A stretch of DNA of 48,026 nt from Candidatus Enterococcus ferrettii (lineage in GTDB: Bacteria > Bacillota > Bacilli > Lactobacillales > Enterococcaceae), in NCBI RefSeq assembly GCF_017377655.1, contig NZ_JAFREL010000039.1, positions 1 through 48,026 on the forward strand, in the 5' to 3' direction. Under the pieces are notes generated by a model. The model saw only the letters and a program-made list of their open reading frames with translations, was not told the DNA's origin and ran no database searches. Every line of letters begins with the position of its first letter. Within the stretch, counting starts at the first letter, position 1. Positions 1 to 48,026 of this stretch are shown here, piece after piece. Made by a program: the position numbers and the translations under genes.

Positions 1-56
1 ACTTTTGGGGGTCGGTACACGATCTCGCCGGTTTTTCTAGTTTTCAGTACTGGATG

Positions 57-602
57 CTAAGGTGTATTTTGCCGTTTTCGCAACTTTTTGGTCCAGAAAC
101 CACCTGAAATATATTTAGGTTCATAGGAAATGATGAAGGCTCGACCTTCAACCTCTTTAATCAAACGATAAAGATTTTGCTCTGTTTTTCGGGGAGACAA
201 AATTTCAAGGACCATTCGTTCACCTTCCAGTCCTTCGGCATAAGATTGAGTGACACCGTAGCCATTATCCCGCAAGATACGGGGCAGACTCTTTTCTTGT
301 TCAGTATTTGTAGGCAGGATGACAGTAACCATCATGTAGCCTAATGCCAGCTTATCTTCAATTTTAATGCCAACACTAATTCCGATAGCATAGCCTAAGG
401 CGTAAGCGAACAGATTGATTGGGTTATCCAGTCGATCCAGCACCATTGAAAGACCCATAATGTAAATAGTAATCTCAATCATACTTAATAAGGGGGCCAA
501 TATGCGGTAGCCCTTCATTGTCAGCATAAAACGGATGGTATTCAGCGCTACGTAGGCAAAATTAATGCCAAAGGTCATCAGAAGCATCAGTGGATCTAAC
601 AT
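57..602 (-). CDS. UPF0316/DUF2179-family membrane protein
   Basis: The 181-residue protein resembles the UPF0316 family (DUF5698 plus DUF2179). Hydrophobic segments fill about the first 90 residues, with the family-like run ALNTIRFMLTMKGYR and a second membrane block around NLFAYALGYAIGISVG. The C-terminal third is a soluble domain of the DUF2179 type (VILPT..., followed by an alpha/beta region). The start at 602 is chosen because GAGGGGG lies eight bases upstream; an in-frame ATG further out at 653 has no ribosome binding site. It is a single gene pointing away from the glycogen operon. Its biochemical role is not known; a membrane-bound sensor or regulator is possible but is only inference. 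Confidence 0.8.
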   Translation of the reverse strand: MLDPLMLLMTFGINFAYVALNTIRFMLTMKGYRILAPLLSMIEITIYIMGLSMVLDRLDNPINLFAYALGYAIGISVGIKIEDKLALGYMMVTVILPTNTEQEKSLPRILRDNGYGVTQSYAEGLEGERMVLEILSPRKTEQNLYRLIKEVEGRAFIISYEPKYISGGFWTKKLRKRQNTP

Positions 603-653
603 GATAAATTCCCCCTCTCTTTCTAGGGTATCGGTTCTGTTATCAAAAGGCAA

Positions 654-988
654 ATACTATTGTTTATCACTAATAAATCCAAATAATTAAATAACGTTAG
701 TAATAATTACGGTTGTTATTTGTCTCTTTTAGAATTATTTTAGACAAAAAACGAAAAAAACGAAATAAAATAACCATTATGATATAGCATTTCAATTCTA
801 AGTATATTATAATGAAATTAGAATGATGTTAATGCTTATTTTATTCCGTCAAATCAAGGGTTTAACCTGAATTATTTGCGGAAGTATGTTATTATAAAGT
901 AGAAGGGTCGAATACAAAATGAGGAAACGTTCATTCTTTGAAAGCAAAATTTTATTCTTTTTCACAAAAAATAGTTAAGGTGATGAGC
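654..988. other. Intergenic region upstream of the glycogen operon
   Basis: This AT-rich stretch separates the divergent UPF0316 gene and glgB. It holds an extended -10 promoter candidate at 887-895 (listed separately) and a second TATAAT at about 807-812. It also holds a possible 19-codon Phe-rich leader reading frame, ATG 919 to TAA 978, whose stop codon overlaps the AAGG of the glgB ribosome binding site. I see no convincing riboswitch and no good cre site. Confidence 0.5.
887..895 (+). promoter_or_regulatory. Extended -10 promoter of the glg operon
   Basis: TGT followed by TATTAT forms an extended -10 element (TGnTATTAT). The -35 region is poor (CTGAAT at a 17-base spacing), which fits an extended -10 promoter. 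Transcription would begin near 902, about 87 bases before the preferred glgB start. Inference from motif only. Confidence 0.5.
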
Positions 989-2902
989 ATGGAAGAAAAG
1001 ATTAACGAACTATCCGCAGAAATAAGTCGCGCAAAAAATAACTTTTTGACCGGTGAGAATTATTACGTGCAGCATTTGTTGGGAGCACATAGAATTTCAG
1101 AAGGTAACTACTGCTTCCGTGTCTGGGCACCTGAGGCTAAAGCTGTTTTTTTAGTGGGGGATTTTAATGATTGGGAAAACACACTTTCAATGAATCTTGA
1201 TGCTGAAGCAGGAATTTGGGAAATTATCACCGACCAACCTAAAGAGGGCGACCTCTACAAATTTAATGTTCGACAGTCGAATGGGCGAGAGATCATGAAA
1301 ATTGATCCTTTTGCAATCCGTTTTGAAAAAAGACCCGGGGATGCAGCAGTACTATATACAATTCCTGAAAAAAAGTGGCGTGATGGACTATGGCGTGGAC
1401 GTAGTAAACGAACCAATGCGCTAAAAAGACCGATGAGTGTTTATGAGGTTCATGCTAGCTCTTGGAAACATCATGAAGATGGAACACCCTACAGCTTTGG
1501 TGATCTTACCAAGGAGCTCGTACCTTATTTAGCTGAAATGGGTTATACCCATGTAGAATTTTTACCTTTAATGGAACACCCGCTGGGTCGTTCATGGGGG
1601 TATCAGCTGATTGGCTATTTTGCTTTGAGCTCCTATTATGGAACACCCGAGGAGTTTCAGGAGTTTGTTGAAGCCTGCCATTTAAATAATATTGGAGTTT
1701 TTGTTGATTGGGTTCCTGGTCATTTCTGTATTAATGATGATACGCTGCCTTATTATGACGGGACAGCACAATTTGAATACAGTGATCCTGACCGTGCGAA
1801 AAATGTTCGTTGGGGGTCGATTAATTTTGACCTAGGCAAACCACAAGTGCAAAGTTTCTTAATTTCCAGCGCTTTGTTCTGGATTGAGCTTTATCACATT
1901 GATGGTATTCGAGTGGATGCAGTATCCAGCATGTTGTACCGAGACTATGACGATGGCCCTTGGACACCGAATCACGAAGGCGGCAATCGAAATTTTGAAG
2001 GCTACTATTTCTTACAGAAGCTTAATTCGGTCATTAAGTTGGCTCACCCAAATGTTTTGATGATTGCTGAGGAAAGTTCTTCTGAGACCCAAATTACCGG
2101 AATGACCGAGACGGGCGCTTTAGGGTTTGATTATAAGTGGAATATGGGTTGGATGAATGACGTGCTGCGTTTTTATGAGATGGATCCGATTTTCCGTAAA
2201 GATCATTTCAATTTAGTCACTTTCTCTTTTATGTATATGATGCAGGAAAATTATATTTTGCCGTTGTCACATGACGAAGTGGTTCATGGGAAGAAGAGCC
2301 TAATGCACAAGATGTGGGGTGATCGGTACAAACAGTTTTCTCAGTTGCGCAACTTGTATACCTACTTTATGACCCACCCTGGGAAAAAATTGCTATTTAT
2401 GGGAAGCGAATGGGGACAATTTCTAGAATGGAAGTTTGATGAAAGTTTAGAGTGGATAGACCTGAATGATTCGCTAAACAACCGCATGCAGCAATTCACC
2501 GCTGCACTCAATGATTTTTATAAAAACCAGCCGGCCTTATGGGAGCTGGAGAATACTTACGATACGATCGAAATCATTGATGCCGATAATACTTCAGAAT
2601 CAGTACTTTCTTATTTACGACAAGGAAAACGCAAAAAAGACTTTTTAATTGTTGTGTTGAATATGACACCTGTAGAACGCAAGGATTTCCATATTGGGGT
2701 TCCTTATCCAGGTACTTATAAAGAAATTTGGAACACAGAAATGGAAGAATTTGGTGGTACTTGGACTAAGCACAATGAAGATTGTGAAAGTGAACCAAGT
2801 GCATTTAAAAATTATGAGCAGCTAATCCGAACCACGATACCTGCTTTTGGCGCAGTCATTTTCAAACCTGAGTCAATTGTTTTAAAACGGAAAAACAAAT
2901 AA
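989..2902 (+). CDS. glgB: 1,4-alpha-glucan branching enzyme GlgB
   Basis: This cytosolic GH13 enzyme introduces alpha-1,6 branches into glycogen. From ATG 989 it is 637 residues, a normal length. An N-terminal CBM48-type domain (about 35-115, with FRVWAPEA and GDFNDWE) is followed by the catalytic barrel. Visible GH13 motifs are [15 protein letters not shown] (nucleophile Asp about 310), MIAEES (acid/base Glu about 361) and [11 protein letters not shown], then a C-terminal beta domain. The start at 989 has AAGGTG six bases upstream. A TTG at 938 behind GAGGAAACG is an alternative that would add 17 residues. It is the first gene of glgBCDAP and ends 45 bases before the glgC start. Confidence 0.95.
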
Positions 2903-2910
2903 TAATTTGA

Positions 2911-2950
2911 GAGGAGGTTGATGAAGGATTTCCTTCATCATCCAAAAATG
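2911..2950 (+). promoter_or_regulatory. glgC translation start with SD-hairpin-AUG arrangement
   Basis: A strong Shine-Dalgarno GAGGAGG (2911-2917) is followed by a perfect inverted repeat, left arm TGATGAAGGA (2919-2928), TT, right arm TCCTTCATCA (2931-2940), and then seven bases to ATG 2948. If the hairpin folds, the SD-to-ATG distance shrinks from 30 to eight bases, which is ideal. ATG 2921 lies inside the hairpin, only three bases after the SD, and would give a nine-residue extension not expected in GlgC. T4 gene 38 is the classic precedent for a hairpin bridging SD and start codon. Seen in sequence; the function is inferred. Confidence 0.6.
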
Positions 2951-4090
2951 AAAACAGAAATTTTAGCTATGATTTTAGCTGGGGGAAAAGGGTCACGTTT
3001 GGGTAAGCTAACACAAAATATTGCCAAACCGGCAGTCCCTTTCGGCGGAAGATATCGAATCATTGATTTTACTTTAAGCAATTGTATTAATTCTGGCATA
3101 AATAATGTGGGAGTTGTCACACAATATCAACCACTTGCCTTAAATAGTCATATCGGGAACGGGTCCAGCTGGGGCTTTGACAGTTTAAATGCCGGAGTTA
3201 CCATATTGCAGCCGTATTCAAGTAATGATGGCAGCAAGTGGTTTGAAGGGACTGCTCATGCCATCTATCAAAATATGGATTATATCGACCAAATGGATCC
3301 ACAATATGTGTTGATATTGTCAGGCGACCATATATATAAGATGGATTATGAAGCGATGCTTGAGAACCACAAAGAAAACAACGCTGCTCTTACAGTGGCA
3401 GTTATTGGTGTGCCGATTGAAGAGGCCTCTCGTTTCGGTATTATGAACACCGATGAAAACGATCGAATCATTGAATTTGAGGAAAAACCAGAAGAGCCTA
3501 AGAGTGATCTGGCCTCAATGGGGATTTACATCTTCAACTGGAGTCGTTTGCGCAGCATGCTGTTAAACAGTTACCAAAAAGATGATCATATGCTTGACTT
3601 TGGTAAGCATGTAATTCCAGCTTATCTGGAAGGTGGAGATAACGTCTTTGCGTATCGCTTTGAAGGCTACTGGAAGGATGTTGGAACGATTGATTCTCTA
3701 TGGGAAACCAGCATGGAATTTATTGATCCGGATCACAGCTTAAACATCCGGGATAAAACTTGGCGTATTTCAGCTAAAAATACTATTTCACCACCGCATT
3801 TCTTTACGGATACAGCCGATGTTAAGGACTCATTAGTGGTTGATGGTTGTTACGTTGCTGGTGAGGTGAATCACAGTATTTTATCTAGCGATGTTCAGAT
3901 AAAAGAGGGCGCTGAGGTGAGAGACAGTGTGATTATGCCAGGTGCAACCATTGGCAGGAATGCAAAAATTAACAGAGCTATTGTCGGTGAACATGCGATC
4001 ATAGGTGATAACGCTGTTGTAAATGGCGAAGAGGAGATCGCTGTTGTCGGTTATTCAGAAGTGATTGGAGTGTCGATTGATGAGAGCTAA
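2948..4090 (+). CDS. glgC: Glucose-1-phosphate adenylyltransferase GlgC (catalytic subunit)
   Basis: GlgC makes ADP-glucose and PPi from ATP and glucose-1-phosphate, the first committed step of bacterial glycogen synthesis. The 380-residue protein begins [19 protein letters not shown], with the nucleotidyltransferase motif GGKGSRL, then KPAVPFGG, the region [19 protein letters not shown] and a C-terminal left-handed beta-helix (residues about 290-380, hexapeptide-like repeats). Start 2948 matches the conserved N terminus of the family; see the separate entry on the hairpin in front of it. The 3' end overlaps glgD by 11 bases, which implies translational coupling, and GlgC and GlgD probably form one heteromeric enzyme. 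Confidence 0.95.
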
Positions 4091-5231
4091 TAAAATGTGT
4101 GCTATTTTAGGAAATGTACATGAATGCCAAGAATTAATGCCTTTAACAGAGAAACGTCCATTGGCAACGTTACCGTTTGATTGTAAATATCGTATACTGG
4201 ACTTTACTTTGTCCAACGTGGTGAATGCTAACGTGAAATCAGTATACATGGTATTTAACCAGGGATTAACGCAATCAGTTTTTGATCATATTGGCGGTGG
4301 TCGTGAATGGCATTTAGATAGTGTGGACAGTCGCTATTTCATCCATTTCTATCAAGATTTTTTACAAAAACGGGCAGAAGGCCGTCCTTATTATGAAGCT
4401 GCAATTGATTATTTGAAAAAATCAAAAAGCAAGTATACAGTGTTTATCGGTAATAAAATGCTGTGCAACATTGATCTTCGGGCTGTTTTAAAGATTCATC
4501 AGCAGCACGATAGTGAGATAACTGTCGTGTATAAAAAGATGCCAACAAACCAAATTGCTTATCAAGACATCATTTTAGATATTGATGAACATGGAGTAGT
4601 TGATGGGCATCATGCTTATTTTGATGATGCTGCAGAATCAGAATCCAAAAATCTGAGCATGAACATTTTTATTGTTCGTACCGATTGGTTAATCAATGCA
4701 TTAGCAGATGGACAGAAAAAAGGCACCCCCGTTGCTATTCAAGATTTCTTGACTTTATGTATGGATAATCATAAAACTTCAGCTTATGAATATACTGGTT
4801 TTCTGAGTAATATTTTTGATGTAAAAGCCTATTATGATGCGAATATGGCTATGCTGGACTCCAAGAAATTTACTTCTTTGTTGTATTCGAATCAAAAAAT
4901 CTATACAAAACTGAAAAATGAAGTGGCAACCTATTATGCACCAACTTCGGATGTCCACAATAGTCAATTTGCTACCGGCTGTATTGTTAAAGGGAAAGTA
5001 AGAAACTCTCTATTCTCTCGCAGTTCAATCGTTGAAGAAGGGGCGGAAGTACGGGATTCTATTGTTATGGCAAGTGCCGTTATCAACCAAGGTGCGGAAG
5101 TCTCTTATGCCATACTAGATAAGCATGTTAAAGTTGACCCTGGCGTGAAAATTGTTGGAACACCTGAGAAGCCGCTTGTGATTAAAAAGAATACTCATGT
5201 CACAAGTGATATCTATGGAGGAACAGCGTAA
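4080..5231 (+). CDS. glgD: GlgD, non-catalytic ADP-glucose pyrophosphorylase subunit
   Basis: This 383-residue paralogue of GlgC has the same fold order: nucleotidyltransferase region ([21 protein letters not shown]) and a C-terminal beta-helix. The catalytic signatures are degenerate: the GGxGxRL loop is replaced by [10 protein letters not shown], and the GDHIYKMDY element by [10 protein letters not shown]. In Firmicutes such GlgD subunits activate or modulate GlgC rather than catalyse. ATG 4080 is chosen because GGAG lies nine bases upstream, inside the glgC end. The stop overlaps the glgA start (TAATG). Role as partner of GlgC is from family knowledge. Confidence 0.93.
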
Positions 5232-6661
5232 TGAAAATTTTATTTGCTGCAGCAGAATGCGCTCCTTTTTTCAAAACAGGAGGATTGGGCGATGTAGCAG
5301 GTGCTTTGCCGAAAGCATTAAAGGAAAAGGGTGCAGAGATTCGAGTGGTTTTGCCCTATTTTTCCAAGATGGGGGAGCAATACAAGTCGAAGACAGAGGA
5401 CTTGTTCAATTTTGAGGTAGAGGTAGGTTGGCGCAAGCAATATTGCGGCGTTAAGTACTTAAAGCACCAAGGGATTGATTACTACTTTATCGATAATATG
5501 TATTATTTTAATCGACCGAACTTATATGGTGATTATGATGATGGGGAACGTTTTGCTTTCTTTCAAATGGCTGTAATTGAAATGATGGAGAAGATTGATT
5601 ATATTCCAGATGTGGTTCATGTGAATGACTACCACACAGCGATGATTCCTTTCCTCTTAAAGGAAAAATATCGTTGGATTCAAGCCTATCAACAGATTCG
5701 TACAGTGTTAACAATTCATAATATTGAATTTCAGGGACAGTATGACAGCTCGATCATGGCCGATTTATTTGGTATGGGTATGGAGCGGTATGCTGACGGA
5801 ACGATTCGTTACAATGATTGTGTTAATTTTATGAAGGCCGGTATTCTGTATGCGGATCGCGTAACTACGGTGAGTCCTTCTTATGCTGAGGAGATCAAAA
5901 CACCTGAATTTGGTTCAGGCTTAGATGTAATCTTACGTATGGAAAGTGGAAAATTAAGCGGGATTGTTAATGGGATTGATTATGAAATGTTTGATCCAAC
6001 AACTGATCCAGCGATCTTTACTCATTATGACATTAAACAGTTGGATAAGAAACTCGAAAACAAAACTCAACTTCAAGAATTGCTGGGACTTCCGGTTCGT
6101 AAAGATGTTCCTATGATGGGGATTGTTAGTCGTTTGACTTATCAAAAGGGCTTCCACCTGCTGCTGCAGGAAATGGAAAATTTGATGCAATTTGATGTGC
6201 AATTAGTCTTAATAGGAACAGGTGATCCAGATTTTGAGCGGGGCTTCCGTTACTTCGGGGAAAAATACCCAGAAAAAGCCAGTATTCAAATCGCCTTTGA
6301 TGTACAATTAGCTCAGAAGGTTTATGCTGGTGCTGACATGTTCCTGATGCCATCCGCTTTCGAGCCCTGCGGACTTTCGCAAATGATTTCGATGCGGTAT
6401 GGAACTTTACCGGTGATTCATGAAATCGGCGGGTTAAAGGATACTGTACAGCCATATAATCCAATAACCAACGAAGGAACGGGCTTTGGTTTTGTTGATT
6501 ATCAATCTTATTTCTTAATGAATACCTTGAAGCAAGCAATTGAGCTTTATCAACAGGAGCCAAAGGTATGGAAGAAATTAATGAACAACGCAATGGCAAA
6601 GGATTTCAGTTGGGATGTTTCCAGTCAACGCTATCTAGAGTTGTATCAACAAATCAGTTAA
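5231..6661 (+). CDS. glgA: Glycogen synthase GlgA (ADP-glucose dependent)
   Basis: GlgA is a GT5 glycosyltransferase of 476 residues that extends the alpha-1,4-glucan from ADP-glucose. The N-terminal [16 protein letters not shown] loop binds ADP-glucose. Further motifs are [29 protein letters not shown] and the GT-B C-terminal motif FEPCGLSQM with the catalytic-site Glu. GGAGG lies nine bases before ATG 5231, inside glgD; the two genes overlap by one base, so translation is probably coupled. A hairpin with a T tract follows the gene at 6666-6706. Confidence 0.95.
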
Positions 6662-6665
6662 ACGG

Positions 6666-6706
6666 TCAGAATCTCCGGCTGGATTAGTCGTAGGTTCTGA
6701 TTTTTT
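6666..6706 (+). terminator. Possible terminator or attenuator between glgA and glgP
   Basis: TCAGAATCT (6666-6674) pairs with AGGTTCTGA (6692-6700) with a single U-G wobble, followed directly by TTTTTT. The loop is 17 bases. Because glgP follows in the same direction without an obvious own promoter, this may only reduce read-through and so lower GlgP relative to the synthesis enzymes. Inference. Confidence 0.5.
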
Positions 6707-6801
6707 AAATTAAATAAGTAATGAGTGTGTCAAAACAGGAAGAATTAGTGGCACATCAGTTGATTTACCAAGTGTTTCTTAGTCATAAAGGAGAAAATCA
6801 A

Positions 6802-9240
6802 GTGGGAAAAAACGAATTCAAAAAGCAGTTTAAAAAAAGATTGGCTGAAAAGTTTGCTATGGAAGTGAAAGATGCTTCAGCTAACGAACTATACCAAACG
6901 TTAGGATCGATCATGACCGCTAATTATTCGCAGGATTGGCGACAGACTTGGCAAGATTACCGCGATCAGCAACAGAAACAAACTTACTATTTTTCAATTG
7001 AATTTCTACCAGGGAAAATGCTTAAAAGTAATTTATTAAACATGGGCTGGTTGGAAATGATTGAAGAAGCTTTGCAGGAGATGGGAATTTCCTTGAATGA
7101 CTTAGCAGAAATTGAGCCTGATATGGCTTTGGGAAATGGCGGTTTAGGACGATTGGCTTCTTGTTTCATGGACTCGATTGCTTCTTGCGGGTTACCTGGA
7201 AATGGAAATGGAATTCGCTACGAATACGGCTTGTTTAAGCAACGTTTCGTGGACGGCTATCAGGTGGAGCTGCCAGACGAATGGCTGCAAAAAGGGAATA
7301 TCTGGGAAATCAGAAAAGAAAGTAAAGCTGTAGATGTTCATTTTGGCGGTAACGTTTATTTGCGGGAAAATACTAAAGGTCAGCTAAGACCAGTTTATGA
7401 AGATGGATATAGTGTTCGGGCGGTACCTTACGATACTGGAATGGTGGGCTATCAGAATAATATCGTCAATACTATGCGCTTGTGGAGTGTAGAAATTCCT
7501 GCCGAGGAAGAAGATCGCTACCGAAGCATTGAGGATCGGCGAATGATTAAGGATTTAACCTCAGTTTTATATCCAGACGATTCGAATGATGCTGGCCGTA
7601 AGCTGCGTTTGTCGCAGGAATACTTCTTTGTTTCTGCTGGAGTACAGAGTATTTTGCGCTACTATAAACGACTAGGCTTTTCTTTCGATCAAATTAATCA
7701 ATACATTGCGATTCATATCAATGATACTCATCCAGCAATGTGTGTCGCAGAATTCATGCGTTTATTGGTAGATGAAGAAGGATTACCTTGGGAAAAAGCA
7801 TGGAACTTAACGGTTAAGGTGATGAGCTACACCAATCATACCATCATGGCTGAAGCGCTGGAAAAATGGTCAATTCCGATGATGAAAGAGGTTTGTCCAC
7901 GGATTTACCAAATCATTGAGGAAATTGATCGTCGGTTTGTAGCTGAAATGACGGGGGTTCAGCCGTTTGATTTGATCGAACGTACCCGGATTATTCAGCA
8001 TGGCCAGATCCATATGGCACATTTAGCAATTATTGGCTCTCATTCAACTAACGGAGTAGCCAAATTGCATTCTGATCTGCTGAAGGGAGTTGTACTGCAT
8101 GACTTCTATGTACTGTATCCAGCTCGTTTTAACAACAAAACTAACGGGATAGCTCAAAGACGATGGTCACAGTTAGCCAATCGCAGTATGACAAAGGTGT
8201 TAAACAATACGATCGGTACCTCATGGAACAGTGATCCTAAAGATTTGCGTCTTTTAATGAATTATGTGGATGATGACAAGGTATTGGATGCTTTAGATGA
8301 AGCCAAACATGAAAATAAAATAAATTTAGCAGAATATATTAAACAAGTAAAAGGGATCGAAGTGTTTCCAGATGCCATTTTTGATGTACAAATCAAACGA
8401 CTGCATGCCTACAAACGGCAATTGCTAAACCTATTACACATTGTGAAGCTGTATTTTGATTTGAAGGAAAATCCCAATTTGCCGATTTATCCAAGAGTCT
8501 TTATTTTCGGGGCTAAAGCCGCACCAAGCTATCATTATGCTAAATCAGTGATTAAGGTAATTAATGAGACAGCAAACCTAATTAACAACGATCAAACGAT
8601 CAATGGCAAATTGAAAATCGTCTTTTTGGAGAATTACAATGTGACCTTAGCTGAACGAATTATTCCAGCTGCGGATGTGAGTGAACAAATTTCACTGGCT
8701 TCAAAGGAGGCGTCTGGAACTTCAAATATGAAGTTGATGCTAAATGGCGCTGTGACGGTCGCGACTTTAGATGGCGCCAACATTGAAATTCGTGATGCTG
8801 TTGGAGATGAAAACATCTCAATTTTCGGGTTGACTGAAACAGAAGTATATCGTTACTATCAAGAGCACAACTATAATTCTTCTGAGCTTTATCATAACGA
8901 TCCGGTGATTCATAAAGTCCTAAATGCTTTTGTGGATGGAACGATTCCTAATATCACGGTGGAAGGACAAGAAATTATCGATTCCTTGATAAAATATAAT
9001 GACGAATTCTTTGTCCTACGCGATTTTGATGCCTATTGCGATGCGCAGGAATCAATTAATGAGGCTTATCAGGATCGACGACGTTGGAAGCAAATCAGTC
9101 TGAGAAATATTGCCAATGCCGGACGATTCTCTTCCGATGAAACTGTGAAACGTTATGCCGAAGATATTTGGCAAATAGAACCAGTTTTTGCTCATGACAG
9201 CGAAAGAGGAGCGAAACAACATGGCACATATTTATTATAA
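6802..9240 (+). CDS. glgP: Glycogen phosphorylase GlgP
   Basis: GlgP is a GT35, pyridoxal-phosphate-dependent enzyme that releases glucose-1-phosphate from glycogen. Clear family blocks are YYFSIEFLPGKMLKSNL, GNGGLGRLASCFMDS, the long catalytic core with HINDTHPAM, and the PLP lysine region EASGTSNMKLMLNGA followed by TVATLDGANIEI. I start at GTG 6802 (812 residues) because AAAGGAG lies eight bases upstream and the length fits the family. An in-frame ATG at 6721 has no ribosome binding site and would add 27 residues. The end overlaps the next gene by 20 bases. Confidence 0.93.
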   Translation: MGKNEFKKQFKKRLAEKFAMEVKDASANELYQTLGSIMTANYSQDWRQTWQDYRDQQQKQTYYFSIEFLPGKMLKSNLLNMGWLEMIEEALQEMGISLNDLAEIEPDMALGNGGLGRLASCFMDSIASCGLPGNGNGIRYEYGLFKQRFVDGYQVELPDEWLQKGNIWEIRKESKAVDVHFGGNVYLRENTKGQLRPVYEDGYSVRAVPYDTGMVGYQNNIVNTMRLWSVEIPAEEEDRYRSIEDRRMIKDLTSVLYPDDSNDAGRKLRLSQEYFFVSAGVQSILRYYKRLGFSFDQINQYIAIHINDTHPAMCVAEFMRLLVDEEGLPWEKAWNLTVKVMSYTNHTIMAEALEKWSIPMMKEVCPRIYQIIEEIDRRFVAEMTGVQPFDLIERTRIIQHGQIHMAHLAIIGSHSTNGVAKLHSDLLKGVVLHDFYVLYPARFNNKTNGIAQRRWSQLANRSMTKVLNNTIGTSWNSDPKDLRLLMNYVDDDKVLDALDEAKHENKINLAEYIKQVKGIEVFPDAIFDVQIKRLHAYKRQLLNLLHIVKLYFDLKENPNLPIYPRVFIFGAKAAPSYHYAKSVIKVINETANLINNDQTINGKLKIVFLENYNVTLAERIIPAADVSEQISLASKEASGTSNMKLMLNGAVTVATLDGANIEIRDAVGDENISIFGLTETEVYRYYQEHNYNSSELYHNDPVIHKVLNAFVDGTIPNITVEGQEIIDSLIKYNDEFFVLRDFDAYCDAQESINEAYQDRRRWKQISLRNIANAGRFSSDETVKRYAEDIWQIEPVFAHDSERGAKQHGTYLL

Positions 9241-11062
9241 TTCATGGATGGAACGTTACAAATTTCCTTTTGGTGCAGTAAAGGAAGGCAAGCGAGTCGA
9301 TTTTTGGATCTCGGTTCCTTCCGAACTGGAGACCAGTGTCTTCTTTGTTGTTCGCAAAGAAGGCAGCAGTATTGGTAAAATCAGTTTTCCGATGAATAAG
9401 GCCGAAGAGGATCGTTATCATTATCAATACAAGGTTGATCAAGGCAGCGGCTTGTATTTTTACTATTTCAAAATTGTTCATTTTTGTCCGGATGGCAGTA
9501 AACGCACCTTGTTCTACGGTTTTGATGGACAAGGGGGCGAAGGGAAAATTGAACATCAAGAAGCCGAGGTAGGTTCTTATCAGATGACTTGCTTTGAGAA
9601 GGCAGAAATTGCGCCCAGCTGGTATCGTGAAGCGGTTTTTTATCAAATCTTTCCCGATCGATTTGCCAATGGAAATCCCAATGGCGAAATCAGTTCACCT
9701 AAAAAAAATTCGTTTATCTATGCAACTGAAGATGACGAACCCATGTATATCCGCAATAAAGATCAGGAAGTGGTTCGCTGGGATTTCTTCGGCGGAAATT
9801 TAAAGGGAATTACTCAAAAGATTTCGTATTTTCAGGAATTAGGCATTACAGCTTTGTATCTGAATCCTATTTTTGAAGCCAGCAGCAATCATCGCTATGA
9901 TACCAATGATTATTTTGCGATTGATCCGGTGTTGGGAACAGAAAAAGATTTTGTAGAAATGCTGCAGGCCTTACATGAGGCTGGAATTTCAGTAATTTTA
10001 GATGGCGTATTTTCGCATGTCGGTAGGAACAGTCGTTACTTTAACCAAGCTGGACTTTATGGCGAAAAGGAAGGTGCTGCTCGTAATCCAGACAGTCCTT
10101 ATTATCCATGGTTCAAATTTAACCAGTACCCTAATGATTACGAAGCTTGGTGGGGTGTTGCTGACCTTCCAGAAGTTGATAAAAATAATAGAAGCTTTCA
10201 GGAATTTATTTATGGCGATGTCGAAAGTGTCCTAGCTAAGTGGACCACAATAGGTGTTGATGGCTGGCGGTTAGATGTTGCTGATGAATTAACGGATGAA
10301 TTTATTGGTGGAATTCGCAAAAATTTATTGGGGTATCAAGATAAAATATTAATTGGCGAAGTATGGGAGGATGCCTCCAATAAAATCGCTTATGATCAAA
10401 GAAGAAGATATGTTTTTGGCGATCATTTGCAAGGCGTCATGAACTATCCACTGCGACAGCAGATTATGGATGTTTTGAATCAAACCCGTTCTTTTGAAAA
10501 AGTTTGCCAGGAAATGATTCGTTATCAAGAAAATTATCCGGAAGACTTCTATTATAATCAATTGAACAATATTGGCACTCATGATACCGAACGAATCTTA
10601 ACGATGCTAGAGGGCTCCATTGATAAATTGAGTCATGCCTGGGGATTATTGTTTATGATGCCAGGAATTCCATGTGTTTATTATGGTGATGAAGCTGGTT
10701 TAACTGGCGGGAAGGATCCAGAAAATCGTAAGTTCTTTCCTTGGCAGAATGTTAACCAACGTATTTATACTTCCTGTAAAACTTGGATTCAGCGCCGGAA
10801 AAAGTATGGCTCAATGAAATATGGGGAATTTTTCCCAGTCTATTCGCTGGAGAATGATATTTTTGGCATAATCCGCTATAATGCTGAAGAATATACCGTC
10901 TATCTAGTGAATGTTTCTGATCACTCCCGTAAGATTCAAATGGAAGACTTAGCGAGTCCTCGTCAGTATCGTGGCGAGTATACAATTTTGCAGGAGTTGA
11001 GTGAGGGAATCGAACTGGCTCCTCATCAGGAGTATTTCGCTGCTAAATCTTTAGTCGAATAA
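9221..11062 (+). CDS. GH13 cyclomaltodextrinase/neopullulanase-type amylase
   Basis: This 613-residue cytosolic alpha-glucan hydrolase has an N-terminal beta-sandwich (CBM34-like, about 1-125) and a GH13 barrel. Conserved regions are visible in order: DGVFSHVGRNSRYF, DGWRLDVADEL (nucleophile Asp), LIGEVWEDA (acid/base Glu) and NIGTHDTERIL. The domain order points to subfamily GH13_20, which cleaves cyclodextrins, pullulan or maltodextrins and may trim branched oligomers left by GlgP. ATG 9221 is chosen with AGAGGAG nine bases upstream. It overlaps glgP and closes the glycogen operon, as amy does in the lactobacillus glgBCDAP-amy layout. No signal peptide is seen. Exact substrate is not certain. 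Confidence 0.87.
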   Translation: MAHIYYNSWMERYKFPFGAVKEGKRVDFWISVPSELETSVFFVVRKEGSSIGKISFPMNKAEEDRYHYQYKVDQGSGLYFYYFKIVHFCPDGSKRTLFYGFDGQGGEGKIEHQEAEVGSYQMTCFEKAEIAPSWYREAVFYQIFPDRFANGNPNGEISSPKKNSFIYATEDDEPMYIRNKDQEVVRWDFFGGNLKGITQKISYFQELGITALYLNPIFEASSNHRYDTNDYFAIDPVLGTEKDFVEMLQALHEAGISVILDGVFSHVGRNSRYFNQAGLYGEKEGAARNPDSPYYPWFKFNQYPNDYEAWWGVADLPEVDKNNRSFQEFIYGDVESVLAKWTTIGVDGWRLDVADELTDEFIGGIRKNLLGYQDKILIGEVWEDASNKIAYDQRRRYVFGDHLQGVMNYPLRQQIMDVLNQTRSFEKVCQEMIRYQENYPEDFYYNQLNNIGTHDTERILTMLEGSIDKLSHAWGLLFMMPGIPCVYYGDEAGLTGGKDPENRKFFPWQNVNQRIYTSCKTWIQRRKKYGSMKYGEFFPVYSLENDIFGIIRYNAEEYTVYLVNVSDHSRKIQMEDLASPRQYRGEYTILQELSEGIELAPHQEYFAAKSLVE

Positions 11063-11152
11063 GGGTTTCTGTAAAGTCTTTTATCAATTGCTAAGCTTTT
11101 TTTCGTCATTTGTGCTAAACTAATAAGAAATCAGAAAACGAGGATGGTTTTT

Positions 11153-11782
11153 ATGGAAAATCAACCATTTGGCGGAAGACGCGCACGCTTTCCAGCCTAT
11201 GACGATGATAAAGGTGTAAAATTGAATCAAGGCAGTCAGCGGGTATTGTTTGATGGTAATGACGATTTTATTACTGATTATAAATTAGATGCGAAAGAAG
11301 TATTGGAACGGGCAAATCGTCACACCACTCGTTCTCGCAGAGTACAAGTGGATGAAAAGCCGCGGGAAGAATTGGATCGGCACCGGATTAATCTGCCAAC
11401 GTATGAAACACGGGCTCGTGAACAAAAGCGTGCGCCACGTTCGCTGTTTGCGGATTCTAAACCTGTTACTGAAAGTAACAAGAAGGTCAGTTTTCGCGAG
11501 GAGACACGAAATGCCACGCCTTTCAAACCCAAACACGTTCCAGAATCGCTAATCCCTGATGAACCAGAGGATGCGATTCCATTGCAGGAGCTTTATACCA
11601 GCATGCGCAGTTCAAAGCAGTCTTATTTGCTATTTGACACTGGGGAAACAGCTTCACATCAGCCATCTATTCAGACAAAAGATGCGAAACATCGGCACTC
11701 GTCTCGATTAGATCGGTCGTTGCAAGGCATTATGACAGACGATACGCGGATTTTAGAAAACAGTAAATATTTCCATGAATAA
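11153..11782 (+). CDS. Hypothetical Arg-rich hydrophilic protein
   Basis: I do not recognise this 209-residue protein. It is strongly hydrophilic, has no membrane segment, and is rich in Arg, Asp and Glu (for example RANRHTTRSRRVQVDEKPRE), so it is probably largely disordered. Short N- and C-terminal blocks (GGRRARFPAYDDD; LDRSLQGIMTDDTRILENSKYF) look more constrained. The start at 11153 has GAGG nine bases upstream; an in-frame ATG at 11144 lies on that signal. A weak promoter with TGCTAAACT lies near 11113. The stop codon TAA abuts AAGGAGG of a short downstream reading frame, so it forms a small operon with the next gene. Confidence 0.7.
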   Translation: MENQPFGGRRARFPAYDDDKGVKLNQGSQRVLFDGNDDFITDYKLDAKEVLERANRHTTRSRRVQVDEKPREELDRHRINLPTYETRAREQKRAPRSLFADSKPVTESNKKVSFREETRNATPFKPKHVPESLIPDEPEDAIPLQELYTSMRSSKQSYLLFDTGETASHQPSIQTKDAKHRHSSRLDRSLQGIMTDDTRILENSKYFHE

Positions 11783-11792
11783 GGAGGATACC

Positions 11793-11819
11793 TTGTATCT
11801 TCCTATTCTTTTGAGGTGA
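11793..11819 (+). CDS. Possible 8-codon leader peptide
   Basis: AAGGAGG (11781-11787) is followed five bases later by TTG and the codons for MYLPILLR, then TGA at 11817-11819. The stop lies on the GAGGTGAG ribosome binding site of the following 62-residue gene, an arrangement typical of translational coupling. Expression is unproven; the main support is the very strong ribosome binding site, which has no other obvious target. Confidence 0.35.
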   Translation: MYLPILLR

Positions 11820-11824
11820 GTAAA

Positions 11825-12013
11825 TTGAACAATCCATTTGATGAAAAAATTGAACAGTTACGCAAAGGTGAAATCGAAACGATTGAAGTTTCCAAAGACG
11901 AATTTTTTATGTTTCGTGAAGCTTGGATCAACCAAGAAGATAAAAAATATTTTCGCGGTATTGCGGGTCTAAATGGCAATATCGTTTATGTCTATGATAC
12001 GACAACCGTTTAA
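11825..12013 (+). CDS. Small conserved-looking hypothetical protein (62 aa)
   Basis: The product is a compact alpha/beta-like peptide beginning NNPFDEKIEQLRKGEIE and ending GNIVYVYDTTTV. It has no transmembrane segment, no cysteine and no motif I can assign. TTG 11825 is preferred because AGGTGA lies five bases upstream; GTG 11816 sits within that signal. It follows the Arg-rich gene closely and lies just before the tRNA-Leu promoter. Function unknown. Confidence 0.65.
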   Translation: MNNPFDEKIEQLRKGEIETIEVSKDEFFMFREAWINQEDKKYFRGIAGLNGNIVYVYDTTTV

Positions 12014-12016
12014 AAA

Positions 12017-12045
12017 TTGACTTTTTTTACGATTATCGCTATGAT
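12017..12045 (+). promoter_or_regulatory. Promoter of tRNA-Leu
   Basis: TTGACT (12017-12022) and TATGAT (12040-12045) are separated by exactly 17 bases. Transcription would start a few bases before the mature tRNA 5' end at 12058. It begins only four bases after the preceding stop codon. Confidence 0.8.
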
Positions 12046-12057
12046 AAAAAGGATTTC

Positions 12058-12141
12058 GCGGAAGTGATGGAATGGCAGACATGCAAGATTGAGGGTCTTG
12101 TGAGCGTAAGGCTCGTGTGGGTTCAAATCCCATTTTCCGCA
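12058..12141 (+). tRNA. tRNA-Leu (anticodon GAG)
   Basis: The sequence folds as a class II tRNA. Acceptor GCGGAAG pairs with TTTCCGC with discriminator A; the D stem is ATG/CAT; anticodon stem CAAGA/TCTTG holds loop TTGAGGG with anticodon GAG; a long variable arm TGAGC...GCTC follows; the T arm is GTGGG/CCCAT with TTCAAAT. CCA is not encoded. The long variable arm and GAG anticodon identify a leucine tRNA for CUC/CUU codons. Confidence 0.93.
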
Positions 12142-12161
12142 TAAAGATAAGTAAAGTCAAA

Positions 12162-12198
12162 GCCAATCAACATTGTGAGGATGTTGGTTGGCTTTTTT
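12162..12198 (+). terminator. Rho-independent terminator after tRNA-Leu
   Basis: GCCAATCAACAT (12162-12173) pairs with ATGTTGGTTGGC (12181-12192), 12 bp with one wobble, seven-base loop, then TTTTTT. Confidence 0.88.
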
Positions 12199-12375
12199 GT
12201 ACGCTCATTTTTATGGAAATTTAGGAACTGAGTTGTTTAATGAACAATCAAATTTTTTAGAAAAAATAGTCAGAAAGATAAGTTTGAGCTTTCTGGCTCA
12301 AGGGATAATAGTATGCTATTTACAAGGACATATGTTCACCATGGACGCATGGTAAAAATAGAATGGAGGGAAAGT

Positions 12376-13113
12376 ATGGCAATAAACTGGGGCTGGCCAT
12401 TTCCTAAAGTGGGAGAAGGCAACTTCTTAGGCGGTCAACTATTTGGCAAAAATCCAGGTGGGGAATTTAGACCCAATGGATTCCACAATGGACTTGATTT
12501 CGGTTCGATTGACCATCCAGGAAATGAAATCTGTGCAGCACATGCGGGAAAAGTAGTTTTTGCTGGCTGGTCACCGTCTGGATACGAAGCACTCGGAACA
12601 GTGATTGCTACTAAGAGTGATGATGGATATTATGTTGTTTATCAAGAATTCGGTACTAGCACTGCAAATGTACATGTAAAAATAGGCGATTCGATAACAC
12701 TTGGTCAAGTAATTGGAACAAGGAATACCAGTCATTTGCACCTTGGGATTACAAAGAAAGACTGGTTACAGGCTCAATCAAGTGCATTTTCTAATGACGG
12801 AACATGGTTAGATCCGCTAAAAATTATTCGTGAAGGACTTAAGGATGACGGTCAAATTAGTATAGAGGAGGATAAAAATTTGCTTATTTATTGGAAACAG
12901 CAAAAAGTAGGTTCAACAGTCTATGATGCCTACTTGCTAAATGGAAACAAAAGAATGTATATTCATAACAATACTTTATTGAACGAATGTCGAGTACTGA
13001 CTCGCTTATACGGAGATACGAAAGAAGAGCGTTTTTACAATGACGCCTATCGAGTATTGGCATTAGAAGCAACAACCGACCTTGTAGAATTTAAATATTA
13101 TGCCAATAAGTAA
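12376..13113 (+). CDS. Phage-type M23 peptidase (endolysin-like), no signal peptide
   Basis: The 245-residue protein has an M23 (lysostaphin/LytM) zinc endopeptidase domain over about residues 1-150. Its metal ligands are visible in HNGLDFG (HxxxD) and HLHLG (HxH), and the WPFPK start and GGEFRPNGFHNG run recall tail- or endolysin-type M23 domains. About 90 residues (from NLLIYWKQQKVG) form an extra C-terminal domain I do not recognise, perhaps wall-binding. There is no signal peptide or membrane segment, so export would need a holin-like route or lysis. ATG 12376 has GGAGG six bases upstream. No other phage gene is nearby; the gene sits just after tRNA-Leu, a common integration site, suggesting a prophage or satellite relic. 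A terminator follows at 13136. Confidence 0.75.
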   Translation: MAINWGWPFPKVGEGNFLGGQLFGKNPGGEFRPNGFHNGLDFGSIDHPGNEICAAHAGKVVFAGWSPSGYEALGTVIATKSDDGYYVVYQEFGTSTANVHVKIGDSITLGQVIGTRNTSHLHLGITKKDWLQAQSSAFSNDGTWLDPLKIIREGLKDDGQISIEEDKNLLIYWKQQKVGSTVYDAYLLNGNKRMYIHNNTLLNECRVLTRLYGDTKEERFYNDAYRVLALEATTDLVEFKYYANK

Positions 13114-13135
13114 TTTGAATTCGGCTAAGTGATCA

Positions 13136-13165
13136 AGTTCTAGTCGTAATTGGCTAGGACTTTTT
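13136..13165 (+). terminator. Terminator after the M23 gene
   Basis: AGTTCTAGTC (13136-13145) pairs with GGCTAGGACT (13152-13161) with two U-G wobbles, followed by TTTT. Confidence 0.75.
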
Positions 13166-13274
13166 ACTTATCCTCCAAGTGACAAAACTGTTAGCTGGAA
13201 ATACAACCTGAGACTGAACAGTTAAACTCTTTCTTTCGGTATGCTTAGTTCCATAGAAGAAAGGAAGATGTTTA

Positions 13275-13649
13275 ATGAGTATCCTAAGAAAAATGGTCGC
13301 AGTAATCCTGATGGGAGGAATTATTTTATATGGCAGTACCTTTTTTACGCGAAATTCATCAAGTGAAATTGCGGGTGTCATGGATCAGCTTAATCCCCTA
13401 GTGAGTACGGGCGAGCTTTATGTGAAAACTGAAAAGCCTCAAAGTGTTAACGAATATGGAACGGCTGCATATCAACAAACTGCAGCGAATGCAGATGGCA
13501 AGACACGACCTGTTGCTTTCAACGGTCTGAGCGAGTTGAAAGTAGACCATTATTTAAAGCTAACCAATAAAGGTGCCCATATTGAGAATTATGAAGAGGT
13601 TCCTAAGGATCAGGTTCCGGAGAAAGCCCTGCAGCAAATTGACAAATAA
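13275..13649 (+). CDS. YxeA-like (DUF1093) secreted or membrane-anchored protein
   Basis: The 124-residue protein has one N-terminal hydrophobic helix (residues about 5-25, AVILMGGIILYGSTFF) followed by an extracytoplasmic domain. The pattern TAAYQQTAANADGKTRPVAF...LKLTNKGAHIENYEEVPKDQVPEKALQQI fits the YxeA family: paired tyrosine region, KxxxF strand and the YEEV...P.KA tail. The family's function is not established. ATG 13275 has AAGGAAG about nine bases upstream. It is monocistronic, with an inverted repeat AACTGTT...AACAGTT (13186-13223) upstream of unknown meaning and a weak hairpin downstream. Confidence 0.75.
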   Translation: MSILRKMVAVILMGGIILYGSTFFTRNSSSEIAGVMDQLNPLVSTGELYVKTEKPQSVNEYGTAAYQQTAANADGKTRPVAFNGLSELKVDHYLKLTNKGAHIENYEEVPKDQVPEKALQQIDK

Positions 13650-13894
13650 GAGCCATAAATTATAGCTATAATTCAGGCATCTCTTCATGACAGTGACATT
13701 GAAGCAATGTACATTCTGTAATGGAACTCTTTCAATTTGCCAGAAAAATCCATCTAAGTTCAGCTGTAGGTTACTAATTTTAAAAGCTCTCTAGCTTTTG
13801 AGTACATTTTTAGTTAAGTGTGCTTGCGAGGGATTTTTTGTTCGTAAAACGAAAGCTTATAAATCGTTATTTTTGCTCATTTAGAAGGACCCAG
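13650..13894. other. Intergenic region with palindrome and weak terminator
   Basis: It contains a perfect 16-base palindrome, AATTATAGCTATAATT (13658-13673), just after the YxeA-like gene, and a short hairpin AAAAGCT/AGCTTTT (13782-13799) that may end transcription between these convergent genes. No reading frame is convincing. Confidence 0.5.
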
Positions 13895-14863
13895 CTATTT
13901 CCGTTTATTCCGCTTTCGCTTCTTTTTACCGCCGGTTTTATTTCGAAGGGCTTTTTCTAGTTCGAGGTTCCTGTCTTCTTTTGATTTACCATCAAAAGGA
14001 TTAAAATTTTTCCGGCTGCTCATTCGATCCATTGGGGTTTTAACAGGTTTCTTTTTCGATTTGGCTACTTCATTTTTCTTATCCGTCTCTTTAGTTGGAG
14101 AAAATGTATTTGACTTGGATACTTTTGTAATTTCTGAGGCTTTACTATTAGACGCAGCGTTTTTAGTCGAACGTTTTGCTTTTGTCCCTTTTTTTGACTG
14201 TTCTTGAATCACTTGCTTTGGTTCGTGTAAAGGGTCTTCTTCATTACGAATATCAAAGTCGCGGTACCGTTCATCGATAGCAAAATCCATCCAAACGACT
14301 TTAGTAAATTGACGCAAGCCGTCCTTTTGAAAGATCGTTAACTCACCAAAGATATTCAAAATAGCCATTCGTTCTTTAGCAGAAAGAGGAGATACAACAT
14401 TACTAAGATTCCAGTTATGCATTTTTCCATTTTCATCCAAAAAAGAGGTTTTCAAATTTAGTTTTCGTTCACCAATTTGTACACCAGAGGTTAAAGCTGG
14501 ACGTAGAGGTTCAATATGCAATCGAGCTTCCGCGGTCAGTTGGTTATATTCGGCTTCATTCTTGTATAAGTGATTGATGACTATTTGCCACTCCTCACTC
14601 GAGAAATAGTCTTCAAAATAAATGCACAAGTGGCGTACAGAAGCATCTACTTCACCGTTCAAAAACACTTTACGCATTAAGTCCTTTGCCAAGTAGGAAA
14701 AATCTTCCGTATAAAAAGCGTTACGCAGCATAACTGCTACAGCCGCTTGAATAAGATGAGAAACATTCTTGGTTTGAGTATAAAAATCAGCAAATTTTAA
14801 TTCTAAATTATTCCTGTTGCGAGTTCCAAAGATTGTTCGTTTATGAAGTTCAGTTGTTGTCAT
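13895..14863 (-). CDS. Hypothetical protein with Lys-rich disordered tail
   Basis: I do not recognise this 322-residue protein. The first about 210 residues look globular and mostly helical (LIQAAVAVMLRNAF, VRHLCIYFEDYFSSEEW, ERMAILNIFGELTIF). The last about 110 are Lys/Ser/Asn-rich and low in complexity, ending with KTGGKKKRKRNKRK, so a nucleic-acid- or ribosome-binding tail is possible. There is no signal peptide or membrane segment. GGGAG lies eight bases before the ATG at 14863. The gene stands alone. Function unknown; the nucleic acid idea rests only on the basic tail. Confidence 0.7.
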   Translation of the reverse strand: MTTTELHKRTIFGTRNRNNLELKFADFYTQTKNVSHLIQAAVAVMLRNAFYTEDFSYLAKDLMRKVFLNGEVDASVRHLCIYFEDYFSSEEWQIVINHLYKNEAEYNQLTAEARLHIEPLRPALTSGVQIGERKLNLKTSFLDENGKMHNWNLSNVVSPLSAKERMAILNIFGELTIFQKDGLRQFTKVVWMDFAIDERYRDFDIRNEEDPLHEPKQVIQEQSKKGTKAKRSTKNAASNSKASEITKVSKSNTFSPTKETDKKNEVAKSKKKPVKTPMDRMSSRKNFNPFDGKSKEDRNLELEKALRNKTGGKKKRKRNKRK

Positions 14864-15387
14864 ACCTACATCTCCCTTTTTTATACGCTTTCATTTGTAA
14901 AACGATTGGTCACACTTTTTTGATTTTATTTGCCATATTCAGATTTGTAAAAGAATAGTGGAATTCGTTTTCATGAATATCATATATAATCGTTTCAATA
15001 AAATCAATAGTAAAATCAAAAAACGAATATCCAATATATTTACATAGTATTAAATAAATGGATTGGAACAGTTTTTAGACAATTACAAAAATCGCTAACT
15101 AGTAATCTTATTAAGCGGAAAGGGCCAATTTTTAGTATAGATTGGCCATTGTAATTCTATTGCTATAATTTTTAAAATTATGCGGAAAAATATTTTGATA
15201 AATTGCATGAGTCGATTAAATAAAAAATTGTAAAAAGACACAATTTTAATTTTGAGAAAGTATCTTTTTAAACTCACGAAAGGCTTAGGTAAGTTATTTT
15301 AGTACCAGCAATTGGTTGCTCTAGTTTCCTCCATAGGCTACAATAGGATAGAAAATGTGAATATGCATATTTTGGAGGAAATTGTAC
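14864..15387. other. 524-base AT-rich intergenic region
   Basis: This region separates the divergent hypothetical gene and the HTH/TPR regulator. It contains a 7-bp hairpin GGCCAAT/ATTGGCC (15123-15147, loop 11) and the regulator's promoter (15316-15344). A 60-codon minus-strand frame here lacks a ribosome binding site. I looked for a short signal-peptide gene that might partner the regulator and found none I could support. Confidence 0.5.
15316..15344 (+). promoter_or_regulatory. Promoter of the HTH/TPR regulator
   Basis: TTGCTC (15316-15321) and TACAAT (15339-15344) are spaced by 17 bases, with the start codon about 44 bases downstream. Confidence 0.6.
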
Positions 15388-16215
15388 ATGGAATCCATTG
15401 GACAAGTCTTAAAAGACTTCCGTAAAGAACATGGAATGACACAAAAGGATTTATCACGCGATATTTGTTCGCAAAGTGTCTTGAGTCGAATCGAGAACAA
15501 TGAAGAAATTCCTAATATCCTGGTAATGCAACAGCTTTGCCAACGCTTGGGTATTACGATTGATCAATTAATGGTGGATTTTTTACCGAAAGAACTGCTG
15601 CTGAGGAAGTATTTTCAAAAAATGTATTTCTTAATGCGCCATCAGCGATTTGCTGAAATTCGGGCTATCCTAAATTATTTAGAGGAAAAACGTCGGATTG
15701 TTTTGGATAAGGATCTGCAGCAGTTTTATTACTTTAAAGCTGTTTGCGCTTTTTATTTAGATAATAATCCTAAGCAGGCCTTAGATAATGCTCGAAAGGG
15801 CTTGGATATTTCGGTTTCGAAGAAGTATCAAGGGTATTTTGATAGTAAAATATTATTGATGGCCTTCGCGGCTAAAATGAACGATCGGCTGGAAAAAAAT
15901 GAGGAAGCTGATCGACTGTATAACAAAAGTATTGAACTCTTTGAAACCACGATGTGTGACTATACAGAAAAGATTGAATTGAGTGAATTATTTTTGGATT
16001 ATGCGTTATTTCTACTAGGACGTAATGAGTACCAGCAGGCTGACAAAATTATTGATTTGGGCTTGCGTTGGAATCAGCAGCAGGCCAGCTGCTATAAATT
16101 AAACGAGCTGTTAACCTTGAAAATGACGATTCTAAAAATGATCGGCGAGGACAAGGATTCACAACGGTATCGAGAGTGGTTAAATGCTACCACCAAATTG
16201 AGAGATTTTTTTTAA
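15388..16215 (+). CDS. Rgg/PlcR-like HTH-TPR transcriptional regulator
   Basis: The 275-residue protein has an N-terminal XRE-type HTH (about 1-65; TQKDLSRDICSQSVLSRIEN as two helices) and a helical C-terminal region of about 200 residues with TPR-like repeats (FYYFKAVCAFYLDNN, YALFLLGRNEYQQADKIID). This layout is that of RNPP regulators (PlcR, Rgg, PrgX), many of which bind a re-imported peptide. GGAGG lies nine bases before ATG 15388. It stands 77 bases upstream of nagA in the same direction, so it may control or share a transcript with it. No cognate peptide gene was found, so quorum sensing is only a possibility. Confidence 0.8.
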   Translation: MESIGQVLKDFRKEHGMTQKDLSRDICSQSVLSRIENNEEIPNILVMQQLCQRLGITIDQLMVDFLPKELLLRKYFQKMYFLMRHQRFAEIRAILNYLEEKRRIVLDKDLQQFYYFKAVCAFYLDNNPKQALDNARKGLDISVSKKYQGYFDSKILLMAFAAKMNDRLEKNEEADRLYNKSIELFETTMCDYTEKIELSELFLDYALFLLGRNEYQQADKIIDLGLRWNQQQASCYKLNELLTLKMTILKMIGEDKDSQRYREWLNATTKLRDFF

Positions 16216-16292
16216 AATGGTCTACACCATTCTTGACAGAATCCCTGATCAGTAGTACTTTTAAACTATCAAGCAAGAAGGAGCGCTTAAGG

Positions 16293-17441
16293 ATGAAAAC
16301 ATTTATTTATGCGGACAAATTCTTTTTGAAATCCGGCGTAAAAGAAGCAGGCTATTTAGAAATTACAGATGGAATTTTTGGTGATTATACGAAGGAACTA
16401 CCTGATGCAGAAGCAAACGTAATTGACCAGACAGGCAAGTGGATTGCACCAGGACTTGTGGATACTCATATACATGGCTTTAAAAACCATGATGTAATGG
16501 ATAATGATGCAGAAGGCTTGAAAGTCATGTCTGAAGGACTTCTTTCCTGTGGTGTAACCAGTTTCTTGCCAACAACGTTAACTTCTACTAAGGAACGTTT
16601 GAAGGATGTTGCAGAAACGATCGGAAAAACCTACCAAGAAGTACCAGGTGCAAAAATTCAAGGGATTTACTTTGAAGGACCGTTCTTCACAGAAGAACAT
16701 AAAGGGGCTCAAAATCCGAGCTATTTCGGCGATCCAGATGTAGATACCTTCAACGAATGGCAAGAAGCTTCTGGTGGCTTAATTAAAAAAATCGCCTTGG
16801 CACCTGAACGTAAAGGTGTCGAAGAGTTTGTCAAAACGGTGACGGATGAAGGTGTAGTGGTTTCTTTGGGACATTCAAATGCCACTTTGGAAGAAGCCCA
16901 AGCAGCGGTTGAGGCTGGAGCAAGTGTTTTTGTTCATGCATACAATGGCATGCGCGGTTTGAATCATCGTGAACCAGGAATGGTTGGCGCATTGCTATCA
17001 TTGCAGCATGTTTTCTCTGAGCTGATATGTGATGGACACCATGTACACCCGCAAGCCGCTGAAATTTTAATGGAAAAAGCGGGACACGATCATGTGGCAT
17101 TGATCACCGACTGTATGATGGCCGGCGGTATGCCAGATGGCAACTATAATCTAGGCGAATTTCCAGTTGTTGTAAAAGAAGGAACGGCTCGCTTAGAATC
17201 CGGTAATTTAGCTGGAAGTATTTTGAAGCTGAAGGAAGCAATCAAAAATGTAGTTGATTGGAATATTGCTACTCCAGAAGAAGCAATTATGATGGCAACT
17301 TATGTACCAGCTGTCAGCTGTAAAATTGATGACCATTGCGGTATGATTGCTAAAGGCAGAGCGGCCGATTTCATTGTCCTGCAACCAAATATGGAATTAG
17401 AAGCGACTTATTTAGACGGTGTTGAACGTTACCATAATTAA
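16293..17441 (+). CDS. nagA: N-acetylglucosamine-6-phosphate deacetylase NagA
   Basis: NagA hydrolyses GlcNAc-6-phosphate to glucosamine-6-phosphate and acetate, feeding amino sugars from wall turnover or the PTS into glycolysis. The 382-residue amidohydrolase shows GLVDTHIHG near residue 55, the metal Glu in YFEGPF, GHSNAT, HAYNGMRGLNHREPG, CDGHHVHP and the catalytic Asp in LITDCMMAGG. Start 16293 has AAGGAG nine bases upstream; longer in-frame starts would overlap the previous gene. A strong terminator follows at 17479. Confidence 0.94.
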   Translation: MKTFIYADKFFLKSGVKEAGYLEITDGIFGDYTKELPDAEANVIDQTGKWIAPGLVDTHIHGFKNHDVMDNDAEGLKVMSEGLLSCGVTSFLPTTLTSTKERLKDVAETIGKTYQEVPGAKIQGIYFEGPFFTEEHKGAQNPSYFGDPDVDTFNEWQEASGGLIKKIALAPERKGVEEFVKTVTDEGVVVSLGHSNATLEEAQAAVEAGASVFVHAYNGMRGLNHREPGMVGALLSLQHVFSELICDGHHVHPQAAEILMEKAGHDHVALITDCMMAGGMPDGNYNLGEFPVVVKEGTARLESGNLAGSILKLKEAIKNVVDWNIATPEEAIMMATYVPAVSCKIDDHCGMIAKGRAADFIVLQPNMELEATYLDGVERYHN

Positions 17442-17478
17442 ATGCAAAAGCTCGATCTGAACGGATCGATTTTGTAGG

Positions 17479-17516
17479 GACCTTGTAAATCCAAACCGGG
17501 TTTGCGAGGTCTTTTT
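17479..17516 (+). terminator. Terminator after nagA
   Basis: GACCTTGTAAATCC (17479-17492) pairs with GGGTTTGCGAGGTC (17498-17511) over 14 positions with three wobbles, loop AAACC, then TTTTT. A weaker hairpin TCGATC/GATCGA with TTTT lies just upstream near 17454-17474. Confidence 0.85.
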
Positions 17517-17558
17517 GGTTTCCTTATGGTAGACTAATAAGGAGGAGGACGACACAAC

Positions 17559-18260
17559 ATGGGTTATATTGAAGTAATTAATGAAACGAAGCGTTACAAA
17601 ATGGGAGAGACGGTGATTCATGCAAACGACAAAATTACCTTCACCATTGAAAAAGGAGAAATAGCGGTGATTTTAGGACCCAGCGGTGCTGGAAAATCAA
17701 CTGTACTGAACATTTTGGGCGGTATGGATAGTTGCGATGAAGGGCAGGTAGTGGTAGATGGCACTGATATTGCCACTTTTAACAATAAAGAATTGACTAC
17801 ATATCGTCGCAACGATGTTGGGTTTGTTTTTCAATTTTACAATTTAGTTCCCAATCTAACAGCAAAGGAAAATGTGGAGCTGGCTTCACAGATTGTTTCG
17901 GATGCCTTGGATCCAACTGAAGTATTACGTTCTGTAGGTTTAGAGGAACGAATGGATAACTTTCCAGCGCAGCTTTCAGGTGGTGAGCAACAGCGGGTTA
18001 CTATTGCTCGGGCTTTGGCAAAACGGCCGAAGCTGTTATTGTGTGACGAACCGACTGGAGCATTGGACTTTGAAACAGGAAAACAAATACTAAAGATTTT
18101 ACAAGATACTGCTCGAAACTATGGCACAACAGTGGTAATTATCACTCATAATTCAGCAATCGCTCCAATGGCTAACCGCATTATTCGAATTAACGATGCG
18201 AAAGTCCGCAGTCAGAAACTGAATGATACGCCTCTTTCGATCGATGAGATACAGTGGTAA
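17559..18260 (+). CDS. ABC transporter ATP-binding protein (MacB/LolD type)
   Basis: This 233-residue ATPase has Walker [10 protein letters not shown] (about 40-48), Q-loop VFQF, signature LSGGEQQRV, Walker [13 protein letters not shown] and H-loop ITHN. The GALD D-loop and short length are typical of the MacB/LolD/YknY group that energises FtsX-like permeases. GGAGGAGG precedes ATG 17559. The next gene, 12 bases downstream, encodes the matching permease, so the two form one exporter or mechanotransmission complex. Confidence 0.92.
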
Positions 18261-18272
18261 GGAGACGATGAC

Positions 18273-21200
18273 ATGAATAAGGTTTTATGGCTGACTAGTT
18301 TACGGGAGATTCTTCGCTCCAAAGCCCGTTTTTTGTCAATTTTAGGCATTGTTTTTCTAGGGGTGGCCTTCTTTGTTGGCTTAAGTGCGACCGGACCGGA
18401 TATGATCCAAACGGCGGATGAATACTATCAAAAGCAGCAGTTAGCAGATGGACAAATTTTTACGCCGTTGGGTATGAGTCAAGCAGCTCTTGATGACGTT
18501 AAGAAAATGGACCAAGTAGCTCATGCAGAAGGTCGTTATTTACAGGATGTTTTTCTGGCAGATAAAGATCAAACGATCCGCCTCTACAGCTACGATCAGG
18601 ATCAGAAACTGAATCGATTAAAGGTCGTTAAAGGTCGTTTGCCTAAAAATGATCGAGAGATTGCTTTGGATGAAATTGCTGAGACGAATCATTCCTATCA
18701 GGTAGGAGACAACTTTTCTATTAAAGGTCAGGGGGATTCCTTAGCAAATCAAGAATTTACGGTTGTTGGTTTTGTGGAAAGTCCCCAATACATTGAGAAT
18801 TTTTCGCGCGGAAATACAACGTTTGGCAAGGGCACGATTGATTTTTTTGCTGTTCTGTCACCAGATAACTTCAAGCAATCAGTTTTTTCAGAAGTATTGG
18901 TTCAATATAAGAATTTAAAAGGAGTAACCGCCTATTCGAATAATTACAAGGATCGCTGGGAGACCAATCAGGAGAAAACGGAAGAGGCGTTAAAAAAGAA
19001 TGGGGAAAAACGGCTGCAGGAGCTGAAAGAAACCAACCAGAAACAAATCGATGGAGCTAAGGCACAGCTGGAAGCAGGCAAGCTTGAAGCCACTCAGCAG
19101 ACTCAGCAGCTAACTGAAGCTGAAAAGCGCCTAGAAACTGGAAAAAGTGAATATGCGGTCAGTCAGAAAGAATTTGAAGCTAAAAGCCAAGCTGCCCAGG
19201 CTCAAATCGACGAGCGAGCAAATCTTTTGGCTCCACAGCAGCAGGCTTTAACCGATCAAAAAGAAGAATTAAGCAAACTGCAAAATTTGGAGGAACGAAA
19301 GAAGCAAGCTGCTGAACAAACAGAGACTTTAAAAGTCCAACGTGAGCAGGCTGTATCAGAGATGAACCAATTAACAGCTGAAAAAAGTCAATTAGAACAA
19401 ATTCGTGATCAAGTTGCTCAAGGAAATATTCAGCAGTTGCAGGGGGCCGCTCAACAGCTGGGCGCACAAACCTTTGATGATGTCATTCAGGCCGTTCAGC
19501 AGCAAGATGCACAGCAGGTCCAGACAACTGTTAGTCAGCATTTAACCCGCATCAATACAGAAATTCAGCAACTACAGCCAAAAGCAACTGACTTGGAAGC
19601 TCAATGGACAGAAAATCAACAGATTCTTGCAGCTGAGATTCCTTCAGCCGAAGAACTAACCACTCTTCAAACTCAAATTGATGAGCTGGAAGACTGGTTA
19701 GCCACAGGGACACAACAGCTGGAAACCGCGAAAACGGAACTGGCAGCTAGTCAAAAGCAAGGAGAGGAACAGTTAGAAACGGCTAAGAAACAGCTGGATC
19801 AGGCGCAGAAAACCTATGACGAAGGGCAAAAAGCTTTGCAAGCAGCTAATTCAGATACCTTGGGTAATGCGCAAAAGGAAATCGAGGAAAAAGAAACTGC
19901 TTTGGCTAAGCTTGATCAATTAGAATATACGGTTCAGGGACGCAATGACAATCCTGGATACAAGGAATATCAGGACAATGCAGATCGGATTTCATCTTTG
20001 GCTACAGTATTCCCGTTAATTTTCTTTTTGATTGCCGCTTTAGTCACTTTGACAACCATGACGCGAATGGTTGAGGAAAAACGCAGTGAACTGGGAACCT
20101 TTAAAGCTCTGGGATACTGGAATAGGGAAATTTCGCTGAAGTTCATCCTATATGCGGCCTTAGCCGGTGGTGTCGGAGGGGGACTGGGCTTAGCAGTCGG
20201 CTTCTATCTTCTGCCAACTATTATCTTCAATGCTTATGGGCAGTTGTATAATTTAAATCAGATTGTTACACCCTGGTATGTTAGTTATGCGGTTGCTGCC
20301 ATGTTCGTTGCGTTGCTTTGTTCGGTTGGAACAGCATTATTCGTCCTGCGTTACGATTTAAAAGCAACACCAGCAACGTTAATGCAGCCGCGGGCACCGA
20401 AAAAGGGCAAACGAATTTGGCTGGAACGAATAACTCCGATTTGGTCTCGATTAACCTTCATCCAAAAGGTCACCATGCGGAATTTGTTCCGCTACAAACA
20501 GCGGATGCTGATGACGATTCTAGGAATTGCTGGCTGTATGTCGATGTTAATTACCGGTTTTGGCTTGAGGGATTCAATCGGAGACATTGTACCGATTCAG
20601 TTTGATAATATTTTGCAGTATCAAGGAACGGTTGTCTTTAGTGATCCATTATCTGAACAGGAAACAACGAATTATCAGCAGGAGTTAGATAAGTTATCTA
20701 ATTTCAAGGATCATTTAGGCATGTCTACAGAGATGTTTACTGCGGAAACTGGTGAAGTGAATCAGCAGGAAATCTCTTTGCATGTACCAGAAGATACTAG
20801 AAAGTTAAGCGAGTTTATTTCTTTTAATGATCGCAAGAGTCAAAAGACATATCAGCTAACTGACCAAGGAGTCATTATTAATGAGAAACTGGCAGAGCTG
20901 TTTGAGCTGAAACGTGGCGATACATTAGCAATTAAGGCAACTGACGGGAAGAAATACAAGGTTAAAATCGCCAATATTGCTGAAAATTATGTGGGACACT
21001 TCATCTATATGACGCCAAAATATTACGATCAGCTATTTGGTCAGACACCGGATTACAATACGGATCTGCTGTTGTTTAACAAGCAGCCTTCAAGCAGTCA
21101 GGAAAATACGATTGGACAGCAATTGATGGGACGCGATAAAGTGATTAGTGTAGCCTTCTTGTCGGAATCACGAAACGCTTTGAAGGATACCGTAGAGAGT

Positions 21201-21602
21201 CTAAATGTAATTATGTGGGTATTAATTGTGTCAGCCGGACTATTAGCCTTTATTGTGCTGTACAATCTAACCAACATCAATATTTCAGAGCGAATTCGCG
21301 AGCTGTCAACGATTAAAGTATTGGGCTTTTATAACAATGAGGTAGTGGCTTACGTTTATCGGGAAAATGTGTTGCTTACCTTAATTGGGATAGTTGCAGG
21401 CATGTTTTTAGGTAAAATTGAGCATCGCTACATCCTGAAAACTGTTGAATTAGATGTCACCATGTTCTCACCAGATATTCAACCATCAAGTTATCTGTAT
21501 TCAGCTTTGATCACGCTATTCTTTGCTTTAGTTGTAGGTATATTAATGTACTTCAAACTGAAGAAAATCAATATGATTGAAGCCTTGAAGGCGAATGAAT
21601 AA
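18273..21602 (+). CDS. FtsX-like ABC permease with large extracellular coiled coil
   Basis: The protein is 1109 residues. A first membrane helix (about 20-40) is followed by a MacB-like extracytoplasmic domain. Next comes a roughly 320-residue Gln/Glu/Ala-rich coiled coil (about 235-555) and an FtsX core of three helices (about 575-700, with MVEEKRSELGTFKALGYW). A second helix (about 745-770), another extracytoplasmic domain and a C-terminal FtsX core (about 970-1100, with ISERIRELSTIKVLGFY) complete it. This two-core layout without a separate partner is seen in Firmicute permeases acting on lipids, peptides or lipoproteins at the membrane. It may reach across the wall to control a hydrolase, or export an amphiphile; substrate unknown. 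AAGGAG precedes ATG 18273. Confidence 0.88.
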   Translation: MNKVLWLTSLREILRSKARFLSILGIVFLGVAFFVGLSATGPDMIQTADEYYQKQQLADGQIFTPLGMSQAALDDVKKMDQVAHAEGRYLQDVFLADKDQTIRLYSYDQDQKLNRLKVVKGRLPKNDREIALDEIAETNHSYQVGDNFSIKGQGDSLANQEFTVVGFVESPQYIENFSRGNTTFGKGTIDFFAVLSPDNFKQSVFSEVLVQYKNLKGVTAYSNNYKDRWETNQEKTEEALKKNGEKRLQELKETNQKQIDGAKAQLEAGKLEATQQTQQLTEAEKRLETGKSEYAVSQKEFEAKSQAAQAQIDERANLLAPQQQALTDQKEELSKLQNLEERKKQAAEQTETLKVQREQAVSEMNQLTAEKSQLEQIRDQVAQGNIQQLQGAAQQLGAQTFDDVIQAVQQQDAQQVQTTVSQHLTRINTEIQQLQPKATDLEAQWTENQQILAAEIPSAEELTTLQTQIDELEDWLATGTQQLETAKTELAASQKQGEEQLETAKKQLDQAQKTYDEGQKALQAANSDTLGNAQKEIEEKETALAKLDQLEYTVQGRNDNPGYKEYQDNADRISSLATVFPLIFFLIAALVTLTTMTRMVEEKRSELGTFKALGYWNREISLKFILYAALAGGVGGGLGLAVGFYLLPTIIFNAYGQLYNLNQIVTPWYVSYAVAAMFVALLCSVGTALFVLRYDLKATPATLMQPRAPKKGKRIWLERITPIWSRLTFIQKVTMRNLFRYKQRMLMTILGIAGCMSMLITGFGLRDSIGDIVPIQFDNILQYQGTVVFSDPLSEQETTNYQQELDKLSNFKDHLGMSTEMFTAETGEVNQQEISLHVPEDTRKLSEFISFNDRKSQKTYQLTDQGVIINEKLAELFELKRGDTLAIKATDGKKYKVKIANIAENYVGHFIYMTPKYYDQLFGQTPDYNTDLLLFNKQPSSSQENTIGQQLMGRDKVISVAFLSESRNALKDTVESLNVIMWVLIVSAGLLAFIVLYNLTNINISERIRELSTIKVLGFYNNEVVAYVYRENVLLTLIGIVAGMFLGKIEHRYILKTVELDVTMFSPDIQPSSYLYSALITLFFALVVGILMYFKLKKINMIEALKANE

Positions 21603-21608
21603 AAGAAA

Positions 21609-21638
21609 AAAAGAGGATCAGTCTTTCGACTGGTCCTC
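21609..21638 (-). terminator. Terminator of the aromatic acid exporter-like gene (overlaps its 3' end)
   Basis: On the minus strand GAGGACCAGTC (21638-21628) pairs with GACTGATCCTC (21623-21613), 11 bp with one wobble, around a GAAA tetraloop and followed by a run of T. The hairpin overlaps the last codons of the minus-strand gene ending at 21618. It may also act weakly on the plus strand for the FtsX permease. Confidence 0.8.
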
Positions 21639-22211
21639 AATTTGTTGTCGGACTTTTTCCAGCATCTCGGAAAGTCCGGCTTCTTTCTTTCTTAATTCGA
21701 TCAAATCTTCCTTGATTTGTTGTTCCTTTTCGATCTTCGGCGGGGTAACAATCCCATTTAGTGAAATCGCAATAACCGTGCCGATAAAGGTATCAAGCAC
21801 CCGGTTCAAGGCATAGATGGTTGATTCACCCTGAGGAATACTAAGAGAAATCAGCAACATAGTGGCAATTGCAGAAACAATTCCCGAGTTATTACCGATC
21901 CCGTCTGAGATGACGATCACCAGAATAACTAATAGTGGCAAAACGGTTAATTCCACATAAAAATCATTTTCAAAAAAAGCCTGTATGTAAAAATAAATCA
22001 GTGCCAGCAAACCGCCAATTGAATTGCCCAAAATCCGTGACCGGCCAAAAGAAAAGCTGGTATTCAGATCTTGACGCAAGGAAAAAACAGCTGCCAGTGC
22101 TGCGATCAGCGGACTACCGCGATCTAATACATGAAAAAGAAGGATACAGATCATTACAGCCAATGCTGTTTTGAATGTCCGCATCCCTAAACGGAAACGG
22201 CCAAGGTGCAT
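21618..22211 (-). CDS. Aromatic acid exporter family (ArAE/FUSC-like) membrane protein
   Basis: The 197-residue protein starts with MHLGRFRLGMRTFKTALAVMICILLF and has about four to five membrane helices (to about residue 145), then a charged helical tail (IEKEQQIKEDLIELRKKEAGL...). The N-terminal GxRTxKTALA and SLRQDLNTSFSFGRSRILGN patterns fit the DUF939/ArAE_1 family of putative aromatic acid exporters. It is short; full-length members carry a longer C-terminal domain. AGGAGG lies eight bases before the ATG at 22211. The gene is monocistronic. Substrate unknown. Confidence 0.8.
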   Translation of the reverse strand: MHLGRFRLGMRTFKTALAVMICILLFHVLDRGSPLIAALAAVFSLRQDLNTSFSFGRSRILGNSIGGLLALIYFYIQAFFENDFYVELTVLPLLVILVIVISDGIGNNSGIVSAIATMLLISLSIPQGESTIYALNRVLDTFIGTVIAISLNGIVTPPKIEKEQQIKEDLIELRKKEAGLSEMLEKVRQQIEDQSKD

Positions 22212-22272
22212 GAGGGGTTCCTCCTATTATCTTCTTACTATTAGTTTAACGGAATCCCAACCAAAAGACTAT

Positions 22273-22300
22273 AAAAAAAGACGCGATTCCATCACGTCTT
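22273..22300 (-). terminator. Terminator of the Gfo/Idh/MocA oxidoreductase
   Basis: On the minus strand AAGACGTGAT and ATCGCGTCTT pair over ten positions (one U-G) around a three-base loop, then TTTTTT. The stem includes part of the stop codon at 22299-22301. Confidence 0.8.
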
Positions 22301-23252
22301 AAGATTTCCATGCTTGAGTCATCTGATCCAGCAAATCAATTACATCTTTAGTGAAGTACAATGATTGATTTGGCAGCTCCTGCTGTACCATTTTAACCAT
22401 GTTTTCAATTTCATAATTCATCGCTTCAAGGGAAGAGCCGCTTTCGATAAATTCTTTCGTGCCATCATTAAAAAAGATTTGTGCTTTATCCGCTCGGGGA
22501 TAATCATCCACCGTAATATAACCATTTTCGAACGCAACGATTCCTTTTTTTGGCATTTTTGCTTGAAAGGTTAAACTAACGGAAGCTAGTTCATTTTTTT
22601 CGTTTTGCAGAATCGTCACCGATTGCTCATCAACACCTGTTGAGAAAGGAACCATGGCTGATGCAATTACGGTTGGTTGAGCAGTCATAAACCAGCGAGC
22701 AAAGGAAACCGCATAGGTACCAATATCTAACAAAGCTCCACCAGCTAATTCTGGATTAAAGAAACGGTTGTTCGGGTCAGGGTCTTTGTAGCTGCCAAAA
22801 GGTGCTTGGACCATTTTTAATTTGCCCAGTTTACCAGTATCGATTAGCGAGTGTAGTTCATGGAACAATGGCATATTGAAGATCGTCATGGCTTCAGCTA
22901 AAATCAAGCCCTTTTGTTCAGCTAGTTCAATCGCTTCGTTCAACTCTTGCCGATTCATAGTGATGGCTTTTTCACACAGTACATGTTTTCCAGCAGTTAA
23001 AGCTTGCAAAACATGCTGAATATGTTGACGATTAGGTACAGCAACATAGATAATAGAGATAGCTGGATCTGCCAGCATTTCTTCATAGCTGCCGAAAGCT
23101 TTCGGTAAGTGATAGGTTTGGGCAAATTCTTCTGCTTTTTCCAAGGTGCGAGAAGCACAGGCGGTTAAGCGGCTAGTGGTTTGATCGAAGCTGTTCGCAA
23201 ATTCATGAGCTATTTGTCCTAATCCAACAATGCCCCATTCAAGTTGTTCCAT
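22299..23252 (-). CDS. Gfo/Idh/MocA family NAD(P)-dependent oxidoreductase
   Basis: The 317-residue protein begins with a Rossmann motif GIVGLGQIAHEFA and contains VPNRQHIQH, the family CEK motif (HVLCEKAITMN, Ala in place of the common Pro) and GGALLDIGTYAVSFARW in the C-terminal half. Members oxidise or epimerise sugars, cyclitols or trans-dihydrodiols; the substrate here cannot be read from sequence. AAGGAGAATTTT precedes the ATG at 23252. Not in an operon. Confidence 0.87.
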   Translation of the reverse strand: MEQLEWGIVGLGQIAHEFANSFDQTTSRLTACASRTLEKAEEFAQTYHLPKAFGSYEEMLADPAISIIYVAVPNRQHIQHVLQALTAGKHVLCEKAITMNRQELNEAIELAEQKGLILAEAMTIFNMPLFHELHSLIDTGKLGKLKMVQAPFGSYKDPDPNNRFFNPELAGGALLDIGTYAVSFARWFMTAQPTVIASAMVPFSTGVDEQSVTILQNEKNELASVSLTFQAKMPKKGIVAFENGYITVDDYPRADKAQIFFNDGTKEFIESGSSLEAMNYEIENMVKMVQQELPNQSLYFTKDVIDLLDQMTQAWKS

Positions 23253-23294
23253 AAAATTCTCCTTTTCATATGCTTAATAAAAGTATCTGTACAA

Positions 23295-23303
23295 TGTTAT
23301 AAT
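23295..23303 (+). promoter_or_regulatory. Extended -10 promoter candidate
   Basis: TGT followed by TATAAT forms a consensus extended -10. It would transcribe the operon that begins at 23450 with a 5' leader of about 140 bases. The -35 region is poor. Confidence 0.45.
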
Positions 23304-23449
23304 AGACTTGTTCAAACTGAATAACAAGAAAACCGCGTTCTTTTATCGCAGTTGAAATCGGGCAATAATTCTTAAATTATTTCAATCATTCGAGTAAAGC
23401 ACTGTCTTTTTCAGCTGTGATCAGTAAAATAATATAGGAGGGATTTTCT

Positions 23450-23983
23450 GTGAATCCAATTTATTTAGATTTAGTGTTAAATACCATTTTAGAACAATTT
23501 CAATCGGAAGAAGACTTTTACCACAATTATTTAGGCATTGAGGAGGCTCAATGGCAGCAATGGAAAAAGGGCAGCAACAATCTTCCGCCTGAAATCAGTC
23601 AAAAGATCAAGAATCTGTTTAGCGACTACGAATGGATGCTGAGTCAAAAGGTGATTCGTCAAGCCTTCTTGTTCCCAGAAAAACGTCAAACTGCGGTTGC
23701 GGAGTATCGAGAAATGAAAACCATCGTGGCACAAAAGTGGATTGCTTGCGGTTTAGGGACAGTTGAGCTGATTCCCTACAAAAATAAAAATGATGAAGAA
23801 AAGCAGGATTATATTGATCTACGGGTAACGATTAATTATGATAGCTGGGGTTACAGTGACATTTTGAGTTTCCGATTACCAGCGCGCGTTCAAAATCAAA
23901 TTGAAAGCTCGCAAACTCAAACTGCCTTGTTGGATTGGGTAAATGAAAACTTGACCGAAACATATACCTCATTAGAGGATTAA
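23450..23983 (+). CDS. Hypothetical cytosolic protein (177 aa)
   Basis: I do not recognise a named family. The protein is soluble, mostly helical at the N terminus (LDLVLNTILEQFQSEEDFYHNYLGIEEAQWQQWKKG looks like a degenerate HTH or helical bundle) and more beta-rich at the C terminus (YIDLRVTINYDSWGYSDILSFRL). GTG 23450 has AGGAGGG about seven bases upstream. It is the first gene of a four-gene operon with two wall hydrolases, 16 bases ahead of the VanY-type gene, so a role linked to the envelope is possible but unsupported. Confidence 0.7.
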   Translation: MNPIYLDLVLNTILEQFQSEEDFYHNYLGIEEAQWQQWKKGSNNLPPEISQKIKNLFSDYEWMLSQKVIRQAFLFPEKRQTAVAEYREMKTIVAQKWIACGLGTVELIPYKNKNDEEKQDYIDLRVTINYDSWGYSDILSFRLPARVQNQIESSQTQTALLDWVNENLTETYTSLED

Positions 23984-23999
23984 TGAAAGGAATTTTCGC

Positions 24000-24782
24000 T
24001 TGAAAAAAACAGTTGGATTGCTTTCCATGATTGCTATGTTTGGAATGACTGGCTATTCATTATTTTATAGCAACAAAGGAGAAGATACGAATGCTGGTAA
24101 AATTACCGAAGCATCAACGTATTCCTTCGAACAATCGTCAGATAAGAAAAAAAATACCCCTAGCGATTTACCTAAAGCGGATCCTAATTCTTGGGATTTG
24201 GTATTAGTGGGACCGAAAAACGAAATTAGCCAAGAATTGGATGAAAGTCAATTAGCAACTCTTTCTGATAATAGTCATCAGGTTGATAGTCGAATTGCTT
24301 CTGATTATGAAGCTTTTTCAGCTGCAGCCACTGAGGCAGGCTATCCATTGGTAGTCGTTTCCGCTTATCGGTCGGTAGCTGCTCAGCAAGAAGTCTTCAG
24401 TACAAATGTAAACAGCTTAATGAGCAGTGAAGGCTTGTCAGAAGCTGATGCAATTACCAAGACTAAACAGACTATTACAGAACCCGGGTACAGCGAACAC
24501 CATACAGGTTTAGCAATAGATATTGTTGATCAAGACTGGTATAACAATTATTCCAGTCAAGTGTTGGATGCTTCTTATGGCAGTCAACCGGGAGCCAAAT
24601 GGATTGCTGAAAACGCCCCTAAGTATGGCTTCATCATTCGATATCCAGAGGGCGAAGAAGACATTACCGGAATCACCTATGAACCTTGGCATATTCGTTA
24701 TGTTGGCAAAGAAAATGCTGAATATATAACGAAAAATAATCTGACATTAGAGGAATATTTAAAGTTGTTATCGTCAAATTAA
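24000..24782 (+). CDS. VanY-type D-alanyl-D-alanine carboxypeptidase (M15B)
   Basis: The 260-residue, membrane-anchored protein has an N-terminal hydrophobic helix (about 4-23) then a Ser/Lys-rich linker and an M15B zinc peptidase domain. Key motifs are VVVSAYRS, SEHHTGLAIDI (His and Asp ligands) and EPWHIRYVG (Glu base and His ligand). It would remove the terminal D-Ala from peptidoglycan stem peptides outside the cell. TTG 24000 is the start, with GAAAGGAA seven to eight bases upstream. It is ten bases from the GH73 gene. There is no sign of a glycopeptide-resistance cluster around it; it reads as a housekeeping LdcB/DacY-like enzyme. Confidence 0.88.
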   Translation: MKKTVGLLSMIAMFGMTGYSLFYSNKGEDTNAGKITEASTYSFEQSSDKKKNTPSDLPKADPNSWDLVLVGPKNEISQELDESQLATLSDNSHQVDSRIASDYEAFSAAATEAGYPLVVVSAYRSVAAQQEVFSTNVNSLMSSEGLSEADAITKTKQTITEPGYSEHHTGLAIDIVDQDWYNNYSSQVLDASYGSQPGAKWIAENAPKYGFIIRYPEGEEDITGITYEPWHIRYVGKENAEYITKNNLTLEEYLKLLSSN

Positions 24783-24791
24783 GGAGGCACT

Positions 24792-25406
24792 ATGCCGACA
24801 AAAAAATATAAAAAGCGAAAGCGCAAGTTGTCTCTGCCCTTCATTTTTGCGGGGCTGCTGCTAGTCGGCATTGCTTTCGTTTTTTCTATACATACGTTAT
24901 CAGAACATGCTGTCGAACAGTCAGCCAATAATGAACAAATGAGTCATGAAGAGTTTATTCAGCGTTTAGCTCCTCATAGTAAGCAGCTGCAGCAGGGCTA
25001 TGGTATTTTGCCTAGTATTATTTTAGGCCAGGCCATTTTGGAGTCCAACTGGGGGCAATCTTCACTAGCCAACCAGTACAATAATTTATTTGGAATTAAA
25101 GCCTATGGCAACCAGGCAAAGGTAACGCTGGAGACTCAGGAGTACGTCAATGAAGCATGGGTTACCATTCAAGGAGATTTTCGGGTGTATGATTCCTGGG
25201 AAGCCTCAATGGATGATCATACAATGCTTTTCGTTAACGGAACCACTTGGAATCCCGGCCTTTATGAGAAAGTTCTAACAGCAGCTAACTATCATGAAGC
25301 CGCTCAAGCCTTGCAGGATGCGGGCTACGCCACCGATCCCACCTATGCGCAAAAAATTGTAAGTGTAATAGAAACATATAATTTGTCGCAATACGATCAA
25401 CCATAG
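24792..25406 (+). CDS. GH73 N-acetylglucosaminidase (membrane-anchored)
   Basis: The 204-residue protein has a very basic N terminus (KKYKKRKRKLS), one membrane helix (about 14-33) and an extracellular GH73 domain. Motifs are the catalytic Glu in ILGQAILESNWGQSSLA and the conserved YNNLFGIKAYG, followed by the DSWEASMDDHTMLFVNG block. It should cleave the glycan backbone of peptidoglycan. It lacks LysM or GW repeats, so it acts close to the membrane. AAGGAGG precedes ATG 24792. Coexpression with the carboxypeptidase upstream is likely. Confidence 0.9.
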   Translation: MPTKKYKKRKRKLSLPFIFAGLLLVGIAFVFSIHTLSEHAVEQSANNEQMSHEEFIQRLAPHSKQLQQGYGILPSIILGQAILESNWGQSSLANQYNNLFGIKAYGNQAKVTLETQEYVNEAWVTIQGDFRVYDSWEASMDDHTMLFVNGTTWNPGLYEKVLTAANYHEAAQALQDAGYATDPTYAQKIVSVIETYNLSQYDQP

Positions 25407-25447
25407 TAAACTGATCGTACCAGGTGTTGAGAGAGGAGGAATTCCAC

Positions 25448-26128
25448 ATGGAGAAACACAGTGTACCTGAGATTATGACTGAGCTGCGAAGCGATATCGT
25501 TCGTGTACCCAAAGTGATTCAGCAGGCAACTGGCTTGATGATTTTTGGTAAAAGGATACGATCGATCATATTTACTACTGATATTGCGATTATTCGTAAT
25601 ACCGACGCAGATGCGGTCATCGCTGTTTATCCTTTTACCCCGCATCCAGCCATTACTAAAAGTATAATTGAGGCAGCCGATATTCCAGTTTTTTCTGGTG
25701 TAGGCGGTGGACTGACTCATGGTCAACGCTCAGCCTTTATGAGTATTTTTGCCGAAGCGCAAGGCAGTCTAGGTGTCGTAGTTAACGCACCTACACCAGT
25801 AGACACTATCAGAGCAGTGAATGATGTCATTGATATTCCGGTAGTTAGCACAGTAACTTCCATTCATTCACAAATTGATGAAAAGCTTGAAGCAGGTGTA
25901 CAGATTATTAACATCAGTGCAGCCAAAGATACCGTTGATACAGTAAAATATTTTAGAGAACGCTATCCAGAGCTGCCAATTATGGCAACCGGCGGTCCAG
26001 ATGAAGAAACAATCGCGAAAACGATTGAGGCTGGAGCAAATGCTATCACATATACACCACCTTCTAATGGTGCTTTATTTAGTAAGAAGATGGAGAAATA
26101 TCGCAAGCAGGAAAAAGAAAACGAATAA
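25448..26128 (+). CDS. TIM-barrel protein of unknown specificity
   Basis: The 226-residue protein looks like a phosphate-binding beta/alpha barrel: GLMIFGKRIRSIIFTTDIAIIRN, AVIAVYPFTPHP, VFSGVGGG, VVNAPTPVDTIRAV, INISAAKDTVDTV, IMATGGPDEETI and AGANAITYTPPS. It resembles the KDPG aldolase/synthase-like barrels sometimes labelled just as hydrolase; I cannot assign a reaction. ATG 25448 has GAGGAGGA seven bases upstream; an in-frame start at 25424 would lie before that signal. It is the last gene of the operon before a strong bidirectional terminator. Confidence 0.72.
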   Translation: MEKHSVPEIMTELRSDIVRVPKVIQQATGLMIFGKRIRSIIFTTDIAIIRNTDADAVIAVYPFTPHPAITKSIIEAADIPVFSGVGGGLTHGQRSAFMSIFAEAQGSLGVVVNAPTPVDTIRAVNDVIDIPVVSTVTSIHSQIDEKLEAGVQIINISAAKDTVDTVKYFRERYPELPIMATGGPDEETIAKTIEAGANAITYTPPSNGALFSKKMEKYRKQEKENE

Positions 26129-26183
26129 AACCTTAGAGAAACGAAAGCCGCTGCTATTGGCTCAGGTTTCTCTAAGGTTTTTT
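26127..26183. terminator. Bidirectional terminator between convergent genes
   Basis: Sixteen perfect base pairs link positions 26127-26142 and 26166-26181, with a 23-base loop that itself holds AGCC/GGCT. T runs follow on the plus strand (26178-26183) and, less cleanly, on the minus strand. It includes the stop codons of the genes on both sides. Confidence 0.9.
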
Positions 26184-26919
26184 AGGCGTTACACAACAAT
26201 TCTTCCGTTTGAACCAGCTGCTTTAGTGCAGGCAAGAGCTGTTCAAAAGCCGTTAGTTCGATATCATGAATTGGCAAAGTTTCTTTGGATAGTTTTCGTT
26301 GGCGATGGTTAAACCACAGCGCCTTCCAGCCAGCACTTTTTGAGCCAGCAACATCATTATCAAAATTGTCACCGATATATAAGGTTTTCTCAGGCACTAG
26401 GTCAAATTGCTTTTCAGCAAGTTTAAATATTTCCTTATCGGGCTTTTCATAGCCAGTTGCTTGGGAAATAATGACATGATCAGGATGTACCCAGTTTAAT
26501 AAATCCAGCTGCATGATTTTTTTATGTTGATGGTCAGTGGGACCATTGGTAATAATCCCTAGAGCAATTTCCTGCTCTTGTAGAAAATCGAGGGCTTTGC
26601 GAACCTCTTGATGCATAACAATGGTATCTAATTCTTTCTCATAAACCTCTTGAAAGGCTAGAGCCGTATCATCAGAGATGGTCGGATAATTTAATTCTTC
26701 CAATGATCGGCAAATCCGGAAGTTTCGCATGTAGGTCAACGTCCAATCACTAGTAATTACCTTATTAAAATTCTCGTCACTATGCACCCGAAAACGAATA
26801 TATAGAGGATGCATGTCTTGCGAACGTACACTAGGAAATACTTTTTTGATGGCATTACGAAATGGCTGCTGCTGGTCATAAATGGTATCATCAACATCAA
26901 ATATTATTGCATCGAACAA
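26182..26919 (-). CDS. HAD-superfamily phosphatase (YjjG-like)
   Basis: The 245-residue enzyme has all HAD motifs: DVDDT (I, nucleophile Asp), GIITNGPTD (II), EKPDKEIF (III Lys) and GDNFDNDVAGSKSAGW (IV). The helical cap between motifs I and II places it with class I HADs such as the nucleotidase YjjG. It probably removes phosphate from a small metabolite, maybe a nucleotide, in the cytosol. The start is TTG at 26919, with AAAGGCG ten bases upstream, a rather weak signal. It is monocistronic and convergent to the wall-hydrolase operon. Confidence 0.87.
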   Translation of the reverse strand: MFDAIIFDVDDTIYDQQQPFRNAIKKVFPSVRSQDMHPLYIRFRVHSDENFNKVITSDWTLTYMRNFRICRSLEELNYPTISDDTALAFQEVYEKELDTIVMHQEVRKALDFLQEQEIALGIITNGPTDHQHKKIMQLDLLNWVHPDHVIISQATGYEKPDKEIFKLAEKQFDLVPEKTLYIGDNFDNDVAGSKSAGWKALWFNHRQRKLSKETLPIHDIELTAFEQLLPALKQLVQTEELLCNA

Positions 26920-27092
26920 ATTAGAAACACGCCTTTCAGTTTGTTGAAATTTTCACGAACATTTACATCGCTATTCTAGCTTAAAAAACGATCAATGAAA
27001 AGGGGGGAATCCTTGATAAATAAAGGTTTTCTTTACTATATTTGTAAAAGCTTGATTTAACAATTTTCAGTTTTTTTCACTAAAAAAAAGAT

Positions 27093-27121
27093 TTTCTTTT
27101 CAAATTCTAATCTTGTATAAT
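27093..27121 (+). promoter_or_regulatory. Promoter of the PNPOx-like gene
   Basis: A consensus TATAAT (27116-27121) is preceded 17 bases upstream by a poor -35 (TTTCTT). It lies about 25 bases before the start codon of the next gene, with GGGAGG and AAGGGGGAG in between. Confidence 0.55.
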
Positions 27122-27145
27122 GGGAGGAAACAAAGGGGGAGTCTT

Positions 27146-27637
27146 ATGCGTAGAAAAGAAAGGCAAGTAACTGATCTTGAGGAAATCAAAGCATTAGTTG
27201 AAACGTGTCAGGTAGTACGAATTGCTTTTAATGGACCAGAATACCCGTACATCGTTCCGGTCAACTATGGCTACAAGTGGGAAGAGGAGCAATTAATTCT
27301 TTATGTTCACGGGGCAACACAAGGGGAAAAAATCAGCCGTCTTCAGGCTGATGAGAAGGTTGCCATTGAAATCGACGACAAGCATGCGCTGATTGAAGGC
27401 GGCAATCGAGCAGACAGATATTCGTATGCTTACGAAAGTATCATTGGTTTTGGCAAGGCTGAATTGTTAAACGACGTCGAGGAGAAACGCTATGCTCTTC
27501 ATGCGTTAATGGATCATGCAGCCAAAGGGATGTCTTTTGATGAAATCCCTGAGCGAATGATTGAGCGGACTGGTATTATCAAAATTACCTTATCTGACTA
27601 TACGATGAAACAGCATAAACCAAAAACTAACATGTAG
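27146..27637 (+). CDS. Pyridoxamine-5'-phosphate oxidase-like flavoprotein (NimA type)
   Basis: The 163-residue protein has the split-barrel flavin-binding fold: LVETCQVVRIAFNGPEYPYIVPVNYGYKWEEEQLILYVHGATQGEKISRLQADEKVAIEID. This pattern matches the NimA/PNPOx-like group, some members of which reduce nitro groups or bind F420/FMN. C-terminal YESIIGFGKAELLNDVEEKRYALHALMDH is also typical. ATG 27146 lies just behind AAGGGGGAG. Single gene with its own promoter and terminator. The natural substrate is unknown. Confidence 0.85.
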   Translation: MRRKERQVTDLEEIKALVETCQVVRIAFNGPEYPYIVPVNYGYKWEEEQLILYVHGATQGEKISRLQADEKVAIEIDDKHALIEGGNRADRYSYAYESIIGFGKAELLNDVEEKRYALHALMDHAAKGMSFDEIPERMIERTGIIKITLSDYTMKQHKPKTNM

Positions 27638-27644
27638 TTATAGG

Positions 27645-27677
27645 CCTAGTGAGCGAATTTTGTCACTGGGTTTTTTT
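27645..27677 (+). terminator. Terminator after the PNPOx-like gene
   Basis: CCTAGTGA (27645-27652) pairs with TCACTGGG (27663-27670), one wobble, then TTTTTTT. Confidence 0.8.
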
Positions 27678-27866
27678 GACTCATTAAATAGAATACAAGA
27701 TCTCACAGATGGCAAGGCTGTTGCCACAAAGTGACAGTTATCCAGCTGCACAAACTAACTTTGTCGACAATAAGTGAAAGATTTTAGAAATGTGAGAAGT
27801 CAGTTATCAAAATTTTAGTCTCATTGCTGCAGAGTTAAGCGAGTTTACTTAGTCTTTCTTGGCAGC

Positions 27867-27904
27867 AAAAAAAGTCCTTGTTAGAAATGATAACTAACAA
27901 GGAC
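27867..27904 (-). terminator. Terminator of the Eis/NDT/membrane-protein operon
   Basis: On the minus strand GTCCTTGTTAG and CTAACAAGGAC form an 11-bp stem (27904-27894 with 27884-27874) around a nine-base loop, followed by TTTTTTT. Confidence 0.88.
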
Positions 27905-27914
27905 CACTACACAT

Positions 27915-28574
27915 CTATTTCATTCGTTTCAAGCGATATTCTTCGAAGTGGCTTGCGTCGCCTCGGGCTTGCACCGCTGCAAAAATACCCATGATCAACG
28001 CCCCGATCGTGTTGGTTAACAAGTCTCCCATAGTATCCATCAAAGCTGCTCGTCCCACCAGTAATTCTCCGCTAGAAGTAGCATAACGCTGTAGATTCAT
28101 GTCCGCTACCGTATCGCAAAGAAATTCCCAGAACTCCCAAAAAACACCGCATAGTCCAGCGAAAGCAAAACCGAAAAGCAGAAACAGCCAAGGGGAAGTT
28201 TTGCTAATTGGCGCATCCTTCATGAAAAAGCCAATCAAGCCATAACCAACTGCTGTCAGAACCATCGGACTTACCGCGTGCAAAATTTTGTCCCAAAAAG
28301 AAATTCGGGAAATCATATGCAAAGAGGTTCCCAAGAAAACTGAAATAACTAAGAAGAACCAATAGAAATAAACGATCTTTTCAGGTAGAGCCAGTTTGAA
28401 AAATTTTCGTATCAGCTCCGGTAAAAAAATCAATGCAATCCCAGCTAAACATTCCACTACGAAAACAATGCCCTGCTGAGTTGAATATTTGCTGACGATC
28501 AGTTCATAAATGTTGTAAGCTAAACAAATAAAACCGAAGACAACCAGCCCCATTTGCAATTTACGATAAGTCAT
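27915..28574 (-). CDS. DUF2238-like multi-pass membrane protein
   Basis: The 219-residue protein has about six predicted helices. Conserved-looking elements are DKILHAVSPMVLTAVGYGLIG, CGVFWEFWEFLCDT and the MDTMGDLLTNTIGALIMGI block near the C terminus, a pattern of Asp/Glu/His in the membrane seen in DUF2238/YjdF-type proteins. Function unknown. AAGGAAGG before the ATG lies in the 3' end of the upstream deoxyribosyltransferase gene; the genes are separated by one base, so they are cotranslated. Confidence 0.75.
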   Translation of the reverse strand: MTYRKLQMGLVVFGFICLAYNIYELIVSKYSTQQGIVFVVECLAGIALIFLPELIRKFFKLALPEKIVYFYWFFLVISVFLGTSLHMISRISFWDKILHAVSPMVLTAVGYGLIGFFMKDAPISKTSPWLFLLFGFAFAGLCGVFWEFWEFLCDTVADMNLQRYATSSGELLVGRAALMDTMGDLLTNTIGALIMGIFAAVQARGDASHFEEYRLKRMK

Positions 28575-28575
28575 C

Positions 28576-29076
28576 CTAATTCCTTCCTTCTAGAAGAGTT
28601 TGCTGGATTGCCTTAAGCAAGTCATCTTCTGTGGCAACGACTTGTCCATTTAGCTTCACTAAACCAACAGTGTATAGATTCAAATAATGGAACTGATTTT
28701 CTGCTGGTGTAGCTAAAGCAGTCAGTTTTTTCTGGTTGTCAGCACCCTGCTGCCGGGTATCAGAATACAAGGCGATGATTGGGATCTCCTTAGCATAAGC
28801 GACACCAATTTCAGAAGCGACACCAGCATCAATGGTAATTCCATCTAAGACAGCTACCATCAAATCACTTTTCAGGACTTCTTCAGTGTCGGCTAAAGCA
28901 ATCATCTTACTGTCAGCATAAGCTGATTTGTCATTAATTGCTTCATTTTCCTGCGGTAAATATACCGTGATGTCTGAAGAGAGCTCACGAATTTGTTTGA
29001 CTAAGTGTTCGTTGTAGCGCAAATCACTTCGAGCAAACATGGGTCCTGCAAAATAAATATGTTTAGAAATAGTCAC
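28576..29076 (-). CDS. Nucleoside 2-deoxyribosyltransferase
   Basis: The 166-residue enzyme shows the family motifs IYFAGPMFARSDLRYNEHL (substrate loop), YLPQENEA, and the catalytic region DGITIDAGVASEIGVAYA with the nucleophile Glu. It swaps the base of 2'-deoxyribonucleosides, a purine and pyrimidine salvage route common in lactic acid bacteria. GTG 29076 is used because GGAGG lies nine bases upstream, inside the 3' end of the Eis-like gene, with which it overlaps by 14 bases. Confidence 0.9.
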   Translation of the reverse strand: MTISKHIYFAGPMFARSDLRYNEHLVKQIRELSSDITVYLPQENEAINDKSAYADSKMIALADTEEVLKSDLMVAVLDGITIDAGVASEIGVAYAKEIPIIALYSDTRQQGADNQKKLTALATPAENQFHYLNLYTVGLVKLNGQVVATEDDLLKAIQQTLLEGRN

Positions 29077-30280
29077 TAAAATACGCCTCCATGTCGGGTA
29101 ATGTTTCTTCTAATAATTGAATCGTTTCTTTATCAGCCTCTAGACGTTCGATACGTGCTAAATAAGAGGCGCGACGATAATTCATTAACAAACAAGTTAG
29201 GGTTTGAATCGAAAGTTTAACCTGATGGCCAATCGGCTGGTTAGTTATCTGTATTTTGCCAGCTTCATCCCAGCTTACACTGAAAACACCGTTATTCCAG
29301 TCAGCTACCGGATCACTCACTTCAAAGTAGAAAGGCTCTACTTGTTTGTAGAAAGGATACTCCTGTAAAAATTCTTTGACATCGACAATGCGTGCCATGT
29401 AGTAAGGAGCAATCGTTTCCTTAATTTCACTATCATCAAGTAAAAAGGATAAGGGCTCATTTTTGTAAATATCGCCCTCTACCCAGTAAATCATGGAGAA
29501 GTGGGCACTAATAAAATTCCATAATCCATTACGAGCTTCCTGATTCAGATAAAACATTTCTTTAATATGAAAGACCTCATCATAAATCCAATAGAAAAGT
29601 ACACCCATCGGCTGACCTTCTTGGTCGTAATAAATTGCAGCAATTCGCTCTTCTTCATTTTCAAAGCGCCAATATTCTTCCCAATTTAACTCCTTACGAA
29701 TCATCGCTCCATGATTTTTCAGAGCAAAGGTATCATACACTTTATAGACATCAGGATCATCCACATCACGCCGTTCCACAATTCCTGGAACCTCTACTTG
29801 CTTAGGCAGTTGGGTATCCTTTACCTTAAAGCTTAGCTTGTCAGACATGATTTCCCAGCCTTTGCGCCGATAATATGGAATATTGTAAGGGTAAAGATAT
29901 GAGATCCACTGCTTGTCCTTCCGCATTTCATCTAGAGCTAGCTTAATCAAGTCCTTCATTAACCCATGATTGGCATATTCTGGATACGTTCCGACTCCAG
30001 TAACTCCGCCCATTGTAAAAATTTTCCCGTGAATATTTACCTCACAAGGATAAATAGCAATTTGAGAAATCAAGTTGTCATGATGAAACCAGCCGAAAAC
30101 CTTTGACTGCTCCAGCACAGGCTTTTTTGCGCGAACCATTTCCCGTTTGTTTTCGTAGCCGCTGCTTTCAATATCCTCTTCTGTGACTTGAAAGACATAG
30201 CTTAGAAGCTCATCATACTGATCCAAGTGCTCTTCGCCAACTCGCCGCAGTTCCATTTCATTTTTCAACTCATGGTCCAT
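29063..30280 (-). CDS. Eis-like GNAT N-acetyltransferase
   Basis: The 405-residue protein has an N-terminal GNAT domain (ISQIAIYPCEVNIHGKIFTMGGVTGVGTYPEYANHGLMKDLIKLALDEM shows the acetyl-CoA loop), a second GNAT-like half and an SCP2-like C-terminal region ending with an aromatic Phe carboxylate. This three-part build is that of the enhanced intracellular survival (Eis) family, which acetylates multiple amines, including aminoglycosides in some members. GGAG lies eight bases before the ATG at 30280. Role here unknown; resistance should not be assumed. Confidence 0.87.
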   Translation of the reverse strand: MDHELKNEMELRRVGEEHLDQYDELLSYVFQVTEEDIESSGYENKREMVRAKKPVLEQSKVFGWFHHDNLISQIAIYPCEVNIHGKIFTMGGVTGVGTYPEYANHGLMKDLIKLALDEMRKDKQWISYLYPYNIPYYRRKGWEIMSDKLSFKVKDTQLPKQVEVPGIVERRDVDDPDVYKVYDTFALKNHGAMIRKELNWEEYWRFENEEERIAAIYYDQEGQPMGVLFYWIYDEVFHIKEMFYLNQEARNGLWNFISAHFSMIYWVEGDIYKNEPLSFLLDDSEIKETIAPYYMARIVDVKEFLQEYPFYKQVEPFYFEVSDPVADWNNGVFSVSWDEAGKIQITNQPIGHQVKLSIQTLTCLLMNYRRASYLARIERLEADKETIQLLEETLPDMEAYFSDYF

Positions 30281-30389
30281 TCTTTCATCTCCAAATCTAG
30301 TTTATAGAACAAGTATATCAAAAGCACCTCGATTTTTCTCTCCCCAACGTTGAGAAATGGTAAAAAGCCTTTTTTTATCGTACAATCGT

Positions 30390-30398
30390 TGGTATAAT
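30390..30398 (+). promoter_or_regulatory. Extended -10 promoter of lepA
   Basis: TGG followed by TATAAT (30393-30398) gives TGnTATAAT about 35 bases before the GTG start. The -35 region is T-rich but not consensus. Confidence 0.6.
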
Positions 30399-30432
30399 GA
30401 GTGGTGCTGATTAAAAGAAATGAGGAATCTTC

Positions 30433-32268
30433 GTGAATATAAATGAAATGAAAAAACGACAGGAAAAAATTCGAAATTTTTCGATTATTGCCCATATTGA
30501 CCACGGAAAGTCGACCTTGGCTGACCGTATTTTGGAACAAACCAATACCGTTAGTTCCCGGGAGATGCAAGATCAATTGTTGGATTCGATGGATCTAGAG
30601 CGGGAACGAGGCATTACTATTAAACTAAATGCTATCGAACTACATTATGATGCAAAAGATGGCGAAACCTATACCTTCCACTTGATTGATACGCCCGGAC
30701 ACGTCGATTTTACATATGAAGTTTCTCGAAGTCTGGCTGCCTGTGAAGGAGCTGTCTTGGTGGTGGATGCCGCGCAAGGGATTGAAGCCCAAACTTTAGC
30801 GAATGTATATTTGGCCTTAGATAACGACTTGGAAATTTTACCTGTCATCAATAAAATCGATTTACCGGCAGCTGATCCAGAACGTGTGCGCAAGGAGATC
30901 GAAGACGTAATCGGGATTGATGCTGAGGACGCAGTGTTAGCTAGTGCCAAAACAGGTATCGGAATCGAAGAAATTTTAGAACAAATTGTGGAGATGGTTC
31001 CCGCACCAACGGGCGATCTTGAAGCACCACTAAAAGCGTTGATTTTTGATTCAGTGTACGATAGCTACCGAGGTGTGGTGCTAAATGTGCGAATTATGGA
31101 CGGTGTTGTTCGGCCTGGCGATAAAATTCAATTAATGAATAATGGCAAAACATTTGATGTAACGGAAGTGGGAGTATTCTCACCAAAAGCGATTCAACGA
31201 GATTACTTGATGGTTGGCGACGTTGGTTATATAACTGCCAGCATCAAATCTGTTCAAGACACCCAAGTCGGTGATACCGTAACTTTGGCCAACAACCCAA
31301 CACCAGAAGCCTTGCCCGGTTACCGCAGAATGAATCCAATGGTTTATTGCGGCTTGTACCCAATTGATACTTCTCGCTATAACGACTTACGAGAAGCGTT
31401 GGAAAAATTACAGTTAAATGATGCAGCCTTACAATTTGAACCGGAAACCTCGCAAGCATTAGGATTCGGCTTCCGTTGCGGATTCTTAGGTCTACTGCAT
31501 ATGGATGTTGTACAAGAACGTTTAGAACGTGAATTTAATTTAGAGCTGATTACTACTGCACCATCGGTTATCTATCATGTAAATTTAACTGACGGGACAA
31601 AAATTGTAGTGGACAATCCAGCCGATTTCCCAGATACATCTAAAATTCAAACGGTGGAAGAGCCTTATGTTAAAGCCAATATCATGGTTCCTAACGATTA
31701 TGTAGGAGCGGTCATGGAACTTTCACAACGAAAACGTGGAGAATTTATCACCATGGATTATTTGGATGATTACCGAGTAAATGTGGTTTACTATATTCCA
31801 CTGTCAGAAATTGTGTTTGATTTCTTTGACAAGCTAAAATCCAGCACCAAAGGCTATGCCTCCTTGGATTACGAAATTGCCGATTACAGAGAGAGCAAAC
31901 TAGTTAAGATGGATATCTTATTGAACGCTGAAAAAGTCGATGCTCTAAGCTTTATCGTGCATAAACAATTTGCTCAAGAACGCGGCCGTGCCATCGTAGA
32001 GAAACTAAAAACGTTAATTCCACGCCAACAATTCGAAGTACCAATTCAAGCAACAGTTGGTACTAAGATTCAAGCCCGAACGGATATCAAAGCATTGCGC
32101 AAAAACGTATTGGCGAAATGTTACGGCGGTGACGTATCTCGTAAGCGTAAATTGCTGGAGAAACAAAAAGTTGGTAAGAAACGGATGAAACAAATTGGTT
32201 CCGTGGAAGTACCACAGGAAGCCTTCATGGCCGTTTTGAAAATGGATGAAGACGAGCCGAAGAAATAG
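30433..32268 (+). CDS. lepA: Elongation factor 4 (LepA)
   Basis: LepA is a ribosome-bound translational GTPase that back-translocates or remodels stalled ribosomes and helps initiation and assembly. At 611 residues it is full-length. GTPase motifs are AHIDHGKST (G1), DTPGHVDF (G3) and NKIDLPAAD (G4). The LepA-specific C-terminal domain is recognised by [16 protein letters not shown] near the end. GTG 30433 has GAGGA six to seven bases upstream and an extended -10 promoter at 30390. Core gene just before the accessory region. Confidence 0.96.
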
Positions 32269-32583
32269 AGTTTTATCGAAGGGAAAGCTTATTAAATCAA
32301 GGTTTTTGCTTTGTTACTAAAAGACGTTTTTGTGTTTAAAACTAGTTTTTGCTGTCAGAATAGTTGTCGGAAACTGAAAAAAGGACAAAAATGTCGCATT
32401 TTCTTGGGAATTTTATCGGCATAATATAAGATGAAAGCATCTCAAAGGCAATGGCATTAAATTAAGGCACTTGTCTTCAATAAAGAAGTACCTATTCGTG
32501 AAAATTTGCGAATAGGTACTTCTTTATTTCGATTTCAAACTATACTTAAAAGAGATACTGCATTCAAAGGAGACGGTGAAAAG
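32269..32583 (+). other. Region after lepA with a 20-bp hairpin
   Basis: After lepA comes AT-rich sequence with no gene. Positions 32479-32498 and 32509-32528 form a perfect 20-bp inverted repeat with a ten-base loop. Its right arm ends CTTCTTTATT and is followed by TCGATTT, so it may be the lepA terminator, though far from the stop codon, or a relic end of the IS-like element that follows. A weak TAATAT promoter candidate lies near 32422. Confidence 0.55.
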
Positions 32584-33360
32584 ATGATAGTAAATAATTT
32601 TTCCGAATTTACTCACGAAGTTCCTACTATTTTCTTAGAAGACATTCGCGAAGGCAGGCCCCAAGCTTTCACTCGGATAAGAAAAGCAACGCCGCTTAAC
32701 CTAATTAATGCTTTAAATGTTTTTACAAAAAGGCACCTCACAATTTTCCAAACTCCTCAATTTTTATACTGCGCAAGAAAAAACTTTAGATATTTCGACG
32801 GTTGCTTTTTATAAAGTTCGAATAAAAATTAATCCGAATGTGCTTCATTTGATGATGTGGATTACCATTCTATGGCGCATGAAAAGTATGACAACAAACT
32901 TGCGAAATTAAATGGGTACATCGTCACTGCAATCAATGGTTCGGATATCGTTTTACCTTCAACAAAAGAAAATGCAAAAAAGTATGGGGGGCCAATCCTG
33001 AAAAAGTAGTTACTCCTGTAATAGAAAAAGTGTCTTTACTCTATGATTGTATTATTAAGATTGTTCTGGACACCTGTATTGGACCTTATAAATTTAAAGA
33101 ACGGACGTGCGCTTCACAACATCTGATCAATTAAAGACGATTCTTAGACAGTCAACGATCATCACGTTTGATCGAAGATGTTTTTCGATGGGGCTCGTTG
33201 ATCAACTGATTGAAAATGAACAAAAATTTGTTATGCAAATGGACAGAGAAAAGCTACAACGATACTTTACACAGTTTGTATCTGGGGATTACAGCTGACG
33301 GACGTTACTTTTAATCGGGCAGAAACAAATGATTAGAGAAAAGTTGGAAACCTAATTGAT
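32584..33360 (+). pseudogene. Decayed IS4-type transposase
   Basis: Pieces in several frames read like one IS4-family DDE transposase. ATG 32584 opens IVNNFSEFTHEVPTIFLED and runs to about 32735. A frame shift leads to GTSQFSKLLNFYTAQEKTLD, another gives MAHEKYDNKLAKLNGYIVTAINGSDIVLPST (candidate first Asp region). After an in-frame stop, STIITFDRRCFSMGLVDQLIE (second Asp region, DRGY-like) and MDREKLQRYFTQFVSGDYS follow to TGA 33296-33298, with a trace to about 33360. At least three frameshifts and stops make it inactive. AAGGAG precedes the ATG. Terminal repeats could not be defined. It separates lepA from the PTS region. Confidence 0.65.
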
Positions 33361-33787
33361 CTCATGAAAAATCTTTATGATTACGCATCACTATACATCC
33401 CTCTAGAGTAATCTAGTTTTATTATACTAGTTTCATGGAGATATTTGTTAGACAGTCTGGTGTACGGGGGGGAGAGGTCGACTAATTAATTAATGGTTAA
33501 TCTCCTACTCGGTCGTGTTCAAAACTTAAAACTTGTAAGAAACGTTATCGTGAAAAGTTGATGTAAATTAAGTCAATATTACTAAACTGATTTAAAACTG
33601 AAATAATCGATTCTCAAACTATTTTCAAAGATGGAGTTCTTGAATCTATATATAGAAAATGTACTTCGGTAAGTACGTTAACTCACTTCCACAATAGATA
33701 AGGAAATTTATGTAATTGTTAGCGCTTATCTATCATGTTATCTTTGACATGTAAAGAAGAACGTTAGCTAACAGAAAGGTGATATCC
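33361..33787 (+). promoter_or_regulatory. Upstream region of the PTS operon with cre-like site
   Basis: This 427-base region carries a short hairpin GTACTT-CGGT-AAGTAC (33661-33676), a cre-like sequence TGTTAGCGCTTATC (33717-33730; core AGCGCT, only a partial match to the catabolite-response consensus), TTGACA at 33744-33749 and a palindrome GTTAGCTAAC at 33763-33772 just before the ribosome binding site. A CcpA-controlled promoter is plausible. The -10 is not clear, so the exact promoter is uncertain. Confidence 0.4.
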
Positions 33788-35731
33788 ATGAACGAAAGGC
33801 AAATAAAACTCGCGCGCTTGCTAATTGAACATGATGAATTTTTACCTGCTTCTTTCTATAGTAAAAAATTATCTGTCTCAACTAAAACTGTATTTCAAGA
33901 TTTAGAAACACTTCGACTTTTCATTCAGCCTTATTATGTAGAGATAGAAAGATTACCTTCTTTAGGTATCCGACTATCTGGTGAACATCATGCAAAAGCA
34001 AACTTTTTAAAAGAACTAGAAAATGAGCTTTCGCAAGATCAATTATCGCCGATAAATAGAAGAGTCAAAATTATCAAAAGTGTATTTTTCGAAGAAGATA
34101 ATCCAACATTAGAATCTCTTGCTGAACAATACTTAGTCAGCAAAACGTCACTTTATAACGATTTGAAAATCATGAACGAGATCATTGTATCGAACAATAT
34201 TGAAATAACATCTAATAATGATGGCTTGATTAGCCAAGGTCAAGAAAATGACATTCAATCAGCAGCGAAACAGTTAGTAGCTCATTTTTCAAATCTGTGT
34301 GAGGAGAATTCTATTAATAGGAAGCTGTATCACTTCTTTTCAAAACAATTAGTGGATATCGTGTCAAAAGTTCTGCATAAGAATTTTAGAGAACTCACTG
34401 AGAATGTTTCTGATTACTATATGGAATCACTTTTGACCACTCTTTTAGTTCAATGCCGACGCCTTAAAATCGGGTTTCATGTTGAAGGTGAAGCTGATTA
34501 CTTATTTAGCAGCATACGATATATGGAGACTTTTGTGGTTGCTAATGAAATGTCTGAGGAATTGTCACAAGAAACCGGGTTGATTTTTAGTGAAGCAGAT
34601 AAAGAATACTTGTCACGTCAACTTTTCGCTCATCGAGTAACTACTGAGGTGAAAGCTAGTGACGAAACTTATGTCGATTTGGTTCACCGACTGATTTCGA
34701 GAATGAGTAAAATTGAAAAAGTTGATCTGACACAGGATGAACACCTCTTCAATTCATTAATATACCATGTACCTGCTATGATTCTCCGTCTAAAACGAGG
34801 AATTCACATTGAGAATCCTTTATTGGAGAGTATTCGTGATCAGTACTCTGAGCTTTTTAGTATTGTCTGGTATGCACTAGTTATAGTGGAACAACAGTAT
34901 GATGTTATTTTGAACGATGACGAGATTTCATTTATTTTAATTCACTTCCAAATTGCCTTGGATCGTCAATCCAAAGCAAATAATATTATCATTGTTTGTC
35001 AATATGGGATGTCTTCAGCACAGTTTATTTTTTCTAAAGTTCGGAAGTTCATACCGGCTCATGATAATGTAGAGATTTCTACAATGGAACGATTTAATAA
35101 AAGTGACAAAGAAAATATTGATCTGATCATCAGCTCAATAGATATTCCCCAGTCAAAGGTTCCCTTTGTGAAGGTAACACCTTTAGTCAGTGACCAAGAT
35201 TATATCAAGATCATGGAAGCTTATACGAAGTATCTTATCCAAGGTGAACTTTTTGGGATATCGGCTTCATTAGAGCATGCTTTTGAAGCAGAGGTGTTGA
35301 ATAAATACATCAGCCCTCAATTAATTAACTTGCAAAATTTTTTTTCCGATAAAGCTGATTGCTTAAATAATATGATTGATGAGCTTGAGAAGTGTAGATT
35401 AGTTTTGCCTAGTTTTCGTAAATCTATTTTTGACAGAGAAGATATTGGCAATACTAACTTAGATAGTGGTGTTGCATTACCCCATGCAGATCCAACAACT
35501 ATTCTTAAGTCGCACATATATATTGTATCCCTTAAAAAAGCGATCAATTGGGGAGATCGTACAGTTAAGTTAATTATTATGGTAAATCTTAGTGAAGAAG
35601 ACTTACCCGAAATTCGTGAAGTTGTCGAAGAACTCTATCAATTTATTGATGAGAAGAAAAAGGTTGATACCCTTGTGAAAATCAAAGATTCATCGCAAAT
35701 GCTACAAATTTTTAGTATTGGAGGAAACTAA
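33788..35731 (+). CDS. PRD-containing transcriptional activator with EIIB and EIIA domains (MtlR/LicR type)
   Basis: The 647-residue regulator has an N-terminal HTH (about 1-60), a second HTH-like region (about 95-150), two PRDs with phosphorylatable His candidates (IYHVPAMILRLKRG near 327 and LIHFQIALDR near 386), an EIIB-like domain (VCQYGMSSA, Cys near 404) and a C-terminal EIIA domain (GVALPHADP). Such proteins sense PTS phosphorylation state and activate their own PTS operon. ATG 33788 has AAAGGTGA five bases upstream; GTG 33779 is an alternative. The EIIA gene begins two bases after its stop codon, so it probably regulates this operon directly. Confidence 0.9.
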   Translation: MNERQIKLARLLIEHDEFLPASFYSKKLSVSTKTVFQDLETLRLFIQPYYVEIERLPSLGIRLSGEHHAKANFLKELENELSQDQLSPINRRVKIIKSVFFEEDNPTLESLAEQYLVSKTSLYNDLKIMNEIIVSNNIEITSNNDGLISQGQENDIQSAAKQLVAHFSNLCEENSINRKLYHFFSKQLVDIVSKVLHKNFRELTENVSDYYMESLLTTLLVQCRRLKIGFHVEGEADYLFSSIRYMETFVVANEMSEELSQETGLIFSEADKEYLSRQLFAHRVTTEVKASDETYVDLVHRLISRMSKIEKVDLTQDEHLFNSLIYHVPAMILRLKRGIHIENPLLESIRDQYSELFSIVWYALVIVEQQYDVILNDDEISFILIHFQIALDRQSKANNIIIVCQYGMSSAQFIFSKVRKFIPAHDNVEISTMERFNKSDKENIDLIISSIDIPQSKVPFVKVTPLVSDQDYIKIMEAYTKYLIQGELFGISASLEHAFEAEVLNKYISPQLINLQNFFSDKADCLNNMIDELEKCRLVLPSFRKSIFDREDIGNTNLDSGVALPHADPTTILKSHIYIVSLKKAINWGDRTVKLIIMVNLSEEDLPEIREVVEELYQFIDEKKKVDTLVKIKDSSQMLQIFSIGGN

Positions 35732-35732
35732 A

Positions 35733-36188
35733 ATGTTTTTTGATCAAGAACTTTGTTTATTTCATATCAAACCAGAAGATCAAAAGCACTTATTTGAAGA
35801 TATGTATAAAAAACTTTATCTAGCGGAATGTGTCAAAGCAAGCTTCTTAGACGGCATCACGACAAGAGAAACAGAATACCCTACTGGATTGGAATTCAAT
35901 GGTGTCGGCTTTGCGATTCCTCATACAGATTCCGTCTATGTTAACAAGTCACAAATCTGTTTTGCATCATTGGAAGAACCGGTAATTTTTCAAGATATGA
36001 CAGATAAAAACCATAACATCGAAGTCAATTTAGTGTTTATGTTGGCGATGGCGGTTCCTCATGAACAAGTAGAAACCTTACAAAACTTAATGACATTATT
36101 TACTGATGATCAGAAAGTTAATCAATTACGAGAGTTATCATCTCAAGAAGAGTTTAGTAAATTGCTAAATGATTCTGGTGTTTATTAG
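35733..36188 (+). CDS. PTS EIIA component (galactitol/fructose type)
   Basis: The 151-residue EIIA has the active His64 in GVGFAIPHTD, followed by strand-helix blocks (VNLVFMLAMAVPHEQVETLQNLMTLF) typical of the fructose-mannitol/GatA class. It would accept phosphate from HPr and pass it to the EIIB at 37585. ATG 35733 has GGAGG eight bases upstream within the end of the regulator gene. EIIC follows 22 bases downstream. Substrate not defined. Confidence 0.9.
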   Translation: MFFDQELCLFHIKPEDQKHLFEDMYKKLYLAECVKASFLDGITTRETEYPTGLEFNGVGFAIPHTDSVYVNKSQICFASLEEPVIFQDMTDKNHNIEVNLVFMLAMAVPHEQVETLQNLMTLFTDDQKVNQLRELSSQEEFSKLLNDSGVY

Positions 36189-36210
36189 AACAATCAAGGA
36201 GGAAAAGTAA

Positions 36211-37563
36211 ATGGATGTTATTATGAGTGGTATTCAATGGTTTATTGGACTAGGATCAACTGTTTTCCTGCCAGTTATCATTTTTATAATCGGTTTATTC
36301 TTTGGTTTAAAACCGGGCAAAGCTTTTATTTCTGGGGTAACCGTTGGTATTGGTAATATTGGCTTAGGATTGGTTTTGGATTTGCTCGCTGGTGGTTTAG
36401 GTAGTGCGATCCAGCAAATGGGTGAGAAATTTGGAACGTCCTTGAATGTTTTAGATATTGGGGTTGGTGTCGGTGGTCCACTCGCTTTTTCAACCTCTTT
36501 AGGAATTTTAATGATTCCTATCTCATTGATTTTGAACTTTATTTTAGTGATACTTGGCCTGACCAAAACCTTGAATGTTGATATTTGGAATTTTTGGTTC
36601 CCGATTTTCTTAGGTATGCTGGTTCAAACGGTAACGGGTAACTTCTGGTTTGGACTTGTCGGAGCAATTGTTGCCGTTCTTTTACAATGGTTCTTAGCGG
36701 ATGCTGCTCAAGAAGAAGTGAGTGAATTCTTTGGATATCCAGGTATTGCAATTACTCATATGATGGCATTGTCAGGAGTGTTATTCGCAAAGCCGATGAA
36801 TTGGGTGTTTGATCGAATTCCAGGGTTTAACAAGATTGATGCAGATGCCGAAAGCCTGACCAAAAAATTTGGGATTTTTGGTGACACGGTTGTCATTGGA
36901 TTGATCATTGGAGGCGTCGTTGGTTTCTTAGCAGGCTATGATGCTGCAGGTGTGGGGCTGTTGGCGATGCAAACCGCTGCAGTTATGAAGGTTATGCCAA
37001 AAATGGTAGCGATGTTTATGGAAGGGTTGTTGCCAATTGTTGAAGCGGCTAAAGAATTTACTGACAAGAAACTAAACGGGCGTGTTGTAAATATTGGGAT
37101 GGATGCGGCGTTGACAGTTGGTCATCCGACGGTCATGTCTACTGCATTATTGTTAGTACCTATATCGTTATTACTTGCAGTAATCCTACCAGGAAATCAA
37201 GTGTTGCCTTTTGGTGATCTGGCTTTCTTCACCTTTGCGATCTGTTTAATGGTCCCATTCTTTAAAGGCAATATTGTTCGATCGCTTGTGGGTTGTTCAC
37301 TTTATCTAGTTATGACTTTCTATTTATCTACCTGGCTGGCTCCTATCGTGACGGATCTTTTTCAAATGGCAAACTTTGATGTGGGTACATCTGGACTAGT
37401 AACGATGCTGCTAAGTGGACTTTGGCCAGCAGGATTGTTTGTACTACTCGCTCAAAAACTAGGAGTCTTTGGCATCGTGATTTTAGGTGTTTTAATCGTA
37501 GCAGGAATGCTTTACCTCAATAAAATCAAAGCAAATAAAGTAAAAAAAATACAAGAAGCTTAA
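36211..37563 (+). CDS. PTS EIIC permease (galactitol/SgcC type)
   Basis: The 450-residue integral membrane protein has about ten to eleven helices and the repeated Gly-rich helices (GLFFGLKPGKAFISGVTVGIGNIGLGL) of the GatC/SgcC family. It moves and phosphorylates the sugar with EIIB. AAGGAGG precedes ATG 36211. In known galactitol operons, gatD and a tagatose-phosphate pathway accompany it; none are present here, so galactitol is unlikely as substrate. Confidence 0.9.
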   Translation: MDVIMSGIQWFIGLGSTVFLPVIIFIIGLFFGLKPGKAFISGVTVGIGNIGLGLVLDLLAGGLGSAIQQMGEKFGTSLNVLDIGVGVGGPLAFSTSLGILMIPISLILNFILVILGLTKTLNVDIWNFWFPIFLGMLVQTVTGNFWFGLVGAIVAVLLQWFLADAAQEEVSEFFGYPGIAITHMMALSGVLFAKPMNWVFDRIPGFNKIDADAESLTKKFGIFGDTVVIGLIIGGVVGFLAGYDAAGVGLLAMQTAAVMKVMPKMVAMFMEGLLPIVEAAKEFTDKKLNGRVVNIGMDAALTVGHPTVMSTALLLVPISLLLAVILPGNQVLPFGDLAFFTFAICLMVPFFKGNIVRSLVGCSLYLVMTFYLSTWLAPIVTDLFQMANFDVGTSGLVTMLLSGLWPAGLFVLLAQKLGVFGIVILGVLIVAGMLYLNKIKANKVKKIQEA

Positions 37564-37584
37564 TAAAGAAAGCAGGAATACATC

Positions 37585-37872
37585 ATGAAAAAATTATTAG
37601 TAATCTGTGGCGCTGGCCACGCAACCTCAACTATTGCAGTATCAAAAATCAACAAGTGGTTAGAAGCTGAAAACTATACAGATCAGGTTAAAATTTATCA
37701 ATCTAAGATTGCGGATGAATTAAACAAAATGGATGAATACGATGTCGTTGTCAGCACGACGATTGTTCCAGATTCAATCAAAGATAAGGTAATCAATGGA
37801 TTAGGCCTATTAACCGGAATTGGAGCAGATAAAATATTTGAAGATGTAGCACGACGATTGGAACTGGAATAG
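37585..37872 (+). CDS. PTS EIIB component (galactitol type)
   Basis: The 95-residue EIIB has the active Cys8 in LLVICGAGHATSTIA (the P-loop-like CxxGxxTS class) and the usual alpha/beta build. It accepts phosphate from the EIIA at 35733 and donates it to the sugar bound by EIIC. CAGGA lies upstream of ATG 37585. Its stop codon TAG directly touches the ATG of the YjbQ gene. Confidence 0.9.
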   Translation: MKKLLVICGAGHATSTIAVSKINKWLEAENYTDQVKIYQSKIADELNKMDEYDVVVSTTIVPDSIKDKVINGLGLLTGIGADKIFEDVARRLELE

Positions 37873-38385
37873 ATGATCAAACATGACACAATCAAATTGC
37901 ATACAATAGAAGGGCGTGCTTCCTATCATGATTTACGCGATGATTTGGTCCGTATGGCATTAGAATCTGGGGTGGTAGATGGTGTGATGACTATTACCAC
38001 GCCCCATACAACTTGTTCATTCTTCTATGAAGAAACCATGCATGACGTGAATTATTTTGGAGACGATTTTCTACACGTAGACATCAATGAAGCGATGGAA
38101 AAAGTAGCCCCAATTATGACAACTGAGGGACAATATCACAGCCCAGGACCAGAACATATCGCTTTTGGGACTTCGTTGAGCGATCCAAATTATCCTGCTG
38201 AGAAGTGGGTAATGTTGAATACCGATGCTCATTTAAAAGCATCGATCTACGGTACTAACTCGCAGTCACTAATCTTAAAAAATGGAGAGCTGCAAATCGG
38301 TTCTTTAGGACGCGTATATTTTGTTGATTGGGATCGCTTACGTGAGCGTGAGCGATTAATCAATGTGGTAATTATGGGGGAATAG
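37873..38385 (+). CDS. YjbQ/UPF0047 family protein
   Basis: The 170-residue protein has family motifs TPHTTCSFFYEE, DDFLHVDINEAMEKVAP, GPEHIAFGTSLSDP and LGRVYFVDWDR. E. coli YjbQ is labelled a secondary thiamine-phosphate synthase because of weak activity in vitro, but its real role is not clear. Here it starts directly after the EIIB stop, so it is cotranslated with a PTS and sugar-phosphate enzymes. This argues for a role in sugar-phosphate metabolism, perhaps handling an unstable or damaged intermediate. That is inference. Confidence 0.85.
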   Translation: MIKHDTIKLHTIEGRASYHDLRDDLVRMALESGVVDGVMTITTPHTTCSFFYEETMHDVNYFGDDFLHVDINEAMEKVAPIMTTEGQYHSPGPEHIAFGTSLSDPNYPAEKWVMLNTDAHLKASIYGTNSQSLILKNGELQIGSLGRVYFVDWDRLRERERLINVVIMGE

Positions 38386-38390
38386 TTTTG

Positions 38391-39059
38391 ATGAAAGAGT
38401 ATATTTTAGCACCTTCACTGTTTAGCTCGCGAATCAGTCGTATAGAAGCAACCTTAAACGTATTAAAAATGACCGAAACAAAATGGCTGCATGTAGATGT
38501 GATGGATGGATGTTTTGTGCCAGACATGGCTTCAGGACCCAGTATTGTCAAAGAATTAAAGGAAATTGATGATACATTATTGGATGTCCATTTAATGGTT
38601 GAGAGACCTGAGAAAATTGTTCCAGCTTTTCTGGATGCGTGTGCGGATTCTATTACGTATCATGCTGAAGCAACAAATAATGGTGTGCACATCATTCAAA
38701 TGATCAAGGAGCGAAAAAAGAAAGCCGGCGTTGCTATCAGTCCTGCCACTCCTGTGTCATTGTTAGAACCGATCCTTTCCGAAGTTGATCTGGTATTAGT
38801 CATGACGATCAATCCCGGCAGACCTAACAAAGATTTTATCGACTCAACTGTTAATAAGATTGTAGAACTGAATCGGCTAAGAAAAATACATGACTACCAC
38901 TTTTTAATTGAAGTAGACGGTAAAATCGATAATAAAACGATTAAGCCCTGTGCCAAAGCAGGAGCAGATATGTTTGTTTCAGGTGGATATATTTTTAGTA
39001 AAGAGAATAAAGAAGCAGAAATGATTACAAATTTAAAAACGGCCCTAGCGGAAGTTTAG
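38391..39059 (+). CDS. Ribulose-phosphate 3-epimerase-like enzyme (AlsE/SgcE group, divergent)
   Basis: The 222-residue TIM barrel has the family blocks LAPSLFSS, HVDVMDGCFVPDM (metal His/Asp), DVHLMVERPE, TYHAEA and AGADMFVSGGYIF. Two loops differ from housekeeping Rpe: the usual NPGFGGQ is NPGRPNKDF, and the DGGI loop reads EVDGKIDN, both near phosphate or metal sites. This points to a different substrate, for example a hexulose-6-phosphate as for AlsE. ATG 38391 lies nine bases after GGGGGA; TTG 38388 is an alternative. It lies between the YjbQ gene and the SIS gene. Confidence 0.85.
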   Translation: MKEYILAPSLFSSRISRIEATLNVLKMTETKWLHVDVMDGCFVPDMASGPSIVKELKEIDDTLLDVHLMVERPEKIVPAFLDACADSITYHAEATNNGVHIIQMIKERKKKAGVAISPATPVSLLEPILSEVDLVLVMTINPGRPNKDFIDSTVNKIVELNRLRKIHDYHFLIEVDGKIDNKTIKPCAKAGADMFVSGGYIFSKENKEAEMITNLKTALAEV

Positions 39060-39069
39060 GAGGAGAAAA

Positions 39070-39624
39070 TTGGAAAATTATACCTTGTGTATTCTCAAGG
39101 AACTTACTCAAAACGCAAGAAAAATTAATACTGAACAAATTTCACTTGTTCTTGATAAAATAAAAAAAGCAAATCACATTTTTCTTTCTGGTGTTGGACG
39201 ATCAGGGATTGCGATTCAAGCGTTTGCCAATCGACTGTTACATTTAGGGTTTGAGGTAAGTATAGTTGGTGAAATCAGCTCACCACACTCGTGTCCAGGT
39301 GATCTTTTGATCATCTGTTCTGGTTCGGGAGAAACGACTAGCTTGAGATCTTTAGCTGAAAGAGCTGCTGCTAACAGAGTTGACATTGTTCTCGTAACCA
39401 TGAAGGCCGACTCAACTATTGGCAAGCTAGCTTCTTCGATTTTAACGTTACCTGGTGTAACTAAAGATGAAAACAATCGTTCTTTGGAAGGCTTCAGTCA
39501 ACCCATGGGAACAGCTTTTGAGCAGTTAGTTTTCTTGACATTTGATAGCTTGGTCTTGAATTTAATGGATGAGAGTGGAGAAACTTCAGAAACGATGTTT
39601 AAACGGCATGCTGATTTTGAGTAA
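39070..39624 (+). CDS. SIS-domain 6-phospho-3-hexuloisomerase-like protein (HxlB type)
   Basis: The 184-residue protein is a single SIS domain: HIFLSGVGRSGIAIQAFANRLLHLGFEVSIVGE, ICSGSGETTSLRSLAERA and QPMGTAFEQLVFLTFDSLV match the 6-phospho-3-hexuloisomerase (PHI/HxlB) group, which interconverts D-arabino-hex-3-ulose-6-phosphate and fructose-6-phosphate. No 3-hexulose-6-phosphate synthase is next to it, so this is not a formaldehyde-fixing pair; the epimerase-like barrel may take that place. TTG 39070 has AGGAGG six bases upstream. It is the last gene of the PTS operon. Confidence 0.85.
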   Translation: MENYTLCILKELTQNARKINTEQISLVLDKIKKANHIFLSGVGRSGIAIQAFANRLLHLGFEVSIVGEISSPHSCPGDLLIICSGSGETTSLRSLAERAAANRVDIVLVTMKADSTIGKLASSILTLPGVTKDENNRSLEGFSQPMGTAFEQLVFLTFDSLVLNLMDESGETSETMFKRHADFE

Positions 39625-40066
39625 ATAAACCTTTAAAGCAATTTTTTTATCAGAGTTTTTAAAGCAAAAATGGAATAACTAATGCCAAGAGGCTGGGACA
39701 AAAGAAAGGATGCTAATCAGCTCAATCATTTTCTCTGTTCGGAATTTGAAGTCATCTTTTTAATTATGCCCTAGCTTCCCCTTAAATAAAATATCATCAC
39801 CTAAAACAGATTCTTTAATAATTGTTCCTAATCATTTCCACATGCACTCAGTTGGGGGTGATTTTTGGATAAATACGTTTTCGTCCAAAAGAATTTTTAT
39901 CTTCTGTTTATTTAAGTATAATCACCTCATTTCCATATTTCTGAACTAATAGAAGTACCAAAATAAATCCATTCCACGATTATGAACAATTTCATTAGAC
40001 ATAAACTAACGATACAAAATTACCATTAGACTTGTAAAAATAGAAGATTAGTAATATGATAGTTTT
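39625..40066. other. 442-base intergenic region with GGCTGGGACAAAA repeat
   Basis: No clear terminator follows the PTS operon. At 39687-39704 the sequence AAGAGGCTGGGACAAAAG resembles a repeat motif often seen between genes in enterococci, listeriae and staphylococci. A 7-bp inverted repeat TTTTGGA/TCCAAAA lies at 39863-39890. Several T-rich stretches occur. The ArsR promoter is at the right end. No convincing gene. Confidence 0.45.
40032..40060 (+). promoter_or_regulatory. Promoter of the ArsR-like gene (leaderless layout)
   Basis: TTGTAA (40032-40037) and TATGAT (40055-40060) have a 17-base spacer. The A of ATG 40067 lies seven bases after the -10 element, where transcription should start, and no ribosome binding site is visible. 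This predicts a leaderless mRNA. Confidence 0.6.
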
Positions 40067-40363
40067 ATGAATATGAAACTATCGCAACGACAAGAAGATG
40101 AAACGAGAGTAAAAATGTTAAAAGCTCTAGCTGATCCTGCAAGATTGGAAATTATTCGCTTACTTAAAAATAGTGGTAAGGAAATTGGTTGTGGAGAGGT
40201 TGGTGAAAGTATTGATTTAAGTAAATCAACCGTTTCTTATCATTTCAAAGCACTTAGGGAAGCTGGATTAACATTTACTAGAAAGGAATCTAGAGAAAAA
40301 TTTGTTTCATTAAACTATGATGCTTTTAATAAGTATCTTTCGGGATTCCTAGATTCACTATAG
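40067..40363 (+). CDS. ArsR/SmtB-family transcriptional regulator
   Basis: The 98-residue protein is a winged helix: LKALADPARLEIIRLLKNSGKEIGCGEV, then the recognition helix STVSYHFKALREAGL, and a wing with TRKESREKFVSLN. Only one Cys (in IGCGEV) is present, so it probably does not use a classical cysteine metal site and may sense another ligand. An in-frame ATG two codons later (MKLSQ) is an alternative start. It most likely represses itself and the MFS/nitroreductase genes 113 bases downstream. Confidence 0.85.
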   Translation: MNMKLSQRQEDETRVKMLKALADPARLEIIRLLKNSGKEIGCGEVGESIDLSKSTVSYHFKALREAGLTFTRKESREKFVSLNYDAFNKYLSGFLDSL

Positions 40364-40476
40364 AATCTGGGTTTCTTTTTCTGCGATATATTCATAATCC
40401 CAGAATAAGCGTAAATTATTATTCTATAGTTCTATATTTTTAGAACAATCAAATTAATGCGACTGGAGTTGTTTTT

Positions 40477-41661
40477 ATGAAGAAATATTCTTTTATCTTT
40501 TTCTTAGTCATGTTTTTAATTGGTACTGATACATTTTTAGTATCTCCACTTTTACCTACTTTATCAGAACTTTATGGAATTTCATCAAGTATATCAGGTT
40601 GGATGGTAAGTGCTTATGCTCTAGGTTATGCTTTGTTTGCGTTAATAAGCGGTCCTTTTTCTGATGGAAGGGATCGTAAAAAAGTTATGATTTTTGGTTT
40701 TATCGGTTTTGCTTCATCAACATTTTTATGCGGATTTGCAACAAGTTTCGAACTAATGATATTATTCAGATTTTTAGCTGGGGTGAGTGCATCTTTTGTA
40801 ACTCCACAAGTATGGGCTTCAATACCTGTCATTTCACCTAAAGAAAAGATTGTAAAGATGATTGGAATGGCTAGTGCTGGATTGGCTATTTCACAGCTTA
40901 TTGGAGTTCCAATTGGAAGCTATCTAGCTGTAATATCTTGGAGAGCCCCATTTTTCGCAATCTCAGGCGCTTCACTTATTATGATATTAATAGTAAGTAC
41001 GATTTTACCTTCACTAAATATTCAGAGTCAGATAGCACAAAACTCTTCAATTATAAAGATTTATAGAGGTTTACTAAAAAATAGTCTAGCTATAAAGTAT
41101 CTAGTTGCTTATTTAGTTTTTCAAACTGGAAACTTTTGTATGATGACATTTATTGGATCTTGGTTGACTAGAGATTTTCATCTAGGGGTTTCTGGTGTTG
41201 GTACAGCAATGATTGCAATTGGAGCAGGAAATCTAATAGGAACATTGTTTGGGAACAAGCTAATAGCTCGATGGGGAATACCAAAATCATTACTTATTGG
41301 CATTCTATCTCTTTGTATTCTTTATTTTATCGCACCATTTTCTAGTTCTCTGATTATGGCAGAAGTGGTATTAACTTTAGCTTTTGTTGTCAATGGATTC
41401 ATCTTCCCAATATTTATGACTACTTTACAAAGTACGACTACTACAGCAAGAAGTACGATCTCCTCTCTGTCAAACGCAGCGATGTACACTGGAACGACAA
41501 TCGGGGGAATAGTAGGTGGGATACTATTTACTAGATTTTCTGGTTTCTTTGGTATAGCTTTCTTTACAATTGCTACTTATTTAGTAGTACTGCTAATTTA
41601 CAAGGCAGGAGGAATTTTCGATAGTAAAAAACAGGAAACTAGTAAAGGAAGTGTAAACTAG
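40477..41661 (+). CDS. MFS efflux transporter (DHA1 type)
   Basis: The 394-residue transporter has twelve hydrophobic segments and the MFS motif A in GPFSDGRDRKKVM between helices 2 and 3. The opening VSPLLPTLSELYGISSSISGWMVSAYALGYAL is typical of DHA1 drug:H+ antiporters (AraJ/YdhP-like). GGAG lies before ATG 40477. It follows the ArsR gene and is separated by one base from the nitroreductase-like gene, so the three probably form a detoxification unit. Substrate unknown. Confidence 0.88.
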   Translation: MKKYSFIFFLVMFLIGTDTFLVSPLLPTLSELYGISSSISGWMVSAYALGYALFALISGPFSDGRDRKKVMIFGFIGFASSTFLCGFATSFELMILFRFLAGVSASFVTPQVWASIPVISPKEKIVKMIGMASAGLAISQLIGVPIGSYLAVISWRAPFFAISGASLIMILIVSTILPSLNIQSQIAQNSSIIKIYRGLLKNSLAIKYLVAYLVFQTGNFCMMTFIGSWLTRDFHLGVSGVGTAMIAIGAGNLIGTLFGNKLIARWGIPKSLLIGILSLCILYFIAPFSSSLIMAEVVLTLAFVVNGFIFPIFMTTLQSTTTTARSTISSLSNAAMYTGTTIGGIVGGILFTRFSGFFGIAFFTIATYLVVLLIYKAGGIFDSKKQETSKGSVN

Positions 41662-41662
41662 G

Positions 41663-42376
41663 ATGAATGAAGTAATTAAAACTATATCAAACCATGTTTC
41701 AAACAGAGTTTTTGACGAGGATTTCAAAATTGATGATAAGAAAATACAAATAATAACTGCTTGCTTAAAGAATGCACCTACTCATATAAACGGACAATTT
41801 TACAGTGTAATAATAGTTAATGACAATGATAAAAAGGGCAAATTAGTTGAGTTAAACCCGTTGAACAGTCATATGTTAAAGTCATCAGTATTTTTGCTTT
41901 TCGTTGCTGATTTTAATCGTTCAAAAATTATAATGGGTTCGAAAAACCTAGAACATGATTTTGGGACAAATATTGATAATCTGTTGGTTGTAGGAATTGA
42001 TGCTGGATTAGCTGCTATGAGCGCTGTCAATGTTGTCGAAAGTCTTGGATTAGGATGTGTAATTGTAGGAGGTGTTAGGTATCATGCAAATAAGATAATT
42101 CAATTGTTTGAACTTCCTGAATACACATATCCATCTATAGGGAAACCACTAGATAAACCTGGTAAAAGACCTAGAATTTCAGCTAGATTTAATATTTTTG
42201 AAGAAAAATATGACAGCATACCAAATGATTTTTTCTAAGAGTATGATCAAATCTTAATGGAGTAGGGAATAACACACGATACGACTTGGAGTGACTATAT
42301 CGCAAATTACTTTTCTAATGATACTTTGAAAAATATTACAAAGGACAACTTAAAACAGCAAGGGTTTTTAAGTTGA
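41663..42376 (+). pseudogene. NfsA-type nitroreductase interrupted by two in-frame stop codons
   Basis: From ATG 41663 the first 191 residues match the NfsA/FRP flavin reductase family (HINGQFYSVIIVND, VVGIDAGLAAMSAVNVVESLGLGCVIVGGVRYHANKI, PSIGKPLDKPGKRPRIS). The first stop is TAA at 42236-42238. The same frame then continues EYDQILME, a TAG at 42263-42265, and GITHDTTWSDYIANYFSND to a final TGA at 42374-42376. This tail has the usual NfsA C-terminal look (YD...W...I) and restores a normal length of about 236 residues. So the gene was broken by point mutations, or a shortened 191-residue product is made. Cotranscribed with the MFS gene. Confidence 0.7.
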
Positions 42377-42430
42377 AAAATGAGATAAAGTTTGATAAAA
42401 TAGAAATCTAATTTTATTTTATAGGCATTA

Positions 42431-42465
42431 GGAGTGACGATTCTAGGAATTGTCACTCCTTTTTT
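42431..42465 (+). terminator. Terminator after the nitroreductase
   Basis: GGAGTGACGATT (42431-42442) pairs with AATTGTCACTCC (42448-42459), 12 bp with one wobble, loop CTAGG, then TTTTTT. Confidence 0.9.
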
Positions 42466-42794
42466 GTGTTCAAAGGAAAAAATCTAGTAGATGTAAACCG
42501 TTTTGGAAGTAATAATTCTGGGAATTATCACTTATAAATTAAAAATAAAAAAGGCTTACATTTTCGTTATTTACCGTATTCGCCTCTTAAATTATGGCAT
42601 AATCATCCTATTTGTAATTGCTTAGTTAGATTTTATCATTCAGCGGAATATGTACTATTACATTTTTAATGCCTGTTGCAGTAAGCATTAATTGCTGCTA
42701 CAACAGGCATAAGAACAGTGATGAGTTAAAATTATAGTAATAAAGAAGGGTGCCCTCCGAGTAATCAATGAATAAAATACGTCGCTCGAAGAAA
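42466..42794. other. Intergenic region with two further hairpins
   Basis: At 42507-42533 a second hairpin (11 of 12 pairs) resembles a diverged copy of the terminator just upstream, with the same central ATTCT-GG-AAT pattern. At 42669-42710 a long imperfect stem (ATGCCTGTTG with CAACAGGCAT plus inner pairs) probably ends transcription of the minus-strand ABC operon, although its T tract is poor. No gene seen. Confidence 0.55.
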
Positions 42795-43574
42795 TTAGTC
42801 TCTAGATATCATAATCATTTCTTCAGTGATTTTTTCCACAATGTTTATAATTGTTTTTGGAGAGCGAAGTTTTCTAGGGATATCGATTGGATAAACTTTC
42901 GCTATACGTCCTGGATTCGAGTCCATTAAAATTACTCGATCAGAAAGCTGAACAGCCTGTTGAATATCATGAGTAATCATTACAATTGATTTTGTAGCAA
43001 TTTGATTTTCTAGCCAAATTTCTAATAAATCATTGGATAGTTGGCTAGCAGTGACGATATCTAGTGCGGAAAAAGGTTCGTCTAACAATAATAAGCTAGG
43101 TTCAGTCGCTAATGCTCTGGCAAATCCAACTCGCTGCTTCATTCCACCAGACAGCTCACGCGGATAGGCTTTCTCAAAGCCATTTAAACCAATCATTTCG
43201 ATCAAGTTTTTCACTCTTCTTTTTACTTGTTCGCGTGAGAGCCCACTGTGATTTTCTAGACCAAAACTGATATTTTTTTCGACGGTCAGCCAAGGAAAAA
43301 GAGCGAAATGTTGGAATACCATACTTATATTTGAGTCAGGTTCTGATATTTTTTTGTTTTCAAAAATAATTTCACCGGTAGTTGGTTGTACGAGTCCTGC
43401 AATACTTCTTAGTAAAGTTGATTTACCAGTTCCCGATTGCCCAATAACGCTCAGAAATTCATTGGTTTTAACGGTTAGATTTACGTTATCTAGGACTTTC
43501 AAATTCTCCTTATGTCCTTCAATTTCAAATTCTTTATAGACAGATTTCACATTTAACAATTCTGTATTTTCCAT
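42795..43574 (-). CDS. ABC transporter ATPase of the NitT/TauT (SsuB-like) type
   Basis: The 259-residue ATPase has Walker [10 protein letters not shown] (45-53), Q-loop [10 protein letters not shown], signature LSGGMKQRV, Walker [13 protein letters not shown] and H-loop MITHD. The Q-loop context and length place it with nitrate/taurine/sulfonate importers. AAGGAG is about 40 bases before the ATG at 43574. Between them is a possible 10-bp hairpin (8 Watson-Crick plus two wobble pairs) that would shorten the distance. No closer start exists after the upstream in-frame stop. It pairs with the fused permease upstream and shares its leader. Confidence 0.88.
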
Positions 43575-43701
43575 AATAGTTTTGCATATTTAAGTATTCA
43601 AACCTAAATATACTTCTCCTTTCAGCTTAAGACCAGATCTCATTTGTCAAAATTACTTCTTTTGTAGTCAACATATTTAGTATGAATAGCTTTTACTAGT
43701 A

Positions 43702-45459
43702 TTAATAGTGGAACCGATCTTTAGCGATTCGATAAAGAGGTTGCCAAATAAATGCAATACATAGTCCCACAATAAAACACATGGCCAAAGTCCCTAATGC
43801 AGACTTGTCTTTTATGCCATCGTTGATCGAAATATAGTGACCTAATCCTGTTACATCAATTTGTTTTTTTCCCCATTGAATGCTTTCAGCAGCGATGTCT
43901 GCATTCCATGCTGCACCCGCAGCATTAATAATCGCTGTAATGATGTAAGGTAAAATAGACGGGATGAGATATTTAACCCACCATTGCCATTTAGAAAGCT
44001 TAAATATCTTTGTTACATCACGAATCTCATCAGGAATTGCTAAATAACCAGCAATAACATTGAAAAAAAAGTACCATTGGCAACCTACCATGATGAGCGG
44101 CAAAGTCCACCATTCTAGCTTGTTAAAACCAATACTTATGAAAATAACGATGAACGGCGTATAGATATTTGAAGGAATCGAACCTATTACTTGTCCAATT
44201 GGTTGAACAACATTCAGTCGGCGATTATCGCTGGCAACCCAAACCGCTAATGGTATGAAAATCAATCCAGCAACAATCATCGCTAACGTTACTCGTAAAG
44301 TGGTATCCAGCATCAATTGTGGAATCAAACTAAAATCCTGGTGTGGCAAGAAATAATAAAGTTTGATTGACCAATTTATAACTAAAATAGCTAAGAGAAC
44401 GTACCAAAGAGTTTTGAAAAAATTTCGAAGCTTCGCTACTTTTCTATACAGACAATCCAGCTTAAGGAAATACCAGATCTTAGGCAGTTTATAAATCCAG
44501 AAAAAACTAAAATTAGCAAATACTCTTGAAAAATATTTAGTTATAGAAGCATGCTGAATCAACTGATAAACCAATGATTTTGGTGGAACTGAACTTTCGA
44601 TATCCGCTTCATACTTGAAATAATAGGTAGCCCTGACTAAAGGTTGAAAAACTAAGAAGTTAAGGATTACAACATTAAGCAGTAACGCCAAGATAGCCCA
44701 TAAACATGCTTTAAAATCTGCGCGGTCTAATGCTACCTGAATATAGGAACCAATCCCAGGTAAAAAGAGTGTCTTCTCTTTTGACAATACAACAGAAGCT
44801 TGCTCACTGGCTACTAAGGCAAACCAGGCAGCAGTTTGCGAAATGATCACATTCCATAGCAATCCTGGAATCGAATAAACAAACTCAAGTCGCCAAAATT
44901 TTTGCCAAGGATTATACTTGAATTGATCGGTCACATTGAGCAAATCAGAAGGAACAACTTCCATTATTTGATAAAGTGTCAGCATAATGTTCCAAGCTTG
45001 CCCTGTAAAAATTGCAAAAATTGCGACACATTCTAACCCCATCACATTTCCTGGAAATAGACCAAGTAAGCCAGTTGTTGTAAAGGTTAAAAAACCTAAT
45101 AGCGGAACAGATTCTAAAAAGTTGACTAATGGTAAAATAATCTGTCTAGCCGTTTTATTTTTTGCTGCCAAAATGCCAAAAATAAAAGAAAAGAGGAAAG
45201 ACCAGGCCATCCCGACAATCATTCGAAACATCGTGCGAATGGAAAAATAGAAGAGATTGCTTATCGCCAGAAAATCATTTTGAGGTCTGGCTACTGATAA
45301 AAAATCCTCTGATGGCAAACTATTAAGAGGTCGATTCATTTTTATACTCGAGAAAACCATAATAAATAGAAACAAGGTGAGAATGACTATTATAGTAGTG
45401 TTTCCAAGAGCTTTCATGAGAGTAGATTTTTTGGTGATTGGTGCTTTTAAAACGTTCAA
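43702..45459 (-). CDS. Fused double ABC permease (NitT/TauT-like)
   Basis: The 585-residue protein is two BinaDepTranspInn domains in one chain. Half 1 covers about 65-290 with an EAA-like loop at 167-200; half 2 covers about 375-575 with an EAA loop at 473-505 (IPDEIRDVTKIFKLSKWQWW). Each has about five to six helices, and a polar linker lies between. No substrate-binding protein gene lies nearby, so binding may occur in the permease or on an unlinked protein. TTG 45459 has AGGAGG eight bases upstream, inside a terminator-like hairpin. The leader contains an M-box-like riboswitch, which suggests a role in divalent cation uptake or another Mg2+-linked process. Confidence 0.85.
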   Translation of the reverse strand: MNVLKAPITKKSTLMKALGNTTIIVILTLFLFIMVFSSIKMNRPLNSLPSEDFLSVARPQNDFLAISNLFYFSIRTMFRMIVGMAWSFLFSFIFGILAAKNKTARQIILPLVNFLESVPLLGFLTFTTTGLLGLFPGNVMGLECVAIFAIFTGQAWNIMLTLYQIMEVVPSDLLNVTDQFKYNPWQKFWRLEFVYSIPGLLWNVIISQTAAWFALVASEQASVVLSKEKTLFLPGIGSYIQVALDRADFKACLWAILALLLNVVILNFLVFQPLVRATYYFKYEADIESSVPPKSLVYQLIQHASITKYFSRVFANFSFFWIYKLPKIWYFLKLDCLYRKVAKLRNFFKTLWYVLLAILVINWSIKLYYFLPHQDFSLIPQLMLDTTLRVTLAMIVAGLIFIPLAVWVASDNRRLNVVQPIGQVIGSIPSNIYTPFIVIFISIGFNKLEWWTLPLIMVGCQWYFFFNVIAGYLAIPDEIRDVTKIFKLSKWQWWVKYLIPSILPYIITAIINAAGAAWNADIAAESIQWGKKQIDVTGLGHYISINDGIKDKSALGTLAMCFIVGLCIAFIWQPLYRIAKDRFHY

Positions 45460-45462
45460 AAT

Positions 45463-45494
45463 AAAAACCTCCTAAATAATCATATTAGGAGGTT
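45463..45494 (-). terminator. Intrinsic terminator/SD-sequestering hairpin of the riboswitch
   Basis: On the minus strand AACCTCCTAA (45494-45485) pairs perfectly with TTAGGAGGTT (45475-45466) around a nine-base loop, followed by a T-rich run up to the TTG start. The right arm contains the AGGAGG ribosome binding site of the permease gene, so folding would both end transcription and block translation. Confidence 0.8.
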
Positions 45495-45690
45495 ACTCAA
45501 AAAAGAAAAGATGATAAGTAATCACGTAATTGAGCTTTGGCTTTCTGAGACGTAAGAAAATAAATTCTAGTTATCTTAGGAAAGCCTTAATTCGACAATC
45601 CCTGCTTTACTCGTTACTGTCTCTCGACATTTCCGAGCGATAACCTGTGTTCTTCAGAGTAACCTCACCTAATATGATTCTATTTTGTTG
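45481..45690 (-). promoter_or_regulatory. M-box (ykoK-type, Mg2+) riboswitch upstream of the ABC operon
   Basis: Read on the minus strand, the leader shows in order ATTAGGTGAGGTTACT (45673-45658), GCTCGGAAATGTCGAGAGAC (45638-45619), AACGAGTAAAGCAGG and GAATTAAGG. These follow the order and spacing of the M-box conserved core as I remember it (GUUAGGUGAGGCUCCU, AAAUGUCnAGAGACGCCAA, GGGUCAACAG, AUAAGG). The CTCG/CGAG stem and a GGCTTTC/GAAAGCC stem are present. Segment 45676-45657 can also pair over 18 bp (9+9 around a TG bulge) with 45498-45481, which competes with the terminator at 45494-45466. M-boxes normally shut off Mg2+ transporters when Mg2+ is high. Assignment is by memory of the family, not by a covariance search. 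Confidence 0.8.
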
Positions 45691-45699
45691 TGCAAATTT

Positions 45700-45727
45700 A
45701 TAATACTCGCGAAATAGAATAAAACAA
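45700..45727 (-). promoter_or_regulatory. Promoter of the riboswitch-controlled ABC operon
   Basis: On the minus strand TTGTTT (45727-45722) and TATTAT (45705-45700) are 16 bases apart. The predicted RNA starts near 45693, about 17 bases before the first conserved M-box segment, a typical spacing for a leader. Confidence 0.55.
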
Positions 45728-46044
45728 CTAAAAATTTGTTGTTGGTACTTCTTAGCAGTACCTATTGTTATTAGATAAGGGTCTTTGATACTTTTCGCTT
45801 TTTGTGTAAAAACTTTCAAGAATAATGGAATAGAATGTTTCTCCAAGTGGAGAGAAAATAATTTGTCATTTTTCAAACGAAAGGAAATATTTTCGAGAAA
45901 TCAACGATAACCTATCTGAAAACTTGTTCCAAACGTTAACATCAATTAAAGAACGTAAGTTATAAAAAAAGTTTCCTTGTTTATAATACAAATTGGGTGC
46001 AAAATTAGGTTGACCTAAAGTAAAGACGCTGGGATGTGGTGAAA
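45728..46044. other. Divergent control region of the LysR gene and ABC operon
   Basis: It holds two inverted repeats, TCTCCA-AG-TGGAGA (45840-45853) and TTAGGT-TG-ACCTAA (46005-46018). Both are candidate operators, the second lying 27 bases before the LysR start. A TATAAT at 45982-45987 may serve the LysR gene. An 89-codon minus-strand frame overlapping the riboswitch has no ribosome binding site and is not accepted as a gene. Confidence 0.45.
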
Positions 46045-46929
46045 ATGTCAATTGAAAAATTAGAGTATTTCTACGTTATTGCCAAGTACAACAGTCTTTC
46101 TAAGGCTTCTCAAGAATTGTATGTCAGCATATCATCTTTGAGCTCTGCTTTAAAAAGTCTTGAAAATGAACTTGGATATGATTTATTTGTTCGGCAAGGG
46201 AAAAGGTTGATGTTAAGTGAGAGTGGGGAAAAAATCCTGCCTGCGGTTGAAAGGATATTAGAAGAAGTTAAAAAAATTCAATTCCCTTTATATCAAAGAA
46301 TTGATCAGCCTATATTTAGAGTAGGAGTGAGTGAGTCGGTCCTAATATTTGAAGCGAATGAATGTACAGTAAAAAGAGAAAGGTATCCTATAAACTATAT
46401 TAATGCCGCGCCATTGGATCTGTTAAATAGATTAAAGCGAAGAGAATTAGACTTCGTAATTACAAATAGCCTAGTTGAAGATTCTCAATTAGAAAGAGCT
46501 TTATTGATCCATTCAAAGATTTTGATTGTTGCACATGAATCGTTAGTAAAAAGTGATTTAAGTGAAATTGCGTCTAAGGATTTAGAAAAAAGGCCCTTTA
46601 TAATTTTGACGGATCAATTAGGACACAGACAATTAACTCAAAAAACAGCTGGTTTTTTCAACATTATTCCTCAGTTTCTTTATTGCCATGATAGTCTGGG
46701 AGTTCAAAAGTGGATAAATGAAAATAGAGGATTTTTAGTAATTCATGCAGCCGAAAAAGAGTTATTGTCAAGCGATACTATTAAATTCTTTTCTTTACCC
46801 AACGAAATGGAAATAGACTATTATCTATATAAAAATAGAAACAATGATCAGTTATTTAATCTTGGAGACATTGAAGAATATTTAAAAGAAGTATTTGCTG
46901 AAATCGAAGGACAAGACAACAGGAATTGA
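46045..46929 (+). CDS. LysR-family transcriptional regulator
   Basis: The 294-residue protein has a clear N-terminal LysR HTH (MSIEKLEYFYVIAKYNSLSKASQELYVSISSLSSALKSLENELGYDLFVRQGKRLMLSESGE) and a C-terminal periplasmic-binding-like effector domain (about 90-290; LDFVITNSLVEDS, GFLVIHAAEKELL). ATG 46045 is chosen; GTG codons at 46036 and 46039 are alternatives behind GGGATG. It is divergent from the ABC operon, so it may regulate it or itself, but the riboswitch appears to control the operon too. A long hairpin at 47197 may end its transcript. Confidence 0.88.
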   Translation: MSIEKLEYFYVIAKYNSLSKASQELYVSISSLSSALKSLENELGYDLFVRQGKRLMLSESGEKILPAVERILEEVKKIQFPLYQRIDQPIFRVGVSESVLIFEANECTVKRERYPINYINAAPLDLLNRLKRRELDFVITNSLVEDSQLERALLIHSKILIVAHESLVKSDLSEIASKDLEKRPFIILTDQLGHRQLTQKTAGFFNIIPQFLYCHDSLGVQKWINENRGFLVIHAAEKELLSSDTIKFFSLPNEMEIDYYLYKNRNNDQLFNLGDIEEYLKEVFAEIEGQDNRN

Positions 46930-47311
46930 AAATAAGTATAGATTATAAAGACGAAAGAATGTAAGGCGTTAAGGTAAATAGGTTATCAGTGAATTTAAGT
47001 TAGGAAGGACAAAAACATAGTTTTCTTTATTGATTTTTTTCTGTATGCAGTATCTATTTATCACATGATAGTGCAGACGTAACCTGAATTATAGCAAAAA
47101 AATTTCATCATATGAAAGTCAATGCTATAAGAGATTGGAAGTTGATCGATGTGGCCAAGCTTGTTAGACTATGAAAGAAGAACTTGTGAATAAAACAGAA
47201 AATCTGAAGGTGAAATACCTGATACCAACATCAGTATTTCACTTTCAGATTTTCTATTTTGTAGAGAACTGTTAGATCGTACTCTTTTTCTAAAAGAATA
47301 TAGTTTACCGA
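46930..47311. other. 382-base intergenic region with a long hairpin
   Basis: No gene seen. A 26-pair stem (47197-47223 with 47230-47255, one wobble, one bulge, loop ACCAAC) lies between the convergent LysR and LCP genes. It has T-rich flanks on both sides and is a probable bidirectional terminator. Confidence 0.65.
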
Positions 47312-48026
47312 TCAGGGAACAAAACCATTTTTTGTTTCAACAATAGGCAATTCGCCAGTTTCAGTATTACCGGGTGTTCCTATATAAGTATTTCCATAGA
47401 GCGAGGTTGATTCTTGATCTTCAGAATCTGGATCTTGTACAGAGTAATCACTTTGATAAAGATATTGACCATTCGTGTGGAAGACGAAATCTTTCTTGTC
47501 ACGGGCATCTTTTTTATCAATGCCCAGACTCACTCTTAACTCATGGCTTACGTATTGAATGCTATCCGGATAAAGTTCAACCATGCTGCGGTCTTGATTG
47601 CTAAAGGTTCGCCAATCAAAAGTTAGTTGTTGCTTTTGATAGTTTTCATAGGTCAAACCGTTTTTTAATAATGCTAGAAGCTGATCGGTTGTAATATCTG
47701 TTTGGATGTTATTATCAAAGGAGTCGATAATTTTTGTCAGATTTTTTATAGTTGATTTTGATTTTAGTTTTTCTCCAACGGCTTGAATAATTTCTTGTTG
47801 GCGAAACCCTCTCATGATGTCGTTATCGCTATGACGCTCTCGAGCATAAGAAAGAGCTTTTGTACCATCCACATGTTGTGTTCCCTCATCAAAATGAATT
47901 GCCCCTGGTCCGTCTTTAGTCACACCATCAAATGCCTGCTTTACATTAATAGTTATTCCTCCAATTGCATCAATAAAGTTAATGAAAGATAAGAAATTAA
48001 ACACACAATAATGATCTATTGGAATG
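47312..48026 (-). CDS. LytR-CpsA-Psr (LCP) family protein, 5' end beyond the window
   Basis: The open frame runs to the window edge without a start. The visible part contains LCP signatures: IPIDHYCVFNF then FINFIDAIGGITINV, GTQHVDGTKALSYARERHSDNDIMRGFRQQEIIQAV (the conserved Arg/Asp ligand region) and a C-terminal tail with low-complexity residues (DPDSEDQESTSLYGNTYIGTPGN). LCP enzymes attach teichoic acids or capsule polymers to peptidoglycan from lipid carriers outside the membrane. The N-terminal membrane anchor is off the window. A GTG at 48004 is not the true start because the domain continues upstream of it. Confidence 0.9.
   Translation of the reverse strand, partial: IPIDHYCVFNFLSFINFIDAIGGITINVKQAFDGVTKDGPGAIHFDEGTQHVDGTKALSYARERHSDNDIMRGFRQQEIIQAVGEKLKSKSTIKNLTKIIDSFDNNIQTDITTDQLLALLKNGLTYENYQKQQLTFDWRTFSNQDRSMVELYPDSIQYVSHELRVSLGIDKKDARDKKDFVFHTNGQYLYQSDYSVQDPDSEDQESTSLYGNTYIGTPGNTETGELPIVETKNGFVP

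Follow-up and report, generated by a model that had tools for sequence, protein, structure and literature searches.

An M-box riboswitch ahead of a binding-protein-less ABC transporter operon in Candidatus Enterococcus ferrettii, and a possible class of magnesium importers

The ABC Operon and Its Surroundings

The window, a stretch of 48,026 nt from Candidatus Enterococcus ferrettii (contig NZ_JAFREL010000039.1), carries a two-gene ABC transporter operon on its minus strand, preceded by a regulatory leader. The features of this region, in window coordinates, are as follows.

45700..45727, minus strand: candidate leader promoter, TTGTTT (45722-45727), 16 nt, TATTAT (45700-45705), the first hexamer being a weak match
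45516..45683, minus strand: M-box (Mg2+-I, ykoK) riboswitch aptamer, RF00380, full model length
45657..45679, minus strand: 5' strand of aptamer helix P1, serving also as the predicted 5' half of an antiterminator, AATCATATTAGGTGAGGTTACTC; from duplex energy against shuffles
45478..45498, minus strand: predicted 3' half of the antiterminator, GAGTAACCTCCTAATATGATT; from pairing with the P1 5' strand and folding
45458..45492, minus strand: terminator-like hairpin CCTCCTAA...TTAGGAGG (45468-45492), then TTTTTATTTT; the stem includes the Shine-Dalgarno sequence AGGAGG (45468-45473)
43702..45459, minus strand: fused double permease, 585 aa, TTG start 8 nt 3' of AGGAGG, two PF00528 stretches
42795..43574, minus strand: ABC ATPase, 259 aa, PF00005, without a PF09821 tail
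46036..46929, plus strand: LysR-type regulator adjoining the operon, PF00126 and PF03466
47312..48025, minus strand: LytR/LCP-like gene, named by eye, truncated by the contig end

An earlier note on this DNA had described a fused double permease followed by its ATPase, and the domain matches bear this out, the PF00528 permease domains and the PF00005 ATPase being those of an ABC importer of the NitT/TauT fold. A canonical importer of that kind has a dedicated binding protein encoded alongside. As the same note had observed, no binding-protein gene adjoins the operon in the window; nor was one seen, by eye or annotation, in the neighborhoods of its relatives, except for a MetQ-like lipoprotein gene with its own T-box in E. 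hermanniensis. Four NMT1 (PF09084) matches lie elsewhere in the genome, none of them on contig C91, and a distant binding-protein partner may therefore exist. Neither permease nor ATPase matched the CorA, MgtE, MgtA, or NrmT families in Pfam or NCBIfam; both matched ABC-type and generic P-loop families instead (for the ATPase, among the best 25 of 189 NCBIfam matches).

LysR-type genes similar to the one in the window adjoin the operon in E. malodoratus, E. hermanniensis, and Companilactobacillus nuruki (by eye). Beyond the ATPase gene, positions 40067-42238 hold an ArsR-type regulator, an MFS exporter, and a nitroreductase-like gene. A nitroreductase-like gene (by eye) also adjoins another M-box locus of the same genome (L005).

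The M-Box Aptamer and Its Expression Platform

An Rfam search of the whole window returned two matches at the gathering level. One is a tRNA gene at 12058-12141 (+). The other is RF00380 at 45683-45516 (-), with 132.1 bits against a gathering score of 44, an E-value of 1.4e-29, and coverage of model positions 1-169 of 169. The aptamer ends 56 nt from the ABC operon, on the same strand. The M-box that the earlier note had recognized in this leader thus passes the covariance-model check, and the RNA is almost certainly an M-box riboswitch; the span assigned to it there (45466-45700) takes in the aptamer together with most of the expression platform. The genome (5.4 Mb, 157 contigs) contains five M-boxes above cut-off, including this one. 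Two others lead to P-type cation ATPases, one directly (L005) and one past a GNAT gene (L002, the ATPase identified by eye).

The TTGTTT/TATTAT element upstream of the aptamer is likely to be the leader promoter, since its counterpart, TTG(CTT/TTT/ACA), 16 nt, TA(TG/AG)AT, occurs 8-20 nt upstream of the M-box in six of seven relatives' leaders, the exception being genome G362. A rule-based promoter and terminator scan of the leader missed both this element and the leader hairpin because its rules call for a better-matching first hexamer and allow loops no longer than 8 nt; promoter and terminator were assigned by cross-species comparison and folding.

The expression platform (45458-45498, minus strand) holds the terminator-like hairpin. 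Except for one 2-nt bulge, GAGTAACCTCCTAATATGATT (45498-45478) is complementary to the 5' strand of P1, AATCATATTAGGTGAGGTTACTC (45679-45657), and it overlaps in turn the hairpin and U-run formed by CCTCCTAATATGATTATTTAGGAGG and then TTTTTATTTT (45492-45458). The loop of this hairpin is 9 nt, and its 3' arm consists of AGGAGG, the Shine-Dalgarno sequence of the permease gene, which starts with TTG. A duplex between the first 34 nt of the aptamer and the platform reaches -31.6 kcal/mol, compared with a mean of -13.4 (sd 2.8) for shuffled platforms, none of 500 being as low. Across eight leaders, the shuffles as low numbered 0, 0, 1, 1, 0, 9, 80, and 32 of 500, that is, at most 9 in six of the eight; the alternative pairing is therefore weak in C. 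nuruki and G362. The ligand-free fold pairs aptamer with platform in all eight leaders, over 20 to 36 positions in seven and over 5 in G362, where the terminator is longer and the Shine-Dalgarno sequence lies outside it. Thus in silico the platform offers two mutually exclusive states, aptamer with terminator or antiterminator.

With RF00380 M-boxes elsewhere the riboswitch has in common the full-length aptamer above cut-off and an OFF platform whose antiterminator draws on the 5' strand of P1; it differs in standing before an ABC operon rather than mgtE, corA, mgtA, or nrmT, and in the placement of the Shine-Dalgarno sequence inside the terminator stem. A translational M-box platform is described for M. 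tuberculosis in the portion of PMC12810186 drawn on here. The regulatory half of the finding is ordinary M-box biology.

Relatives in Lactobacillales and the M-Box Regulon of Enterococcaceae

An M-box lies upstream of the permease gene in all 12 Lactobacillales locus records (L006-L012, L016, L017, L024, L025, and L092), which represent 10 distinct loci, L007/L011 and L010/L012 being the same contigs; L009 and L024 may belong to one species. The permease is rare in this order, being found in 5 of 105 Enterococcaceae genomes and 4 of 395 Lactobacillales genomes, three of the latter four shared with the former set. Copies in E. raffinosus and E. gilvus are on megaplasmids, and clade proteins from Lactococcus lactis and Lactiplantibacillus plantarum appear among the matches listed in protein searches. 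In C. nuruki (L016:2953-4730) the permease is divided into two reading frames of 350 and 237 aa, possibly by recent loss or by sequencing error.

The earlier note had placed M-boxes mainly on Mg2+ transporters, which proves too narrow for this family. Among the first ORFs downstream of 32 Enterococcaceae M-boxes, a count in which one protein may score twice, were PAP2 (12), LytR/LCP (10), P-type ATPase (7), FtsW/RodA (6), GNAT (6), and MgtC (1). The individual loci (L001-L003, L034-L063) bear PAP2, PAP2-LCP, FtsW/RodA, GNAT, and MgtC genes besides P-type ATPases. The Enterococcaceae M-box thus appears to define a Mg2+ riboswitch regulon that reaches cell-envelope genes; no novelty is claimed for the connection of M-boxes with the cell wall. 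Several records show a second M-box near the ABC operon (L011:94-261, L025:1309-1475, and L008:400-567 on the minus strand), that of E. malodoratus (L011) standing at the start of a homolog of the window's LytR/LCP-like gene. LCP-like and FtsW/RodA-like genes recur beside the operon in L016, L017, and L092 (by eye).

Magnesium-Type Leaders in Enterobacterial Relatives

Outside Lactobacillales the closest relatives among the matches listed belong to Enterobacterales, and some to Burkholderia and Trinickia. Here other leaders occupy the place of the M-box. The Yokenella permease gene is preceded by an mgtC leader (RF02887) of 81 bits (cut-off 48), an E. albertii plasmid has one before the permease gene at 65.7 bits, and Arsenophonus has a sub-threshold match at 34.5 bits; the mgtC leader is above cut-off in 2 of 13 enterobacterial clade loci.

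A second arrangement is more widespread. A short ORF encoding the peptide motif DEPPS, with an upstream Shine-Dalgarno-like stretch (weakest in Pantoea), is followed, where inspected, by an ORF of ~70 aa and then by the permease gene. The DEPPS ORF is present in all nine members of a subgroup that shares at least 71% identity with Yokenella (the loci of Yokenella, Cedecea, Arsenophonus, E. albertii, Pantoea, G450, G847, G1022, and G1051). It was found in none of the four Serratia-like clade loci, which have no mgtC leader either and one of which (L066) shows an unrelated PPEPP filter match, and in none of 22 outgroup loci with ~1.1 kb of upstream DNA (17 genome and 5 plasmid loci; L077, with 73-277 nt upstream, was left out of this count). 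The DEPPS codons differ synonymously while the peptide is invariant, a sign that the peptide is under selection.

A hairpin begins at the stop codon of the DEPPS ORF. Paired cells make up 95.1% of its helix and 10 cells are two-sided (shuffled mean 3.6), both values being reached by none of 500 shuffles and exceeding all slid versions of the helix; two of the five measures were unremarkable, pairs with two-sided changes (4, a value reached in 29 of 500 shuffles) and further pair types (9, reached in 463 of the 500). The helix was derived from the consensus fold of the same alignment, so that the test leans toward it.

Acidic residues beside prolines in a leader peptide recall MgtL. At low Mg2+, ribosomes drop off at the EPDP motif of MgtL, and by this drop-off the leader senses low Mg2+ and the Mg2+ ATPase gene mgtA is turned on, according to the portion of PMC11282234 drawn on here; MgtL is also treated in PMC11552253, which, as far as its consulted text goes, leaves direct binding of Mg2+ by the RNA possible. 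Like MgtL, the DEPPS leader is a short ORF that precedes a Mg-linked transporter gene and encodes acidic residues adjoining prolines. It differs in the motif itself, and a Mg2+ response of the DEPPS peptide is surmised from this likeness. By analogy, the DEPPS ORF looks like a Mg2+-sensing leader-peptide device of the MgtL kind, and would then probably join MgtL as a second acid-proline leader peptide that senses Mg2+.

Delimitation of the Clade

In a tree of 47 permeases, in which long branches meet, the clade is separated from an outgroup of duplicated permeases with support of 100/100, and the seven M-box-labeled rows and the nine DEPPS rows each branch apart from other labeled rows (100/100 and 98/98). 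Gram-negative clade members are 43-49% identical to the window permease, compared with 30-35% for five outgroup rows. Likewise, the Yokenella permease is 37-40% identical to those of outgroup genome loci and 64-74% identical to those of G847, G450, G1022, G1051, and the Serratia-like loci.

The two groups also differ in their ATPases and leaders. A PF09821 tail, the mark of COG4754, is present on five of five outgroup ATPases and on none of 12 in the clade, which therefore lacks the PF09821-bearing partner ATPase of a COG4986/COG4754-type transporter. No Mg-type Rfam family was found at 23 outgroup loci (eight searched to E 0.1 and 15 at the gathering threshold, L077 having little upstream DNA). 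Common to both are the fused double permease, 30-40% identical between them, and the absence of an adjoining binding protein, the latter at five annotated outgroup loci; the PF09821 tail is peculiar to the outgroup, and M-box, mgtC leader, and DEPPS ORF were not found at the outgroup loci examined.

At permease position 116 all 25 clade rows have Glu and all 22 outgroup rows have Gln; when the clade set is widened, Glu116 is found in 35 of 36 rows, the exception being a Gln in Trinickia (P0123). A P-x8-P register sets Glu116 against an Arg in CmpB and NrtB, permeases for bicarbonate and nitrate that HMMER aligns with the other half of the query. Since the structure model of the permease has a mean pLDDT of 77.7 and its fold matches mostly cover the C-terminal half (323-583), Glu116 is placed by sequence register and not by coordinates. 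Such a change of charge within a conserved motif would suit a cation. The nearest folds are bicarbonate and nitrate importers, the CmpBCD and NrtBCD systems, which differ further from the clade in having unfused permease chains of ~280 residues and in that one of their ATPase chains is far longer, at 665-690 residues.

Judged from its sequences, then, the clade is a distinct group of binding-protein-less, fused-permease ABC transporters with Mg-type leader signals in two phyla. Its distribution appears sparse, partly plasmid-borne (E. albertii, Pantoea, E. raffinosus, and E. gilvus), and repeatedly wired to Mg2+ signals of unlike design. Its members occur in Enterococcus and in enterobacteria, plasmids included. 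E. coli and Klebsiella clade rows are present in the protein search. When the Yokenella locus was compared with 5,426 complete E. coli genomes, 17 genomes matched, none over more than a short piece (3% of the query), which in the listed rows is tauB.

Relation to Known Systems

Regulons of RNA motifs including ykoK were reconstructed in PMC3766115 (main text, in part). The earlier note had considered that this might be an undescribed ABC system, which is not strictly right: a ykoK/M-box leader in the 5'-UTR of the Bifidobacterium breve ABC transporter Bbr_0406-07, whose permease is assigned to COG4986, was reported in 2017, and in the text consulted one sentence suggests a role in metal ion homeostasis (PMC5746004, BMC Genomics). 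The two cases share an M-box type riboswitch before a permease of the duplicated kind. Among the 120 matches listed for each of three protein searches no row is named Bifidobacterium, most rows bearing no name. Within the open-access literature PMC5746004, as far as its consulted text goes, is the only report found of an M-box before a COG4986 ABC transporter, and nothing was found that connects mgtC leaders, a leader peptide of the acid-proline kind, or Mg2+ transport with this ABC clade; the supplementary regulon lists of PMC3766115, which may name the operon, lay outside this search.

A precedent for the reasoning is NrmT, an M-box-controlled, Nramp-related Mg2+ transporter that was found from its riboswitch, as told in the consulted portion of PMC4072509 (PLoS Genet 2014). 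In both cases a riboswitch points to a new class of Mg2+ transporter. NrmT is a carrier for which Mg2+ transport has been demonstrated, whereas the present system is an ABC transporter for which it is deduced. The Mg2+ importers named in that portion are CorA, MgtE, MgtA/MgtB, and NrmT, beside which an ABC-type Mg2+ importer, if real, would be a mechanistically new class.

Proposed Mechanism and Substrate

When cellular Mg2+ is sufficient, the M-box RNA would bind it and shut off the two-gene operon. Mg2+ would fold the aptamer and lock away the 5' strand of P1; the downstream strand thus freed would form the hairpin and U-run, both ending transcription and masking the Shine-Dalgarno sequence. 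The operon should be OFF at high Mg2+ because the P1 strand has its alternative partner in a strand of the hairpin that holds the Shine-Dalgarno sequence, and ON at low Mg2+ because the ligand-free fold joins aptamer to platform: P1 would open, the antiterminator would form, and permease and ATPase would be made. This RNA part of the mechanism draws on homology and folding. The transporter itself would be an ATP-driven importer induced by Mg2+ starvation.

The link between transporter and magnesium proposed in the earlier note is strengthened by the M-boxes, mgtC leaders, and DEPPS ORFs of the relatives, and its interpretation as a whole is partly supported. Because leaders within one clade bear Mg-type signals of unlike design in two phyla, the transporter is suggested to import Mg2+, or a cation closely linked to it, as an ABC system without a binding protein, a reading given somewhat better than an even chance. 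As relatives in unrelated bacteria bear different magnesium-type control signals, the transporter could represent a kind of magnesium uptake pump that has so far been overlooked. The fuller proposal, evenly balanced between true and false, is that the clade is a new ABC class of Mg2+ importer with no binding protein, fused permease halves, and Glu116 in place of the Arg of anion importers, sparse in Gram-positive and Gram-negative bacteria and placed under unrelated Mg2+-sensing devices (M-box RNA, mgtC leader, and DEPPS peptide). A riboswitch match is thereby turned into a testable question of transport.

Since the M-box regulon also includes cell-envelope genes, roles other than Mg2+ transport are conceivable. 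The transporter might carry something else that cells require under Mg2+ shortage, whether an anion, an organic solute, a Mg2+ chelate, or an envelope precursor; the M-box would then act within a wider Mg2+-starvation program. The PAP2, LytR/LCP, FtsW/RodA, GNAT, and MgtC genes under Enterococcaceae M-boxes would fit such a program, as would the FtsW/RodA-like genes beside the operon in G362 (L017) and L092, the LCP-like genes in several loci (by eye), and the anion importers that are its nearest folds. The mgtC leaders, moreover, natively control MgtC, which is not a transporter. Against this stand the three unlike Mg-type leaders on one clade, none of them found on the sister group, and a Glu at position 116 where, by register, anion permeases have Arg; this alternative is regarded as rather unlikely, though to be taken seriously. 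Import of another divalent metal, with the M-box or the shared signals answering to that metal, seems improbable. A structural study of M-box RNA with Mn2+ is on record, and the fold matches include FbpBC of Thermus thermophilus (9j4r), a fused-permease Fe3+ ABC importer; yet the aptamer fits the full RF00380 model, MgtL-type and mgtC leaders belong to Mg2+ control, and the same doubt about Nramp-type transporters was met in PMC4072509 and, in the portion consulted, answered in favor of Mg2+. That the RF00380 match is due to chance, or to a decayed M-box that regulates nothing, is close to inconceivable, given a score and E-value that exclude a chance match, the retention of the M-box in every Lactobacillales locus record, and a matched platform.

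Further Features of the Enterobacterial Loci

The ORF of ~70 aa between the DEPPS ORF and the permease gene is conserved in enterobacteria and ends like KRQRxVEDYIxTLLP; five of its sequences gave no match near curated cut-off in Pfam or NCBIfam. It lies at the following positions.

L013:2629-2862, ~70-aa ORF
L014:2542-2850, ~70-aa ORF
L015:2631-2852, ~70-aa ORF
L022:5481-5699, ~70-aa ORF
L027:3349-3582, minus strand, ~70-aa ORF
L031:1112-1345, ~70-aa ORF
L064:1050-1262, ~70-aa ORF

The Serratia-like loci L066-L068 have a different short ORF, MGDESFSFTLMLLGVFQ or MDDGSFSLVLLDKFQ, some 150-300 nt upstream of the permease gene and followed by a hairpin-like stretch, and a porin-like gene 3' of the ATPase gene. 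PhoP boxes were sought by consensus in six enterobacterial leaders. Matches of 11/12 were found once each in E. albertii and Pantoea and matches of 10/12 once in E. albertii and twice in Arsenophonus, with none of at least 10/12 in Yokenella, Cedecea, or G450; these matches carry no weight here. On the E. albertii plasmid (L022) VirK/YbjX and lpxM genes, PhoP-linked elsewhere, lie ~1.4 and 2.9 kb from the operon.
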